Shown here: positions 1 through 64,000 of the stretch, piece after piece | Layout: the number at the start of each line of letters is the position of its first letter | Position numbering within the stretch: the first letter of the stretch is position 1 | DNA from: Xenophilus aerolatus | GTDB taxonomy: Bacteria; Pseudomonadota; Gammaproteobacteria; Burkholderiales; Burkholderiaceae_C | Length of the DNA stretch: 64,000 bases | Assembly: GCA_029968055.1 (NCBI GenBank) | Contig: JASCNX010000003.1 | Location: forward strand, 248,001-312,000 | Direction of reading: 5' to 3' | The notes under the pieces: model-generated | What the model was told of the DNA's origin: nothing | Database searches by the model: none | What the model saw: the letters and a program-made list of their open reading frames with translations, nothing else | Translations under genes and position numbers: made by a program

Positions 1-1
1 T

Positions 2-655
2 GGGCGCTTGGCGGCTTGGTCCAGGCGGCAGCCCAAGCGGGAGGACGATGGCGCCGTAGAGCGAAAACGGCGGCAGCGGGAACGTGAGGGGGCTGCGTCC
101 AACGCAACCGCCGCAACGCCAAAGCGGACCCGCAATGTTCCTGCTGGTCACGGTGTGTCACGCGAAGTCCCGACAGAGGAGAGGAGAGGAGAAAAGAATA
201 TCTCTCCCCCAACCCCCTCTTCCGAGGGGGAGAGAGCGACGAATGACGCAATTCATCCGGATGCGGAGAAAGCAGCGAGCGCCATGCGTGCAGCCGGCGC
301 GGCAGACATTGAGGCGTCACGGCCCGAATTGAGCGCGTGGCTTCACAAGGGCGTGACGGTCGAGCAACTAGCTGACGCAGCGCGGAACGCTGTGGCGCGC
401 GGGGCCCACAGTCCGGGCGCCTATGCGTTTAAGGTGGTCGCCGATCGCTTGGCGTCGGCTGCCAGCGTGGCGAACGGCGCATCGCTGCCCGCAGTCGCAT
501 GGGACTCCAGCCGCAGCAGCATCGAGGCCAAAGGTGAGGCGTTGGGCTTAGGGCGGTGGGATCGGGATGCCTTCGATGTCGGTAGCGGTGAGCCATTCGC
601 GGCTTACCACGCTCGCGTGCGCGCGGCTGTCGATGCATGTGGGGCCGCAGCATGA
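2..655 (+). CDS. C-terminal part of an accessory (phage/plasmid replication-type?) protein, truncated by the window edge
   Basis: The frame is open to the left edge, so the visible 217 residues are the C-terminal part of a longer protein; the TTG at 8 is probably internal. The first ~75 residues are Arg/Lys-rich and low in complexity. The last ~120 form a compact helical segment (HKGVTVEQLADAARNAV, then AYAFKVVADRL). This layout recalls the C-termini of DUF1376-type proteins found in prophage replication regions, but that is a weak resemblance and no catalytic motif is seen. The stop overlaps the start of the next small ORF (ATGA at 652-655), which supports a coupled pair. Confidence 0.45.
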   Translation, partial: GRLAAWSRRQPKREDDGAVERKRRQREREGAASNATAATPKRTRNVPAGHGVSREVPTEERRGEKNISPPTPSSEGERATNDAIHPDAEKAASAMRAAGAADIEASRPELSAWLHKGVTVEQLADAARNAVARGAHSPGAYAFKVVADRLASAASVANGASLPAVAWDSSRSSIEAKGEALGLGRWDRDAFDVGSGEPFAAYHARVRAAVDACGAAA

Positions 656-930
656 CGCGCCTCACCAATCGCCTCCGGGTGGCCATCGCCACGGCATGCG
701 CCGTTCGTGGCGACAGCGATGCCTACATGGCTGAATCGCTGGAGGGCGGCGCCGAGCTGCTCTACTCGCAGCAGGTCGATCTCGCCGAGCACTTCGAACG
801 CGAGGCGCGGCTGCGGGCGAGCGTCAACCTGGCCGCGACGGCGAGCGGGTCCTTCCGAGCAGGCTCCAGTACGGGTAATTCGCGCCGCACCCTCCGACTG
901 TTCACCGGACCTCCTAGGGGGGTTAAGTGA
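652..930 (+). CDS. Small hypothetical protein (92 aa), coupled to the upstream accessory gene
   Basis: The ATG at 652 overlaps the TGA of the upstream frame (ATGA), the best reason to accept this start over an ATG 15 bp earlier. The product is soluble-looking, with a central acidic helical stretch (YMAESLEGGAELLYSQQVDL) and an Arg/Ser-rich tail. No family is recognised. It lies in an accessory fragment and could belong to a degraded prophage. No known domain, signal peptide or membrane segment is visible. Confidence 0.4.
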   Translation: MTRLTNRLRVAIATACAVRGDSDAYMAESLEGGAELLYSQQVDLAEHFEREARLRASVNLAATASGSFRAGSSTGNSRRTLRLFTGPPRGVK

Positions 931-1317
931 AGATTGTGGGTGTTAGCGGCGCCTCTCTGATGCGCTGCGGCGTTCCGCGCCTTGCTTGCACGCGGGCGTG
1001 CATCGGTTGTCCTCGCGGGCCCCGGTGGGAGCTTTTCAAACCGAGCGAAACAGCTGCAACGCGCGTTGTGGCCACCAACCCGAGACCTTTAGGCAGCTCA
1101 GCAGCATCGAAGCGGGTCCGCTCTCGCCGTGCTAGGACGCGCCTGAGTCGCGCCGCGCGCCTCGCACTTTCTACGAGGCGGTGGAGCCGCCAGCTCTGAG
1201 TTCGGATTGCTGGTGCGGGCTCTGGTAGATGGGAATGCGTGCCTTGCAGCAGCCTGTCCGGCGGGGCCCCGGGTTTACCCCTGAGCGAAATGGACGTCAG
1301 CGAATTACATTCGACTC
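931..1317. other. Intergenic region before the ABC transporter operon
   Basis: About 390 bp without a supported gene. A 90-codon frame from a GTG at 927 overlaps the previous stop but its product is Arg/Ser/Ala-rich and looks like chance translation of GC-rich DNA. The promoter of the transporter operon must lie here; I could not identify convincing -35/-10 boxes. Confidence 0.5.
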
Positions 1318-2130
1318 GTGCGTCACGAAAAAGTACATCATAGTCAAAACGCCGTTCCGAGCCCGGATGCGGAGTTGGTCGTCGCCGGCCTGACGGTGCG
1401 CTTCGGCGGTATCACCGCGCTCGACGACGTGTCATTCAGCGTTCCCCGCGGGGCGATTTGCGGGCTTATCGGCCCCAACGGCGCCGGTAAGACAACCTGC
1501 TTCAACTGCATCAGCGGCGTGTATGCGTCCAGCGCGGGCTCGGTCGATCTTGGCGGCATCCGGCTCACCGGCAAGCCCCGGCATGCCATTGCGCGGGCAG
1601 GGGTCGGGCGAACCTTCCAGAACCTCGCGCTCTTTCCCTCTCTGTCCGTGCGCGACAACGTGCTGGTGGGCGCGCATGGCCTCGGGCGCGGTGGATTTCT
1701 TGCCAGCATGCTGGCGACGCCCGACGTACGCCGCTCGGAGAGCGAGCTGTCCGGCCGGGTCAACGGGTTGCTGAAACGTTACGACCTCGATGGCGTCCAG
1801 CATTCGAAGGTGAACGAGTTGCCCTTTGCAACGCAGAAAAGGGTCGAGCTGGCGCGGGCGCTAGCCGGTGCGCCGAGGCTGCTGATCCTCGATGAACCGG
1901 CGGGGGGGCTGAACCATGAGGAGGTCGATGCGCTGGCAGACCAAATTCGCAGGCTGCGCGACGAGGACGGCATCACGGTGCTGCTGGTGGAGCACCACAT
2001 GAACCTCGTGATGCGTGTGTCCGACAAGGTGGTGGTCCTGAACTTCGGCAAGAAGATTGCCGACGGCCCGCCGAGAGAAGTGCGCGCCAATCCTGCGGTT
2101 GTCAGCGCCTACCTGGGAGGTGGCGAGTGA
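1318..2130 (+). CDS. livG: Branched-chain-type ABC transporter ATP-binding protein (LivG family)
   Basis: First of two cytoplasmic ATPases that would power import of a branched-chain amino acid or small organic acid. Walker A is GPNGAGKTT (about residue 53), Walker B with D-loop is LLILDEPAGGLN, and the H-loop is in VLLVEHH. The signature is the degenerate LPFATQKRVELARAL in place of LSGGQ, as tolerated in LivG proteins. The 270-aa length suits the family. The GTG start at 1318 is chosen because no in-frame ATG precedes the conserved fold; its ribosome binding site is poor. It overlaps the next ATPase gene by 4 bp. The gene symbol is by family; the substrate is unknown. Confidence 0.88.
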   Translation: MRHEKVHHSQNAVPSPDAELVVAGLTVRFGGITALDDVSFSVPRGAICGLIGPNGAGKTTCFNCISGVYASSAGSVDLGGIRLTGKPRHAIARAGVGRTFQNLALFPSLSVRDNVLVGAHGLGRGGFLASMLATPDVRRSESELSGRVNGLLKRYDLDGVQHSKVNELPFATQKRVELARALAGAPRLLILDEPAGGLNHEEVDALADQIRRLRDEDGITVLLVEHHMNLVMRVSDKVVVLNFGKKIADGPPREVRANPAVVSAYLGGGE

Positions 2131-2843
2131 ACCCACTCCTTGAGATCCGCGGCCTGCGCGCGTGGTACGGGGCGGTGCAGGTGCTGTATGACATCGGCTT
2201 CATCGTGCCCGAGGGTGGTGTGACGGCCCTCATTGGCGCCAATGGCGCGGGCAAGACTTCCACGCTGCGCTCGATCTGCAACGTCATGGTCCGGCGTGAA
2301 GGGGTAATCCAATTTGCCGGACGCTCGATCGCAGGCCTGCGCGCGCACGAGGTGATCCGAGCTGGCATCGCCCACGTGCCCGACGGCCGCGGTACTTTCG
2401 GGTCGTTGTCGGTCACCCAGAACCTCGAGCTCGGTGGCCATACGCTGCCGCGCGGAGGCGCGATGGCACAGGAGATGGAGCGGGTCCTGTCGCTGTTTCC
2501 CAAACTGAAGGAGCGCCGTCATCAGCAGGCCGGCACACTCTCAGGGGGTGAGCAGCAGATGCTGGCGATCGGGCGGGCGCTGATGTCACGACCCCGGCTC
2601 CTGCTGCTCGACGAGCCTTCGTTCGGCTTGGCGCCGCTCATCGTCAAGGGCATCTTCGAGACCCTGCGCGAGATCTGCGCCCGCAACGGCGTCAGCGTCC
2701 TGCTGGTCGAGCAGAACGTCAATCTCGCGCTGTCGCTCGCGGATCATGCCTGCCTGATCGAGTCAGGCCGGACCGTGAAAGATTGCAGCGCGGAGGAGAT
2801 GCGACAGGACGAGACCGTCAAGCGCGTCTACCTGGGAATCTGA
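2127..2843 (+). CDS. livF: Branched-chain-type ABC transporter ATP-binding protein (LivF family)
   Basis: Second ATPase of the importer, 238 aa. It shows Walker A (GANGAGKTS), a canonical signature (LSGGEQQMLAIGRAL), Walker B (LLLLDEPSFGLAP) and an H-loop-region segment VLLVEQNV, where the switch position is Q as commonly seen in LivF. The GTG start at 2127 overlaps the livG stop (GTGA), indicating translational coupling and a heterodimeric ATPase. The permease gene begins 20 bp downstream. Substrate identity cannot be read from the ATPases; the catabolic genes that follow suggest a carboxylic acid rather than leucine. Confidence 0.9.
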   Translation: MNPLLEIRGLRAWYGAVQVLYDIGFIVPEGGVTALIGANGAGKTSTLRSICNVMVRREGVIQFAGRSIAGLRAHEVIRAGIAHVPDGRGTFGSLSVTQNLELGGHTLPRGGAMAQEMERVLSLFPKLKERRHQQAGTLSGGEQQMLAIGRALMSRPRLLLLDEPSFGLAPLIVKGIFETLREICARNGVSVLLVEQNVNLALSLADHACLIESGRTVKDCSAEEMRQDETVKRVYLGI

Positions 2844-2863
2844 GAGGGCCGAGTGCGACACCC

Positions 2864-3736
2864 ATGAACAGCTTCATCCACCAAGTCATGTCGGGCCTGG
2901 CCGTCGGAGGCGTCTACGCGAGCCTTGCGCTGGCCCTCGTGATGATCCATCAGACCACGAACCTCGTGAACTTTGCTCAGGCGGAGATGGCGATGGCCTC
3001 CGCCTTCCTCGCCTGGATCCTCATCGGAAATGGGCTGCCGTACTGGCTGGCTTTTGTCGTGACCCTTGGCATCTCGTTCGCCGTCGGGTTCATGGTGGAG
3101 CGGTTCATGATGCGCCGCTTTCGCGAAGCGGCGCTTCATTCGGTGCTGATCGTCATGATCGGCCTGATGATGCTGATCAACGGCGGCGCCGGCGTCATCT
3201 TCGGGTACGAAGTCCAAACATTCGCGACGCCCTTCGACGGGCTGGGAAAGTTCGCCTTCGGCTACGTCTCGTCGCACGAGGGGGGGATCGCCGTCGTGAC
3301 CCTCATCGTCATGGCACTGGTGTTCGCATTCTTCCGCTTCACCCGCCTCGGCTTGGCGATGCAGGGCGCCGCCGTCAATCCGCTTTCCGCCAGCTTCGTC
3401 GGCATCAACGTCAGCGTGATGCTCAGTCTGGGCTGGGGGCTTGCCGCCATGATCGGCGCGGTCTCGGGGATCCTCAGCGCGCCGATCGTCTACCTTGATC
3501 CAAACATGATGTTGAACGTGATGATCTACGCCTTCGCGGGTGCTTTGCTCGGTGGCATCTCGAGCGCGTACGGCGCCGTCGTCGGTGGCCTGCTGATCGG
3601 CGTTGCCGAAAATCTGGCCGGCGCCTATCTGGTCGGGACGGACATGAAGCTGGTCTTCGTGCTCGCCGTCATCATCGGCGTGCTCCTGCTCAAGCCCCAA
3701 GGCCTGTTCGGCCGCCGCGTGGTGGTGAGGGTCTGA
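2864..3736 (+). CDS. livH: Branched-chain-type ABC transporter permease (LivH family)
   Basis: Inner-membrane permease, 290 aa, with about eight hydrophobic segments. The opening SGLAVGGVYASLALALVMI followed by TNLVNFAQAEMAM is typical of LivH N-termini. The ATG at 2864 is preferred to the longer in-frame start at 2783 because the upstream extension overlaps livF and lacks membrane character. The stop (TGATG) overlaps the next permease start. It forms the channel with the LivM-type partner. Confidence 0.9.
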   Translation: MNSFIHQVMSGLAVGGVYASLALALVMIHQTTNLVNFAQAEMAMASAFLAWILIGNGLPYWLAFVVTLGISFAVGFMVERFMMRRFREAALHSVLIVMIGLMMLINGGAGVIFGYEVQTFATPFDGLGKFAFGYVSSHEGGIAVVTLIVMALVFAFFRFTRLGLAMQGAAVNPLSASFVGINVSVMLSLGWGLAAMIGAVSGILSAPIVYLDPNMMLNVMIYAFAGALLGGISSAYGAVVGGLLIGVAENLAGAYLVGTDMKLVFVLAVIIGVLLLKPQGLFGRRVVVRV

Positions 3737-4764
3737 TGCGGTCCGCCGGTATCGCCCCCCTCGCCGCAACCGCGATGTCGTTCGACCGTCATGCGCTGCC
3801 GCTGGTGGTGTTCGCTTGCAGCCTTGCTGCCACTTTCGCGCTGCAGGGTTACTTGCTGCTGCAGGCGACGAACATCGTTGCACTGTCCATCGCAATATTG
3901 GGGCTCAACCTGCTGGCCGGGTACAACGGCCAAATCTCGCTGGGGCAGGGCGCCTTCGTCGCGATGGGCGGCTACACCGCGGCCATCCTTCTCAACCGAC
4001 TCGATCTGCCCTTCTGGCTGGCCGTGCCCGCATCGGGCGTCACGAGCATGCTCCTCGGGTTGTTGATCGCGATTCCGGCGGTCCGCCTCGAGCTGCTCTA
4101 CCTCGCGCTGGCCACGTTCTCCCTCGCGGTGGCGCTGCCACAGATCATCAAGAACAAGTTCGTCGCCATGCTGACGGGCGGCGTCGAAGGGCTGACGATC
4201 AAGCGGCCCGCGCCTTGGAGCGCCCTGGGTTTGAATCTCGACCAGACCTTGTACTTGTATGCCGTGTTGGTGGCTGCCCTGATGTTCTGGTTGGTGAGCA
4301 ATCTGGTTCGTAGCCGCGTCGGACGGGCGCTGGAAGCCATCAAGGATCAGCCGGTCGCGGCGGAGACGATGGCGATCAGCACGACCTTCTACAAGCGCGC
4401 CACCTTTTGCGTGAGCGCCTTCCTCACCGGCATCGCCGGCGGGCTGGGCGCGCTCACAACGGGTTTCGTGTCGGCGGACAGCTACAACATCTTCACGTCG
4501 ATCACCCTGCTGGTGGGCGCCGTCGTCGGTGGCTTTCGCAGCATCTTCGGCGCGATTTTCGGAGCGGCGTTCATCGTGCTGGTTCCCCTGTACGCGGAAA
4601 ACGTTGCGCAGGGAGCGGCGTGGGCCGTTTTCGGCGCCGCCACGATCCTCATAATGTGGGTGATGCCGGAGGGCTTCGCCGGTCTGTGCCGGACATTGGG
4701 GGCGCGACTGCGGCGGCCATCGTTGCCGTTGCGTGCGCCCGCTGCGTCGGAGGCTCGCTCGTGA
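3736..4764 (+). CDS. livM: Branched-chain-type ABC transporter permease (LivM family)
   Basis: Second inner-membrane permease, 342 aa. The family landmark LNLLAGYNGQISLGQGAFV is present (about residues 55-75), followed by several membrane helices and the cytoplasmic coupling region ALEAIKDQPVAAETM. The ATG overlaps the livH stop, and its own stop overlaps the GTG of the following enoyl-CoA hydratase, so transport and catabolic genes share one transcript. The C-terminus is short and Arg-rich. Confidence 0.9.
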   Translation: MRSAGIAPLAATAMSFDRHALPLVVFACSLAATFALQGYLLLQATNIVALSIAILGLNLLAGYNGQISLGQGAFVAMGGYTAAILLNRLDLPFWLAVPASGVTSMLLGLLIAIPAVRLELLYLALATFSLAVALPQIIKNKFVAMLTGGVEGLTIKRPAPWSALGLNLDQTLYLYAVLVAALMFWLVSNLVRSRVGRALEAIKDQPVAAETMAISTTFYKRATFCVSAFLTGIAGGLGALTTGFVSADSYNIFTSITLLVGAVVGGFRSIFGAIFGAAFIVLVPLYAENVAQGAAWAVFGAATILIMWVMPEGFAGLCRTLGARLRRPSLPLRAPAASEARS

Positions 4765-5525
4765 GCGCCAACGTGATCCAGACCGAGCTCGTGGATGGCG
4801 TGCTCACGTTGCGACTGAACCGGCCGGAGAAGCGCAATGCAATGTCGAGGGTGATGTATGCGTCGCTGGCCGACCACCTCGAAGCCGCCCGGTCCGACGA
4901 CGCGATCCGCGTCGTGCTGCTGGCGGGATCGCAAGAGTGCTTCACGAGCGGCGGCGACCTGAAGGACGGCCCGATAGAGGGTCTGGACGGCCCGCTCGGC
5001 AGGTTCATGCGCGGCTTGGCCTTGTTCCCGAAGCCTGTTGTGGCGGCGCCATGCGGTCTGGCCGTCGGCATCGGCGTGACGCTGCTACTCCATTGCGACC
5101 TGGTCTACGCAGGCGAGCAGACCACGTTCCGGCTGCCCTTCGTCGCCCTCGGCGTCTGTCCCGAGTTCGCCTCATCATTCTTGCTTCCTCGCCTGGCTGG
5201 GCACCTGCGGGCTAGCGAATTGCTGCTGACCGGCGAGGCGTTCGATGCGACGGCCGCACGCGAGGCCGGCTTGGTGAACGAGACGCTGCCGAACGACCAG
5301 CTCGAGGAATACGCTCGTGCCCGGGCGGCTTACGTGGCCTCCCAGCCGCCGCGGTCGGTTCGCACGACCAAGCAGCTGCTCAAAAGGGCCCGGTCGCCCG
5401 GAATCTTGGACGCGATCGAGGTCGAGATGGAGCATCTGCTTCGCCTGCAGCAGGGGGCGGAGGCACGCGAGGCGCTCGCCGCTTTTCAGGAACGGCGGCG
5501 CCCGAATTTCGCCGACTTCCGCTAA
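4761..5525 (+). CDS. Enoyl-CoA hydratase/isomerase family protein
   Basis: Crotonase-fold enzyme, 254 aa, expected to hydrate or isomerise an enoyl-CoA in beta-oxidation. LTLRLNRPEKRNAMS is the typical N-terminus; FTSGGDLKD and PCGLAVGIGVTLLLHCDLV form the oxyanion-hole region. At the second catalytic position the segment reads LGVCPEFASS, where active hydratases usually keep a Glu in a G(V)xPxxG-like context, so exact chemistry is uncertain. The GTG at 4761 overlaps the livM stop. The acyl-CoA ligase gene follows after 35 bp. Confidence 0.85.
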   Translation: MSANVIQTELVDGVLTLRLNRPEKRNAMSRVMYASLADHLEAARSDDAIRVVLLAGSQECFTSGGDLKDGPIEGLDGPLGRFMRGLALFPKPVVAAPCGLAVGIGVTLLLHCDLVYAGEQTTFRLPFVALGVCPEFASSFLLPRLAGHLRASELLLTGEAFDATAAREAGLVNETLPNDQLEEYARARAAYVASQPPRSVRTTKQLLKRARSPGILDAIEVEMEHLLRLQQGAEAREALAAFQERRRPNFADFR

Positions 5526-5560
5526 CCGGGCCGCGCCCCTTAAATACTCCGGACCCCTCT

Positions 5561-7114
5561 ATGCGCATCGCCGATTACCTCGACACTACCGCGTCACGCT
5601 CGCCGGCCCTTGAAGCCCTCGTTTTCGGCGATGTACGCATGAGCTATGCGCAGGTGCAGGCCTACGCCCACGCCATCGCGCATGCCCTGCGGCGTACGCC
5701 AGGCCTGCAAGTCGGGTCGCACGTCGGCATCTTCAGCCCGAACGATCACAGGGTGCAGCTGGTGCAGCTGGGTATCAACCGGGCCGACATGGCATGGGCG
5801 CCATTGCACGACCGCAACGCGGTCGCCACAAACGCGCAGCTGGCGGATTACCTCGATTGCGAGGCAATGTTCTTTCACAGCGTCCACGAGGCTGCAGTCG
5901 CGCAGCTCAAGACCGGCTTGCCGCGCGTGCGGGCATGGGTTTGCCTTGACGCGAACTCAAGCCATGGGCCGTCTCTCGAGGCCTGGCTGGAAGGTGCTTG
6001 GCAGCCGTTCGGCTTCGAAGTGCCCGATCTCGAGCGACGGGCGGGCCTGTACCCCACGGGGGGAACCACCGGCGTCTCCAAGGGCGTTATCCATTCGCTG
6101 CGCAGTCTGGCGTTCATCACCATGACCCTGATCGATGCCTGGGCGCTGGGGCGGGGGACACGCCTGCTGACTGTGGCACCACTCTCGCACGCAGCAGGGA
6201 CCCTGGCGATGTCGATCATCCCAAACGGCGGCGTGAACGTTATTCATTCGGGATTCGATGCTCAAGCCGTGCTCGAGACCATCGCGGCCGAGCGCATCAC
6301 GCATCTGTTCCTGCCGCCTACGGCGCTCTATGCGCTCATGGCCCACCCGGCCGCCTCGGGCACGGATTTCACGTCCCTGCGCAGCATGGTGATCGGCGCG
6401 GCGCCGGTCGCGCCGGCGAAGTTCCTCCAGGCGATTGCCCTGTTCGGCCCCGTGATGTACGAGGTGTATGCGCAGACCGAGACCGGGATGCCGGTGCTGA
6501 GCAAGACGCCGGCGGATTACCTGCGCCCCGACGGCACCGTCGACGAAGACGTGGTCAGGAGCGCTGGCCGGGCCGGACCCTTCATGCGGGTTGAAATCGT
6601 AGACGAGGAAGGCCAGCCCGTCCCCACGGGACAGCGTGGCGAGATCGCCACCCGCAGTTCGATGCTGATGAGCGGCTACTACAAGCTGGAGAACGAGACG
6701 TCGGCGGTCCGGCGCAACGGCTTTCACCTCACCGGCGACATTGGCGTGATGGACGCGCGGGGCTACGTGACCGTCGTCGACCGCAAGAAGGACATGATCG
6801 TCACCGGCGGCTTCAACGTCTACCCCGCAGAGGTCGAATCCGCCCTCTACGCGCACGAGGACATCGTTGATTGCATCGTGATAGGCATTCCCGACGAGAA
6901 GTGGGGCGAAGCTGTCCACGCCCTCGTGCAGTTGAAGCCGGGGCGCACCCGCGGGCCTGAGGAGTTCGTCGAGTTCTGCAAGGAGCGCATCGGCAGCCTC
7001 AAATCGCCCAAGGTCGTCGAGATCGTCGCGGCGCTGCCCCGCAGCCCGGTCGGCAAGCTGCTGAGGCGCGAGGCGCGGGCCAGGTACTGGGAAGGCCACT
7101 GGCGGTCGGTCTGA
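5561..7114 (+). CDS. AMP-dependent acyl-CoA synthetase/ligase
   Basis: Adenylate-forming enzyme, 517 aa, activating a carboxylic acid to its CoA thioester with ATP. Visible motifs are the P-loop-like YPTGGTTGVSKGV (about residue 165), YEVYAQTETGMP, FHLTGDIGVMD, the hinge DRKKDMIVTGGFNVYPAEVE, and the C-terminal catalytic lysine in PRSPVGKLLRRE. This is a complete ANL domain set of normal length. It sits between transporter and binding-protein genes, so the imported compound is probably its substrate. Chain length or aromatic preference cannot be told by eye. Confidence 0.9.
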   Translation: MRIADYLDTTASRSPALEALVFGDVRMSYAQVQAYAHAIAHALRRTPGLQVGSHVGIFSPNDHRVQLVQLGINRADMAWAPLHDRNAVATNAQLADYLDCEAMFFHSVHEAAVAQLKTGLPRVRAWVCLDANSSHGPSLEAWLEGAWQPFGFEVPDLERRAGLYPTGGTTGVSKGVIHSLRSLAFITMTLIDAWALGRGTRLLTVAPLSHAAGTLAMSIIPNGGVNVIHSGFDAQAVLETIAAERITHLFLPPTALYALMAHPAASGTDFTSLRSMVIGAAPVAPAKFLQAIALFGPVMYEVYAQTETGMPVLSKTPADYLRPDGTVDEDVVRSAGRAGPFMRVEIVDEEGQPVPTGQRGEIATRSSMLMSGYYKLENETSAVRRNGFHLTGDIGVMDARGYVTVVDRKKDMIVTGGFNVYPAEVESALYAHEDIVDCIVIGIPDEKWGEAVHALVQLKPGRTRGPEEFVEFCKERIGSLKSPKVVEIVAALPRSPVGKLLRREARARYWEGHWRSV

Positions 7115-7160
7115 CGCCGGTCAAGGCCCGCACTGGCACCAAGCGAACCAGGAGACGACC

Positions 7161-8324
7161 ATGCGATGGAGCAAGCGGAAATTCATGCTGGGCGCGGGTG
7201 CCAGCCTAGCGCTTCCGGCGCTGGCGCAAGGTCCTGGCGATGAGATCCGGATCGGTTGCACCAACCCGCTCAGCGGGCCCGCGGCGGCGTATGGCGCGGC
7301 AGGGATGGCCATGGAGGCTCACTTCGCCATGGTCAACGAGGCAGGCGGAATTCACGGCCGGCGCATCAGGCTGCTCGTAGCCGACGACGGATTCAGCCCG
7401 CCGCGGACCTTGGAGCAAACCCGCCGCCTTGTCGAAGGTGAGAAGGTGATGTTCATGCTCGGACAGGTGGGCACGAACACAGCTTTGGCTGCGCGCCAGT
7501 ACCTCAACGAGGCCAAGGTGCCGCAGCTCTTCATCGCTTCGGGCGCGCCGACCTGGCTCGACGACATCGATAAATACCCATGGAGCCTGGCGCTCCAACC
7601 CTCTTACGTCGACGAAGGCCTGGAAATCGCAGCCCACATCCTGGCGACGCGGCCGACCGCGAAAGTAGGCGCGCTGTTTCAGAACGACGATGCGGGCCGT
7701 GGCTTCATGCGCGGGCTCCGCGAGGGCTTGGCCAGGCGGCCCGGCGTGCTCGTCAAGGAGCAGACCACGGAGGCGACCGAACCTACCGTCGATTCGCAAG
7801 TCATCGCGTTGAATTCTGCCGGCGCGGATACCGTCGTCATCTTCATGTTGCCCCGGTCCACCTCTCAGGCGATCCGTCGCGTGAACGACCTGCAGTGGGC
7901 CGCGCAGATCTACCTGTCGAGTGCCAGCACATCGATCGCACAGGCATTGTTGCCCGCGGGGCCTTTGGAAAGATCGAAGGGGATCCTCAGCGTCGGCTAT
8001 ATGAAGGATCCGACGGACCCTGGATGGGCGGGCGATGAAGGCGTGCGCTCCACGATCGCCACGATACGGAAGTACAGGCCCAGAACGGTCATCGAATTCT
8101 CTGCCGCCGTGGGCGTCACGATGGCGCAACTGGGAACCGAAGTGCTGCGCCTGTGCGGCAAGGACCCCAGCCGGGACAACATCCTCGCGCAGACGATGCG
8201 CCTGGACATCGCCACGCCCATGCTGCTGCCCGGTCTGCGCGTGAAGACCGCGCCGACGCATCGGGCCGTGCTGGACAAGGTCCGCCTCCAAGTGTTCGAC
8301 GGCGCCAGCTGGAAGCTCATGTGA
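7161..8324 (+). CDS. ABC transporter periplasmic substrate-binding protein (LivK-like), copy 1
   Basis: Periplasmic type I binding protein, 387 aa, that would deliver ligand to the importer. The N-terminus (MRWSKRKFMLGAGASLALPA) is a signal peptide with a basic n-region, a hydrophobic core and a likely cleavage after ALA. The mature part begins with the family feature IRIGCTNPLSGPAAAYG and continues with GGIHGRRIRLLVADDG. It is closely similar along its whole length to the next gene, a tandem duplication. An RBS (AGGAGACG) precedes the ATG. Confidence 0.9.
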   Translation: MRWSKRKFMLGAGASLALPALAQGPGDEIRIGCTNPLSGPAAAYGAAGMAMEAHFAMVNEAGGIHGRRIRLLVADDGFSPPRTLEQTRRLVEGEKVMFMLGQVGTNTALAARQYLNEAKVPQLFIASGAPTWLDDIDKYPWSLALQPSYVDEGLEIAAHILATRPTAKVGALFQNDDAGRGFMRGLREGLARRPGVLVKEQTTEATEPTVDSQVIALNSAGADTVVIFMLPRSTSQAIRRVNDLQWAAQIYLSSASTSIAQALLPAGPLERSKGILSVGYMKDPTDPGWAGDEGVRSTIATIRKYRPRTVIEFSAAVGVTMAQLGTEVLRLCGKDPSRDNILAQTMRLDIATPMLLPGLRVKTAPTHRAVLDKVRLQVFDGASWKLM

Positions 8325-8374
8325 CCTGCCGGTGTCGTCGGTGTGAAGCTCCCTCTCATGAACAGGAAACGCCC

Positions 8375-9544
8375 GTGAAAATCACCAAGAGACAGTTCAT
8401 CCTCGGCGTTGGCGCCACCCTCGCCCAACCCGCCCTGGTCCGCGCGCAGGCCGGCGAGGACATCCGCATCGGAGCGACCGTGCCCCTGAGCGGGCCCGCC
8501 GCCGCCTATGGCGCCGCCGGGCTCGCAATGGACGCCTACTTTTCGATGATCAACGAGCAGGGCGGCATCAACGGCCGCAAGATCAAGCTGCTTCTCGCCG
8601 ACGACGGCTTCACCCCTAACCGCACGCTCGAGCAGACTCGCCGGCTGGTGGAGGGCGAAAAAGTGCTGTTCATGCTCGGTCAGGTCGGCACGAGCACGTC
8701 GCTCGCGGCGCGGCAGTATTTGAACGATGCGAAAGTTCCGCAGCTGTTCGTATCGTCCGGGGCGCCGACATGGCTGGACGACATCCAGAAATACCCTTGG
8801 AGCCTTTCCGTCCAGCCGACCTACGTTGCCGAGGGACGGCGCGTCGCGGAACACATTCTGGCCACTCGCCCTAATGCGAAAGTCGGCGCGCTTTACCTCA
8901 ACGACGACGCCGGCAAGGGCTTCGTGCGCGGCGTGCGCGAGGTGCTCGCGCAGCGCCCAGGTATGCTCGTCAAGGAACAGACGACCGAGAACTCCGAGCC
9001 GACGGTCGACTCGCAGGTCATCGCGCTGCAGGCCAGCGGCGCGGACACGATGGTCTGCTTCGCCATCCCCCGCTCGACGTCACAGGCCATCCGGCGGGCG
9101 TCCGAGATGCAATGGAACCCGCAGATCTATCTGTCTACCGTGGGCACCTCGATACAGCAAGCGCTCGTGCCCGCAGGGCTCGAGCGCTCCAAGGGCGTAA
9201 TCGCAGCGGCTTACATGAAAGACCCCACTGATTCCGAATGGGCCAACGATGCTGCCGTGCAGGCCGTCATTGCGAACATCAAGAAGTACCAGCCGAAGGC
9301 GTCACTCGATGCTTCGATGAGCGTCGGCACCACCTGTGCGCACTTGGCGACGCAGGTCCTGCGACAGTGTGGCCGTGAAATCACGCGGGACAACGTGCTC
9401 GCGCAGACCATGGCGCTCGACCTAGCACCCGCAATGCTGGTGCCGGGTCTTCGCGTCAAGACTTCGCCCAATCAGCGCGCCGTCGTCAGCAGTGTTCGAC
9501 TGCAGCAGTTCGACGGCACGAACTGGAAGCTGATGAAGGCCTGA
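8375..9544 (+). CDS. ABC transporter periplasmic substrate-binding protein (LivK-like), copy 2
   Basis: Second LivK-like protein, 389 aa, with a signal peptide (KITKRQFILGVGATLAQPAL, cleavage near VRAQA). The GTG at 8375 follows a purine-rich AACAGGAAA site; the frame extends upstream but that part overlaps copy 1 and reads as noise. Shared blocks with copy 1 include PLSGPAAAYGAAG, TLEQTRRLVEGEKV, KVPQLF, SGAPTWLDDI, KEQTTE and STSQAIRR. Sequence differs most in the C-terminal lobe, so ligand range may have diverged. Confidence 0.9.
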   Translation: MKITKRQFILGVGATLAQPALVRAQAGEDIRIGATVPLSGPAAAYGAAGLAMDAYFSMINEQGGINGRKIKLLLADDGFTPNRTLEQTRRLVEGEKVLFMLGQVGTSTSLAARQYLNDAKVPQLFVSSGAPTWLDDIQKYPWSLSVQPTYVAEGRRVAEHILATRPNAKVGALYLNDDAGKGFVRGVREVLAQRPGMLVKEQTTENSEPTVDSQVIALQASGADTMVCFAIPRSTSQAIRRASEMQWNPQIYLSTVGTSIQQALVPAGLERSKGVIAAAYMKDPTDSEWANDAAVQAVIANIKKYQPKASLDASMSVGTTCAHLATQVLRQCGREITRDNVLAQTMALDLAPAMLVPGLRVKTSPNQRAVVSSVRLQQFDGTNWKLMKA

Positions 9545-9547
9545 GCG

Positions 9548-10006
9548 ATGACAACACCTCTGATCCTCCAGGAAGGCCCACCAGCCTTCGTCGATTACAC
9601 GCGGGAGTCGCTGGACCGAGCTTCCCGGGCCGTCGGCGGCGACGAGCCCGTGCACATGGTGAACTTGCTGCGCTTCCATCGCGAGGCGATCTACGAGGCT
9701 CCAGGTGACGGTCGGGAACCGTGCTCGGGCCGCGAGGCCTATTTCCATCGCTATGCCCCCGCGTTCGGGAAGATCGCCAAAGGCGCGGACTACGGCCTCG
9801 TGTGGCGCGGCGAGGCGAGGAGCTTGGTCGTAGGGCCACCGTCCGAGCGATGGGACGAGATTGTGATCGTGCGGTACGCCAGTTTCTCGTTGCTGCGCAG
9901 GATCATGGACGACCCGGACTATGCACTCGAGGCCGATCCGCACCGGAGGGCGGCGGTCGCCGACTGGCGCTTTATCCTGACCACGCAAGCGGCCCCGAGC
10001 CGGTGA
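9548..10006 (+). CDS. DUF1330-like dimeric alpha-beta barrel protein
   Basis: 152-aa soluble protein with the hallmarks of the DUF1330/ferredoxin-like fold: VHMVNLLRF near residue 38, then GREAYFHRYAPAFGKIAKGAD, then WDEIVIVRYASFSLLRRIMDDPDY. Such proteins often accompany catabolic genes, but their reactions are mostly unknown. The ATG lies 3 bp after the binding-protein stop, and the last bases overlap the GTG of the broken alpha/beta hydrolase, so it belongs to the operon. No catalytic assignment is offered. Confidence 0.7.
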   Translation: MTTPLILQEGPPAFVDYTRESLDRASRAVGGDEPVHMVNLLRFHREAIYEAPGDGREPCSGREAYFHRYAPAFGKIAKGADYGLVWRGEARSLVVGPPSERWDEIVIVRYASFSLLRRIMDDPDYALEADPHRRAAVADWRFILTTQAAPSR

Positions 10007-11029
10007 GCGAAAGTGCCTTGCGCCGTGGGGACGTCGCGTCGCCGCGTCATCGCTCGGCCTGGATTGCGGCGGGTCCTGTGGACGGCCCGCTGATGATCTT
10101 CGTGCACCGGTTGGCCCGAGCTGAGCATCGTCTGGCGGGAACAGATCCAGTACTTCGCCGAACGGGGCTGGCATTGCGTGGCGCCGGACATGCGCGGCTA
10201 TGGCGGGTCGAGCTGCCCTGACAGGACGGCGGACTATTCGCTTCGTGAGCTGGTCGGCGACATGGTGGAACTTAATGACGCGCTCGGCGCGGCACCTGCA
10301 GTGTGGGTAGGGCACGACTGGGGCGCGGCCGTCGTGTGGGCCCTGGCGGCTCATCATGCCGGCCGCTGCCGCGGCATCGCCGCTCTGTGCGTGCCGTACT
10401 TCGCTCGAGGCTTCGCACTTCCAAATCTTGTTCCGCTGGTGGACCGCGACCTGTATCCGATCGAGCGCTTCCCGGCAGGTCAGTGGGGCTACTGGCACTA
10501 CTACCAACTGAATTTCGGCGAAGCGCATCGAACGTTCGAAGCGGACCCCAAGGCCACGCTGGCGGCGCTTTATCGATCCAGCTCGGCGCCTGGATCGGAC
10601 AGTGGGCGTGCCTTCACGGCCAGGATCCGAGAGCGCGGCGGCTGGTTCGATGGGGCGGGGCGTGCCCCGGCGCAGGCTCCCGACCCAGCGGTGCTGTCAA
10701 TAGCCGACCTGGACGCGCTGGCGCTGGCGTTCCATAGGACGGGGTTCGCACCGGCCAATGCTTGGTATGTGAACGATCCCGCAAACCTCGCCTACGCCGC
10801 CGAGGCGCCGGCCTTCGGCCGGATCTTCGTGCCCGCGCTGTTCTTGCACGCTGCGCACGACCGAGTGTGCGAAACCACCCGTGGCAGGTTGGCGGCGCCG
10901 ATGCGGTACGACTGCGCGGCGTTAGACGAGGTGGTCATCAATGCGGGGCATTGGCTGATGCTGGAAAAGGCGCACGACGTGAACGTCGCGCTCGCGCGCT
11001 GGCTGCCGAAAGCCGTTGGAGCGGGCTGA
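10003..11029 (+). pseudogene. Alpha/beta hydrolase (epoxide-hydrolase type) with a +1 frameshift
   Basis: The frame starting at GTG 10003 reads into GPLMIFVH and then should continue with the oxyanion-hole HGWP motif, but an extra C in the CC at 10107-10108 shifts it. Dropping one C gives FVHGWPELSIVWREQIQYF, then APDMRGYGGSS in the frame that stays open to 11029. Downstream are the nucleophile elbow VGHDWGAAV (Asp), HAAHDRV for the acid and NAGHWLMLEK for the catalytic His, a full epoxide-hydrolase-like set. A 283-codon frame from 10178 alone would lack the oxyanion loop. It is either a recent pseudogene or an assembly error. Confidence 0.8.
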
Positions 11030-11059
11030 GACGCCTAGCACTCCGGCCGCTCATCCGCG

Positions 11060-11677
11060 TCAGGCGGTTTCTGCAACCAGTCCCCGAAGCAGGTTGTCGG
11101 TCACAACTTCCGCGACTTCCGCGCTGGACAGTGTGCCCTCGGCCGAATACCACCGAGGCACCCAGCAAATGGCGCCCATGAACGTGTAGACGGCGAGCTT
11201 GGGGTCCTCAATCGGAAGGAGCGAGCCATCCTCGATGCCCGCCCTAAGCAGCTGGAGGAACTTGCGCTCGAAAGAGTCGCGCGCCTTGACCGCTTCGGCC
11301 CGGTCTTCAGGCCGCATCGCGTTGAGATCCCGCAGGACTGCTGCGACGCCCACGTCCTCGATCAGCAGGCGGGTGTATGTGAGCAGCACGGTGCGCAGGA
11401 TGTCGGCGCCGGTGCCGGGCGTGCGCTTGCCCTCTTCAAATGCCTGTGTAGCGATGTCCACGCCCACCTGATGCAGTTCGCGCAGGATCTCCTGCTTGTC
11501 CTGCACATACTTGTAGAGGGTTGCGCGGGCCACATTGAGCGACTTAGCGACGTCGTCGAGCGACGTGTTGTGGAAACCCCGGGCGCTGAATGCGCGCCCG
11601 GCCGCCTTGAGCACGGCGTCCCTTTTGATACGCTGGACGCTCTCGGCGCTCAGCAGGCTGTTCTTCCATCGCGGCAT
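11060..11677 (-). CDS. TetR family transcriptional regulator
   Basis: 205-aa repressor. The N-terminal HTH is clear: AVLKAAGRAFSARGFHNTSL then DDVAKSLNVARATLYKYV, followed by KQEILRELH. The C-terminal ligand domain ends TFMGAICWVPRWYSAEGTLS, a block shared with the second TetR of this window. Start MPRWKNSL at 11677 is preferred; a longer start at 11713 adds 12 residues. It is the last gene of a minus-strand group behind two nitronate-monooxygenase-like genes, and probably responds to an acyl-CoA or the growth substrate (inference). Confidence 0.88.
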   Translation of the reverse strand: MPRWKNSLLSAESVQRIKRDAVLKAAGRAFSARGFHNTSLDDVAKSLNVARATLYKYVQDKQEILRELHQVGVDIATQAFEEGKRTPGTGADILRTVLLTYTRLLIEDVGVAAVLRDLNAMRPEDRAEAVKARDSFERKFLQLLRAGIEDGSLLPIEDPKLAVYTFMGAICWVPRWYSAEGTLSSAEVAEVVTDNLLRGLVAETA

Positions 11678-11775
11678 GGCCGTCTCTGTGCAGTTCTGGA
11701 TTCGGGTCCGCACGATGATAGCTTCGATGCGTGCAGGCGAGTGCGCGCGACGGGGAGTCCTCTTGGTTGGGGCGC

Positions 11776-12729
11776 TCAGCGATGCGCCCAGCCGCCGGTG
11801 CCGCCGGCACGCCGGTATTCGAGCTCCATGCGGTCCACTACCGCCGCGGTCGCCTCGATGGCGGACACCGCGCCGACGCCGTGCCCCGCCGACCAGATGT
11901 CTCGCCAGCGCTTCAGGTTGTCCTGCTCCTGCGCGATGTCGAAGGAACCCGGTGTTCCGGCGAGACGATGACGGATCCTGTCCAGGCTTTTGCGCAAGAA
12001 GTTCGCCGCGATACCGGACACGGCACTGCTTTGCTCGATATCGTCTGCTCCCGCCTCCACCACCATTGCGCGGTAGGCGTCATCCGCTTGGCTCTCAGTC
12101 GTGGCAATGAAGGCCGTACCTGCGTAGCCGAAATCTGCACCCAACACCTCGAGGGCACGCAGCGCTGCTCCGTTTCCCACGGCGCCTGCGACGCCAACAG
12201 GACCATCGAAGAACTTGCGGACTTCCTCCACGAAGGCGAAGGGGCTGAGCCGCCCCGTATTGCCGCCAGCGCCGCTGCAGAGCAGGATGAGCCCATCGAC
12301 GCCGGCTGCCGCCGCTTTGCGCGCGTGCAGGACCGAAGAGACGTCGGCAAATACGGCGCCGCCATAGCGATGCACCGGATCGACCAGGCGCGCCGGACTA
12401 CCGACGGCCGAGACCACCAAGGGGACGCGATGGTTGATGCAGACGTCCAGGTCGGCTGCAAAGCGGTCGTTCGACGGGTGTGTGATGATGTTCAGCGCTG
12501 GCAGGCCGACTTGCTTGCCCTCGCTGGCCGACGCGCTGCGCACCGCGTTGATGTCCGCCAGCCAGGTGTCAAGGTCATGCGATGTCCGGGCGTTGAGCGC
12601 TGGCAAGGCACCAACGATGCCGCACCGAATGGCGGCAGTCACCAGTGCCGGCCCCGACAGAAGGAACATGGGAGCTGCCACGAGAGGCAACCGGAGTTGT
12701 TGACGCAGGTCGAGCGTGCTTGCGGTCAT
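11776..12729 (-). CDS. Nitronate monooxygenase-like (2-nitropropane dioxygenase family) flavoprotein, 1
   Basis: FMN-binding TIM-barrel enzyme, 317 aa. It shows the N-terminal LRLPLVAAPMFLLSGPALV, a central VDGLILLCSGAGGNTG (phosphate-binding Gly-rich loop) and GAVGNGAALRALEVLGADF. These features place it in the NMO/2-nitropropane dioxygenase superfamily, whose members also include enoyl reductase-like and other flavin enzymes; the family name is not proof that it oxidises nitronates. It lies 39 bp downstream of a second, more canonical paralogue and upstream of the TetR gene. Confidence 0.78.
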   Translation of the reverse strand: MTASTLDLRQQLRLPLVAAPMFLLSGPALVTAAIRCGIVGALPALNARTSHDLDTWLADINAVRSASASEGKQVGLPALNIITHPSNDRFAADLDVCINHRVPLVVSAVGSPARLVDPVHRYGGAVFADVSSVLHARKAAAAGVDGLILLCSGAGGNTGRLSPFAFVEEVRKFFDGPVGVAGAVGNGAALRALEVLGADFGYAGTAFIATTESQADDAYRAMVVEAGADDIEQSSAVSGIAANFLRKSLDRIRHRLAGTPGSFDIAQEQDNLKRWRDIWSAGHGVGAVSAIEATAAVVDRMELEYRRAGGTGGWAHR

Positions 12730-12767
12730 GGCGAGGAGGCAATGGGATGGTTGTGGATCGGCGCGCT

Positions 12768-13742
12768 TCAGAGGCCGAATCGGCGCAGCCGCTGGGACAC
12801 GATCTCTTCGGCCTGGGCCATGATCCGGTCGATCAGGTCTCGGACCGTGGGAATGTCATGTATCAGTCCGGCCACCATGCCGCAGGACCAAGCCCCGGCA
12901 TGGATCTCGCCCTGCTGCATCACCCGCGGGTAGACACCGGCGACGTAGGCGGCGGCATCTTCGAAGGTCATTCCGCTGCCGGTTTCGCGCTCCTTATCCA
13001 GCAACTTCTCCACCGCATCGTTTGAGAGGACCCGCTCGGTATTTCTGAGGGGTCGCATCACAAGCCGTGTGTCGAGCTCACTGGCCGCGACGATCGCGTT
13101 CTTGATGTTGGCGTGAACGGGAGCCTCTTGCGTGGCAAGGAAACGGGTGCCCATGTTCACGCCTTCCGCGCCCAGCGCCAGCGCGGCCACGAGTGAGCGG
13201 CCGTCTGCCACACCGCCGGACGCAATGAAGGGAACCTTCAGCTCGTCCGCCGCGCGGGGGAGGAGGATGAAGTTGGGCACGTCGTCCTCTCCGGGGTGGC
13301 CCCCACACTCGAAACCATCCACGCTGATCGCATCGCAGCCGAGCGACTGCGCCTTCAGTGCGTGCCGTACTGAAGTGCACTTGTGGACCACACGCAGCCT
13401 TGCCTCCTTGAGCATGGGCATCCAGCCCTGCGGGTTGTTTCCCGCTGTTTCGACGACTTGCACCCCGCCGTCCACGATCGCGCGAATGAATCCAGGGTAA
13501 TCGGGAGGGGTGACGGCCGGAAGGAATGACAGGTTCACACCGAACGGCTGGTCAGTCATCGATCGGCAGCGGTCGATTTCCGCTGCGAGCTTCTGGGGCG
13601 TCTTCAATGTCAACGCAGTGATGATTCCCAGACCTCCAGCGTTTGAGACCGCTGCCGCCAAGTCGGCCAATCCGACGTAGTGCATTCCACCTTGGACGAT
13701 GGGGTGGCGGATGCCGAGCAGTTCTGTGATACGGGTCTTCAT
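12768..13742 (-). CDS. Nitronate monooxygenase-like flavoprotein, 2
   Basis: 324-aa FMN enzyme with a canonical start, RITELLGIRHPIVQGGMHYV, then LADLAAAVSNAGGLGII, SVDGFECGGHPGEDD (the conserved GGHxG) and FIASGGVADGRSLVAALALG. MKTRITELL at 13742 is chosen because the family begins there; an upstream ATG at 13778 would add 12 unsupported residues. First gene of the minus-strand operon, transcribed divergently from the MBL hydrolase; the 106-bp divergent spacer holds an inverted repeat. Confidence 0.85.
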   Translation of the reverse strand: MKTRITELLGIRHPIVQGGMHYVGLADLAAAVSNAGGLGIITALTLKTPQKLAAEIDRCRSMTDQPFGVNLSFLPAVTPPDYPGFIRAIVDGGVQVVETAGNNPQGWMPMLKEARLRVVHKCTSVRHALKAQSLGCDAISVDGFECGGHPGEDDVPNFILLPRAADELKVPFIASGGVADGRSLVAALALGAEGVNMGTRFLATQEAPVHANIKNAIVAASELDTRLVMRPLRNTERVLSNDAVEKLLDKERETGSGMTFEDAAAYVAGVYPRVMQQGEIHAGAWSCGMVAGLIHDIPTVRDLIDRIMAQAEEIVSQRLRRFGL

Positions 13743-13753
13743 GACGTCCTTAT

Positions 13754-13786
13754 GTGTCTGTACTCGATATTCAATCAAGTAGACAC
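13754..13786. promoter_or_regulatory. Inverted repeat in a divergent promoter region (candidate operator)
   Basis: GTGTCT at 13754-13759 faces AGACAC at 13781-13786 across an AT-rich spacer, with further partial symmetry (TACT/AGTA). It sits between divergent starts at 13742 and 13849, where a TetR-type repressor or another regulator could control both directions. The long spacing (21 bp between arms) is unusual for one TetR site. Confidence 0.35.
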
Positions 13787-13848
13787 GAAAGTCAAATCGT
13801 TTAAGAATGCGTCATGCGCTGCCGGACCGCGCACCGCCAAAGGAAACG

Positions 13849-14904
13849 ATGTCGATTGCCTTTCTGCCTCCGCCAGTCGGAAACCTTTACCAGGCTGCGC
13901 TCGGGGTGCGATGGATGCGTGCGCCGTTGCCCTTCGCGCTGGATCACGTCAACGTGTGGCTTCTCGAAGACGGCGAGCGGACTGTGGTGGTGGACACAGG
14001 GATGGACAACCCGGCCAACCGCGAGGCATGGGACCACCTGCTTTCGTCGCATGGCGGCCTTGCGGCGGGCGGGCGAATCGAGGTGCTGGTGACGCACATG
14101 CACGTGGATCATGTGGGCATGGCCGGCGCGCTGGTCGACCGGCTTGGAGCCCAACTGCACATGACGGAGGGGGAGTACGAGTCCGTGCGTCGCGCGGTGC
14201 TCGAGGCGTCCCAGGCTTTACCCCCTCGCGCGCGCCACTCCTTTTTTAGGGCGGCGGGGTGGCCCGACGCCGCAATCGCGGAACCTTCCCTTCTCCAAGG
14301 CGGCTACCTGCAAAGCGTCAGCCCGCTTCCGCATCACTACTCGAGGTTGCGCGATGGTGACACCGTCATGGCGGCATCGACTTCCTGGGAGGTCATCGCC
14401 GGCAGCGGACACTCGCCCGAGCACGCTTGTCTGTACAGCGAGGAGCGCCGGCTTTTCATTTCGGGCGACCAGGTGTTGCCGCGTATCAGCTCGAATGTTT
14501 CCGTGACCTTCCACGAGCCCGAAGCGAACCCGATGCAGGGTTGGCTCGACTCCATCGCCATGCTCAGAGAGCGAGTTGCGGATGATGTGCTGGTGCTCCC
14601 GGCGCACCACCTTCCGTTCAAGGGCCTGCACGACCGCCTCGACCAACTGGAAGCAGGACAGCATGCGGCCTTGGACCGCCTGAGGGACGCGTTGTCAGCG
14701 CCCTTGCGGATCGTGGACACCTTCGTTCCGCTCTTCAGACGGGTCATTGACCACGGTGTCGAACTTGAGCTTGCGACCGGTGAAGCAGCCGCCTGCCTGA
14801 ACTACTTGATGCATCGGGGTGAGGCTATCAAGGAGCGCGGCGCGGACGGCGTCGACCGCTACCGCCTGAGGGAGGGAAGCGCCTCCCCGCTGGACGCAGG
14901 TTGA
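13849..14904 (+). CDS. MBL-fold metallo-hydrolase
   Basis: 351-aa metallo-beta-lactamase-fold hydrolase. The metal motif THMHVDHVGMAG (HxHxDH) lies near residue 83; further ligands are probably the His in GSGHSPEHACLYS, the Asp in FISGDQVLPRIS and the His pair in VLPAHHLPF. ATG 13849 has a good RBS (AAAGGAAA), better than the ATG 42 bp upstream. The C-terminal ~80 residues look like a winged-helix segment, common in the LACTB2-like group that hydrolyses thioesters or nucleic acids. Given the neighbours, a thioesterase-like role is plausible but unproven. Confidence 0.85.
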   Translation: MSIAFLPPPVGNLYQAALGVRWMRAPLPFALDHVNVWLLEDGERTVVVDTGMDNPANREAWDHLLSSHGGLAAGGRIEVLVTHMHVDHVGMAGALVDRLGAQLHMTEGEYESVRRAVLEASQALPPRARHSFFRAAGWPDAAIAEPSLLQGGYLQSVSPLPHHYSRLRDGDTVMAASTSWEVIAGSGHSPEHACLYSEERRLFISGDQVLPRISSNVSVTFHEPEANPMQGWLDSIAMLRERVADDVLVLPAHHLPFKGLHDRLDQLEAGQHAALDRLRDALSAPLRIVDTFVPLFRRVIDHGVELELATGEAAACLNYLMHRGEAIKERGADGVDRYRLREGSASPLDAG

Positions 14905-16154
14905 AGAGCGTGCGAAACGTCTACATCATCGGCGTCGGCATGACGCCCTTCGGCCGCCATCATGAACTCACGGTGAAGAGCCTGACCGGGGCCGCCGTCA
15001 CGGAGGCCCTGGTGGACGCTGGGTGCCGCCCCGAGGACGTCGATGTTGCGTTCTTCGGGAACGTGGGGCAAGGGTACATGGAGGGCCAGACAAGCATTCG
15101 TGGCCAGGTCGCCCTGCTGCCGCTCGGGTTCGATTCGGTCCCTATCCACAATGTCGAGAACGCTTGCGCTACGTCTTCGTCGGCGCTGCATCTGGCCGTT
15201 GCGCACCTGCGCTCCGGCAGTGCGGACGTGGCGTTGGCGATCGGAGTCGAGAAGATTCATTCCCTGGACAAACAGCGCATGTTTGCTTTCTTCGACGGCG
15301 GGTGGGACGTGCACGCCGCTGCGGAAAACCTTCGCGCTCTGCGTCAAATGGGTGACGGCGTCCCGGTGCCCCCAGACGCGGGCGCGGCCCCGCACAGCGT
15401 CTTCATGGATGTGTACGCCGCCTTCGGCCGCCAGGCAATGCGCCACTTCGGGTTCACTCAAACACAGTTCGCCGCGGTTGCGGCGAAAAATCATACCCAT
15501 GCCGTGCACAACCCCAGGGCGCAGTACCGCGCTGCCATGAGCGTGGACGATGTGCTCTCGGCGCAACCGATCGTCTACCCGCTGACCTTGCCAATGTGCG
15601 CGCCGATCTCGGACGGTGCGGCGGCCGCGATCCTCTGCACTGACGAGGCGCTGAAGAGGCTGAGCATCGACGCCGCTCGGGCGGTGCGTGTACGTGCCAG
15701 CGTCATGCGGTCGGCGAGCGCACGGCATGGGGATGCGCTCGCGCGGCATGTCACCCGGCTTGCGGCAGACGCGGCCTACGAGTCGGCCGGCATCGCGCCA
15801 TCGGATATCGACGTGGCTGAAGTCCACGACGCCACTGCCATCGGCGAACTGATCCAGGTGGAGAACCTGCGGCTGTGTCCGGAGGGAGAAGCAGGCGCGA
15901 TGGCCACTTCTGGCGCCAGCGCCTTGGGCGGGCGTGTGCCCATCAACCCTTCGGGGGGTCTGGAGTCCAAAGGCCATCCAGTGGGCGCCACCGGACTCGG
16001 CCAGATTCACGAACTGGTCCTCCAACTGCGAGGCGAGGGCGGCACGCGCCAAGTCAGAGGCGCTCGCATGGCCCTTCAGGAAAACGGCGGGGGCCTGTGG
16101 GGAGTCGAGGAGGCCGTTGCGCATGTCGGCATCTTCGAGCGAGGCCCGGCTTGA
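14901..16154 (+). CDS. Thiolase family protein (SCP2/acetyl-CoA acetyltransferase-like), 1
   Basis: 417-aa thiolase-fold enzyme. VENACATSSSALHLAV carries the nucleophilic Cys; VAEVHDATAIGEL and SKGHPVGATGLGQIHEL carry the catalytic His positions of the SCP-x/lipid-transfer-like thiolase group. It could cleave a 3-ketoacyl-CoA, perhaps branched or ring-derived. The TTG at 14901 overlaps the MBL stop; a GTG at 14910 is an alternative 3 codons in. It is paralogous to the gene at 18795. Confidence 0.85.
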   Translation: MKSVRNVYIIGVGMTPFGRHHELTVKSLTGAAVTEALVDAGCRPEDVDVAFFGNVGQGYMEGQTSIRGQVALLPLGFDSVPIHNVENACATSSSALHLAVAHLRSGSADVALAIGVEKIHSLDKQRMFAFFDGGWDVHAAAENLRALRQMGDGVPVPPDAGAAPHSVFMDVYAAFGRQAMRHFGFTQTQFAAVAAKNHTHAVHNPRAQYRAAMSVDDVLSAQPIVYPLTLPMCAPISDGAAAAILCTDEALKRLSIDAARAVRVRASVMRSASARHGDALARHVTRLAADAAYESAGIAPSDIDVAEVHDATAIGELIQVENLRLCPEGEAGAMATSGASALGGRVPINPSGGLESKGHPVGATGLGQIHELVLQLRGEGGTRQVRGARMALQENGGGLWGVEEAVAHVGIFERGPA

Positions 16155-16227
<73 letters not shown>

Positions 16228-16239
16228 GAGCCTTCTGAC

Positions 16240-16974
16240 TTAGCTCTTGGCTGGAGGTTTTGCGCCTCTCGCCGCGAGTTGCCGTGGCGACGCGGAGCCC
16301 TTTGCCGTGCGGTTGCGTGCGGGGCGAGCCTCTGGGGCCCTGCGGGTCAGCAGCCCCTGAAGCAGCATCGTCGTCATGAGCTCCGAGATCTGCGTGCTGG
16401 ACAGGCGCCCGGACGGGGAATACCAGCGCGGAATCCAGTTAACGGCGCCCATGAAGGTGAAGGTCATGAGGCGGGGATTGCCGACGCGGATCGAGCCATC
16501 TGCAAAGCCGAGCTCCAGTACTTCGACATAGGCGTCTTCGACGGCGTCGCGAAGCTTCCTTGCGGCGGCCTGATCTTCCGGGCGCAGCGCGTCAAATTCC
16601 ATCAGCACGCTGCAAGCGCCCAATTCCTCGACTGCAGAGCGGATGTACAGCAGCAGGACGTTGCGCAGTACTTCAGCGCCCGTGCCGCCCTTCTGCCGCG
16701 CCGCCTTGAAAGCCTCCGTCGACAACTCAGCAGCCCGCCGATGTAGCTCCCAGAGGATTTCCTGCTTGTCCTTGACGTAGTGGTAGAGCGCGCCCTTGGA
16801 TACCCCTAAGGCCTTGGCGATGTCGTCCAAGGACGTGTAGTGGTACCCCCTGGCGCTGATGACGTTGCCGGCTTCTCTCAGCAATGCCTCGCGCTTCAGC
16901 CGATGGATCTCGGGCTGGTCGAGGGAAAGGTTGTTCCAGCGCGACAAAGGACCTCCATTTGGCAAGCGCGGCAT
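16240..16974 (-). CDS. TetR family transcriptional regulator
   Basis: 244-aa repressor. HTH: EALLREAGNVISARGYHYTS then DDIAKALGVSKGALYHYV, followed by KQEILWELHRR. The ligand-binding domain ends TFTFMGAVNWIPRWYSPSGR, matching the other TetR here, so the two are paralogues. The last ~35 residues form a basic, Ala/Arg/Lys-rich tail that is not part of the TetR fold. It is divergent from the SDR operon starting at 17120, which it probably controls; a short perfect inverted repeat lies in the spacer. Confidence 0.88.
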   Translation of the reverse strand: MPRLPNGGPLSRWNNLSLDQPEIHRLKREALLREAGNVISARGYHYTSLDDIAKALGVSKGALYHYVKDKQEILWELHRRAAELSTEAFKAARQKGGTGAEVLRNVLLLYIRSAVEELGACSVLMEFDALRPEDQAAARKLRDAVEDAYVEVLELGFADGSIRVGNPRLMTFTFMGAVNWIPRWYSPSGRLSSTQISELMTTMLLQGLLTRRAPEARPARNRTAKGSASPRQLAARGAKPPAKS

Positions 16975-16980
16975 CTTAGC

Positions 16981-16998
16981 GACTGCGGCCTCGCAGTC
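16981..16998. promoter_or_regulatory. Short perfect inverted repeat between tetR and the SDR operon
   Basis: GACTGCG (16981-16987) and CGCAGTC (16992-16998) flank a 4-bp spacer only 7 bp upstream of the TetR start. Size and position fit a TetR-family operator for autoregulation and control of the divergent operon. No second copy was found, so this is tentative. Confidence 0.4.
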
Positions 16999-17119
16999 AA
17001 CGACGTGTCTCGAGTTTCGATCTTAACGAAGAAAAAGTGACGGCAGAGTCGAAGTGCCAACTCTTGTGTTATTCTCGCGGCCCTCAGGGATTCCGAAATG
17101 GCTTAACTAAGGAGCTCGC

Positions 17120-17917
17120 TTGATAAAGGACGTTCTCGATCTCACTGGAAGGGTTGCTCTGGTCACCGGGGCCGGCCAAGGCGTCGGTAAGCAGGTCGCC
17201 CTCGATTTCGCGGCGCACGGCGCCACGGTGCTGGTGAATGACTTCTATGCCGAGCGCGCAGCGGCGGTGGTCGACGAAGTGGCGTCGCTGGGGGGCCGGG
17301 CCATCGCTGTGCCTGGGGACGTCACCCACCTCGACCACATGATCCGAGCCGTCGGCGAGGCGACTGATTCGGTTGGAGGAGCGCTGCACATTTGCGTGAA
17401 CAACGCCGGGAATGCCGGTGCAGGAGCGGACTCCGGTTTCCATACGCCACCCTTTTGGGAGACGTCGCGCGCAGACTGGGACAAATGGCTCGGGACCAAC
17501 CTGTTCGGAGTGCTGAACGTCTCGCGGGCAGCCATTCCGATCATGCTGCGCAGCGGCGAGGGTTGCAGCCTTGTCAACGTCGTCTCGGACGCGGGCCGTG
17601 TTGGCGAAGGGAGCCTGGCGGTCTACTCGGCCGCCAAGGCCGGTGCGGCCGGTCTCTCCCGTGCCTTGGCCAAGGGCCTCGGCGTCTACGGGGTCCGCGT
17701 GAACTCGGTGGCGCTGGCGACCATCATGACGCCGACCATCGCCCCCACGATCAAGGACGACGCCATGCTGAAGAAGATGATGCGCAACTACATCATCCGG
17801 CGAGTCGGACAGCCCAGCGACGCATCCAACATGATCCTTTTCCTGGCTTCGGGTGCCTCGAGTTGGATCACCGGGCAGACGTTTGGCGTCAACGGCGGCT
17901 TCTCCACGTCGCAGTGA
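17120..17917 (+). CDS. SDR family oxidoreductase (3-hydroxyacyl-CoA dehydrogenase-like)
   Basis: 265-aa Rossmann enzyme. The cofactor motif GAGQGVGKQ lies near residue 19, NNAGNAG near residue 95, Ser in LVNVVSDAG and the catalytic YxxxK in VYSAAKAGAAG. The C-terminus (SSWITGQTFGVNGGF) is typical of SDRs. The TTG at 17120 is chosen because AAGGAG lies at 17109-17114 and no in-frame ATG precedes the fold. First gene of a plus-strand operon with hydratase, thiolase and acyl-CoA dehydrogenase, so oxidation of a hydroxyacyl-CoA is likely. Confidence 0.88.
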   Translation: MIKDVLDLTGRVALVTGAGQGVGKQVALDFAAHGATVLVNDFYAERAAAVVDEVASLGGRAIAVPGDVTHLDHMIRAVGEATDSVGGALHICVNNAGNAGAGADSGFHTPPFWETSRADWDKWLGTNLFGVLNVSRAAIPIMLRSGEGCSLVNVVSDAGRVGEGSLAVYSAAKAGAAGLSRALAKGLGVYGVRVNSVALATIMTPTIAPTIKDDAMLKKMMRNYIIRRVGQPSDASNMILFLASGASSWITGQTFGVNGGFSTSQ

Positions 17918-17952
17918 CCGGCGAGCGCCCGTCCCACATCTCGAGCAGCGCC

Positions 17953-18720
17953 ATGACATACATCCACACCGAGAAGCGCGGATACGTCCTTCTCATCACC
18001 ATCGACCGGCCCGACGCCCGCAACGCCTTCAATCGGCAGATGGCGCTTGACCTTGAGTCGGCACTGGACGACTACGAGGCGGATCCAGCGCTACGCGTCG
18101 CCATCCTGCAGGCCAAGGGCCCGGTGTTCTGCTCCGGGCAGGACCTCAAGGCGGCCGCCAAAGGCGAATTCTCGGCCTCGCACCACCGGGGCGGCTTCGG
18201 GATCATGGCAAAGCCACCGGAGAAGCCGCTCATGGCTGCTGTCGAGGGACAGGTTCTCGCAGGAGGCATGGAAATCACGCTTTGCTGCGATCTGATCATC
18301 GCATCCAGTGCTGCAGTTTTCGGTCTAGCCGAAGCGAAGCGCAGCCTGGTGGCAACGGGCGGCGCCTGCTTCCGCCTGCCGCGACGCCTGCCTTATCCCA
18401 TCGCGATGGAAATGCTTTTGACGGCTCAAACGAAGAGCGCCGAAGAGATGCGCCAGCACGGCTACGTCAACCGGGTGGTCGAGCCCGGAGGCGCCCTGGA
18501 AGCCGCGTTGGCGATCGCCGAAATCATTGCCGCCAACGGTCCGCTCGCAGTGAGGCTTGCCAAGAAGATTGCGTGGGACGCCTTGGCCGAGCGCTGGCCG
18601 GAGTCCGAGGCGTGGGACCGCCAGGACGAGATCGTGCAGCCGCTGCTGGACTCGCACGACCTGAAGGAAGGCCTGGCCGCCTTCGCCGAAAAGCGGCCGG
18701 CCGTCTGGCTCGGGCGCTAG
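17953..18720 (+). CDS. Enoyl-CoA hydratase/isomerase family protein
   Basis: 255-aa crotonase. LLITIDRPDARNAFNRQM, VFCSGQDLKAAA, then VEGQVLAGGMEITLCCDLI form the oxyanion hole and binding core; AVFGLAEAKRSLVATGG follows where catalytic residues sit. ATG 17953 is used because the frame upstream overlaps the SDR gene and is not conserved in character. It lies 35 bp after the SDR and 74 bp before the second thiolase. Substrate is inferred only from context. Confidence 0.87.
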   Translation: MTYIHTEKRGYVLLITIDRPDARNAFNRQMALDLESALDDYEADPALRVAILQAKGPVFCSGQDLKAAAKGEFSASHHRGGFGIMAKPPEKPLMAAVEGQVLAGGMEITLCCDLIIASSAAVFGLAEAKRSLVATGGACFRLPRRLPYPIAMEMLLTAQTKSAEEMRQHGYVNRVVEPGGALEAALAIAEIIAANGPLAVRLAKKIAWDALAERWPESEAWDRQDEIVQPLLDSHDLKEGLAAFAEKRPAVWLGR

Positions 18721-18794
18721 GCGCTCGCACACCGATCCGCGCAACCGCGCATTCCCCATCCTGAGGCGTCCGCGCCCCAAAGAAAGGACATTCG

Positions 18795-19973
18795 ATGAAC
18801 GAGACTGCAGCCATCGCAGGCGTTGGCATCACCGCCTTTGGCAAGTACCTCTCCTCCACGGTCAGGACGCTGACGCACGAGGCCGTGAACAAGGCGCTTG
18901 CCGACGCTGGCATTGATGGTGCCGACGTGGACGAGGTCTATTTCGGCAACTCGGTGGCCGGAATCATCACGGGGCAGGAGACCATCCGGGGCCAAGCGGC
19001 GCTCCGCGGTAGTTCCCTGAGCGGCAAGCCCATCATCAACCTCGAGAACGCCTGCGCGTCCAGCGCGACCGCTTTTCATCTTGGCTGCCGAGCGGTCAGC
19101 AGCGGTGCGGCCAACGTGGTCGTGGTGATCGGCGCCGAGAAGATGTCGCACGAGGACAAGCGCGTGTCGATCGCCGCCTTCACGAAGGCGGTCGATCTGG
19201 AGGAGCCAATGCCGGAATACGTAGGCACAGGTTCGGGCTCCATCTTCATGGATCTGTACGCGCAGAAGACGCGGGAATTCATGGCAGCCACTGGCGCCAC
19301 GCCGGCGGACTTCGCTCAGATCGTCGTCAAGAGCCGCAAGGCGGGGTCGATGAACGACAACGCGCAATTTCGTACGACGACGACGGTAGAGGAAGTCCTG
19401 GCCGCCCGAGAGATCAGCAACCCGCTGACGCTGCCAATGTGCTCGGCGATCGGCGACGGCGCGGCGGCGATCGTGCTGTTTTCGGCTGCGGCGGTCCGGC
19501 GGTACGGGCTTCGCAACCCCGTCTGGGTCGCTGCCACCTCCTTGCTTTCGGGGACTGGTGTCGACGGCGACGTACCAGCCGCCGACCGCGTCGTAGCGGA
19601 TATTTACGAGAAGGCCGGGGTGTCGCCGGCGGATGTGCACGTCGTGGAACTCCACGATGCCACTGCGCCTGCTGAACTGATGCACTACGAAACGCTTCGG
19701 CTTTGTGGGCCCGGCGGGGCGGCCGAGCTGCTACGCAGCGGGGCGACCGATCTTGGAGGACGTGTCTCGGTGAATCCGAGTGGGGGCTTGCTCAGTCGCG
19801 GCCATCCAATCGGAGCGACGGGCGCAGCGCAGATCGTCGAACTTGTCACGCAACTGCGGGGTCAGGCCGGCCCGCGCCAGCGCCTCGGCGCACGCGTCGG
19901 CCTGGCCGAAAACAACGGAGGCAACATGGGTCCAGACTCTGCGGCGGTGTGCGCAGCGATCCTGCACGTTTAA
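18795..19973 (+). CDS. Thiolase family protein (SCP2/acetyl-CoA acetyltransferase-like), 2
   Basis: 392-aa paralogue of the 14901 gene. LENACASSATAFHLGC holds the nucleophilic Cys; VELHDATAPAELMHYETL and SRGHPIGATGAAQIVEL hold the other active-site regions. The RBS AAAGAAAGGA precedes the ATG. Together with the SDR, hydratase and dehydrogenase it completes a beta-oxidation spiral. Confidence 0.87.
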   Translation: MNETAAIAGVGITAFGKYLSSTVRTLTHEAVNKALADAGIDGADVDEVYFGNSVAGIITGQETIRGQAALRGSSLSGKPIINLENACASSATAFHLGCRAVSSGAANVVVVIGAEKMSHEDKRVSIAAFTKAVDLEEPMPEYVGTGSGSIFMDLYAQKTREFMAATGATPADFAQIVVKSRKAGSMNDNAQFRTTTTVEEVLAAREISNPLTLPMCSAIGDGAAAIVLFSAAAVRRYGLRNPVWVAATSLLSGTGVDGDVPAADRVVADIYEKAGVSPADVHVVELHDATAPAELMHYETLRLCGPGGAAELLRSGATDLGGRVSVNPSGGLLSRGHPIGATGAAQIVELVTQLRGQAGPRQRLGARVGLAENNGGNMGPDSAAVCAAILHV

Positions 19974-19988
19974 AGCCGGGGAACGCTC

Positions 19989-21119
19989 GTGTTGCTCTCC
20001 GAAGAGCAGATGGCGGTGCGGGACACGGCACGCCGATTCGCGCAGGCGGAGCTCGCTCCCTATGCGCAGGCATGGGACGAGCAGGAGGATTTCCCGGCGG
20101 AAGTCCTCACTCGCCTGGCTCAGATGGGCTTCATGGGCATGCTGGTGCCGCAAGAAAAGGGTGGCACGGAAGCAGGACATCTGCTCAAGACCATTGTCGC
20201 GGAAGAAATCGCTGCAGGCTGCGGTGCGATCTCGACGGTGCTGAACGTGCACGACGGCGTATGCGCTGCAGTCGCGCAGTTCGGCACGCATGAGCAGGCC
20301 GCCGAATACCTTCCGGCGATGCTGCGGGGGGAGTTGATCGGCGCGTTCTGCCTTACCGAGCCTGGAGCGGGTTCCGACACCGCTATGCTCAAGACCCGAG
20401 CGACTCGAGTCCGCGGCGGCTGGCGATTGGATGGCACCAAGTCGTTCATCTCCAATGGACGCAGGGCGGGCCTGGCCATCGTCGTTGCCATCACCGACCC
20501 TGGAGCGGGGACCAAAGGCTTCTCGCAGTTTCTGGTGCCAACCGGCACCGAGGGATTCTTTGTCGCCCGGGTGGAAAAGAAGATGGGCCAAAGATGCTCG
20601 GACACCGCCCAGATCGTGCTGGACGGCTGCGTGGTGCACGACAGCCAAGTTTTGGGTCCGATCGGTAACGGGTACGCCCAGGCGATCGGCTCGCTGCCTT
20701 CCGCGCGGATCGCGGTCGCTGCGCAGTCCATCGGCATGGCCCGGTCTGCGTACGAGGCGGCGCTCGAGTACGCGCGGCATCGAAAGGCTTTTGGTCAGGA
20801 GATCATCCATCACCAAGCGGTGGCATTCAGGTTGGCCGACATGCTGACGCAGATCGAGGTCGCCAGGCAGTACACGCATCACGCGGCATCACTCGTTGAT
20901 TCCGGCCTCAGGGCCAACCGGGAAGCGTCGATCGCCAAGTGCTTCGCTTCAGAAATGGCCGAGAGAGTTGCGTCGGCGGCCATCCAGACCCTGGGAGGCA
21001 CAGGTTACATGAGCGGTCCTGTCGAACGGATTGCCCGTGACGTCCGGGTCTGCCAGATCTATGAAGGCACAAGCGACATCCAGCGTCTGCTGGTCAGTCG
21101 CGATCTTGGCATCCGGTGA
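19989..21119 (+). CDS. Acyl-CoA dehydrogenase
   Basis: 376-aa FAD flavoenzyme, introducing the 2,3 double bond in an acyl-CoA. Seen are FCLTEPGAGSDTAMLKTRA (flavin/acyl-binding loop), KSFISNGRRAGLAIVVA, RIAVAAQSIGMARSAYEAAL, AFGQEI, QTLGGTGYM and the C-terminal IYEGTSDIQRLLVSR, whose Glu is the usual catalytic base. GTG 19989 gives the normal N-terminus LLSEEQMAVRDTARRF. Last gene of the operon. Electrons would pass to ETF, not encoded here. Confidence 0.92.
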   Translation: MLLSEEQMAVRDTARRFAQAELAPYAQAWDEQEDFPAEVLTRLAQMGFMGMLVPQEKGGTEAGHLLKTIVAEEIAAGCGAISTVLNVHDGVCAAVAQFGTHEQAAEYLPAMLRGELIGAFCLTEPGAGSDTAMLKTRATRVRGGWRLDGTKSFISNGRRAGLAIVVAITDPGAGTKGFSQFLVPTGTEGFFVARVEKKMGQRCSDTAQIVLDGCVVHDSQVLGPIGNGYAQAIGSLPSARIAVAAQSIGMARSAYEAALEYARHRKAFGQEIIHHQAVAFRLADMLTQIEVARQYTHHAASLVDSGLRANREASIAKCFASEMAERVASAAIQTLGGTGYMSGPVERIARDVRVCQIYEGTSDIQRLLVSRDLGIR

Positions 21120-21177
21120 TACCAAGCCCGGCGAACTCGTGGGCGCTCGGCAAGTGCGTGCGACTCCTGCATAGTCG

Positions 21178-21206
21178 AGTCGGCTGAATTGCAGCGGTAG
21201 CCGACT
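21178..21206. repeat. Inverted repeat, 8-bp perfect arms
   Basis: AGTCGGCT (21178-21185) and AGCCGACT (21199-21206) flank a 13-nt loop. It lies 58 bp after the acyl-CoA dehydrogenase stop and could terminate that operon, although no T-tract follows. Alternatively it is part of a dispersed repeat together with the palindrome and motif just downstream. Confidence 0.5.
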
Positions 21207-21218
21207 TCTCGCTATGCT

Positions 21219-21232
21219 AGCGGCCGGCCGCT
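21219..21232. repeat. 14-bp perfect palindrome AGCGGCCGGCCGCT
   Basis: Directly adjacent to a copy of the dispersed motif at 21235-21254. The combination suggests one composite repeat element at the junction between the catabolic operon and the accessory region. Confidence 0.5.
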
Positions 21233-21234
21233 GA

Positions 21235-21254
21235 CGGCCAAAAGCGGACGTTCG
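21235..21254 (-). repeat. Dispersed motif copy A (CGAACGTCCGCTTTTGGCCG on minus)
   Basis: Best-conserved copy of a 16-20 bp motif also found at 28325, 29031 and 29981, always in or beside non-coding DNA of the accessory region. Confidence 0.6.
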
Positions 21255-21287
21255 ATTTCTTCGCGCGCTGCGACACAGAGGACCAAG

Positions 21288-21521
21288 ATGCACGAGCATA
21301 ACGAAAACGCGGATGATGAGGAGCCGTCGCACGCCGAGGTTTCAGCTGCGAACCGTCGGTTGACTCGGGTCTTGGGCGATGCACTCCAGCTTGATGATGA
21401 AGGGAACACAGCTGCAGCTGTTTCCAAGCTCAGGGGCTACTTGGAAGCTGAGATTTCCACTGAACATCGTGAGATTGCGCAATCGGAGATCTCGCGCATG
21501 CTGGGCACCGATGCACGATGA
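21288..21521 (+). CDS. Small acidic hypothetical protein (77 aa)
   Basis: Starts with HEHNENADDEEPSHAE and is strongly acidic in the first third, then helical (RRLTRVLGDALQLDDEGNTA, LRGYLEAEISTEH). A weak purine stretch (GAGGACCAAG) precedes the ATG. No recognised family; the helical repeat look could be TPR-like but is too short to say. It stands alone, 168 bp after the acyl-CoA dehydrogenase and pointing towards the recombinase module. Confidence 0.45.
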   Translation: MHEHNENADDEEPSHAEVSAANRRLTRVLGDALQLDDEGNTAAAVSKLRGYLEAEISTEHREIAQSEISRMLGTDAR

Positions 21522-21779
21522 TTGGCGGTTACGGGCGTCGAGTTCTGCAAAGCGTAGGACCGCAACCGGCCAGGAGCAGTCGCACGCTTAAGAGCTACGA
21601 ACGTCTGCTTCTTCACTCAAACCCCTGCTCGCGAGCTTGTCCTCGAATGACCGGTTGAGCGTATCGGCAGCCAGGCATCGCCTGTCGCCGTAGTCAACAC
21701 CGTGGCGGCAGCATTTGAAGTCTGCAGCGGCTAGGGCAACGCAGGCTACGTTGTAGGGCGCTGCCAGGCATGCTAGGTT

Positions 21780-22001
21780 CTAAGGCCGCAGTGCCGTTTG
21801 CCTTGGCGCCACTTGCGCCCGGCGTCCGCGCCACAAGCGCAGGCAGCAAACCAGATCAGGCAGTGGGATACCGCCGCGACGCATGCTCGCCGCGTAGACC
21901 AAATCACCATCCTTAACGTCACCTCGGGGGTGGTCGCGCACAGCACGTAGGTACGCCGCCATCGGTGCCACCACGGCCTGCGATCGTCGTTGAGCCATCA
22001 T
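21780..22001 (-). CDS. Small hypothetical protein coupled to the RepB-like gene (73 aa)
   Basis: Its ATG overlaps the RepB-like stop (ATGA), in step with the 4-bp overlaps of the preceding genes, which is the main evidence that it is translated. The product is basic, with GGIPLPDLVCCLRLWRGRR; no domain is recognised. The C-terminal part may be read-out into non-coding DNA. It could be a remnant of a larger gene. Confidence 0.4.
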   Translation of the reverse strand: MMAQRRSQAVVAPMAAYLRAVRDHPRGDVKDGDLVYAASMRRGGIPLPDLVCCLRLWRGRRAQVAPRQTALRP

Positions 22002-22876
22002 GCGTCAATGGATGTCAGCTCTACCAATTTGGCAAACTCCTCCAAGATTTCAGGGTAGTGCTTTTGCATGTAGTGCATCACCCGATCGTTGTCGATCATC
22101 TTCACCACATATCCGCGCGCCAGCATTAAGTTCAGCATGTCTTCACCATGGGACTGCTCTGCGATCTTGTACTGCGCGAGCAGATTAGACATCTCGGTTT
22201 CCATGCGCAGCAGTTGCTCCTGAGAGAGGGAGCGACGACCCAGCGGCCTTTTGCCAGCCAGTAGAAGATTCGATGAAGTCGCCGCTAGCAAAGCCCTGGC
22301 ATATGAAGCCGTAACGCTGTTCGCGGACACCATCAACTCCGCGCATTCAATCTGCCGCGTTGGCTTCATTCTTCTGAGCGCGACCGGGACCTCGGGCGAA
22401 AAATTGACGTCCTTGAGGAGGGCCACGACCTCTTCGCAAATGCCGTCGAGGAGGGTGCTCTTCTTTTGTAGCAACGAAACGTCGATCGACAGACCCTTGG
22501 CAAGCTTCGTTGGCGGGATCCCGCGATCTACTGCTCGACGGATCATCAGATGCTCTTGAATCGTTGATAGCCGGCTGATGCGGTTGTTGTAAGTGAAAGT
22601 CTCGTCATCAGTTGCGATGAGGCACGGCACTTCGGGAATGGAAAGCTCCTTAATAACCTCAAGCCTCAGGTGACCATCTAGAACAAGGTGATGCCCAGTT
22701 CGCTTGTCCACGGCTGACACTGAGAGAGGTTCGATTAATCCGATCTCCTGAATCGACTCGCGGATCTGCCGATACTTGGGAATGAGCTTGTTCTTTGGGT
22801 CAAGTTTCACCGACGGAAGTAGGGCGTTCACCGCGATCATGATTGGCTTAGGGAGAAAGGCCAACTGGGTGCTCAT
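21998..22876 (-). CDS. ParB/RepB-like protein with RepB-type C-terminal region
   Basis: 292 aa. The N-terminal ParB/sulfiredoxin-like domain is visible in KYRQIRESIQEIGLIEPLSV, the nucleotide-loop-like HHLVLDGHLRLEVIKEL and NNRISRLSTIQEHLMIRRA, corresponding to box I and II of ParB but diverged (DGHLR instead of GERRxxA). The rest (ISVALRRMKPTRQIECAEL-like region, residues ~165-290) resembles the RepB C-terminal domain of plasmid partition proteins. It overlaps the upstream ParB-like gene by 4 bp. No ParA is nearby, so a classic partition role is doubtful. Confidence 0.72.
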   Translation of the reverse strand: MSTQLAFLPKPIMIAVNALLPSVKLDPKNKLIPKYRQIRESIQEIGLIEPLSVSAVDKRTGHHLVLDGHLRLEVIKELSIPEVPCLIATDDETFTYNNRISRLSTIQEHLMIRRAVDRGIPPTKLAKGLSIDVSLLQKKSTLLDGICEEVVALLKDVNFSPEVPVALRRMKPTRQIECAELMVSANSVTASYARALLAATSSNLLLAGKRPLGRRSLSQEQLLRMETEMSNLLAQYKIAEQSHGEDMLNLMLARGYVVKMIDNDRVMHYMQKHYPEILEEFAKLVELTSIDA

Positions 22877-23775
22877 ATCGGGCCACCCATGCGGATTAGC
22901 CGCTCGGCGAGGTACGCCGGAAGCGTGTCTAACCCTTCCAGCCGCAAGATGTTTACCAAGTTCTCATCGGTGAACATCTTGCGCAGCGCCCCAAGAATGA
23001 AGAACAGTCGCTGCTGGGCCAGCGACGACTTTCGAACCATCATTCGCTGTCTTTCTACTTCCTTCTTGTAGGCGCGGACTAGACTTGAACTACTGACATC
23101 CGCTCGGCGTCGTGGTGGCGCTCTCGCAATACTCCGGCCGAGAAACTGGCGCCTCTCGATCAATTTTTTGGCGTACATCAACTGTGGCCCGCGGAGCTGA
23201 CCCGACTCATAGGAGTCCTGCATCGCCAACTGCACAGCCTTGTCATCGTCACCTGCTCCGACGATCAACAGTGCAACCGTGATTGGGATTTGCCCCCTGC
23301 CGACTGCTACGAGCAGCCGCTCCTCGCCTTTGTCCGCAAGTTCCAGTATTTGGCGGACATAGCCCTCATGCAAGTCGATCTTCTGCGCGATGTCCCGGGG
23401 AGAGCAGCCCTTGTCGCGAAGAAGCACGATACCGTTTAAAAGCTCCATGGGTTTGTGTCTGCGGCGCGCGATGTTCTCCGCCAAGCTCATCACGAAAGCA
23501 TCTTCGTCCGAGACTGTCACCACAAGCGCCGGTATGCTGGACTCACCCAATCGCTGGAAAGCCTTCATTCGACCCTCGCCGCAGATCAAGATATACCGCT
23601 CTGCGCCATCGGGTCCGGGCCTAGGCGTTACCGTGACCGGCTTCTTCAGCCCCACAACACCAATGTTCTTCACGATGACATCGAACTTTTGTTGATCCCT
23701 CTCGCGGGGGTTCAATACTTCGATTCGACTCAGCGGAATCATTCGAAGTTCAGGCAGAGTGAGGATGGCGGTCAT
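22873..23775 (-). CDS. ParB/RepB/Spo0J-like nuclease-domain protein
   Basis: 300 aa with a recognisable ParB core: RMIPLSRIEVLNPRERDQQK, IGVVGLKKPVTVTPR, ILICGEGRMKAFQRLG (box I) and VMSLAENIARRRHKPMEL (box II), then an HTH (GCSPRDIAQKIDLHEGYVRQ). The C-terminal third is basic and helical. It overlaps both the recombinase (23772-23775) and the RepB-like gene, so the three are co-translated. ParB proteins bind CTP and DNA; whether this one does so with the recombinase is unknown. Confidence 0.8.
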   Translation of the reverse strand: MTAILTLPELRMIPLSRIEVLNPRERDQQKFDVIVKNIGVVGLKKPVTVTPRPGPDGAERYILICGEGRMKAFQRLGESSIPALVVTVSDEDAFVMSLAENIARRRHKPMELLNGIVLLRDKGCSPRDIAQKIDLHEGYVRQILELADKGEERLLVAVGRGQIPITVALLIVGAGDDDKAVQLAMQDSYESGQLRGPQLMYAKKLIERRQFLGRSIARAPPRRRADVSSSSLVRAYKKEVERQRMMVRKSSLAQQRLFFILGALRKMFTDENLVNILRLEGLDTLPAYLAERLIRMGGPI

Positions 23776-25334
23776 GCAGCCCTCTTAAGTCGCGTGCGCG
23801 CTGCCATCTTGTAGAAGTAGTCCAAGGTTTCGAACCGATAGCTCTCTAGCTCAATCGGATTTCGCTCTGCTAGTCTGATGCGTGGACAGTTGATATCCAG
23901 CCTGGGAAGCAGGTAGTAGTCAAGCGCCGATCGGTTGTCTTGATTCAACCGTATGGCAACCGTGAGGTCCGGATTAAGCCCGGTGTCAAATCTGATCTTC
24001 CAGAAGAGGTTTCCACTCTCGACCTTATGGCATCGCGCCAGCACCAGAGAAACATCGAACTCATCATTGACCCGCAGCATGTCGGTCTCGGAATCTCGCT
24101 TCACTTTCCCTCCTATTGCCTCTATCTGCGACTCAGCGTCGCTCACGATGGCAGGGTGAAGTGCACGGAGAAGGCGATTGATCTCAATGTACTGAAAATC
24201 TCGGGCAGGTGTGTAGCCGACCAGGTGATATGCACGGATGAGGCTGCCAAAGCGAGACGCATAGACTGAGGACGATGGCATTCCCTCCGTCGAATTAATG
24301 ATCAAACCCGACAGTGCTTGTCGTTCCTCGAACAGCGTGCGAAGCCGCGTTATCAGCTCTTCGTCGCTGAGCCGTCGCGAGCGCGCCCGAATGATCCCCT
24401 GTGCTGTGTAGAAGACTTCTTTCGCGACGATCGGGGGGAAGGCGTCTTCGCGGCGAATCCACATCTCAGACGGATTCACTACCCGCAGTCTGCGAAGCTT
24501 GAAGGACACCCGGTTGTAGACATTGCTGCCGATGTACTTCTCGTTGATTAGCACCCCATGGACCATTGCCCTCGTCCAGGGTCGTCCAAGATCGGTAAGG
24601 ATCTGTTTTGAGTTGAGCCTGCCGGCGATTTGGCTTTCATGCAGACCATCTCTGACAAACCACGTGTAGATTTGCTGGACCGTCTCTACCTCGTTGTCTG
24701 GGCCCGGGACCAAGATCACACGATCAGTCTGGAGGCTCTTTTGCTCACCTCGATCCAAAAGTCCCTTGTGCTGCCCAAACTGATCAATCAAAAGCCGTCG
24801 AAGTCCGAAACCCGCGGGGCCACCCTGCCGAAAGCCCTCTTCTACGAGCCGGCATTGGCCTGCAAATACCTTTGTTGACAGCTCCCGGCTGTACTCTCCG
24901 GCCATCGCACGTTTGACCCCTTTGACGATGGTCGAAACGGGCGACCCATCGTTTTCAAACTGCTCAGCGCAGTAGATGACCTGGATGCCCGCCCGTTTGC
25001 AGATGTACTCATAGTACGCACTCTCGTCAGCATCTTGAAAGCGACCCCAACGACTCACGTCGTAGACTAGGATCATCGAATAGCCCGCACGTCCTGACTC
25101 GACGTCCTGAATGAGTTGTTGCAGCGCGAGCCTTCCAGCGAGGCGAAGGCCGCTTTTCCCCTCATCCGCGTATGTCTTCACGACGGCAATGCCGCGCTGC
25201 TTGGCGTAATCGCGGATTCGGTCGGTCTGGTTCTGCGTGGAGTACTGCTGATGTTCGGTCGACATCCGCACATATTCTGCGGCGCACACTCCGGAGGAAG
25301 GGTGTGGCAGGTCGTAGGCGGGCGTTGCTTCCAT
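23772..25334 (-). CDS. Serine recombinase (resolvase/invertase family) with unusual C-terminus
   Basis: 520 aa. The N-terminal catalytic domain shows AAEYVRMSTEHQQYSTQNQ (catalytic Ser), KTYADEGKSGLRLAGR, YSMILVYDVSRWGRFQDADE and AGEYSRELS, the resolvase landmarks. A Recombinase domain follows (IAGRLNSKQILTDLGRPWTR, GVLINEKYIGSNVYNR). The remaining ~220 residues have no CxxC zinc ribbon, unlike standard large serine recombinases. ATG 25334 follows a strong RBS (complement of ACCCCTCC at 25341-25348); a start 7 codons upstream is less likely. It heads a coupled set with two ParB-like genes. Confidence 0.85.
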   Translation of the reverse strand: MEATPAYDLPHPSSGVCAAEYVRMSTEHQQYSTQNQTDRIRDYAKQRGIAVVKTYADEGKSGLRLAGRLALQQLIQDVESGRAGYSMILVYDVSRWGRFQDADESAYYEYICKRAGIQVIYCAEQFENDGSPVSTIVKGVKRAMAGEYSRELSTKVFAGQCRLVEEGFRQGGPAGFGLRRLLIDQFGQHKGLLDRGEQKSLQTDRVILVPGPDNEVETVQQIYTWFVRDGLHESQIAGRLNSKQILTDLGRPWTRAMVHGVLINEKYIGSNVYNRVSFKLRRLRVVNPSEMWIRREDAFPPIVAKEVFYTAQGIIRARSRRLSDEELITRLRTLFEERQALSGLIINSTEGMPSSSVYASRFGSLIRAYHLVGYTPARDFQYIEINRLLRALHPAIVSDAESQIEAIGGKVKRDSETDMLRVNDEFDVSLVLARCHKVESGNLFWKIRFDTGLNPDLTVAIRLNQDNRSALDYYLLPRLDINCPRIRLAERNPIELESYRFETLDYFYKMAARTRLKRAA

Positions 25335-25462
25335 CGGGTAACCCCTCCAGCACAACTGGCTGGCTCAGAAATTTGTGCGCCGAGCGGGAGAGCGGTAGTA
25401 GGCGGCACGCGTGCACCGTATCAGGACTCTTCGGGAAATTCGATCTAGTCTTCTCTTTGCAA

Positions 25463-25894
25463 TCAGTTCGAAATGGGTGCGATCGGGATGAGCTGCACAA
25501 GCCAAAGCTGCGCCGCGCCTGGCACGCCGTTCTCTAACCCCACAAGGCAGAAGAGCCCAGGAGCTGGCGGCCACCCTGAGGACACGTCGACATTTGCAAT
25601 CGACCCGGAGCCTGAGCGGCGCCGATTGCGCTCCCTTTGCTGCTCACGATTTGAGGTGACGTACTCAGGGTGCTCTCCGCGGTATTTGCGCCAGTACGCA
25701 GGGTTTCTCTCTCGCCAAACTGACTGCGCCTCGAGCTGTTCTTGGTGATAGTCGGGGTCGGTACTACGCTTCGCTCGTTGCCACAACAGCTTTCTTGCCT
25801 TCTGGCATGCAACGTCTGAGCAGTACGCCTGTCGGGGCGCTCTAGGGTTAGGATCAAATGGCTTGCCGCAAGCGCTGCACCATCGTTTTTCCAT
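25463..25894 (-). CDS. Small Cys4 zinc-binding protein linked to the recombinase module
   Basis: 143 aa. CSACGKPFDPNPRAPRQAYC with a further Cys in SDVACQ gives a four-cysteine zinc finger at residues ~7-31, followed by a basic, Trp/Tyr/Arg-rich helical stretch (DPDYHQEQ, WRERNPAYWRKYRGEHPEY, NREQQRERNRRR). This pattern is recurrent among small proteins near recombinases, in my recollection, but has no established function. The start has an RBS (GAGGAGC). It lies 128 bp upstream of the recombinase on the same strand and may share its transcript. Confidence 0.7.
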   Translation of the reverse strand: MEKRWCSACGKPFDPNPRAPRQAYCSDVACQKARKLLWQRAKRSTDPDYHQEQLEAQSVWRERNPAYWRKYRGEHPEYVTSNREQQRERNRRRSGSGSIANVDVSSGWPPAPGLFCLVGLENGVPGAAQLWLVQLIPIAPISN

Positions 25895-26340
25895 GGTTGC
25901 TCCTCGTGCCTGTCAGGGCATGCAAGAGTGAATCCAACCTTCTCGACTGGCCCGTCGGGCTTGCGAGCAACGACCCCCGCGGGAGTCAATTTAGCAGCGA
26001 TTTCTCCTCACTTCTGACGGTGCGACCGCCGCTGGACGTCATGGAAGCATTTAGCCGAAAGCAGCCGATCGCGACCACGGTTTGAAGGTTCGCATCACTG
26101 CACAACTGTCATTGTGGATCGCGGGGCGACCGGCCGCATAGGGCCCCTTCCGGACATTCCTCCCGGCAGAAAGCGGCCGTTCGGCCGGACGGTCGCGGAT
26201 GTCAGCGTGTCGCGGATTCGACTATCGTGACGACGGAAAAGACTCGCCACGAACCACCAGCCTGAGTCGCCCGTTTTTTTCCTGGGCATGGGACATTCTG
26301 CGAGACTTGCGTCCGTTATTCCATGGACCGAGAGGGTGCA
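25895..26340. other. Intergenic region, no supported gene
   Basis: About 450 bp between divergent genes. It holds a partial, diverged copy of the dispersed motif around 26163-26185 (AAAGCGGCCGTTCGGCCGG) and stretches with local symmetry. Nothing codes convincingly. Promoters for the zinc protein (minus) and the HEPN-like gene (plus) must lie here. Confidence 0.5.
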
Positions 26341-27048
26341 ATGACTGGTCAGCGTGGCATTTCTGCGGCCTTGGCGGTTGACCTCGGACCTCTCGTTGAT
26401 GTCACTGTGCATGACGCAGTGACGATGCGCTCTTCCAAACTCATGATGCCGGACCACCGTGACCACTACCTCTTGTTTGGAGCTGCGTGGAACGGCGTAG
26501 GTGTGCGGTTGAAGTCCACCGCACTGCATGCCGCCCATTACAGGAGTTTGTTCGACGGCGGTACCGCCTTGCCTCCTGAGATCCATTTTGAGCAGGACGC
26601 GGCGTTATTTGACACCGTCGCCAACGCGACCGCCGCTGCGGAGAACGTGCTTTTCGCCGCCTATGTCTTAACAGTTTTCCCATCGGTGCCCCGTCCATTT
26701 AACAAGGCGCTCAAGCAGCGACAGGACCAGATGGTCGAGCGGGTCATTGGTGCCAGTCGGACCCAGCGCCTAGGCGAGTTCTTGCGCGATTCGTTCGACA
26801 AGAAGGCGGCGCACCTGCTCTACGAGTTGCGGGACTTCTTGCTCCACCGCGGCCGTCTTTCCCGAAACCACTTTGTTGGCGGCCCCTTCAGCGGGAAGAT
26901 GACCGTGGCGCGAAATGCGAAGTCGCATTCGTCGGAGTGGGAGAACGACCTCGTCTTCGGCGAGACCCTACTGGACGAGCCATTGGACTGGCTCAAGGAG
27001 CATTGCGACGGGGCAGGCAGGCAAATGTGCGATGCGATGCCCGAGTAG
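26341..27048 (+). CDS. Hypothetical protein with HEPN-like features
   Basis: 235 aa. The C-terminal half is helical and contains AAHLLYELRDFLLHRGRLSR, which holds an RxxxxH motif (RDFLLH) in the setting seen in HEPN-domain ribonucleases and their inactive relatives. Preceding helices (FDTVANATAAAENVLFAAYV, RVIGASRTQRLGEFLRDSF) fit a four-helix bundle. The ATG at 26341 follows GAGAGGG; an earlier ATG at 26323 is possible. No antitoxin such as MNT is adjacent, so it may be a solitary HEPN protein or a defence relic. The family is a guess from motif and fold. Confidence 0.5.
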   Translation: MTGQRGISAALAVDLGPLVDVTVHDAVTMRSSKLMMPDHRDHYLLFGAAWNGVGVRLKSTALHAAHYRSLFDGGTALPPEIHFEQDAALFDTVANATAAAENVLFAAYVLTVFPSVPRPFNKALKQRQDQMVERVIGASRTQRLGEFLRDSFDKKAAHLLYELRDFLLHRGRLSRNHFVGGPFSGKMTVARNAKSHSSEWENDLVFGETLLDEPLDWLKEHCDGAGRQMCDAMPE

Positions 27049-27123
27049 CGCGAAGCGCACGACTGCTTCTTCGCTACTCAATCGTAAAAAGCTGCGCTTT
27101 GAATGTCTCTTTGTGGGCCGATT

Positions 27124-27873
27124 TCAGCTTTCGCACTGAGACTTCGCTTGCTTCTGAATCGAGAACGTCACCGTGAAGTCCGGGTTCACGACCACTTCGC
27201 CAGTGGTCCGAAGCCGGTACTCACCGGGCTCCGCCTCTTGAAACGAGCGCGTGTCGGGAGGTAGGTTGAATTGCTCGCCGGCTCTCTGGCCTTCCAGTGA
27301 GAGAAGAATCCCCTCGCGCTCGTCCGCGCGTACGACCCGACCGAACAGCTGTTGCTGCTCGAAAGGCTCTTCGGCACCCACGTCAAAGTAGGCAAGTCCA
27401 ACGAGAACCATCTGCCCAGGGAGCGTCTTTGCGAGCAAAGCGTCCCATGGGTGCTCTTCATCGAAGTCGTTGCTCATGCCCGAAATTCTGCCCTCAAGTT
27501 CAAGGTCTGCTGATGGCCGGCTAGAGCCGCTCGATGGAGCGTGCCAGTACCTCGGCGGGAAACGCTGAGAAATGGCCACATCCCCCGAGTTTTGCATCGG
27601 GACCGACCAAGGTGCCAAGCACCGTAACTCGCTTTCCGTGCATCGCCGAAGCTGCTCTTCGTTGAATCGAAGGGCGCCGGACCCAACGCTCAGCCACACG
27701 CTCGATGGCTCTAGCTGGCCGCCAACTTCCGCAATACGGCGCTCTGACTTGGGGAAGTGGTCCAGCGCTGTCCCCTCAAACCCGAAGCGAAGGATGCCCA
27801 CCACCGCGATGTCCTGGCCTACCAGGGTCGCAATTTCATCAAGCGCAGCGTTCACGGAAAGTGCAGATTTCAT
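27124..27873 (-). CDS. Hypothetical two-part protein (immunity-protein-like?)
   Basis: 249 aa. The first ~115 residues begin with a helix (LSVNAALDEIATLVGQDIAV) and beta-rich segments (AVVGILRFGFEGTAL). The second part (from MSNDFDEEHPWDALLAKTLP, about residue 133) has VLVGLAYFDVG, LFGRVVRADEREGILLSLEG, FNLPPDTRSF and GEYRLRTTGEVVVNPDFTV, a beta-rich unit that recurs as a stand-alone small protein near secretion-toxin loci in my recollection. The internal Met could be a separate start, so two genes fused by read-through are possible. Function unknown. Confidence 0.5.
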   Translation of the reverse strand: MKSALSVNAALDEIATLVGQDIAVVGILRFGFEGTALDHFPKSERRIAEVGGQLEPSSVWLSVGSGALRFNEEQLRRCTESELRCLAPWSVPMQNSGDVAISQRFPPRYWHAPSSGSSRPSADLELEGRISGMSNDFDEEHPWDALLAKTLPGQMVLVGLAYFDVGAEEPFEQQQLFGRVVRADEREGILLSLEGQRAGEQFNLPPDTRSFQEAEPGEYRLRTTGEVVVNPDFTVTFSIQKQAKSQCES

Positions 27874-27959
27874 CGAAATTGGAGGCTGAGGCTAAAGGTC
27901 TGGTTGTGGCCGGATTCTGCCGGATTGATGGCTCTGGACTGTGCCTAGAACGGGACGAC

Positions 27960-28313
27960 TCAATTGCTGGGTGACGACTTCGACGTGATCCGCAGCCAGG
28001 CAATTTCTGTAGTCCGCTTCTTTTGGAAGACGCCGCAGAGCGCATCGAAACCCTCACCATCCAGGCGCAATCCGGCGCTGTACCCATGCGGCATCACGTC
28101 GATCGACTTTCGGAAAACCAGAACTTCGGAGAGTCTCAGATTGACTTGCGCGAGCGTCCAAGAATCGAATGTCTCAGGGTCCGGTGTGTCTCCGTCCGCT
28201 CTCGATTTCTCGACAACTCGGAAGACCGTTCCAACCGGCACGTCGACCCCATTGTTAGTTCCGACAACAAGTCCGTCTTCGAGGCGATCGATGAAGATTT
28301 CTATGTCTTGCAT
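27960..28313 (-). CDS. Small hypothetical protein (117 aa)
   Basis: Starts at MQDIEIFIDRLEDGLVVGTN (28313). A longer start at 28379 is rejected because the extension translates the dispersed motif at 28325-28340. The product is mainly beta-strand (VDVPVGTVFRVVEKSR, VNLRLSEVLVFRKSIDVMP, AGLRLDGEGFDAL). No family recognised. One of several small minus-strand genes separated by motif-bearing spacers. Confidence 0.5.
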   Translation of the reverse strand: MQDIEIFIDRLEDGLVVGTNNGVDVPVGTVFRVVEKSRADGDTPDPETFDSWTLAQVNLRLSEVLVFRKSIDVMPHGYSAGLRLDGEGFDALCGVFQKKRTTEIAWLRITSKSSPSN

Positions 28314-28324
28314 ATTGTCCGGGG

Positions 28325-28340
28325 CGTCCGCTTCTGGCCG
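28325..28340 (+). repeat. Dispersed motif copy B (CGTCCGCTTCTGGCCG)
   Basis: Lies between the start at 28313 and the stop at 28348 of adjacent small genes; differs from copies A and C by one T/C change. Confidence 0.55.
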
Positions 28341-28347
28341 AAGGCTG

Positions 28348-28671
28348 TCAGCTGCGTTGGTCGGACGGCTGATCGGCAAACGGAAATTCCATCAACACCG
28401 CGGCTGTGCTCCTCAGCGCCTGCGCGACTTCAACGGCGTCCGCCCTGAAGGTTCGCTGCCATTCCTCTTCCCAATCATTCGGCCGGCCCTGACCCTCCCA
28501 TTCAGCCAACGCGGCGGCGTTGACTGTCTCTGCTTCAAACCATGCTGCGCAGTAGCGTGGGTCATCTGACAGGAATTCAGTCTCCGCGACGAACTTGGCG
28601 AAGGAGCGGAAATCATTCGCCGCCTCTCTGGTCTGATGCTCAAAGATGCGCCGATTCAACGAGTGCTCCAA
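28348..28671 (-). CDS. Small acidic hypothetical protein (107 aa)
   Basis: Helical and acidic: TREAANDFRSFAKFVAETEF, AAWFEAETVNAAALAEWEG, PNDWEEEWQRTFRADAVEVA. Trp/Glu-rich segments of this sort are common in immunity proteins, but no family is recognised. The frame ends just past motif copy B, so the last residues may have been altered by the repeat. Same strand and style as its neighbours. Confidence 0.5.
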   Translation of the reverse strand: MEHSLNRRIFEHQTREAANDFRSFAKFVAETEFLSDDPRYCAAWFEAETVNAAALAEWEGQGRPNDWEEEWQRTFRADAVEVAQALRSTAAVLMEFPFADQPSDQRS

Positions 28672-28703
28672 TGTCTGGTTCTAGTCGAATTTTTGCCGCA
28701 GCG

Positions 28704-28997
28704 TTAGCAGTCTGGGGTGCGCGCAAAGACTCTGCGGCTCGCGCCGTTTTGGGCGTGTGTTCCGACCAGGAAGCAGCCTGTCCTGGCGATAGCAACGTCG
28801 CTGAATTCGGCCAATAGCTCGGCCATGGATAACTCGCACCATTCTTCGTCATCATGCGACGGCGCTTCAGCAGTGAGGTAGGCCAAAGATAGAGCTTGTG
28901 TGACTCCATCCCAAGCAACCCAAGCTTCAACCAGATTCGGCGAGCGGTTGCGCTCGACAATCAAGGTCGCTGCGTTCAACAAATGTTCAGTTTCCAT
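28704..28997 (-). CDS. Small acidic hypothetical protein (97 aa)
   Basis: Begins METEHLLNAATLIVERNRSP at 28997. The longer frame from 29144 is rejected because its extra 49 residues run through motif copy C and are Cys/Pro/Arg-rich. The core is NLVEAWVAWDGVTQALSLAY, then DDEEWCELSMAELLAEFSD. No family recognised; the acidic helical style again suggests a binding or immunity partner. Confidence 0.45.
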   Translation of the reverse strand: METEHLLNAATLIVERNRSPNLVEAWVAWDGVTQALSLAYLTAEAPSHDDEEWCELSMAELLAEFSDVAIARTGCFLVGTHAQNGASRRVFARTPDC

Positions 28998-29030
28998 GGC
29001 TTCTTGGCGATGGGCACGACTAAGTTCAAG

Positions 29031-29046
29031 CGTCCGCTTTTGGCCG
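29031..29046 (+). repeat. Dispersed motif copy C (CGTCCGCTTTTGGCCG)
   Basis: Upstream of the small gene starting at 28997. Identical to copy A over the 16-bp core, but in opposite orientation within the window. Confidence 0.6.
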
Positions 29047-29179
29047 CATCTTGCCACTCCGCACGGCGGAGGATAGAGATGCCCTGACACCTCCCCGCTC
29101 TCAGAAGTCTCAGGAGCGATTCGGTCGAGGTTCAGGCTGGACATAGCGCTTTGACGTGCATGCTGACGCTGACTTCAAA

Positions 29180-29767
29180 TCAGCGCCCCTTGCGCCCTGC
29201 CGATAGGCTAGATAGAAGCGCATCGGACTCCGACACTATCCCTCGCGTCGGCACGAAAACAGGCTGTCCGCTTTTCGGACCCCAACCGATCGCGCCTCTC
29301 GTCACTAGTTCTTGGACTATGGCGCCCCCGATTGCCGCGCCGGTGGCACCCTGCAATGTCGTGGCGCCCGTCGAGGGAGCTGCCAGGCCGGACAGTACTA
29401 GTTGCTTGTTTGGCAGATAGAAGAGTTGTACCTGAGGCGACACCTCCGCCGAAACGGCTATGCAAAACCCCCCATAAGCTAGCGGCTCGGTCACCCCGCC
29501 TTCTCGTTCTCGACTCGCGCCTAACACCATCAGCGGTCCCTCACCTAGGTAGTACCGGTACTTCGGGTCTTGGTATGTCTCGACGTACTTTCCAGGGAGG
29601 AGCGCATGGTAGTACGTGGCACCAGATGCCGTCCCACCGACCGCAGAAAAAATAAGCTTGTTGTGGATTTGCACCTCATCACCGCGCAGTGATTTGAGTT
29701 GCGCATCGCGAGACGCGCATCCGTTCATGACTACCGCAGCAGCAAGTGCTAAGCAGAGTCGTCTCAT
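29180..29767 (-). CDS. Probable lipoprotein of unknown function (195 aa)
   Basis: MRRLCLALAAAVVMNGC is a short lipoprotein signal with a lipobox-like end (VMNGC); the mature chain would begin at that Cys. The rest is beta-rich (VQIHNKLIFSAVGGTAS, YYHALLPGKYVETYQD, VQLFYLPNKQLVLSG) with a Gly-rich segment (GATTLQGATGAAIGGAIV). Start 29767 is preferred to 29797, which adds a charged leader. Expected in the outer or inner membrane; role unknown. Confidence 0.6.
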   Translation of the reverse strand: MRRLCLALAAAVVMNGCASRDAQLKSLRGDEVQIHNKLIFSAVGGTASGATYYHALLPGKYVETYQDPKYRYYLGEGPLMVLGASREREGGVTEPLAYGGFCIAVSAEVSPQVQLFYLPNKQLVLSGLAAPSTGATTLQGATGAAIGGAIVQELVTRGAIGWGPKSGQPVFVPTRGIVSESDALLSSLSAGRKGR

Positions 29768-29797
29768 CGAAGGACTTTCGGAGTACCGTTTTTCCAT

Positions 29798-30111
29798 TTA
29801 ATTCTCTGGGTTGGGATCAATTTTCGCCGGCCGGGCAAACATTCAATGGCAACAATGAGAGAGCTAGATGCCACAGCCCTCAGGGCACGCACGGCGGAAT
29901 TCGAACTCGCGCCGCTGTCGTTCGCTCAGGCCTTCTAAACGTTCGGCGATGTATTCTCATGCCAGAGGGCTTCACCGCTCCGAACGTCCGCTTCTGGCTT
30001 GCGCCGGCGGAGCGCATGGCAGCTGTTGGCCGCATTTGCTGTCGACGCCCCAGAGGCGGAGCACCAGCGGCCCCTGAACGGGCGCTCTCGCCGTCATTGG
30101 CCTACAGGCCG
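29798..30111. other. Intergenic region between the lipoprotein and integrase remnant
   Basis: About 310 bp. It carries motif copy D and a 27-codon frame (ATG 29855 to TAA 29938) with a coding-like helical product (RELDATALRARTAEFELAP), which may be a leftover of a lost gene. No other supported content. Confidence 0.45.
29981..29997 (+). repeat. Dispersed motif copy D (CGAACGTCCGCTTCTGG)
   Basis: Shares the CGAACGTCCGCTT core with copy A and then diverges (TTGCG in place of CCG). Confidence 0.5.
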
Positions 30112-30754
30112 TCAAATCTCGGTTTGCTCCGAGATCTCCAGCGCGTCGTCTACATCAATGCCGAGATATCGAACGGTCGACTCGGGCTTCGAATGGCCCA
30201 GGAGGAGTTGCACGGCGCGGAGATTCTTGGTCCTGCGGTAAATGAGCGTCGCCTTGGTGCGACGCACGGAGTGAGTACCGTAGTCCGCCGGATCCAGGCC
30301 CAGTTGCGACCCAGTGGTCGAGAATTCTGGCGTACTGGCGGGTGCCAAAATGAGGCGAGCGATGCAGCCTGCTGGGAAATAGAAAGTCTTCCGATCTCAG
30401 ACCTGCTGCCTTGATCCATCTCTGCAGCGCTTCGCGTGTGGCGGCAGTGATCTCGAACTGCACAGGGCGCTGCGTTTTGTGCTGCATGACGACAGCACGC
30501 GAAGCGACTTGGTCGCCGTGGCAGACGTCGCGCACCTTGAGTGCGACGAGGTCACATCCACGCAGCTTGCTGTCGATCCCGAGGTTGAACAGCGCGAGCT
30601 CTCTGGTCCGATTTTCCATCTGAAGGCGTACTCGCAGCGCCCAGATATCTTTGGGCTTGAGCGGGGCCTTCTGACCGACGATCTTGCCTTTGTTCCAGGG
30701 CTCACGGCTCGCAGCAGGGACAGCAGGGACAGCAGCTTCCATGAGGTCTCCCAT
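30112..30754 (-). pseudogene. Tyrosine recombinase (phage-type integrase) with a frameshift
   Basis: The first frame (30754 down) gives PWNKGKIVGQKAPLKPKDIW, RELALFNLGIDSKLRGCDLV (catalytic Arg region), QHKTQRPVQFEITAATREAL and TRQYARILDHWV. It then loses register near 30308-30310, and the adjacent frame supplies LGLDPADYGTHSVRRTKATL (HxxR), VQLLLGHSKPESTVRYLGID (LLGH and catalytic Tyr) to the stop at 30112. Joined, it is a full ~210-aa integrase of a common small family. One extra or two missing bases explain the break. Start may be 30754 or 30742. Confidence 0.8.
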
Positions 30755-30921
30755 CGAGTGGATGAGTCATGAAGATGCTCCCTCCTGATGCGGCTGTCCA
30801 GCAGTGACCACGTGGGCTGCATCATGTCTTGCACGGCACCGAGCGACTGCTGCTGGTCGAAGCTGTCGCTCGTGGGTGGACGGGCGAGCGACGGCTGTCA
30901 GTCTGAAGCAGCCATAGATCG

Positions 30922-34128
<3,207 letters not shown>

Positions 34129-34385
34129 ACGTACAGTATTCCTAAAGGTCCGGCGGCTGCGTCGGCCGTTACACAAAATTTGATCGCCGCAGCGCGACGA
34201 GCTTCGTTGCATTCCACTTTTGGCCGCTGGATGCGCGGCATGGAGGAAGCCGGCCGGACGGCCGGATGCTCGTGCCTGTCATGGTGCCCGGTGTGCTGTA
34301 CGGCCTCGACTCGTTGCAGACTGTCGTCCTATAGGCCGAGGGCGGGCGACGCAGCTCCGCTTCGTTGCGGAGTCTGTGCTGCGCA

Positions 34386-37073
34386 TTACCGGCGAAAGCC
34401 CAGCAGCTTCATCGCCGCGGCGAGTCCCTGACGACACGCCCAGTATTCCGACCACGGGTCGTCGGTCTGGAAGGACAGGTACTCGCGCGCTGTCGCAATG
34501 GTCCAGTCGGATCCGCTCTTGACGGTCGCCAGCTGCTCCCAGCTGATGGGCATGGACACGCCTAGGCCCGGCCGGGCGCGGGCCGAGAAGGCGGCCGCCG
34601 TGGTCGCTCCGTGCCCGTTGCGCAGGTAGTCCACAAAGAGCTTGCCGATGCGGTTCGAAGGGCCGCTCTTGGCCACGAAGCGCGACGGAATCGTCCGCGC
34701 GAGGTGCACCACGATGGCCTTGGAAAAATCCTTCACCGTGTCGTAGTCCACCCGCGGCGCGATCGGCACCACAACGTGCAAGCCCTTGCCGCCGCTGGTC
34801 TTGAGCCACGCCTGCAGACCCAGTTCGGTGAGCAGCGTCCGGACAAGGACCGTCGCTTCCTGCACATGGCCCCAGCTCGTCCCCTCGCCGGGGTCGAGGT
34901 CGAAGATCATCCGGTCGGGCTGGTCGATCTTGGCCTTGCGCGAGTTCCACGTGTGGAACTCGATGACGTTCATCTGCGCGGCGCCCACCAGCGCCTTGGC
35001 GTTCGCGACCTCCAGCAGGCTGGCATGGCCCGGCCAGAGGTCGGCGTCCAACTCGGTGACGCCTGGGATGCCGATCTTCTCGCCGTGTTTCTGGAAGAAG
35101 AGCTGGCCGCTCACCCCTTCCGGCCCGCGCACCAGAGACACCGGGCGGCCCTTCAGGTGCGCCAGGATGAAGTCCGCGACCGACTCGTAGTAGCGGACCA
35201 GGTCGAGCTTCGTGAGGCCGGTCGACGGGTCGATCACCCGCTCCGGGTTGCTGACCTTCACGCCACTCACTGCATTCGGCGCCTCGGCCGTCCTGCCTTT
35301 CGACGCGCGCGATCCGGAACGGCCGCCGCCCTCATCGGCGAAGGCCTTGGCTTCCTCCCTCACGATGGCACGCGCAGGCTTGTCCGATCGAAGGGAGAGG
35401 AAGGAGGCATGACGCACCTGGCCGTCGGGTGTCCATTCAGCAAAGGTGACTTCGGCCACCAGCTTCGGCTCGACCCAGATCTCGGCCGCCACCGACCGAC
35501 GCGACCAGCGCCCGGGCTTGCCGGGCGCCGTGTCGAAGGGCGGCTTCTCTCTGCGCAACGGCGCAACGCGCTTCAGCAGGTCTGACGCCTCCTGCGAGTT
35601 CCACCCCGTGCCGACGCTGCCGGCCGGCAGCAGCTTGCCGCCGTCGCCGTGCACGCCCAGTAGCAAGCTGCCCACCTGGGCGGCACCGTCGCTGCGCTGC
35701 GTGTACCCGCACACCACGAACTCCTGCCGCAACTTGCACTTGAGCTTGAGCCAGGACTCCGTGCGCTGCGACACGTAGGGTGCGTCCGCGCGCTTGGCCA
35801 TGACCCCTTCGAGGTTCATGCGGCATGCAGAGGTGAGGATCGACGCCGCGTCGGCCTCGAAGTCTTCACTGAATCGGACGTGCTCCCCCTCGTGGTTCGC
35901 CATCAGCTCGCGCAGCACGGCCCGGCGATCGCGCTGCGGAACCTGGCGCAGGTCATAGCCGCCGAGGAACGGCACATCGAAGACAAAGTAGACGATGCGC
36001 TCGGCGCCAAGACCCTTGTCGAAAGCGTTCTGCAGCGCATTGAAGTCCGGCAGGCCGTTCGCGCCCATCACCACGATCTCGCCATCGAGGAAGCCCGACT
36101 CCAGGCCGAGGGACTCCAGTTCGCGCACCAGTGTCGGCATCCTGTCCGACCAGTCATGGCCGCCTCGTGTGAGCAGCTGCACGCGGCCTTTGTCGACGCG
36201 GGCCATGATCCGGTAGCCGTCGAACTTGATCTCGAAGATCCACTCGCCGGCGGGCAGCGAGCCCGCCAGCGTGGCCAGTTGCGGGGCTAGCTTGGCGGGC
36301 AGTGTCGCGCGTGCGGCGGCCAGTGGCATGCTGGCTGAGTCCTCCCGCGCGGCCGCGGGCGTCGGCTTTGTCCGCCGCGGCGCCTTGTGTGGCGGCACCG
36401 GTTTCAGCGGGGCGTGACTTGCAGGTTTGGCTCCTGCGGTGCCGTGCAGCACGCTGTCGGGGAGGGCGCTGACCACGTCGTACTCGGTTTTGGGGCGCGC
36501 GAACTCGTCGCGCTTCTTGAACAGGATCCAGGGTTCCTGCCGCTCGCCTCCCTTGGCGATCTTCACCAGTTCCCACAGCCCCTGCAGCTTCTCGCCGTGC
36601 ATGTGAAACAGCAGCTTGCCGGCGGCCAAGCCCTTGCGCGGGTCCCCGACCGGCTCCCAAGTGCCGCGATCCCAGACGATGACCTTGCCAGCGCCGTACT
36701 GGCCCGGCGGGATGGTCCCCTCAAAGGTGGCATATGACAGCGGATGGTCTTCGACGTGGATGGCCATCCGCTTGTCCAGCGGGTCGTAGCTGGGCCCCTT
36801 GGGCACGGCCCAGGACACCAACACCCCGTCGAGTTCAAGCCGGAAGTCGTAGTGCAGGCGGCTGGCTGCGTGCTTCTGGATGACGAAGCTCAGTTCGGTT
36901 GCGGGCTGGGCCGCGCGGGCCCCCACGACCGATGAACGGCGCGTGGGGGTCTCCCCTCGCGGCTCAGCGGTGACGGCGAAGTCACGCTTGGCCCAGTACC
37001 GTGCGAGCGGAGGCGCCTCTGCTGCACCCTTGGCTGACTTGGGCGTTTTGCGCGACTGGGCGGGGCGTGCCAT
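34386..37073 (-). CDS. ligD: Multidomain DNA ligase D (NHEJ)
   Basis: 895 aa with all three LigD domains. Phosphoesterase: QKHAASRLHYDFRLELDG, AIHVEDHPLSYATFEGTIPP and QYGAGKVIVWDRG (residues ~60-145). ATP-dependent ligase: EIKFDGYRIMARV (nucleotidyl Lys, ~residue 284), GFLDGEIVV, EGVMAKRADAPY and SWLKLKCKLRQEFVV. C-terminal primase-polymerase: NPERVIDPSTGLTKLDLV, MIFDLDPGEGTSW, TSGGKGLHVVVPI. It repairs double-strand breaks with Ku. Domain order PE-Lig-Pol is that of Pseudomonas LigD. Divergent from the Ku genes across 382 bp. Confidence 0.95.
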   Translation of the reverse strand: MARPAQSRKTPKSAKGAAEAPPLARYWAKRDFAVTAEPRGETPTRRSSVVGARAAQPATELSFVIQKHAASRLHYDFRLELDGVLVSWAVPKGPSYDPLDKRMAIHVEDHPLSYATFEGTIPPGQYGAGKVIVWDRGTWEPVGDPRKGLAAGKLLFHMHGEKLQGLWELVKIAKGGERQEPWILFKKRDEFARPKTEYDVVSALPDSVLHGTAGAKPASHAPLKPVPPHKAPRRTKPTPAAAREDSASMPLAAARATLPAKLAPQLATLAGSLPAGEWIFEIKFDGYRIMARVDKGRVQLLTRGGHDWSDRMPTLVRELESLGLESGFLDGEIVVMGANGLPDFNALQNAFDKGLGAERIVYFVFDVPFLGGYDLRQVPQRDRRAVLRELMANHEGEHVRFSEDFEADAASILTSACRMNLEGVMAKRADAPYVSQRTESWLKLKCKLRQEFVVCGYTQRSDGAAQVGSLLLGVHGDGGKLLPAGSVGTGWNSQEASDLLKRVAPLRREKPPFDTAPGKPGRWSRRSVAAEIWVEPKLVAEVTFAEWTPDGQVRHASFLSLRSDKPARAIVREEAKAFADEGGGRSGSRASKGRTAEAPNAVSGVKVSNPERVIDPSTGLTKLDLVRYYESVADFILAHLKGRPVSLVRGPEGVSGQLFFQKHGEKIGIPGVTELDADLWPGHASLLEVANAKALVGAAQMNVIEFHTWNSRKAKIDQPDRMIFDLDPGEGTSWGHVQEATVLVRTLLTELGLQAWLKTSGGKGLHVVVPIAPRVDYDTVKDFSKAIVVHLARTIPSRFVAKSGPSNRIGKLFVDYLRNGHGATTAAAFSARARPGLGVSMPISWEQLATVKSGSDWTIATAREYLSFQTDDPWSEYWACRQGLAAAMKLLGFRR

Positions 37074-37455
37074 GGCGTCGGCTCAACTGCTTCGGCGTGC
37101 CTTGGCGGTTTGATGCGCGATGTACGCTCGTGAAAAATGGTCCCAGGCCGCGAGGTCGAAGGCGAAGACCCGCCGGACCTTTTTCGTCCGCGGCTCTGTG
37201 AGGGCGCGCCCACGCTCCTGATCGCCAGCGTGGCGCGGATCTCGGTTCGTCGTCTGTCGGACCATGGCAATACCGTAGCGGAAGGTCCTGCTTGCTGCGT
37301 GACGCTGACTTGCAGTCGCTTTGTGGTCCTACGACCGGCCGCCCGGTAGGACGGAAGCATGGCCAGCAAGACGGCCGGGCGAGAGTGCGGCATGCGTGTA
37401 GCCGAGCCCGCAGCGGCTCGCCGTCTCCTCAAGAACATCTCTTGGAGTCGACTCG
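37074..37455. other. Divergent intergenic region between ligD and ku1
   Basis: Expected to hold promoters for both directions. The only clear structure is the inverted repeat at 37326-37352. No LexA-type box is visible here, in contrast with dnaE2. Confidence 0.5.
37326..37352. promoter_or_regulatory. Inverted repeat upstream of ku1 (candidate operator or hairpin)
   Basis: GTCCTAC (37326-37332) and GTAGGAC (37346-37352) flank a GC-rich 13-bp spacer, about 100 bp before the first Ku start. Related GTCCTAtAGG-like sequence occurs upstream of 34386, so a shared site for the NHEJ genes is possible but weak. Confidence 0.35.
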
Positions 37456-38370
37456 ATGGCAAGCGCAACACGAACGCTCTGGAAGGGCGCAATCACCTTT
37501 GGCCTGGTCCACATTCCGGTCGGGCTGCACACGGCAGCGACGGAAAGTGGCGTGGACTTCGATTGGCTGGACAAGCGATCGATGGACCCGGTGGGCTACA
37601 AGCGCATCAACAAGCGCACCGGCAAGGAGATCGACCGGGACAACATCGTCAAGGGCGTGGAATACGAGGACGGCAAATACGTGATCATCTCGCCCGAGGA
37701 AATCGAGAAGGTCTACCCGCGCACGACGCAGACGATCGAGATCGTGCAGTTCGTGGACGCCGGAGAGATACCCTTCGTCTACCTGGAGCGGCCGTACTAC
37801 CTCGAACCCATCAACAAGGGCCAGAAGGTGTATGCGCTGCTGCGTGACGTGCTGCAGAAGACTGGCAAGATCGGCGTCGCCAAGGTGGTGATCGCCACCA
37901 AGCAGCATCTTGCGGCGGTGGTCCCCGCGGGGCGCGCGCTCGTGCTCAACCTGATGCGCTGGGGCGATGAGGTCAGACCGCTGGAAGGCCTGGACCTGCC
38001 TCCCGAGAGCACCAAGGCCAGCACGGCGGAGACGAAGATGGCCGTCCAGCTGGTCAAGGAAATGACCGCGCCTTGGAAGCCGACCGAGTTCGAAGACGAG
38101 TTCAAACACAAGGTGATGGAACTCGTGCAGAAGAAGGTGAAGGCCGGCGAGACCGAAACCGTCATCGAACCGGAGGAAGAAGCGCCGGGTGAAGGCGCGG
38201 AGGTCATCGACCTGTCGGAGTTGCTCAAGCGCAGCCTAAAGGGTGGCGGCAGCAGCCGCAAAACGAGCGCCGCTAAGACAACGAGCGCCGCCAGCGCAAC
38301 AAAGAAGAGCTCGGCCGCCAAGAAGTCGGCACCAAAGAAGCACGCACCGACAGAGCGCAAGGCCGCCTAG
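37456..38370 (+). CDS. ku: Ku protein (NHEJ DNA-end binding), copy 1
   Basis: 304 aa. The ring-forming core is typical: ATRTLWKGAITFGLVHIPVG, GYKRINKRTGKEIDRDNIVK, VKGVEYEDGKYVIISPEEIE, IEIVQFVDAGEIPFVYLERP, then RPLEGLDLP and ETKMAVQLVKEMTAPW. After residue ~255 there is a long Lys/Ala/Ser-rich tail (KSSAAKKSAPKKHAPTERKA), of the sort that gives bacterial Ku extra DNA-binding and end-threading. It binds DNA ends as a homodimer or, given the tandem paralogue, perhaps a heterodimer, and recruits LigD encoded next door. Confidence 0.95.
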   Translation: MASATRTLWKGAITFGLVHIPVGLHTAATESGVDFDWLDKRSMDPVGYKRINKRTGKEIDRDNIVKGVEYEDGKYVIISPEEIEKVYPRTTQTIEIVQFVDAGEIPFVYLERPYYLEPINKGQKVYALLRDVLQKTGKIGVAKVVIATKQHLAAVVPAGRALVLNLMRWGDEVRPLEGLDLPPESTKASTAETKMAVQLVKEMTAPWKPTEFEDEFKHKVMELVQKKVKAGETETVIEPEEEAPGEGAEVIDLSELLKRSLKGGGSSRKTSAAKTTSAASATKKSSAAKKSAPKKHAPTERKAA

Positions 38371-38575
38371 CGCGGAATTTTTGCGGTGGCACCGTCCGGA
38401 GCCGATCCGGCTTCGCCAGAGGGCCGCGGGTGCGATGCGCTCGGTGCGAGGAGGTGCAGAACAGTCAGGCGCCCTGGCGTGCTGCCGCGGCCTGGCGTCG
38501 CGGCGGCCGCTGCTTCCGCGCTGCGCCGGAATGTGGCATGTTGATGTCCTGCCTAAGAGTATCCAGGACTTGACC

Positions 38576-39496
38576 ATGGCTGCCCGCTCCATTGCCTCCC
38601 TGTCGCTGAGCTTCGGGCTCGTCTCGATCCCTGTGCGCGTCTTCGCTGCCACGGAGTCGTCGGCGGCTGTACGTTTCAACCTTCTCTCGCCGGATGGCTC
38701 TCGCGTGCGCCAGCAATACATCTCTGAGAAGACGCAAAGGGTGGTGCCGCGCAGCGAAATGGTCAAGGGCTACGAGTTCGAGAAGGACCGTTACGTCATC
38801 TTTGAACCGCAGGAGCTCAAGGCGCTGGAGGAGGGCGCCAGCCACCTGATCGAGATCGTGTCGTTTCTCCCCGAGCACGCGATCGACCCGATCTACTACG
38901 ACAAAGCCTATTTCCTGGCGCCGGACAAGCGCGGCGGCAAGCCCTACAACCTTCTGCGTGCCGCCATGCAGAAATCCGAACGGTGCGCGCTGGCCCGTTG
39001 GGCATGGAAGTCCAAGCAGTACGTCGTCCAGGTGCGCGCCAGGGACGAAGGTCTGGTGCTCCAGCAGCTGCTCTACGCCGATGAGGTGCGGTCGATGGCC
39101 GAACTGGACATTGAGCATACGACGCCCAGCGCCGCGGAGCTCAAGCTGGCGCTGCAGCTCATCGACCAGATCTCCGAGGACCTCTACCAGGCGGATCTGT
39201 TCGAGGACGAGGAGAAGCAGCGCATTTTGGCCGCCATCGACGCCAAGATCGAGGGTCGTGAGATCGTGGCCGTGGATCACCCGGAAGACCGCACGGCGGG
39301 GGAGGTGATCGACCTGACGGAGATGCTCAAAGCATCCCTGAGCCGCGGCAGTGGCAAGGCGTCCAGGGGAAAGTCCTCCGTGGAGGACGCGGCTGTGGTG
39401 ACGCCGCTCAGAGGCGCTGCGAAGGCAGGGCCCAAGCGAGCACCCAAGGCTTCATCGAAGGCGGTCCCCGCAACCAGGACGCGCGCCAGAGGATAG
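38576..39496 (+). CDS. ku: Ku protein (NHEJ DNA-end binding), copy 2
   Basis: 306 aa. MAARSIASLSLSFGLVSIPV opens the Ku core; RQQYISEKTQRVVPRSEMVK, FEPQELKALEEGASHLIEIV, PIYYDKAYFLAPDKRGGKPY and MAELDIEHTTPSAAELKLAL follow. ATG 38576 is chosen because the frame upstream is Arg/Ala noise across the intergenic space. The basic C-terminal tail (AAKAGPKRAPKASSKAV) is distinct from copy 1. The two differ clearly in sequence, so they are diverged paralogues rather than a fresh duplication. The MerR-TPR gene follows within 4 bp. Confidence 0.93.
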   Translation: MAARSIASLSLSFGLVSIPVRVFAATESSAAVRFNLLSPDGSRVRQQYISEKTQRVVPRSEMVKGYEFEKDRYVIFEPQELKALEEGASHLIEIVSFLPEHAIDPIYYDKAYFLAPDKRGGKPYNLLRAAMQKSERCALARWAWKSKQYVVQVRARDEGLVLQQLLYADEVRSMAELDIEHTTPSAAELKLALQLIDQISEDLYQADLFEDEEKQRILAAIDAKIEGREIVAVDHPEDRTAGEVIDLTEMLKASLSRGSGKASRGKSSVEDAAVVTPLRGAAKAGPKRAPKASSKAVPATRTRARG

Positions 39497-39499
39497 GGC

Positions 39500-40333
39500 A
39501 TGGCGGCTTCGGTGGAGACGCACCCTTACACACTGGCGGTCGTCCGCCGCATGTCTGGTCTGAGCCGCCACGCGATCGCTCGGCTTGTCGAGCTTGGCTT
39601 CGTGTCGCCCGTGCTGCGCGAGCGCAAGTACAGGTACTCGTTCCAGGATGCCGTGCTGCTACGGTCCGCTTTCGAGTTGCGCGCTGCCAACATTCCGACG
39701 CGGCGCATCCTGACTGCTCTGCGGCAGCTGCGCCAGCGGCTGCCGCCGGACGCGCCAACAGCCGGACTGCGACTCGGCTCCGACGACGGGCAGCGGATCG
39801 CGGTGCGCAGCGGCGCTCTTCGCTGGGAAGCTGCGAGCGGCCAGATAATGCTGGAGCTCGATGCCGCCGACCGTTCGAGCGCCGTCCATCGCTTCGAGGA
39901 TCTGGCCAAGTCGGGCAGCGCAACCGATCGCGCGGTCGACACCCGTTTTGCGGAGGCAGAGGGCCTGGAGGACGTCGATCCGATCGCAGCGGAGCGCGCC
40001 TACAGAGCCTTGTTGCACGATGACCCCGGACATTCCCACGCGTACCTGAATCTCGGCTTCATGCTGTGCGAGGCGCAGCGCTTCGAGGAGGCCGAATCTC
40101 TATATCGCGACGCACGGCGCCACTGCGAGGACGATCCGCTCATCCTGTTTAATCACGCTGTAGCGCTCGAAGCCATAGGTCGCAACGATGAGGCGCTGGC
40201 CGTATACGAGCAGAGTCTCGTGCTCGACCCATTGCTGCTGGACGCGCACCAAAACGCGGCGCTGCTCTACTCGGAGATGGGACGTCCGCAAATGGCCATC
40301 CGGCACTTCAGCGCCTATCGAAGGCTTCGCTGA
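39500..40333 (+). CDS. MerR-type HTH protein with C-terminal TPR repeats
   Basis: 277 aa. An N-terminal MerR-like winged helix is seen in YTLAVVRRMSGLSRHAIARL, GFVSPVLRERKYRYSFQDAV and NIPTRRILTALRQLRQRLP. The C-terminal half contains TPR units (DPGHSHAYLNLGFMLCEAQR, EAESLYRDARRHCEDDPLIL, NHAVALEAIGRNDEALAVYE, DAHQNAALLYSEMGRPQMAI). DNA binding plus protein interaction suggests a regulator. The ATG is 3 bp past the ku2 stop, so it is co-expressed with Ku and may control NHEJ, which is inference. Confidence 0.82.
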   Translation: MAASVETHPYTLAVVRRMSGLSRHAIARLVELGFVSPVLRERKYRYSFQDAVLLRSAFELRAANIPTRRILTALRQLRQRLPPDAPTAGLRLGSDDGQRIAVRSGALRWEAASGQIMLELDAADRSSAVHRFEDLAKSGSATDRAVDTRFAEAEGLEDVDPIAAERAYRALLHDDPGHSHAYLNLGFMLCEAQRFEEAESLYRDARRHCEDDPLILFNHAVALEAIGRNDEALAVYEQSLVLDPLLLDAHQNAALLYSEMGRPQMAIRHFSAYRRLR

Positions 40334-40947
40334 GCTAGAGGTGTTCGTCAGTGACACTCGCGATGGCGGTCGCGTTTAGCAATCGATCCGGCTAAGGCGC
40401 TGTGCCTGAAAAGTTCAAGGGCGCGAACGTAGTGCGTCGCCTGCGCTTGCATAGCCAGCGACCCGACTGCGGCAGCGCCGTGGCGCCGGGGCGCTACCGG
40501 CAACTCATGCGGCGCGTAGATCTCAACACCCGGAGTTCGACGTCGTGCCAGAGGCGGATCGCCGGCGGGGCGAACTTGCGGTCGATGCGCGCTCTTTCTC
40601 GCAGGGCTTGGAGGCTGTTGGTGTTCAAGGCTGGATAGTCAGCGACCAAGCCGACGACCCAGGCATCTAAAGACCTCATGTCACCGGCCTTCGACTATCC
40701 AATAGCGTCGCCAGATGACCCAACGGTGCGCGAGCCTCGGGCTTGCCCTGACAGGTCGGGTGCAGTGCTCCCCCTATCAGGGTGGCGTGACGCCGCTGGC
40801 AGGCTCTTGTCGCGCACGCACGCAACGCTCGTTCGAGCGAGTGCAGTAACTACGAACTTTCAGGTCGGTCGGTTCATGGGTTACCGCTTAAGTTACTGCA
40901 CAATGGAGCGGAAGCACGCGAACGGATACGGACGAACCGGGAATGAA
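40334..40947. other. Long spacer with no supported gene
   Basis: About 610 bp between the MerR-TPR gene and the tRNA terminator. Several 60-95 codon frames exist on both strands; none has an RBS together with a convincing product. A minus-strand frame at 40494-40679 (ALNTNSLQALRERARIDRKF) looks marginally protein-like and could be a gene remnant. Confidence 0.5.
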
Positions 40948-40982
40948 AAAAGCCCTAAGTGATTGATTCACCTAGGGCTTTT
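40948..40982 (-). terminator. Rho-independent terminator downstream of tRNA-Met
   Basis: AAAAGCCCTA (40948-40957) pairs with TAGGGCTTTT (40973-40982) over a 15-nt loop. On the minus strand the tRNA transcript would run into this stem and then a T-rich stretch. The symmetric A/T flanks make it usable in both directions. Confidence 0.8.
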
Positions 40983-41013
40983 GGAAGTCAGCGAACAAAC
41001 GCGAACTTAGTGT

Positions 41014-41090
41014 TGGTGGCGCTTCACGGACTCGAACCGCGGACCTGTGGATTATGATTCCATCGCTCTAACCGACTGAGCTAAAGCGCC
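41014..41090 (-). tRNA. tRNA-Met (anticodon CAT)
   Basis: 77 nt including the encoded CCA. Acceptor stem GGCGCTT/AAGCGCC, D-arm GCTCAGTCGGTTAGAGC, anticodon loop ATCATAA with CAT at the centre, T-arm with GGTTCGAGTCC. The elongator-type structure (first acceptor pair G-C) argues against initiator tRNA. The anticodon stem has one A-C mismatch at its top. Confidence 0.95.
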
Positions 41091-41282
41091 GAGCCTGTCA
41101 TTATAGCCCGACTCCGCCGAGCCGCCAGCGCGGGGGAAGTCGGCGGCATCGAGCCGATTCGTTCCGCCGCAACACGGCCTCGCACATCGCGGCTCGACCC
41201 TGCCCCGCCCGCGCGCCCGTACAGCGACGGTGACAATCTCCCGATGCTCGCCCCTTCGTCCGTCGACGCACAGCGCCATGCC

Positions 41283-41915
41283 ATGGCCGACGACCAGCTG
41301 ATGCTCGCGTACGCCGGCGGCGATGCGGCCGCTTTCGACGTCCTCTATGCACGCCACGAAGGTGCGCTCTTCCGCTTCGTGCGGCGCCTGCTGGGCACGC
41401 GGCTGGCGGCGCAGGCGGACGAGGTTTTCCAGGACACCTGGCTGCGCATCGTGACGGCGCGCGACTCGTACTCGCCGCAGGGCGCCGCCTGGCGCACCTG
41501 GGCGTTCACCATTGCGCACAACCTGGCGATGGACCGGCTGCGCATGAGCGGGCGCGAGGTCGCGCTCGACGCCGGCGGCCATGCCGACGATGACGACGCC
41601 GTGCCGCAACTGCCCTCGCTCGAGCGCGGCGTTCACGCTGCGGATGGCGCGGCCCACGCGGTCCATCCCTCGGCCGAGGAACTCGCGTTCTGGCGCGCCG
41701 CCGGCCGGCGCCTGCTCGCCTGCCTCGACGAACTGCCCGCCGAACAGCGCGCCGCCTTCCTGCTGCACCACGAGGACGGCCTGACGGTCGACGTGATGGC
41801 CGCACAACTCGCGCTCGGCTTCGAGACGGTCAAGAGCCGCCTGCGTTACGGTCTGCAGAAGTTGCGCACCTGCATGGCACGCTATCTCGTCGCCCTCGAA
41901 AGGCAGGGCGCATGA
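41283..41915 (+). CDS. RNA polymerase ECF-type sigma factor
   Basis: 210 aa. Region 2: MLAYAGGDAAAFDVLYARHE, FRFVRRLLGTRLAAQADEVF, QDTWLRIVTARDSYSP, WRTWAFTIAHNLAMDRLR. Region 4: CLDELPAEQRAAFLLHHEDG and MAAQLALGFETVKSRLRYGL. A His/Asp-rich linker joins them. MADDQLML at 41283 is the family-like start; 41244 is possible. The stop overlaps the start of the next gene (ATGA), the usual arrangement for a sigma factor and its membrane anti-sigma factor. Confidence 0.9.
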   Translation: MADDQLMLAYAGGDAAAFDVLYARHEGALFRFVRRLLGTRLAAQADEVFQDTWLRIVTARDSYSPQGAAWRTWAFTIAHNLAMDRLRMSGREVALDAGGHADDDDAVPQLPSLERGVHAADGAAHAVHPSAEELAFWRAAGRRLLACLDELPAEQRAAFLLHHEDGLTVDVMAAQLALGFETVKSRLRYGLQKLRTCMARYLVALERQGA

Positions 41916-43108
41916 CGCAGGATCCGCGTGACCTGCCCGGTGGTGCCGGCAATGGCACGCCGCCCATCGACCCGGCGTGGCGCCGCATGCTCGATGCCGC
42001 ACCCGACCGCGACGTGGCGCCGCATCCAGCCACGCGCGAGGCGATCCTGCGCAGCGCACACAACGCCGTCGCGCCGTCGCCGCTGGCCGGCCGTCAGCCG
42101 CGCGAGTCGGCACTGCCCTGGTGGAAGCGCCTGGGGGGCAGCACGCCGGGTTCGCGCATGCCCTGGAAGTCGGCTTTCGCGACCGCGCTGGTGGCGATGT
42201 TCGTGACCGTGCTGTGGCACCGGGAGCCGGTGCCGGATGCACGGCTCGACGCCGAGGCGCCCGCGTCTTCTCCTGCCGCATCCGCGCCGGCCTCGGGGCC
42301 TGCTGTCCCTTCGTCGCTCACGCCACCCGTCGCTGCGCCTGCGACCGCGGAGCCAGCGCCTGCGGCCCGGTCCGCGCCAGCGCCGCGTCCATCCGTCACG
42401 CCGCTGGAGCGGGAGCCCGCGGGCCGCGCCGCGCGCGAGGACCGACGCAGCGCGGTCGAAGCCGACACCGCGGTCAGGCAGGAGGCCGCCCGGCCTGCTG
42501 CCAAGGCGCAGGCCGAGTCCATGGACGAGCGGACCGAAGCCTTGTCGCCACCATCCGCCCCGGTCGCACCGGCCCCGCCGATGGCCGCACCGCCCGTTGC
42601 CGACGCGAAGCTCGCGCCATCGCCATCGCCATCGCCATCGTCATCGCCATCGGCCGGCAGCGGCGCTGCGGCGGGGGCCAGCGCACCACCCGCGGCCGCG
42701 CTCACCCCGGCGCCGGCGCGCGAAACCGCACCGCCCGTCGCCGCGCTGGCGCGCCGCCCGCAGGCTGCCCAAGCGCAGCCGGGTGCCTGGCGGGGTTGGA
42801 CGCATCTGCGCATCGTCGACGCGAGCGGCCAGTCGCGGCGCCTTGCACGCGCCGACGCCGCGCAACTGGGCGCGTTGGTCGAGGCCGCCATTCCGGCGCA
42901 GGGCGGCGGCGCGGCGGCCGGCGCGCTGGCGCCGGGCGGCTGGCGCATCGTGCTGGAGAGGCCGGATGGTGCCGCGCTGGGCGTGCTCGAGGTTCCGGGC
43001 GAACCGGGTCGTTCACTGCGGTGGCGCGAGGGCACGGCAGCGCCCGTGGCCGCCGAGCCGCCGAGCGCCGTGCTCGAGACGCTGCGACGCGCCTTGGCAG
43101 AACGCTGA
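41912..43108 (+). CDS. Probable membrane-anchored anti-sigma factor (low-complexity)
   Basis: 398 aa. The N-terminal ~75 residues (PIDPAWRRMLDAAPDRDVAP) are cytoplasmic, then one membrane segment (FATALVAMFVTVLW, residues ~88-102), then a long Pro/Ala/Ser-rich periplasmic region including a (PS)n stretch, and a compact C-terminal domain (WTHLRIVDASGQSRRLARAD to the end). No zinc anti-sigma motif (HxxxCxxC) is visible, so the anti-sigma role rests on context and topology alone. Confidence 0.55.
   Translation: MTQDPRDLPGGAGNGTPPIDPAWRRMLDAAPDRDVAPHPATREAILRSAHNAVAPSPLAGRQPRESALPWWKRLGGSTPGSRMPWKSAFATALVAMFVTVLWHREPVPDARLDAEAPASSPAASAPASGPAVPSSLTPPVAAPATAEPAPAARSAPAPRPSVTPLEREPAGRAAREDRRSAVEADTAVRQEAARPAAKAQAESMDERTEALSPPSAPVAPAPPMAAPPVADAKLAPSPSPSPSSSPSAGSGAAAGASAPPAAALTPAPARETAPPVAALARRPQAAQAQPGAWRGWTHLRIVDASGQSRRLARADAAQLGALVEAAIPAQGGGAAAGALAPGGWRIVLERPDGAALGVLEVPGEPGRSLRWREGTAAPVAAEPPSAVLETLRRALAER
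42616..42651. repeat. 6-bp tandem repeat (GCCATC x6, one unit GTCATC)
   Basis: In-frame within the putative anti-sigma gene, encoding alternating Pro-Ser. Hexamer slippage would change linker length without a frameshift. Confidence 0.85.
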
Positions 43109-43127
43109 TCCTCCGCCAGGAAGCCAA

Positions 43128-43156
43128 CGAGCCGCCATCGGATCGAGGGCGGCTCG
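43128..43156 (+). terminator. Candidate terminator hairpin
   Basis: CGAGCCGCC (43128-43136) and GGCGGCTCG (43148-43156) form a perfect 9-bp stem 20 bp after the anti-sigma-like stop. There is no following T-run, so termination is plausible but not canonical. Confidence 0.5.
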
Positions 43157-43251
43157 TGCAGCCTCGTGAAGGCTGGTGCAATGGGGCGGAAGCTACAGGC
43201 CCTTGTCGCTGGCGCGGCCGGCGCTTCCAGGCGGCACGGGCCCCCGCGCGC

Positions 43252-44031
43252 TCACTGGTGCTTGAAGTCGGCCTTGCGCTTGGCCACGAAGGCGTCCATG
43301 CCTTCCTTCTGGTCGGCAGTGGCAAACAGGGCGTGGAACAGCCGGCGCTCGAACATCACGCCGTCCGACAGGCCGCTCTCGAAGGCGCGGTTGACCGACT
43401 CCTTGGCCGCCATCACGGCGATCTGCGAGAAGTCGGCGATCTGCAGCGCGGCGCCCAGCGCCTCGTCCATCAGCTTGTCGTAGGGCACCACGCGGCTGAC
43501 GAGGCCGGCGCGCTCGGCCTCGGCGGCGTCCATCATGCGGCCCGTGAGCGCCATGTCCATGGCCTTGCTCTTGCCCACGGCGCGCGGCAGGCGTTGCGTG
43601 CCGCCAGCGCCGGGGATCACGCCCAGCTTGATCTCGGGCTGGCCGAACTTCGCGTTGTCCGCGGCGATGATGAAGTCGCACATCATTGCCAGCTCGCAGC
43701 CGCCACCCAGCGCGAAGCCGCTCACGGCGGCGATCACCGGCTTGCGGATGCTGCGAATCGTTTCCCAGTTGCGCGTGATGTAGTCGCCCTTGTAGGCATC
43801 GACGAAGCTGTATCTGGCCATGGCGCCGATGTCGGCACCGGCGGCGAAGGCGCGTTCGCTGCCGGTGACGATCACGCAGCCGATCGCCTCGTCGGCATCG
43901 AAGGCCTTCAGGGCCGCGCCCAGCTCGGTCATGAGCGCGTCGTTCAGCGCGTTCAGGGCCTTGGGGCGGTTGAGCGTCACGATGCCGACCTTGCCGGCCT
44001 CGATACGCACCTCGATGTTCTCGTAGCTCAT
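43252..44031 (-). CDS. Enoyl-CoA hydratase
   Basis: 259 aa, a canonical short-chain hydratase. [56 protein letters not shown] (oxyanion hole) and [20 protein letters not shown] with both catalytic Glu positions present. C-terminal RFESGL-like helix and [12 protein letters not shown] are typical of FadB1x/PaaF-type enzymes. Transcribed alone; two similar boxes lie upstream (44087-44121). It is separate from the catabolic island. Confidence 0.93.
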
Positions 44032-44086
44032 GGTGTCTCCGGGGATGGGTGGAACGAGCGGGCGCCGTGCGCCTCAGCGAGCCACT

Positions 44087-44121
44087 ATACCCAGAGGCAA
44101 TGGTTTATTACCCAGAGGTAA
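44087..44121. promoter_or_regulatory. Twin imperfect palindromes upstream of the enoyl-CoA hydratase
   Basis: ATACCCAGAGGCAA (44087-44100) and TTACCCAGAGGTAA (44108-44121) are the same box spaced 21 bp, two helical turns. The second is a perfect TTACC/GGTAA inverted repeat. Located 56-90 bp before the hydratase start on minus, they look like a paired regulator-binding site. Confidence 0.5.
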
Positions 44122-44152
44122 GGGTGACCGGTTTTCCGTGGATGCGGCGCGC

Positions 44153-45973
44153 TCAGCGTCCGCCGAGCCACGCCCGCAACCGCGGGGCGTCCTGTGGCGC
44201 CAGGCGCAGCGTGGTCTCGTTCACCGGCAGGCGCAGTGGCAGGCGCAGCAGGCGGCGGTCGCGCGCCACGATGGCCGTGCACTGCTTCGCGTCGCCCAGG
44301 TACAGCGGCAGCTCGTCGAGCTTGGCGAGGCGCCAGGCCGAAGCGGCGCGCCCGCGCGCGGCAGGCAGCTCGACGGCCAGCCACTCGTCGTTGGCCGAGA
44401 AGCCGGCCTGCTCGGCCGCGCTGCCGCGCAGCACGACCTTGACCTGCACGCTGCCGGCGGTCTCCGCCACGCGAAGGCCCAGCGCCTGCGCGCGTTGCGC
44501 GGGCTCGTCGAGCACGGCCACGCCGTGGGTTTCGAGCAGCGGCTTGAGCGGCAACTCGTCGGTCCCGTGGACCCAGCTGGCCAGCTCCGGCGCATAGGAG
44601 CGGCGGCCCACCGTCTCCAGCGCCGCGGCGATGTCGCCCTCGGTGACCGGGCCGCCCGAGGAACGTGCCCACAGCAGCCGCATCACGTCGTCGAGCGTGC
44701 CGTGCCCTTCGCCGCGCAGCGTGAGGTCCAGGCACAGCGCGACCAGGGCGCCCTTGGTGTAGTAGCTCACCGTGGCGTTGGGCATCTGCTCGTCGGGGCG
44801 GTAGTACTTCACCCATGCATCGAAGCTCGCGTCGGCCACCGACTGCACGAAGCGCCCCGGCGTCTGGAGCACCTGGTTGGCCGTCTTGTTCAGCAGCTTG
44901 ACGTAGGTGGCGTCGTCGATGCCGCCGGCACGGCGCAGCAGCACGTCGTCGTAGTAGCTGGTGAAACCCTCGAAGAACCACAGCAGGCGCGTGTAGTTCT
45001 CGTGGCCGTAGTCATAGCGTGCGAATTCCGCCGGGCGCAGGCGCTTGACATTCCAGGTGTGGAAATACTCGTGGCTGATGAGGCCCAGCAGCGTGGTGTA
45101 GCCCTCGCCGGCCCTGGGCACGCCGCGCTGAGGCAGGTCGCTGCGGTTGCAGATCAGCGCGGTGGAGTGGCGGTGTTCCAGGCCGCCATAGCTGTCGCCC
45201 ACGGCGTTGAGCATGAAGAAGTAGCGGTCGTGCGGCGGCCGCAGGGCGGCGTCGCGCGCGCCGGCCCGTGCCTTGTCGCCGTGCCAGAAGCGCATCTGCG
45301 TTTCGCAGATGGTGCGGGTGTCGGCCACCAAGCGCTCCCCATCGAACGCGGGCGTGGTACCGGCCACGACGAAGCGGTGCGGCACGCCGAGAACGTCGAA
45401 TTCGGCGCTCCAGAAGTCGCCCATTTCCACCGGGCTGTCGGCCAGCTCGTCGTAGCCGTCGGCGCGGTAGATGCCGAAGCCGCGGCGGTCGACCTTCACC
45501 GGACGCAGCGCCGTGGCGCACGACCAGGGCGTGGCGGTGCCCGAAGGCGCATCGACCTGCATCGTGCACGCGAGCTCGGTCTGCCCTTCGACGCGCAGGC
45601 AGACACTGGTGCCGTTGAAGAAGCCGCGGCCAGCGTCGAGCCAGGCGGTGCGCACCGAATGGTCGTAGGCGCAGACCTGGTAGTGCAGCGTCAGCGGCCG
45701 GCCGGGCTCGCAGTCGACCTGCCAGGCGGCCTTGTCCTGCTGCACCACCTGCAACTTGCGGCGGCCCTGCGTGGCGCGCAGGCCCTGCAGATTCTTCGCG
45801 AACTCGCGCACCAGGTAGCTGCCGGGGATCCACACCGGCAGCGACACGCGCTGCAGCGCGTGTGGCGCGTCGATCTCGAGGGTGATGTCGTACAGGTGGG
45901 CATGCAGGTCGGCGCAGCGCACGTGGTAGCGCACTGCCGCGGCATTCGGGCCCGCCGGAGCGCGCGCCGCCAT
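44153..45973 (-). CDS. M61 family metallopeptidase (glycyl aminopeptidase-like)
   Basis: 606 aa. The N-terminal beta domain (VRYHVRCADLHAHLYDITLE) precedes the zinc motif LISHEYFHTWNVKRLRP (HExxH, ~residue 300), followed by LLWFFEGFTSYYDD with the third ligand Glu. A C-terminal PDZ-like region (VKVVLRGSAAEQAGFSANDE) is present. No signal peptide, so cytoplasmic. ATG 45973 overlaps the dsbC stop (ATGA); the longer frame to 46192 runs antiparallel noise through dsbC and is rejected. Confidence 0.9.
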   Translation of the reverse strand: MAARAPAGPNAAAVRYHVRCADLHAHLYDITLEIDAPHALQRVSLPVWIPGSYLVREFAKNLQGLRATQGRRKLQVVQQDKAAWQVDCEPGRPLTLHYQVCAYDHSVRTAWLDAGRGFFNGTSVCLRVEGQTELACTMQVDAPSGTATPWSCATALRPVKVDRRGFGIYRADGYDELADSPVEMGDFWSAEFDVLGVPHRFVVAGTTPAFDGERLVADTRTICETQMRFWHGDKARAGARDAALRPPHDRYFFMLNAVGDSYGGLEHRHSTALICNRSDLPQRGVPRAGEGYTTLLGLISHEYFHTWNVKRLRPAEFARYDYGHENYTRLLWFFEGFTSYYDDVLLRRAGGIDDATYVKLLNKTANQVLQTPGRFVQSVADASFDAWVKYYRPDEQMPNATVSYYTKGALVALCLDLTLRGEGHGTLDDVMRLLWARSSGGPVTEGDIAAALETVGRRSYAPELASWVHGTDELPLKPLLETHGVAVLDEPAQRAQALGLRVAETAGSVQVKVVLRGSAAEQAGFSANDEWLAVELPAARGRAASAWRLAKLDELPLYLGDAKQCTAIVARDRRLLRLPLRLPVNETTLRLAPQDAPRLRAWLGGR

Positions 45974-46698
45974 CAGTTCGACGCCGCCAGCATCTTCTCG
46001 ACTTGCGCAGCCGGGATCGCGCCCGGCGCACGGCTGCCATCGGCAAAGATCAGCGTCGGCGTGCCGGTGATGTTGTACTTGCGGCCGAACTCCACGTTGC
46101 GCTTGAGCGCGGCCACGTCGCAATCGCCGCTCGATGGCTTGACGCCGCCGACCATCCAGTCGGTCCAGGTCTTGCCCTTGTCCTTGGCACACCAGATGTC
46201 GCGCGACTTGACGACCGAGTCCGGACCGAGCACCGGGTACAGGAAGAGGTAGACCGTCACGTTGTCGACGTTGCGCAGGTCGGCCTCGAAATGCTTGCAG
46301 TAGCCGCAGTTCGGGTCTTCGAAGACCGCCAGCTTGCGCTTGCCGTTGCCGCGCACGATCTTGAAGGCGTCATCGACCGGCAACTGGTCGAAGGCCACCT
46401 GGCTGAGCTTGTCGACCCGCTCCTCCGTGAGGTTCTTCCTTGCCTTCACGTCGATCATCTGGCCCTGCATCAGGTAACTGCCCTGCTCGTCGGTGTAGTA
46501 CAGGTCGAAGCCCACGCGCACCTCCCAGATGCCGGGCATGGGCGACTTGCGCACCTCGTCGATCTTGGCCAACTGCGGAATGGCGGCAAGACTCTTGCGG
46601 ATCTCGGCCTCGCCGGCGTGCGCGCCGAAGGCGGCGGACAGAACGAGGGTGGCGAGTGCGGGGGCGGCCAGGCGGCGCAGCGTAGGCAGGAAGGTCAT
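45973..46698 (-). CDS. dsbC: Thiol:disulfide interchange protein DsbC
   Basis: 241-aa periplasmic disulfide isomerase. A signal peptide (FLPTLRRLAAPALATLVLSA, cleavage after AHA) is followed by the dimerisation domain (GIWEVRVGFDLYYTDEQGSY) and the thioredoxin fold with active site DPNCGYCKHF (CGYC, ~residue 130) and the cis-Pro loop ITGTPTLIFADG. Cys in DIWCAKDK and GDCDV probably form the second structural disulfide. Precedes the M61 gene with a 1-nt-shifted overlap. Confidence 0.93.
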   Translation of the reverse strand: MTFLPTLRRLAAPALATLVLSAAFGAHAGEAEIRKSLAAIPQLAKIDEVRKSPMPGIWEVRVGFDLYYTDEQGSYLMQGQMIDVKARKNLTEERVDKLSQVAFDQLPVDDAFKIVRGNGKRKLAVFEDPNCGYCKHFEADLRNVDNVTVYLFLYPVLGPDSVVKSRDIWCAKDKGKTWTDWMVGGVKPSSGDCDVAALKRNVEFGRKYNITGTPTLIFADGSRAPGAIPAAQVEKMLAASN

Positions 46699-46760
46699 GA
46701 TGCGGATTCGTGTGCGCGAGGCGCCAAAGGTTCAGCGGGCCGAAGGAACAAATGCACGGA

Positions 46761-47894
46761 TCAGGCCAGGCCCATGGCTTGGCGGGCGATCCAGTTCTTG
46801 AACACGCGGGTGCGATCGAAGCCGCGCATGCCCCAGTTGCGCAGTTGGGGCAGGGGGTCCATGGCGTGGGCGAAGAGCTGTTGCAGTCCGTCGGTGGCCA
46901 GGCCCATGGCCAGCACGTCGGCGCGGCGCGCGCGCTCGTAGCGGCGCAGCAGCCGCGTGTCGCCCACGCTGCGCCAGTACTCGCGCTGCTTGAGGACGTC
47001 GGCCAATGCGGCGGCGTCGGCCAGGCCCAGGTTCAGGCCCTGGCCGGCGAGCGGGTGGACGGTGTGGGCGGCGTCGCCGGCCAACGCCCACGCGCCGCCG
47101 TCCTTGCCGTCCGCGCTCGTGAAGCGTCCGATCCAGCGGTCGGCCGTGGCGCGCTGCAGCGGCCAGGCGGCGCGCTCGCTGGCGAGGCTGAAGGCGCCCA
47201 GCGCATCGCCGCAGGCCTCGCGCACGACGGCGCAGAAGGCGTCGGCGTCCTGGGCCAGCAGCGCGGGGGCGCGGAACTGGTCGACCGACCACACCAGCGC
47301 CAGGCTGCGGCTGCCCGGCCCGCCCAGTGGCAGGAGCGCCAGCACCTCGCCCTTGTCGTTGAACCACTGGCGCGCCGTGTCGTCGTGCGGGCGCTCGGCC
47401 TGAAGCCGCGCCGCGATCGCGTGCTGCGGGTAGCGCGCCACCTCGTAGTGCACGCCGAGCAGTTCGCGCGTGGCGCTGGCCTTGCCCTCGCACACCACGG
47501 TGAGCGGCGCCTTGACCGGCGCCTGCACCACCTCCACCTGCGGCGCGAAGCGCACCGCCTCGGCCAACTGACGTTCGAGCGCCGGCACGTCGACGATCCA
47601 GGCCAGCGCATCGACGGCATGCTGGCGCGCCTGGAAATGCACCCGGCCCCCTTCGTCGCCGTGCACCAGCATCTCGCGCACGGCGGTGGCATGGGCGGCA
47701 TCGGGCCAGGCCCTCAGAGATTCGAGCAGTGCCTTCGAGGCGGCATTGAGGGCATAGGCACGCACGTCCTCGCGCGCCGCCGTTTCCGCCGGTGCCACCA
47801 GTGCCACGCGCACGCGCTCGCGCGCGAGCAGCAGCGCCAGCGTGCGGCCGACGATGCCGGCGCCGCGGATGCAAACCTCGGGGGGAAGAGCCAT
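46761..47894 (-). CDS. UbiH/UbiF-type FAD-dependent monooxygenase
   Basis: 377-aa aromatic-ring hydroxylase of the ubiquinone-biosynthesis type. Rossmann FAD motif RGAGIVGRTLALLLARERV at the N-terminus, and the diagnostic GDAAHTVHPLAGQGLNLGLA near residue 270. A 4-aa start (MALPPEVC at 47894) is used; the long frame to 48329 overlaps the divergent MOSC gene and is spurious. Which ring position it hydroxylates cannot be assigned by eye. Confidence 0.87.
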   Translation of the reverse strand: MALPPEVCIRGAGIVGRTLALLLARERVRVALVAPAETAAREDVRAYALNAASKALLESLRAWPDAAHATAVREMLVHGDEGGRVHFQARQHAVDALAWIVDVPALERQLAEAVRFAPQVEVVQAPVKAPLTVVCEGKASATRELLGVHYEVARYPQHAIAARLQAERPHDDTARQWFNDKGEVLALLPLGGPGSRSLALVWSVDQFRAPALLAQDADAFCAVVREACGDALGAFSLASERAAWPLQRATADRWIGRFTSADGKDGGAWALAGDAAHTVHPLAGQGLNLGLADAAALADVLKQREYWRSVGDTRLLRRYERARRADVLAMGLATDGLQQLFAHAMDPLPQLRNWGMRGFDRTRVFKNWIARQAMGLA

Positions 47895-48060
47895 CGCGGC
47901 ATTGTAGGGAGCGCCGCCGGGCCGGGCGCGCCTTTGCATGCCGACGCGGTGGCCATCCGGGAGACGGCCGCTCGGGCCGGTGGGGTGGGCGCGTGCGCGA
48001 GAATTCGCGCCCCTGTCGCCCACGCGCTCGGCGCCCGCGCGCCGGCCGCCGCTTCCTCCC

Positions 48061-48954
48061 ATGACCCACCCGTCCACCCCGTCCGACTTCGACGTCCAGG
48101 GCACCATCGCCCGTCTTTTCGTGTACCCCGTCAAATCGTGCGCCGGCGTCGAGGTGCCCGAGGCGCTGCTCACCGAGACCGGGCTGGAGTTCGACCGGGC
48201 CTGGATGGTGGTCGACGAGGCGGGCGAATTCGTCACCCAGCGCGAACTGCCGCGCATGGCGCTCATCCGTCCGCAGCTCAAGCAGTTCGAGATGGTGCTG
48301 CGCGCGCCCGGCATGCTGGCGCTGCACATCGCCTACGACCGGGTCGAGGCGCCCGTGCAGGTCAGGGTCTGGAAGGACACCGTGGCCGCCTACGACATGG
48401 GCGACGTGGCGGCGCAGTGGTTCAGTGACTTCTTGTCGGAGCCCGGGAAACCCCGCAAGCTGAGGCTGGCCCGCTTCGACCCGGAGCACAAGCGCCTGTC
48501 CAGCCTGCAGTGGACCGGCGGCACCGAGGCCGAGGTGCAGTTCGCCGACGGCTATGCGCTGCTCGTGGCCAGCGAGGGATCGATGGACGAGCTCAACGGA
48601 CGCCTCGCCGCGGCCGGCCATGCAGCGGTGGGCATCGAACGCTTCCGCCCCAACATCGTGCTGGCCGGCCTCGAAGCACACGACGAGGACCGGGTCGAGA
48701 TGCTGCACATCGACACTGCGGAGGGCCAGGCGCAGTTGCAGCCGGTCAAGCCCTGCACGCGCTGCCCGATCCCCGACATCGACCCGGCCACCGCGACCCG
48801 CAGCCCCGAGGTCGGCGACACCCTGCGCAGCTACCGCGCCGACCCGCGCGTCGATGGCGCGATCACCTTCGGCATGAACCTCATCGTGCGCGAGGGCGTG
48901 GAGCAGATGCTCAAGGTCGGGCAAAGGGTGGGGGCGCGCTACCGTTTCGAGTGA
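48061..48954 (+). CDS. MOSC domain-containing protein (YcbX-like)
   Basis: 297 aa. The N-terminal beta-barrel MOSC_N domain begins [20 protein letters not shown], and [20 protein letters not shown] follows. The MOSC domain has [20 protein letters not shown] and the Cys-bearing [16 protein letters not shown], the Moco-binding Cys region. Such proteins reduce N-hydroxylated bases with the molybdenum cofactor. Start ATG 48061 follows CTCCC, a weak site. No ferredoxin domain at the C-terminus, unlike E. coli YcbX. Confidence 0.88.
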
Positions 48955-49012
48955 GTGCGCGGGCCCCCTCGTAAAATCCCGCCTTTCCCCAAGACACCCT
49001 GAAAGCCCCGCC

Positions 49013-50104
49013 ATGAGCCTCAAGTGCGGCATCGTCGGCCTGCCCAACGTCGGCAAGTCCACCCTCTTCAACGCGCTGACCAAGGCTGGCATCGCGGCCG
49101 AGAACTACCCCTTCTGCACCATCGAGCCGAACGTCGGCGTGGTGGAGGTGCCCGACCCGCGGCTCGCGCAGCTCGCCGAGATCGTCCAGCCGGAGCGCAT
49201 CGTTCCGGCCATCGTCGAGTTCGTCGACATTGCGGGCCTGGTGGCCGGCGCCAGCACGGGCGAAGGTCTGGGCAACAAGTTCCTGGCGCACATCCGCGAG
49301 ACCGACGCCACGGTGAACGTGGTGCGCTGTTTCGACGACGACAACGTGATCCACGTGGCCGGCCGGGTCGATCCGATCTCGGACATCGAGGTGATCCAGA
49401 CCGAGCTCTGCCTGGCCGACCTGGGCACCGTCGAAAAGGCGCTGCATCGCCACACCAAGGTCGCGCGCTCGGGCGACAAAGAGGCGCAGAAGCTCGTCGG
49501 CCTGCTCGAACGCTGCCAGAAGGCGCTGAACGAGAACATCCCGGTGCGGGCGCTGGAGTTCACCAAGGAAGAGCAGCCGCTGGTCAAGAGCTTCACGCTG
49601 ATCACCGCCAAGCCCGCGATGTTCGTCGGTAACGTCAGCGAAGACGGCTTCGACAACAACCCCTACCTCGACCGCCTGCGCGAATACGCCGCCAAGCAGA
49701 ACGCGCCCGTGGTGGCCATCTGCGCCAAGATCGAGGCCGAGCTGTCCGAGATGGACGATGCCGACCGGCTCGAATTCCTGAAGGAGCTCGGCCAGGACGA
49801 GCCGGGCCTGAACCGCCTGATCCGCGCCGCCTACAAGCTGCTTGGCCTGCAGACCTACTTCACCGCCGGCGTGAAGGAGGTGCGTGCCTGGACCATCCAC
49901 GTCGGCGACACCGGCCCGCAGGCGGCCGGCGTGATCCACACCGATTTCGAGAAGGGCTACATCCGTGCCCAGACCATCGCCTTCGACGACTTCATCGCCT
50001 ACAAGGGCGAGCAGGGCGCGAAGGACGCGGGCAAGATGCGCGCGGAAGGCAAGGACTATGTCGTCAAGGATGGCGACGTGATGAACTTCCTCTTCAGCAG
50101 CTGA
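49013..50104 (+). CDS. ychF: Redox-regulated ribosome-binding ATPase YchF
   Basis: 363-aa OBG-family P-loop protein. G1 [18 protein letters not shown], switch region [12 protein letters not shown]3 [20 protein letters not shown], and [14 protein letters not shown]; the TGS domain has [20 protein letters not shown] and [17 protein letters not shown]. It hydrolyses ATP and associates with ribosomes. Full length and well conserved. Confidence 0.97.
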
Positions 50105-50123
50105 ACGCTCGCTGCGCGCGACC

Positions 50124-50795
50124 ATGATCACCGTCCACCACCTCAACAACTCCCGTTCGCAGCGCGTGCTGTGGCTGCTCGAAGAGCTCGAACTGCCCTA
50201 CGAGATCGTCCACTACCAACGCAACGCGCAGACGATGCTGGCGCCGCCCGAGCTGCGGCAGGTGCATCCGCTGGGCAAGTCGCCGGTGGTGACGGTCGAT
50301 GGCCTCGTGCTCGCCGAGTCGGGCGCCATCCTGGAGACGCTGACCGAGCGCTACGGCAACGGGCGCCTGGCGCCCCCGGCCGGCTCGCCCGAGGCGGTGC
50401 GCTACCGCTACTGGCTGCATTACGCCGAAGGCTCGGCCATGCCGCCGCTGCTGCTCAAGCTGGTGTTCGACCAGATCGAGAAGGCGAAGATGCCCTTCTT
50501 CGCCAAGCCCATCGCGCGTGGCATCGCGGCCAAGGCGAAGGCCAGCTTCATCCAGCCGCAGATCTCGAACCACCTGAACTTCATGGAAGGCGAACTGGGC
50601 AAGAGCGCCTGGTTCGCGGGCGATGCGTTCACGGCCGCCGACATCCAGATGAGCTTCCCGGTCGAGGCGGCGGCGGCGCGCGCCGGTCTGAACGAGAAGC
50701 GCCCGCGCCTGATGGACTGGCTGGCACGCATCCACGCGCGGCCGGCCTACCAGCGCGCGCTGCAGCGCGGCGGCCCCTACGAGCTGCTGAGCTGA
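50124..50795 (+). CDS. Glutathione S-transferase family protein
   Basis: 223 aa. N-terminal thioredoxin fold (ITVHHLNNSRSQRVLWLLEE, VHPLGKSPVVTVDGLVLAES with the cis-Pro and ESGAI glutathione-binding loop) and C-terminal all-helical domain (AWFAGDAFTAADIQMSFPVE). The catalytic N-terminal Ser is plausibly in NNSRSQR. Follows ychF after 19 bp. Conjugation substrate unknown. Confidence 0.9.
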   Translation: MITVHHLNNSRSQRVLWLLEELELPYEIVHYQRNAQTMLAPPELRQVHPLGKSPVVTVDGLVLAESGAILETLTERYGNGRLAPPAGSPEAVRYRYWLHYAEGSAMPPLLLKLVFDQIEKAKMPFFAKPIARGIAAKAKASFIQPQISNHLNFMEGELGKSAWFAGDAFTAADIQMSFPVEAAAARAGLNEKRPRLMDWLARIHARPAYQRALQRGGPYELLS

Positions 50796-50874
50796 TTCGC
50801 GGTGCCGGGCCGGGCTGCAATCCCCGGCCGCCGGGTGCGAGCGGTGATGGCCTCGATCGCGTCGCGCGGCCTGT

Positions 50875-51348
50875 TCACTTGTCGGGCCACAGGTACAGCA
50901 GCGCCACCGTCATGCAGACATAGCGCGCGAACTTGCCGATGGCCATGTAGACCAGGCAGGGCCAGAAGGACAGCCGCAGCCAGCCGGCCACCGCACACAG
51001 CGGGTCGCCCACCACGGGCAGCCAGCTCAGCAGGCAAGCCTTGGGGCCGAGCCTTTCCAGCCACGCGAGCACGCGCATGTGGTGCTTCGAATGCGCGTAC
51101 TTGTCGGCCACCTTGTGCGCGCCGTAGCCCATCCACCAGTCGACCGCACCGCCCAGGGTGTTGCCGGCCGTGGCGACGAGGATCGCGGGCCAGAACATGT
51201 CGGGGTTGAGCTTGAGCAGGCCGAACAGCGCCGGCTCCGAACCCAGCGGCAGCAGCGTGGCCGAGATGAAGGCGACGATGAACAGCGTCGACAGGCCGAA
51301 CTGCGGCAGCGCGAGAAGCGCCAGGAGGGAGTCGAGCCAGGCTTGCAT
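50875..51348 (-). CDS. YqaA/DedA-like inner-membrane protein
   Basis: 157 aa with about four hydrophobic segments (FGLSTLFIVAFISATLLPLG, MFWPAILVATAGNTLGGAVD, WLRLSFWPCLVYMAIGKFA, and a final MTVALLYLW). The GNTLGG plus GAHK patch and the PVVGDPLC loop suit the YqaA subfamily of DedA/SNARE-associated proteins. ATG 51348 starts the hydrophobic N-terminus; the long frame to 51447 is rejected. Role in membrane homeostasis is inferred from the family. Confidence 0.85.
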   Translation of the reverse strand: MQAWLDSLLALLALPQFGLSTLFIVAFISATLLPLGSEPALFGLLKLNPDMFWPAILVATAGNTLGGAVDWWMGYGAHKVADKYAHSKHHMRVLAWLERLGPKACLLSWLPVVGDPLCAVAGWLRLSFWPCLVYMAIGKFARYVCMTVALLYLWPDK

Positions 51349-51557
51349 GGGTGGCGGAGTATAGGAAGCGCCCCGTCGCCGCCCGCGTCGGAAACGGTGC
51401 CGCGCTGCGGGAGGAATCCGTGCATCCCCGGGGGCGGCGGGTACCAATCGTTTCAGTGTCCGAAATGGGCGCTGGCTACAATTGATGCCTCATTTTTCAG
51501 CAGACGCTGCCACCTCGCGGTGCCGGCGTCTTTGTTTCTCCACCCCTCGCCCCTCCC

Positions 51558-52637
51558 ATGCAGATCGGTTCCATTGCGCTGGACAACCGGCTGTTCGTCG
51601 CGCCCATGGCGGGCGTCACCGACCGTCCGTTCCGCATGCTGTGCCGGCGGCTGGGTGCGGGCTACGCGGTGAGCGAGATGGTGACTTCGCGCAAGGAGCT
51701 GTGGGGCTCGCTCAAGACCTCGCGGCGCGCCAACCACGAGGGCGAGCCCGGTCCCATCGCGGTGCAGATTGCCGGCACCGACGCGGCCATGATGGCCGAA
51801 GCCGCGCAGTACAACATCGACCGCGGCGCGCAGATCATCGACATCAACATGGGCTGCCCGGCCAAGAAGGTGTGCAACAAGTGGGCGGGCTCGGCCTTGA
51901 TGCGCGACGAGCCGCTGGCCCTGGAGATCGCGCAGGCCGTGGTCGAGGCCGCGGCGCCGCACGGCGTGCCGGTGACGCTCAAGATGCGCACGGGCTGGAG
52001 CCACGACCACCGCAACGCCGTGAAGCTGGCGCGCGACTTCGAGGCCGCCGGCGTGCAGATGCTCACCGTGCACGGCCGCACGCGCGAGCAGGGCTACAAG
52101 GGCCATGCGGAATACGACACCATCTCTGCCGTCAAGGCCGCGGTGCGCGTTCCCGTGGTGGCCAACGGCGACGTGACCAGCCCCGAGAAGGCCCGCGACG
52201 TGCTGGCCGCGACGGGGGCCGATGCCGTCATGGTCGGCCGCGCGGCGCAGGGGCGGCCGTGGATCTTCCGCGAGATCGGGCATTTCCTCGCCACGGGCGA
52301 GCACATGGCGCCGCCGCTGGTGGCCGAGGTGCGACGCCTGCTGCTCGATCACCTGCACGAGCACTATGCGCTGTATGGCGATTACAGCGGCGTGCGCACG
52401 GCACGCAAGCACATCGGCTGGTACGTGCGGGCCCTGCCCGGCGGCGAGGCCTTTCGCGATGCGATGAACCGCATCGAGGACTGCAAGGCGCAATGGGAGG
52501 CGGTGGCCGCCTTCTTCGATGCGCTCGGCGAGCGCATGGAGCGCCTGCCGGTACAGGCCGACACGGCCGCTGACGAATCCAGGGAAGACGACAACAACGA
52601 CGGCGAACTCGAGGAGCATTGCAGCAGCGCGGCCTGA
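51558..52637 (+). CDS. dusB: tRNA-dihydrouridine synthase DusB
   Basis: 359-aa FMN enzyme reducing uridine in t[43 protein letters not shown] (catalytic Cys), [27 protein letters not shown] and [19 protein letters not shown] are diagnostic. The C-terminal tail ([15 protein letters not shown]) is acidic and longer than usual. The fis gene begins 65 bp later, the same dusB-fis order as in enterobacteria. Confidence 0.95.
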
Positions 52638-52702
52638 CGCGCGCGGCCCGCGGGCCGGCTGCAGTCGACGGGAGACCCGGCAGAACTGCAAGAACGAAGA
52701 AG

Positions 52703-52939
52703 ATGAGCAAGAAACAGATCGAGGACTGCGTGCGCAGCAGCCTGGAGGGCTACTTCCGCGACCTGCGGGGCACCGAGCCGGACGGCATGTACGAGATGAT
52801 CGTGACGGTGGTCGAGAAACCGCTGCTGGAGGTCGTGATGCTGCGCGCCGAAGGCAACCAGTCGCGCGCCGCGCAGTGGCTGGGCCTGAACCGCAACACC
52901 CTGCGCAAGAAACTGGTCGAGCACCGGATCATCAAGTAG
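52703..52939 (+). CDS. fis: Fis family DNA-binding protein
   Basis: 78-aa nucleoid/regulatory protein. The N-terminal [20 protein letters not shown] dimerises and the C-terminal [20 protein letters not shown] is the HTH. ATG 52703 has an AAGAACGAAGAA leader; a longer in-frame start at 52619 overlaps dusB and is rejected. Shorter than E. coli Fis (98 aa), as usual for betaproteobacteria. Confidence 0.93.
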
Positions 52940-52955
52940 TTCTTTCATACGGGCT

Positions 52956-53063
52956 ACCGGACGCAGAAGAAGCAGCCAAAGCAACGCAGAGGACGCAGAA
53001 GAATCCCCTTTTTCAGGTTTCTTTTGCGTCCTTTGCGCAACCTTTGCGCCCTATGCGTCCGGT
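52956..53063. repeat. Long imperfect inverted repeat between fis and purH
   Basis: The left arm (52956-53003) begins ACCGGACGCA and carries AACGCAGAGGACGCAGAAGA; the right arm (53019-53063), read in reverse complement, also begins ACCGGACGCA and carries GCGCAAAGGACGCAAAAGAA. The arms are about 45 bp with a few mismatches and a short loop. GACGCA-type units repeat within each arm, as in dispersed repeats of many bacteria. Confidence 0.8.
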
Positions 53064-53097
53064 TGTCCGAACCCGCATTCACAGCAACACACGTCCC

Positions 53098-54698
<1,601 letters not shown>

Positions 54699-54699
<1 letters not shown>

Positions 54700-54836
54700 C
54701 ATTCGCCGCTCGGCTACTGCGCGGACGCAGGGCGGCGTTGCGCGGTGCTCGGAATCCTCACGTACCGAAGTACGTTCCGGTTCCTGCGCTCCGTGCGCCT
54801 TGCCCTGCGCCCGCTCGCTACGCCGCTCGGCGAATG
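54699..54836. repeat. Large inverted repeat between convergent purH and hemL
   Basis: Bounded by ACATTCGCCG and CGGCGAATGT; the arms stay partly complementary to a centre CACGTACCGAAGTACGT. It overlaps the last base of the purH stop and lies 59 bp from the hemL stop, so it may act as a two-way terminator. Similar elements recur in Comamonadaceae genomes in my recollection. Confidence 0.8.
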
Positions 54837-54894
54837 TCGCACTGCGCCAGTTTCTGCAGGCAGTCGCTGCCCGCCGTCGGGCACTCGTGGGTAG

Positions 54895-56187
54895 CTATTG
54901 CTTCTGTAGCGCCTTGAAGATCTCGCGCGCGGCGGCGATGGTGGCGTCGATGTCGGCGTCGGTGTGGGCGCTGCTGACGAAGCCAGCCTCATACAGGGCG
55001 GGGGCGATGTAGACGCCGCGGTCGAGCAGGCCGTGGAAGAGTGCATTGAAGCGCGCGTTGTCGCTCTTCATGACGGCCGTGTAGTTCTGCGGCAGCTCGG
55101 GCAGGAGGAAGAAGCCGAACATGCCGCCTTCGGAGTCGGCGCTGAAGGGCACGCCTTCGGCGGCCGCTGCAGCGGTCAGGCCGTCGACCAGCGCGCCGGT
55201 CTTCGCGGCCAGCGACTCGTAGAAGCCGGGCTTGGCGATCTCCTTCAGCGTCGCGAGGCCGCAGGCCGTGGCCACGGGATTGCCCGAGAGCGTGCCGGCC
55301 TGGTAGACCGGGCCCATCGGCGCCAACTGTTCCATGATGGCGCGCGGACCGCCGAAGGCGGCCAGCGGCATGCCGCCGCCGATCACCTTGCCCAGCACGG
55401 TGAGGTCGGGCGTGATGCCCAGCACACCCTGCGCACCCTGCAGGCCGACGCGGAAGCCGGTCATCACCTCGTCGAACACCAGCAGCGCGCCGTGTTGCGT
55501 GCACAGCTCGCGGCAACGTTGTGCGAACTCGGGCGTGGCGCGCACGAAGTTCATGTTGCCGGCGATGGCCTCGATCATCAGGCAGGCGATGTCGGCGCCG
55601 TGCAGCGCGAAGGCTTCTTCCAGTTGCTGCAGGTTGTTGTATTCGAGGACCAGCGTGTGCTGCACCACCTCGGGCGGCACGCCGGCGGAGGTGGGGTTCC
55701 CGAAGGTGGCGAGGCCCGAGCCGGCCTTGACCAGCAGCGCGTCGGCATGGCCGTGGTAGCAGCCCTCGAACTTGACGATGTGCTTGCGGCCGGTGGCGCC
55801 GCGCGCCAGGCGCAGGGCGCTCATTGCCGCTTCGGTGCCGGAGCTGACGAGGCGCACCATCTCCATCGAGGGCACGAGCGCGAGGATGGCCTCGGCGAGT
55901 TCGATCTCGCGCTCGGTCGGCGCGCCGAAGGACAGGCCTTCGGTCACGGCGCGTTGCACGGCGTCCAGGACGGCCGGGTGGCCGTGGCCCAGGATCATGG
56001 GTCCCCAGGAGCCGATGTAGTCGATGTAGCGCTGGCCGGCCGCGTCCCACATGTAGGCGCCCTGGGCGCGGGCGATGAAGCGCGGCGTGCCGCCCACGGC
56101 CTTGAAGGCGCGCACGGGCGAGTTCACGCCGCCAGGGATGACGGCGCGTGCGCGGTCGAAGAGCTGGAGGTTGGCGTCGGTGGTCAT
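54895..56187 (-). CDS. hemL: Glutamate-1-semialdehyde 2,1-aminomutase
   Basis: 430-aa PLP enzyme of the C5 heme pathway. [118 protein letters not shown] (PLP Lys) and [10 protein letters not shown] are all present. Start MTTDANLQL at 56187 fits the family; the frame extends to 56229 without support. The next gene (thiD) lies 38 bp upstream on the same strand. Confidence 0.96.
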
Positions 56188-56225
56188 CGGGAGCAGGGGG
56201 AGAAGGTGGCGGCCGGCCACCGATG

Positions 56226-57188
56226 TCAATGGCGGGTGTCGTGGGCGGGCAGCGCGAAGTCGGCGTCCGAGGTGCCCTCATCGTCGCCCTCGTCCTCGGG
56301 CTGGGCCCAGAAGAGGCGGTCGGGCAGCACGTGGCCCATGCCGGGGCGAAAGCCCGCGTCCAGGCAGCGGTCCATGTACGCCAGCGCCTCGGTCGTCGCG
56401 GACGTGAGGTCCGCGCCGGTCGCCAGCAGGGCGGCCAGCGCGGCCGACAGCGTCTCGCCGGCACCCGCGAAGACGGCCTCGAGCCGCTCGTACTTCTCGC
56501 TGGCCAGCACGGATTGCGGCGACGCCAGCACGTTGTCGATGAAGGGATCGGGCCGCACGATGCCGGTGACCAGCGTGTAAGGCACGCCCAGCTCGCCGGC
56601 CGCCTTGGCGATGTCGCGCGGGCCCGGCGGCTTGTCGCCCGACCAGTCGGGCAGCAGCCAGCGCCACAGCGTGCTGTGGTTGCCCACCAACACGGCCGTC
56701 TGCGGCAGCACCAGTTCCTGGAAGGCGTCGAGGTAGCTCTCGATGTCCTGGTCGTTCCACCAGGACAGGTTGGGCATGTAGGCCACCACGGGCACCTCGG
56801 GGTAGTCCGAGGCGGTCTCGGCGATGCGGCTCAGGTTGTCGGGCGAGCCGGCGAAGCCGACCTTGATGACCTGGGCCGGCACGTCTTCGAGGATGGCGCG
56901 CGCCTGCTCGGCAACATGCTCCTCGTCGAAGGCGAAGTGATCGAAGACCTCGGCCGTGTCGCGGGCGTAGGCCCCCGTCACCACGCCCAGCATGTGAGCG
57001 CCCACCGATGAAATCGCCAGTGCATCGGCCCCCAGCCCGCCCGCACCGCTCGGGTCGCTGGCGTTGAAGACCAGGACGCAGGGCGGCCGGCCGTCGTCCT
57101 CGGCCTCGGCCGCCGGGTCGTCATCCGGCGCCCCGTTAACATCGTCGGCCTTCGGTGGGTCCTCGGGCGGTAGTAAGTGCGTATTCAT
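56226..57188 (-). CDS. thiD: Hydroxymethylpyrimidine/phosphomethylpyrimidine kinase
   Basis: 320-aa ribokinase-fold kinase of thiamin synthesis. [20 protein letters not shown] is the HMP-binding start, with [51 protein letters not shown] and [20 protein letters not shown] (anion hole GAGE, normally GTGC in ThiD). An acidic 30-residue N-terminal extension ([20 protein letters not shown]) and a longer, acidic C-terminus are atypical, so a related kinase is possible. Divergent from rubredoxin. Confidence 0.75.
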
Positions 57189-57298
57189 TCGGCCCGGATG
57201 AACCCCGGATGGTGGCGTTTCTGAGACGTCGCGGGCAGGATTGCTTGAGACGTCTGGATACAATCGTTGCATTCTATGTACAAGGCTCGTAAGCTGCG

Positions 57299-57469
57299 AT
57301 GAACACGAAAACCTGGATGTGCCTGATTTGCGGGTGGATCTACGACGAAGCGGCAGGCGTGCCGGAGGATGGTATTGCGCCCGGGACCCCTTGGGAGCAG
57401 GTGCCCATGAATTGGACCTGCCCCGAGTGCGGTGCGCGCAAGGAAGACTTCGAGATGGTCGAGATCTGA
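57299..57469 (+). CDS. Rubredoxin
   Basis: 56 aa, one of the shortest genes here. Two CxxCG knuckles, WMCLICGWIYDEAAGVPEDG and NWTCPECGARKEDFEMVEI, bind a single Fe. It would carry electrons for a partner oxidoreductase, perhaps a hydroxylase. It sits between thiD and the pilG-type gene, a placement common in Burkholderiales. Confidence 0.95.
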   Translation: MNTKTWMCLICGWIYDEAAGVPEDGIAPGTPWEQVPMNWTCPECGARKEDFEMVEI

Positions 57470-57549
57470 CAGCATGGCACAAGGCCGGGCCTCGCGCGCC
57501 GTCGTGGCGTGACGGCCCGCCAGGTGGTGATCGATGAGGAGTCGGTGCC

Positions 57550-57945
57550 ATGAGCACGAACGGGTCAGGTTTCAAGGTGCTGGTCATCGATGACAGCAAC
57601 ACCATCCGGCGCAGTGCCGAGATCTTTCTCAAGCAGGGCGGGCACGAGGTGCTGCTGGCCGAGGACGGCTACGACGCGCTTTCCAAGGTCAACGACCACA
57701 AGCCCCACCTGATCTTCTGCGACATCCTGATGCCACGGCTCGATGGCTACCAGACCTGCGCCATCATCAAGCGCAACGCGCATTTCACCCACGTTCCCGT
57801 CGTGATGCTGTCGTCCAAGGACGGCGTGTTCGACAAGGCCCGCGGCCGCATGGTCGGGTCGCAGGACTATCTCACCAAGCCTTTCACCAAGGAACAGCTG
57901 CTGCAGGCCGTGCAGCAGTTCGGCGCCGTCCAACAGGAAGCCTAA
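57550..57945 (+). CDS. pilG: Twitching motility response regulator PilG
   Basis: 131-aa single-domain CheY-like protein. FKVLVIDDSNTIRRSAEIFL holds the acid pair, FCDILMPRLDGYQTC the phosphoacceptor Asp (~residue 58), VVMLSSKDG the Thr/Ser and YLTKPFTKEQLL the Lys. Phosphorylated by ChpA, it promotes pilus extension. The pilH-type gene starts 1 bp after its stop. Confidence 0.93.
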   Translation: MSTNGSGFKVLVIDDSNTIRRSAEIFLKQGGHEVLLAEDGYDALSKVNDHKPHLIFCDILMPRLDGYQTCAIIKRNAHFTHVPVVMLSSKDGVFDKARGRMVGSQDYLTKPFTKEQLLQAVQQFGAVQQEA

Positions 57946-58311
57946 ATGACCATCCGCAAAGTGCTCGTCGTCGACGACTCCAAGACGGAACTGATGTTCC
58001 TCACCGATCTGCTGCAGAAGAACGGCTTCGCCGTGCAGACGGCCGAAAACGCGGACGATGCCATGCGCCGGCTCGAGGCCGACCGCCCGGACCTCATCCT
58101 GATGGATGTGGTGATGCCCGGCCAGAACGGCTTCCAGCTCACCCGCGCGCTCGCGCGCAGCCCCGAGTTCGCGCAGGTGCCCATCATCCTGTGCACCAGC
58201 AAGAACCAGGAGACCGACCGCGTCTGGGGCATGCGCCAGGGCGCGCGCGACTACATCGTCAAGCCCGTGCAGGCGGCCGAGCTCCTGGCCAAGATCCAGG
58301 CGCTGAACTGA
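57946..58311 (+). CDS. pilH: Twitching motility response regulator PilH
   Basis: 121-aa CheY-like protein. VLVVDDSKTELMFLTDLLQK, LILMDVVMPGQNGFQLTRAL (phosphoacceptor Asp), PIILCTSKNQETDRVWGMRQ, ARDYIVKPVQ. Second output of the Pil-Chp pathway, thought to act as phosphate sink or retraction control. Tightly spaced with pilG and the CheW-like gene. Confidence 0.92.
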   Translation: MTIRKVLVVDDSKTELMFLTDLLQKNGFAVQTAENADDAMRRLEADRPDLILMDVVMPGQNGFQLTRALARSPEFAQVPIILCTSKNQETDRVWGMRQGARDYIVKPVQAAELLAKIQALN

Positions 58312-58330
58312 GCGCCCGCGCGACGCGTCC

Positions 58331-58864
58331 ATGGCGACCCGCGAAGCCCTCCGCGAATTCCAGTCCCGGCTGGCAGGCCGCCTGCAGGCCGCGCGCACCT
58401 CGGGCGTCTCGGCCTCCTGGCTCGCCGTCGAGGCGGGCGAGGCCCGCTACCTGTTCCCGCTGGGCCAGGCCGGCGAGATCTTTCCCTGGACCGCGCCGCA
58501 ACCGGTGCCCTACACGCTGCCCTGGTTTCTCGGCGTGGCCAACCTGCGCGGCGGCCTCTACGGCGTCGTGCAACTGTCGGCCTTCGCCGGTGGCGACCGG
58601 CCGGCGCCGGCCAACACCGAGTCGACACGCGCGCAGTCGCGCCTGGTCGGGCTGAACGACGCGCTGGACGTCAATTGCGCCCTGCTGATCGACCGGCTGG
58701 TCGGCCTGCGCGGCATCGAAGCCTTCAAGAGTTCGCAGGCCCCCGCGGCCGATGCGCCCGCGTGGCAGGGCCACACCTACATCGACGCCGCAGGACAGCG
58801 CTGGCAGGAGATCAACCTCCAGGCACTGTCGCAGCAACCCGAATTCCTGAGCATCGGCGCCTGA
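58331..58864 (+). CDS. pilI: CheW-like adaptor PilI
   Basis: 177-aa scaffold coupling the PilJ receptor to ChpA. SASWLAVEAGEARYLFPLGQ, PYTLPWFLGVANLRGGLYGV and the conserved VNCALLIDRLVGLRG are CheW landmarks; the C-terminus (QRWQEINLQALSQQPEFLSI) is typical of PilI. Confidence 0.9.
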   Translation: MATREALREFQSRLAGRLQAARTSGVSASWLAVEAGEARYLFPLGQAGEIFPWTAPQPVPYTLPWFLGVANLRGGLYGVVQLSAFAGGDRPAPANTESTRAQSRLVGLNDALDVNCALLIDRLVGLRGIEAFKSSQAPAADAPAWQGHTYIDAAGQRWQEINLQALSQQPEFLSIGA

Positions 58865-58898
58865 GCCGGCGCCCCGCATCCATCCCGAAGGACCGACC

Positions 58899-61253
58899 GT
58901 GAACTCGATCGCCGACAAGTTCAAGAAGCTGCTGCCCCCCCGCGATGACAGCGTGACCGTGCGCGTGGACAGCACCGCTGCGCTGGTGCTCGACAACCCC
59001 GAGACCGTGCAGCCCGAGGAACGCACCATCTACATCCCGCGCGAGGCCCCACCCGCGTCCGAACCGGCACCCGCCGTGGGCGCCTTCGAGGTGCCGCCGG
59101 ACTTCGTGCCGAGCCGCCAGTTCGACGAACCGGCCGAGGCGCCGCCGGTGGCACCCGTGGCCGCTGCCGCTGCCTCTGCGCCTGGCGCGGCCGAGCCTGC
59201 GCCCGCCGATCCGCGCGCCACGCCGGCGCGGCAGCAGCGCCTTCTGGCCGTTGTGCTGGCGGTCGCCGTGCTGCTGCTGCTGCTGGTCGCCGGCTCCGCC
59301 ATCCTGCGCTCCGAGCGCCTGGCCCAGCAGGTGGCCGCCACCGGCCAGTCCCTGATGCAGTCGCAGCGCCTGGCCAAATCGGTCTCGCAGGCGCTGGTGG
59401 GCAGTGCGCCGGCCTTCGACGAGGTCAAGGAGAGCTCGGACGACCTCACGCGCAGGGTCAACGGCCTGGCCACGGGCGACGACTCGCTGCAGCTGGAACG
59501 CGTGGGCGCGCAGTACGAGGCCGAACTGGAGAAGATCCAGCCGCTGGTCAAGCGAGCGGATGCCAGCGCCAAGGTCGTGCTGGCCCAGAAGCAGATCCTG
59601 ACGCAGGTGGGCGCGGCGCTGCGGACCATCAACCGCCAGTCGTCCGAACTGCTGGAGATGACCGAGACCATCGCCTCGCTGAAGATGCAGCAGAACGCCT
59701 CGGTGCCCGAAATCTCCGCTGCCGGCCAGCTCGTCATGCTCACGCAGCGCATCGGCAAGTCGGCCAACGAGTTCCTCACCGTCGAAGGCGTGAGCCCCGA
59801 CGCCGTGTTCCTGCTCGGCAAGGACCTCAACAGCTTCCAGGAAATCGCCAAGGGTCTGCTCGACGGCAATGCGCAGCAGCGCCTGCCCGGCACGCGCGAC
59901 GCACAGACCCGCGAGCAGCTCGACGCGATCCTCAAGACCTACGAACAGACCCGCACGCAGGCCGGCGCCATCCTGGGCAACCTGCAGGGCCTTGTGGCGG
60001 CGCGCGAAGCGCAGGCCACCATCCTGGCCGACAGCGAACCGCTTCGTGTGTCACTGGGCGAGCTGCAGACCCAGCTGTCCGAGCGCACCGGTCTGGGGGC
60101 CGGCACGCTGGCCCTGCTGGTGCTGCTGTCGGTCGCCGCACTGGGCCTGGCGGCCGCGATCGGTCTCGTGCAGGTCCGCGAAGGCCGCGCCCGGGCGGCG
60201 GCGGCCGAGCAGGAGCGTCTCGAGGCCGAGCGCGCGAGCGAGGAGGCCAACCGCATCAACACGGCCAACCAGGCCGCCATTCTTCGCCTGATGAACGAGC
60301 TGCAGACGGTGGCCGAGGGCGACCTGACGCACGAGGCCACGGTGACGGAAGACATCACCGGTGCCATCGCCGATTCGGTGAACTACACGGTGGAAGAACT
60401 GCGCCTGCTGGTGGGCAACGTGCAGAACACGGCGACCCGCGTGGCGCACACCACGTCGCAGGTGGAAAGCACCTCGACCGAACTGCTGGCCGCCTCGACC
60501 GAACAGCTGCGCGAGATCCGCGAGACCGGCCAGTCGGTGCTGACGATGGCCGAACGCATCAACGGCGTGTCCTCCCAGGCGCAGGAATCGGCCTCGGTGG
60601 CGCGCCAGTCGCTGCAGGCGGCCGAATCAGGTCTGCACGCGGTGCAGAACGCCATCGGCGGCATGAACTCCATCCGCGACCAGATCCAGGAGACCTCCAA
60701 GCGCATCAAGCGCCTGGGCGAGTCCTCGCAGGAGATCGGCGAAATCACCGAACTGATCTCGGACATCACGGAACAGACCAACGTGCTGGCACTGAACGCC
60801 GCCATCCAGGCGGCGTCCGCGGGTGAAGCCGGTCGCGGCTTCTCGGTGGTGGCCGAAGAAGTGCAGCGGCTGGCCGAGCGCTCGGCCGACGCCACGCGCC
60901 AGATCTCGGCGCTGGTGAAGGCCATTCAGACCGACACGCAGGACGCGGTGGGCGCCATGGAGCGTTCCACCCAGGGCGTGGTCGAAGGGGCCAAGCTGTC
61001 CGACAACGCCGGCACCGCGCTGTCGGAGATCGACCGCGTGTCGCGCCGGCTGGCCGACCTGATCGAGCAGATCTCGCAATCGGCGTCCCGCGAGGCCGAG
61101 TCGGCCAACGTGGTGGCGGCCAACATCCAGCACATCTTCGCCGTGACCGAGCAGACCGGCGAGGGCACGCGCGCCACCGCAAAGCAGGTGCGCGAGCTGT
61201 CGCACATGGCCGAGGAATTGCGCCAGTCCGTGTCGCGGTTCAAGATCGCCTAA
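58899..61253 (+). CDS. pilJ: Methyl-accepting chemotaxis protein PilJ
   Basis: 784-aa inner-membrane receptor of the Pil-Chp system. A Pro/Ala-rich cytoplasmic lead, TM1 near residues 112-133 (LAVVLAVAVLLLLLVAGSAI), a helical periplasmic PilJ domain, TM2 near 400-425 (LALLVLLSVAALGLAAAIGL), a HAMP-like region, then the signalling tip ITEQTNVLALNAAIQAASAG and AGRGFSVVAEEVQRLAERSA (about residues 625-660). GTG 58899 starts within a good operon context. Senses surface or pilus state. Confidence 0.92.
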   Translation: MNSIADKFKKLLPPRDDSVTVRVDSTAALVLDNPETVQPEERTIYIPREAPPASEPAPAVGAFEVPPDFVPSRQFDEPAEAPPVAPVAAAAASAPGAAEPAPADPRATPARQQRLLAVVLAVAVLLLLLVAGSAILRSERLAQQVAATGQSLMQSQRLAKSVSQALVGSAPAFDEVKESSDDLTRRVNGLATGDDSLQLERVGAQYEAELEKIQPLVKRADASAKVVLAQKQILTQVGAALRTINRQSSELLEMTETIASLKMQQNASVPEISAAGQLVMLTQRIGKSANEFLTVEGVSPDAVFLLGKDLNSFQEIAKGLLDGNAQQRLPGTRDAQTREQLDAILKTYEQTRTQAGAILGNLQGLVAAREAQATILADSEPLRVSLGELQTQLSERTGLGAGTLALLVLLSVAALGLAAAIGLVQVREGRARAAAAEQERLEAERASEEANRINTANQAAILRLMNELQTVAEGDLTHEATVTEDITGAIADSVNYTVEELRLLVGNVQNTATRVAHTTSQVESTSTELLAASTEQLREIRETGQSVLTMAERINGVSSQAQESASVARQSLQAAESGLHAVQNAIGGMNSIRDQIQETSKRIKRLGESSQEIGEITELISDITEQTNVLALNAAIQAASAGEAGRGFSVVAEEVQRLAERSADATRQISALVKAIQTDTQDAVGAMERSTQGVVEGAKLSDNAGTALSEIDRVSRRLADLIEQISQSASREAESANVVAANIQHIFAVTEQTGEGTRATAKQVRELSHMAEELRQSVSRFKIA

Positions 61254-61274
61254 GAACGCCCTCCGAGTCCCAAC

Positions 61275-64000
61275 GTGTCGATCCGCCCCCCTGTCACTGC
61301 CCCGGTCGCGGGCAATGCGCCCGCCACGGAAGACCTCGGGCCGCTGGCCTGGGTCATCGGCGAGATCCAGAAGTCGCTCGAAGGCGCGAGCAAGTCCCTG
61401 CGCCGGTACGCCCGGGAGCATGGCCAGGTGCCCGAGCTCGACACGGGCCTGCTGCGCATGGCGCGCCAGCAGTTGCACCAGGCCGTGGGCGCCCTGCAGC
61501 TGGTGGGCCACCCGGCGCCGGCCCTGGTGCTGGGCGCGATGGAGTTCGCGGCGCAGAGCTTCATCAACGATCCGTCGCGCTGCACCGAGCCCGCGGTGCA
61601 GAAGATCGAGCATGCCGGCTTTGCCGTCACCGACTTCCTGCAGGCGGTGCTGGGGGGCAAGCCGGTGTCGCCGGTCGCGCTGTTCCCGCAGTACCGCGAC
61701 GTGCTGGAGCTGGTGGGCAACGAGCGGGTGCACCCCGCAGACCTGTGGATCTACCCGTGGGTGTGGGCCGAGGTGCCGCGACCTGGCGCCTATCGCACCA
61801 TGGTCTACGACCCGGCGGTGCGGGCGCACCTCGACCGCGACGTGCTCAGGGTGGTCAAGAGCGGTGACGACCAGGCGGCGCGTCGGCTGTGCGCGCTGTG
61901 CGTGGGCCTCGGCCTGGGCGTGCCCCAGCCCAAGGTGGCCAGCTTCTGGATGCTGGCGGCCGGCTTCTTCGAGGCGCTGTCGCTGTCGCTGCTGCCGCCC
62001 GACGTCTATGTGAAGCGCGCAGCGTCGCGCGTGCTGCTGCAGTACGCGACGCTGGCGCGTGGCGATGCAGCCGTCTCCGACCGCCTCGGCCAGGACCTGC
62101 TCTTCTTCTGCGCGCAGGCCGTGCCCACGCCGCGGGAAGAAGCGCCGCTGCTGCGTGCCGTGCGCGTGGCCTGGGGCGTCTCCAACCTCGAGCACGTGGA
62201 CTATGCGACGCCGCAGTTCGGCCGCTTCGATCCGGTCGTGCTCGCACAGGCGCGCAAGCGCATCGAGACCGCCAAGGAGATGTGGTCGGCGCTGTCCGGC
62301 GGCGACGTCATGCGGGTGCGGCAGGTGGCCGACACCTTCGCGCAGCTCGGCGAATCGCTCGCCAGGCTGCACCCGGCCAGCGGGCCGATGGTGCAGGCAC
62401 TCAACCACGCGGTCGACGCGTCGGTGCGCTCCGGCCGCGCGCCGTCGACCGAGCTCGCGATGGAAGTCGCCACCTCGGTGCTGTACCTGGAAGCGGCCTT
62501 CGAGGACCTCGACCCGCAGGACCGGCAGCTCACCGCGCGCACCGTCCAGCTCGCCGGCCGCATCGAGCGCGCCCGCGAAGGCGGCAAGTCGGAGCCGCTC
62601 GAGCCGTGGATGGAGGAGCTCTACCGCCGCGTCAGCGACCGCCAGACCATGGGCACCGTGGTCGACGAGCTGCGCGCGCACCTGTCCGAGCTCGAGAAGT
62701 CGCTCGACCAGTTCTTCCGTCGTCCCAGCGAAAAGGGCCTGCTGCGCACCGTGCCCAGCCAACTGCTCCAGATGCGCGGCGTGTTCTCCGTGCTGGGCCT
62801 GGAGCAGGCGGCGCAGACCGTGCAGCGCATGCGCGAGAGCGTCGACCACCTCACGGCCAACGACAGCGCCGACGAGAGCCGCGACTTCGACTCGCTGGGC
62901 AACAACCTGGGCGCGCTGGGCTTCCTGATCGACATGCTGGGCTACCAGCCCGCGCTGGCCAAGCGGCTGTTCGTGTTCGATGCCGAAGCCGGCGAGCTCA
63001 AGCCGCTCATGGGCCGGCAGGTCGACGACAGCACGCCGATCCACGGCCTGGGCGCCGACGGCGTGGCCGCGGCCTCGTCGGGGCCGGTTCCGCTCACCGA
63101 CACCGTGCTCAGCGTCGAAGCGGTGGACGCCCAGATCGCCGCCCGGCTGGCCGCGCTCGCCGGGCCTGCGAAGGCTGCCAAGGCAGCCTCGCCGCTGGAC
63201 GAGTTCAGCCGCGCCGCGGACAGCTGGACGCGCAAGATCACCGGGCCGGCGCCGCTGGAGGCGCTGCCCGACACCGAGGTCACCGAGCTCGAGGAGGACG
63301 ACCTCCAGAACATCTTCCTCGACGAAGCACGCGAGGTGTTGCACAACGGTCTGGCGGCCGTCTCGGCGCTCGGTACGCAGCCCGACGACGTCGGCGAGCT
63401 CACGGTGCTGCGCCGCGCCTTCCACACGCTCAAGGGCAGCTCCCGCATGGTGGGGCTGATGGACTTCGGCGAGGCGGCCTGGTCCTTCGAGCAGGTGCTC
63501 AACACCTGGCTGGCCGACCAGCAGCCGGCCACGCCGGCGCTGCTGGCCACCACCGGCAAGGCGCTGCGCGATTTTTCGCAGTGGGTCGAGGCCATCGCCG
63601 CGGGCGCCCCCCATGCCTGGCAGGCCGGCCCCTTCCGCGCCGCGGCCGAGGCCGTTCGCGATGGCGAGGCCGCCCCTCCCGCGCCCGTCGCCGTGCCCGA
63701 CGCGGCGGCGCTGGCGGTGGCGGCGCGGCACATTGCCGCCGAGCCGCCCGTCGTCCCGCCGCTGCCCGGCCTGGACCTGGACTTCGACCTGGACCTGGGC
63801 GTTGCGCCTGTCCCCGCGCCGGCCGAGGACGCCTCGATGCGCGATGCCGCAGCGGCCGAGATCGAGGAGGCCCTGCACGGCGACGATTTCGCGGTCACCG
63901 ACATCCTGCCCAAGTTCATGGACGAGGGCGAGGCCGCGCCGCCGCCGGCGGTGCTCGATGGCGGCGACGCGATCGACTTCTTCGCCGTCAAGGAAGCCCC
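61275..64000 (+). CDS. chpA: Hybrid chemotaxis sensor kinase ChpA/PilL (partial, runs off the right edge)
   Basis: 908 codons are visible and the frame is open at the window end, so kinase, CheW and receiver domains lie beyond it. GTG 61275 leads into LGPLAWVIGEIQKSLEGASK, an N-terminal FimV/PilL-like helical domain; the first Hpt domain has AFHTLKGSSRMVGLMDFGEA with His717 as phosphate acceptor. Acidic, Pro/Ala-rich linkers follow (LDLDFDLDLGV). It phosphorylates PilG/PilH. GTG is the only reasonable start 21 bp after pilJ. Confidence 0.9.
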   Translation, partial: MSIRPPVTAPVAGNAPATEDLGPLAWVIGEIQKSLEGASKSLRRYAREHGQVPELDTGLLRMARQQLHQAVGALQLVGHPAPALVLGAMEFAAQSFINDPSRCTEPAVQKIEHAGFAVTDFLQAVLGGKPVSPVALFPQYRDVLELVGNERVHPADLWIYPWVWAEVPRPGAYRTMVYDPAVRAHLDRDVLRVVKSGDDQAARRLCALCVGLGLGVPQPKVASFWMLAAGFFEALSLSLLPPDVYVKRAASRVLLQYATLARGDAAVSDRLGQDLLFFCAQAVPTPREEAPLLRAVRVAWGVSNLEHVDYATPQFGRFDPVVLAQARKRIETAKEMWSALSGGDVMRVRQVADTFAQLGESLARLHPASGPMVQALNHAVDASVRSGRAPSTELAMEVATSVLYLEAAFEDLDPQDRQLTARTVQLAGRIERAREGGKSEPLEPWMEELYRRVSDRQTMGTVVDELRAHLSELEKSLDQFFRRPSEKGLLRTVPSQLLQMRGVFSVLGLEQAAQTVQRMRESVDHLTANDSADESRDFDSLGNNLGALGFLIDMLGYQPALAKRLFVFDAEAGELKPLMGRQVDDSTPIHGLGADGVAAASSGPVPLTDTVLSVEAVDAQIAARLAALAGPAKAAKAASPLDEFSRAADSWTRKITGPAPLEALPDTEVTELEEDDLQNIFLDEAREVLHNGLAAVSALGTQPDDVGELTVLRRAFHTLKGSSRMVGLMDFGEAAWSFEQVLNTWLADQQPATPALLATTGKALRDFSQWVEAIAAGAPHAWQAGPFRAAAEAVRDGEAAPPAPVAVPDAAALAVAARHIAAEPPVVPPLPGLDLDFDLDLGVAPVPAPAEDASMRDAAAAEIEEALHGDDFAVTDILPKFMDEGEAAPPPAVLDGGDAIDFFAVKEA

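What the first reader, a model, noticed from the sequence alone, without database searches (positions are those of the whole stretch)
21780..25894. Compact module: Cys4 zinc protein, cysteine-poor serine recombinase, ParB-like and RepB-like proteins
Seen: four minus-strand genes (25334 to 21780) joined by 4-bp overlaps, with a Cys4 zinc-finger protein upstream. A serine recombinase translationally coupled to two different ParB-fold proteins, with no ParA and no replication gene, fits neither a standard plasmid partition locus nor a usual integrase module. ParB-fold proteins can bind CTP and load on DNA, so they might direct or restrain the recombinase, or the set could be a chromosomal element that copies or inverts DNA. 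Function is inference; I recall similar neighbourhoods in other Proteobacteria but no described system.
Basis: partly seen in the sequence, partly recalled or inferred. Interest (0 to 1): 0.8.

Follow-up and report, generated by a model that had tools for sequence, protein, structure and literature searches.

The report
Small jumping element with ParB partners
These genes look like the core of a compact DNA element, widespread in Proteobacteria, that appears to insert itself into genomes with a DNA-cutting recombinase that nearly always travels with two proteins of the kind that normally help segregate chromosomes.

Summary
Three genes at 25334-21998 (-) form a real, conserved operon: a large serine recombinase (INT) and two ParB/Noc/KorB-fold proteins (PB1, PB2). 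The fourth ORF (21780-22001) is not conserved. With enough sequence present, 75 of 76 PB2-found loci had INT+PB1 and 60 of 61 INT-found loci had PB1+PB2; distances co-vary (r 0.95-0.97). A Cys4 gene lies upstream in 70 of 73. The trio is on chromosomes, plasmids, viral contigs, and in 618 of 5426 complete E. coli genomes (651 with any match).

Across unrelated contexts the shared unit is usually a ~4.0-kb block. Two carriers show direct repeats around 4.5 and 5.0 kb (L083, L139), and pSF1 has a 5.6-kb insert that related Sphingobium plasmids lack. I read it as a compact integrative element using INT. INT lacks the zinc/coiled-coil domain that controls synapsis and direction in known serine integrases; I propose that PB1/PB2 supply that control (inferred, untested). 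Eight literature searches gave no description. The window copy's ends are unmapped; no recombination was shown; other recombinases lie near some carriers.

The parts
25463..25894 (-). CYS: Cys4 zinc-finger-like protein, 143 aa
   Evidence: upstream in 70 of 73 genome loci with room; Cys4 pattern 81 of 81
23772..25334 (-). INT: large serine recombinase, catalytic plus recombinase domain, unusual C-terminal ~200 aa without zinc ribbon
22873..23775 (-). PB1: ParB_N plus RepB C-terminal domain protein, overlaps INT by 4 bp
21998..22876 (-). PB2: RepB-domain protein with ParB/Noc/KorB fold, overlaps PB1 by 4 bp
22002..25961 (-). block shared with other carriers (CYS to PB2), about 4.0 kb; sharp loss of similarity at both sides
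   Evidence: blastn against L030, 84.7% over 3970 bp
21780..22001 (-). fourth ORF of the finding, 73 aa; judged not a gene of the module
   Evidence: no family hit, not conserved

Best explanation
It is the core of a compact integrative element of about 4-6 kb. INT, a large serine recombinase, cuts and joins at att sites in the host DNA. PB1 and PB2, ParB-fold proteins encoded in overlapping genes behind it, are its dedicated partners: they bind near the element ends (or load there as sliding clamps) and supply the synapsis or direction control that other serine integrases keep in their own zinc/coiled-coil domain. CYS, or in other carriers a DeoR-type HTH protein in the same slot, is an accessory DNA-binding or regulatory protein. 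Shown: conserved operon, near-obligate co-occurrence, intact catalytic residues, no zinc domain, a compact shared unit in unrelated contexts, flanking direct repeats in some carriers, presence/absence on related plasmids. Inferred: that INT does the insertion, and the roles of PB1, PB2 and CYS.
For: Co-occurrence 75/76 and 60/61. Distance correlation INT-PB1 0.95 (n 136), INT-PB2 0.95 (n 132), PB1-PB2 0.97 (n 132); best of 500 permutations 0.21. Discrete ~4.0-kb block in different contexts, e.g. L095/L107 94.1% over 4068 bp, L121/L130 92.8% over 4011, L100/L102 90.3% over 4020. Direct repeats across the unit (E 0.001) in 10 of 147 loci, about six independent groups, against 0 of 145 swapped-flank controls; exact repeats of 13 bp or more in 6 of 131 loci against 1 of 128 controls. 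L083: 24-bp exact repeats bound 4539 bp. L139: a 49-bp tRNA-Val 3' end (92%) bounds 4999 bp, GC 0.391 against 0.512 in the flanks, no tyrosine-integrase ORF found in the locus. Sphingobium plasmids: 30 records match the flank; pSPHCH01 and pSLPG run arsH to DUF2493 directly, pSF1 has a 5.6-kb insert there in which INT is the only annotated recombinase. Residues Y20, R22, S24, Q28, D56, D91, R94, R97, K154 are invariant in 36 of 36. About 330 of 519 residues align with SPbeta-type and Bxb1 integrases. In phiC31 the directionality factor binds through the zinc domain at the coiled-coil base (PMC5814800, passages).
Against: No excision or integration was observed. 137 of 147 loci gave no flanking repeat, and the window copy gave none above chance (best 11 bp). 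pSF1 is not a clean isogenic pair: its left flank is pSPHCH01-like (99.3%), its right flank is like other carriers and pCFD-2-2 (97-98%), so both copies of its 75-80-bp repeat may be backbone. Other recombinases are near: a tyrosine-integrase ORF about 1.8 kb outside L083's left repeat, three tyrosine-recombinase genes beside the L329 unit and others in L328, and one just outside a 46-bp repeat that encloses the L092 trio. In all six E. coli loci read the trio lies 283 bp or so behind a tyrosine integrase or its C-terminal part, and mosaics there have variable break points, so homologous recombination also moves it. The right boundary falls in classes (about 0-60, 230-250, 1430-1540 bp past PB2), so module swapping at gene ends is possible. 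PB2 occurs without INT in L111 and, outside my count for lack of room, L097, where CYS is followed directly by PB2; INT without PB2 in L191. The PM1 double copy is a large duplication. Contact between PB1/PB2 and INT was not tested.
Confidence: 0.47

Rival explanations
1. It is an integrative element and INT alone does the recombination; PB1/PB2 are a KorB- or BisD-like regulator pair that represses or times the operon, or a maintenance system for the excised circle.
For: PB1 matches KorB and Noc structures; PB2 matches Noc and KorB. Orphan ParB proteins on mobile elements are common and some act as regulators (PMC12704722, passages).
Against: Near-perfect linkage with one recombinase family and co-variation is more than regulation alone seems to need; INT lacks the usual control domain.
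Confidence: 0.28
2. The trio is a cassette carried by larger islands, prophages and plasmids and swapped by homologous or module recombination, with no mobility of its own.
For: The E. coli copies read lie behind tyrosine integrases; PB2-side boundaries sit at gene ends and fall in several classes; phage tail genes lie within about 2.2 kb of the trio in L175, L194 and L203; tyrosine recombinases near L083, L092, L328, L329.
Against: Flanking direct repeats in 10 of 147 loci and in none of 145 controls; units bounded by repeats with no other recombinase found inside in L083 and L139.
Confidence: 0.17
3. Phage-defence system carried in defence hot spots.
For: Neighbours in several loci include restriction, Abi, Fic, NACHT or toxin-antitoxin genes.
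Against: No PADLOC model matches INT, PB1 or CYS at E 0.01; PB2 has a weak hit to a methyltransferase model (7.1e-5; 6.8e-7 for the L225 PB2) over its ParB-like part. The unit also sits in viral contigs.
Confidence: 0.06
4. Remnant of a plasmid partition (repABC/parAB) locus.
For: Pfam RepB and ParB_N domains.
Against: Two different ParB-fold genes behind INT in 135 of 137 loci with room; carrier plasmids have their own ParA/ParB.
Confidence: 0.02

Closest known systems
Large serine integrases (SPbeta YokA, Bxb1, phiC31)
   Same: Catalytic and recombinase domains; about 330 alignment columns with SPbeta-type and Bxb1 structures, up to 369 (gaps included) with phiC31; invariant catalytic-type residues
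   Different: No zinc ribbon; instead a helical stretch with a weak HNH-repeat match (PF18780, below cut-off) and a beta-rich C-terminus; linked to two ParB-fold proteins
ParB / Noc / KorB / BisD family (ParB-CTPase fold)
   Same: Fold of PB2 and profile matches of PB1 and PB2
   Different: No ParA; two divergent copies in an operon with a recombinase. The 2025 survey of this fold has no occurrence of resolvase, integrase, transposase, RepB or recombinase (listing) in its text; I saw passages only
RIT elements (three tyrosine recombinases in trio; recalled)
   Same: Compact three-gene overlapping operon that moves as a unit
   Different: Serine recombinase plus ParB pair, not three tyrosine recombinases
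Serine transposons (IS607, Tn4451/Tn5397; recalled)
   Same: Serine chemistry, small element
   Different: IS607 uses a small recombinase; Tn4451-type elements are recalled as having no ParB genes

Membership tests
large serine integrase | Resolvase catalytic domain with invariant Tyr/Arg/Ser/Gln and Arg positions | tested here: met
   nine positions invariant in 36 of 36
large serine integrase | Recombinase domain PF07508 | tested here: met
   (six of six members scanned)
large serine integrase | zinc ribbon with embedded coiled coil | tested here: not met
   no zinc-ribbon Pfam hit; no CxxC in the tail of 36 of 36; model tail helical then beta
large serine integrase | att-site recombination activity | not testable with these tools
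   needs an assay
ParB-CTPase fold | ParB N-domain plus HTH fold | tested here: met
   PB1; PB2:
ParB-CTPase fold | CTP binding and DNA clamping | not testable with these tools
   PB1 keeps G66, G68, R69 and E100, N101, A103, R104, R105 invariant in 31 sequences; canonical motifs recalled as GERR and ENxxR, so one arginine differs
plasmid partition locus (parABS/repABC) | adjacent parA/repA | tested here: not met
integrative element | bounded unit with flanking repeats and empty site | tested here: inconclusive
   repeats in L083 and L139, presence/absence in pSF1 on a mosaic backbone; 137 of 147 loci without a detected repeat; window copy not resolved
anti-phage defence system | match to a known defence model | tested here: not met
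   (only a weak methyltransferase-model hit on PB2)

The most novel reading that the evidence does not exclude
A serine-integrase system in which synapsis and directionality have been moved out of the integrase into a dedicated pair of CTP-switch ParB-fold clamps, so that CTP binding and hydrolysis decide when and in which direction the element recombines.
Probability: 0.35. Interest if true: 0.9.

Novelty: new variant of a known kind. Interest (0 to 1): 0.7.

Why it matters
Direction control of serine integrases is a central question and a practical one for genome engineering. A family that lacks the domain thought to hold that control, yet keeps two ParB-fold proteins in the same operon almost without exception, makes an alternative control mechanism directly testable. 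The module is common: DNA of one subgroup covers at least 80% of the query in 618 of 5426 complete E. coli genomes; PB2 matches 36 of 399 sampled genomes of the window's family and 26 of 398 of its phylum. The records listed annotate it only as 'recombinase' and 'partition protein'. If ParB clamps act on a recombinase, that would add a use to the ParB-CTPase fold.

Tried and rejected
Fourth ORF as a gene: rejected. Tyrosine integrase as a general partner: an HMM search of the flanks of 142 units found a tyrosine-integrase ORF within 500 bp in 15, nine of them E. coli-type. Insertion inside the E. coli P4-type (recalled name) integrase gene: a 3' remnant of such a gene lies close behind the trio in L240/L242, and the integrase 3' part of L239/L242 is 95.5% alike against 85.4% before it, but L239/L240 show no such jump (88.6% and 89.7%) and sliding identity shows break points at several places, so I do not claim it. 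Agrobacterium pAt as an empty-site test: the neighbouring Fic gene lies in other contexts in the four plasmids read, useless. Genus-level sites of L031: a hot spot behind a permease gene with repeated 3' ends, but another 2-kb module is involved, inconclusive. Genus searches around G227 (3 genomes) and G144 (8 genomes) found the flank in no other genome. Methylibium PM1's two identical copies lie in a large duplication. Window ends by direct repeats: nothing above chance. Defence: no convincing model. Papers: searches (eight of ten allowed) listed no paper that I recognised as describing it; of PMC6536676, PMC12704722 and PMC5814800 I saw passages, of all others the listing only.

Full report
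What is there. The window holds, on the minus strand, CYS (25463-25894), INT (23772-25334), PB1 (22873-23775) and PB2 (21998-22876). INT/PB1 and PB1/PB2 overlap by 4 bp. INT has a resolvase and a recombinase domain, PB1 a ParB_N and RepB domain, PB2 a RepB domain. The fourth ORF of the finding (21780-22001) has no family hit and lies outside the shared DNA. A search of the window's own genome with INT gave one match. The stretch of about 21-31 kb is poorer in GC (0.55-0.60 in 2-kb windows) than its near surroundings (0.62-0.67).

How general it is. Of the 79 PB2-found loci, 76 had room upstream and 75 of these have PB1 and INT in order; the exception is L111. Of the three left out for lack of room, L097 clearly lacks INT and PB1: CYS is followed directly by PB2. 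Of the 80 INT-found loci, 61 had room downstream and 60 have PB1 and PB2; the exception is L191; three more (L221, L222, L233) had no INT match long enough for my filter, and 16 had no room. CYS is upstream in 70 of 73 genome loci with room. Many of the viral loci lack a CYS match, and in a group of 20 loci an HTH gene sits near the trio, mostly just upstream on the other strand (one member tested, DeoR-type). Pairwise distances of INT, PB1 and PB2 correlate at 0.95-0.97, CYS with INT at 0.67 (n 76). These are the closest relatives, so the counts do not speak for remote serine recombinases, and shared host descent may add to the correlations.

Prevalence. E. coli: 651 of 5426 complete genomes match DNA of the E. 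coli subgroup (L230), all chromosomal, one place each, 618 with at least 80% of the query, including a B strain. Family of the window: PB2 in 36 of 399 genomes at E 1e-40. Phylum: PB2 in 26 of 398 at E 1e-30. Plasmids: PB2 matches in 106 of 72,556 records, 81 with at least 80% of it; several are in two pieces.

The unit. All-against-all comparison shows that even at 90-94% DNA identity the shared stretch of many pairs ends just upstream of CYS and near the end of PB2, giving about 4.0 kb. Some groups share about 230-250 bp or about 1.5 kb more beyond PB2; in one locus tested the latter is a DUF3987 gene. Other pairs share kilobases on one side and nothing on the other, such as L318/L164. Viral contigs L175, L194 and L203 have phage tail genes within about 2.2 kb of the trio.

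Ends and insertion. A search for direct repeats between the 2.5 kb upstream and 0.7 kb downstream of the trio gave 10 of 147 loci at E 0.001 against 0 of 145 swapped pairs (147 of about 158 units held, some nearly identical). Four of the ten are E. coli-type and two (L194, L197) are alike, so they make about six groups. Exact repeats of 13 bp or more: 6 of 131 loci, 1 of 128 controls. The cleanest are L083 (Variovorax sp. UMC13, 24-bp exact repeats, 4539 bp) and L139 (Comamonadaceae MAG, tRNA-Val 3' end, 49 bp at 92%, 4999 bp, lower GC). A tyrosine-integrase ORF lies about 1.8 kb outside L083's left repeat. A wider, uncontrolled search also found a 46-bp repeat (98%) that encloses the L092 trio in 9.5 kb with a tyrosine-integrase ORF just outside it.

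Sphingobium plasmids. 30 records match the DUF2493 flank. I read eight of them: L326, L327, L332 and L333 without the trio, L328-L331 with it; CAP-1 (H358) carries it by its annotation. pSPHCH01 (L327) and pSLPG (L333) have arsH followed directly by DUF2493. pSF1 (L331) is 99.3% identical to pSPHCH01 up to base 12700 and resumes at 18286. The insert holds a CoiA-type nuclease gene, an HTH fragment, a hypothetical gene, INT, PB1 and PB2. An imperfect repeat of about 75-80 bp that ends in CCGGCCGTG lies on both sides in pSF1 and once at this place in the empty plasmids read. Carriers without ars genes have another left flank, yet the same heptamer GGCCGTG (L328, L330; GGCTGTG in L329). Against a simple reading: pSF1's right flank, with its copy of the repeat, matches other carriers and pCFD-2-2 (97-98%), not pSPHCH01 (78%), so both repeat copies may be backbone and backbone recombination took part; L328 and L329 also have tyrosine recombinase genes nearby.

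E. coli. In the six loci read the trio lies behind a tyrosine integrase gene or its C-terminal part. Contexts with a type I restriction system and contexts with hxs genes diverge at one base about 65 bp past PB2, where in L240/L242 a remnant of an integrase gene begins. Mosaic break points vary, so site-specific insertion there is not shown.

The proteins. INT: nine catalytic-type positions are invariant in 36 of 36 members. About 330 of its 519 residues match SPbeta-type and Bxb1 structures (model mean pLDDT 79.9, pTM 0.42). The search gives no ranges; that the tail is the unmatched part is inferred from the domain hits. The tail is helical (304-405), with a weak HNH-repeat match, then beta-rich. 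In known serine integrases the zinc domain carries the coiled coil that sets synapsis, and the phiC31 directionality factor binds at its base (PMC5814800, passages). PB2 matches ParB, Noc and KorB structures (pLDDT 78.5, pTM 0.41, so domain placement is uncertain), with long helices at the C-terminus.

Mechanism proposed. INT recombines att sites; PB1 and PB2 load at the element ends and act where the missing domain would act. The first step rests on INT being the only recombinase found inside the bounded units and on its intact catalytic site; the second is inference from near-obligate linkage and the missing domain. A regulator or maintenance role for PB1/PB2 fits the data too. I put the integrative-element reading at about 0.75 and the joint statement, with PB1/PB2 acting in recombination, at 0.47.

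Novelty. Eight searches of the held library listed no description that I recognised; most listed papers were not opened. The 2025 survey of the ParB-CTPase fold reports many orphan ParB proteins on mobile elements, but its text has none of the words recombinase, resolvase, integrase, transposase or RepB. A Paracoccus prophage survey reports 16 serine-recombinase prophages and a largest cluster of 11 (of 15) whose integration sites were not found (PMC6536676, passages); whether they belong to this family was not tested. Subscription literature and preprints were not searched.

Noticed in passing
window 30112-30754: Tyrosine-integrase remnant on the minus strand (30155-30754: Pfam Phage_integrase 1.4e-4, phrog_216 8e-12; the C-terminal part seems to lie in another frame, by eye), beside what looks by eye like a dnaE2-type polymerase gene (30922-34212) whose DNA matches several places in genomes of the genus.
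   Followed up: partly
L033 12123-12947: INT gene of a relative is split at residue 363/364 by about 0.8 kb of inserted DNA.
   Followed up: no
L151 4450-7836: INT of another relative is interrupted by about 3.4 kb that holds tyrosine-integrase ORFs.
   Followed up: no
L097 1020-2459: CYS followed directly by PB2 with INT and PB1 missing: a likely internal deletion.
   Followed up: no
L311 and L312 (G114; 100% match to Methylibium petroleiphilum PM1 plasmid L029): The trio lies in a region that is identical over the whole stretch compared on two replicons, apart from a gap next to PB2 where the plasmid record has an IS3 element.
   Followed up: partly
L096, L107, L113: Two trio units lie in tandem 1-5 kb apart; L113 may have a further recombinase stretch.
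   Followed up: no
L137 10742-12127 and a cluster of 15 loci: A DUF3987 gene (tested in L137 only) starts a few bases after PB2 and seems to be an optional fourth gene.
   Followed up: partly
L026 (NZ_CP110863.1): A 13-kb record filed as a Lactiplantibacillus plantarum plasmid carries the trio otherwise seen in Proteobacteria; contamination seems likely.
   Followed up: no
L028 and L035-L036: Ku/LigD genes lie some kb from the trio in Agrobacterium pAt (annotated), and a LigD-like ORF (by eye) near it in the window's genus.
   Followed up: no
L031 10263-12752: Repeated 3' ends of a permease gene mark an insertion hot spot; a 2-kb module (a PAAR-like ORF, by eye) lies there and also in the window's own genome (G000:C8).
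   Followed up: partly
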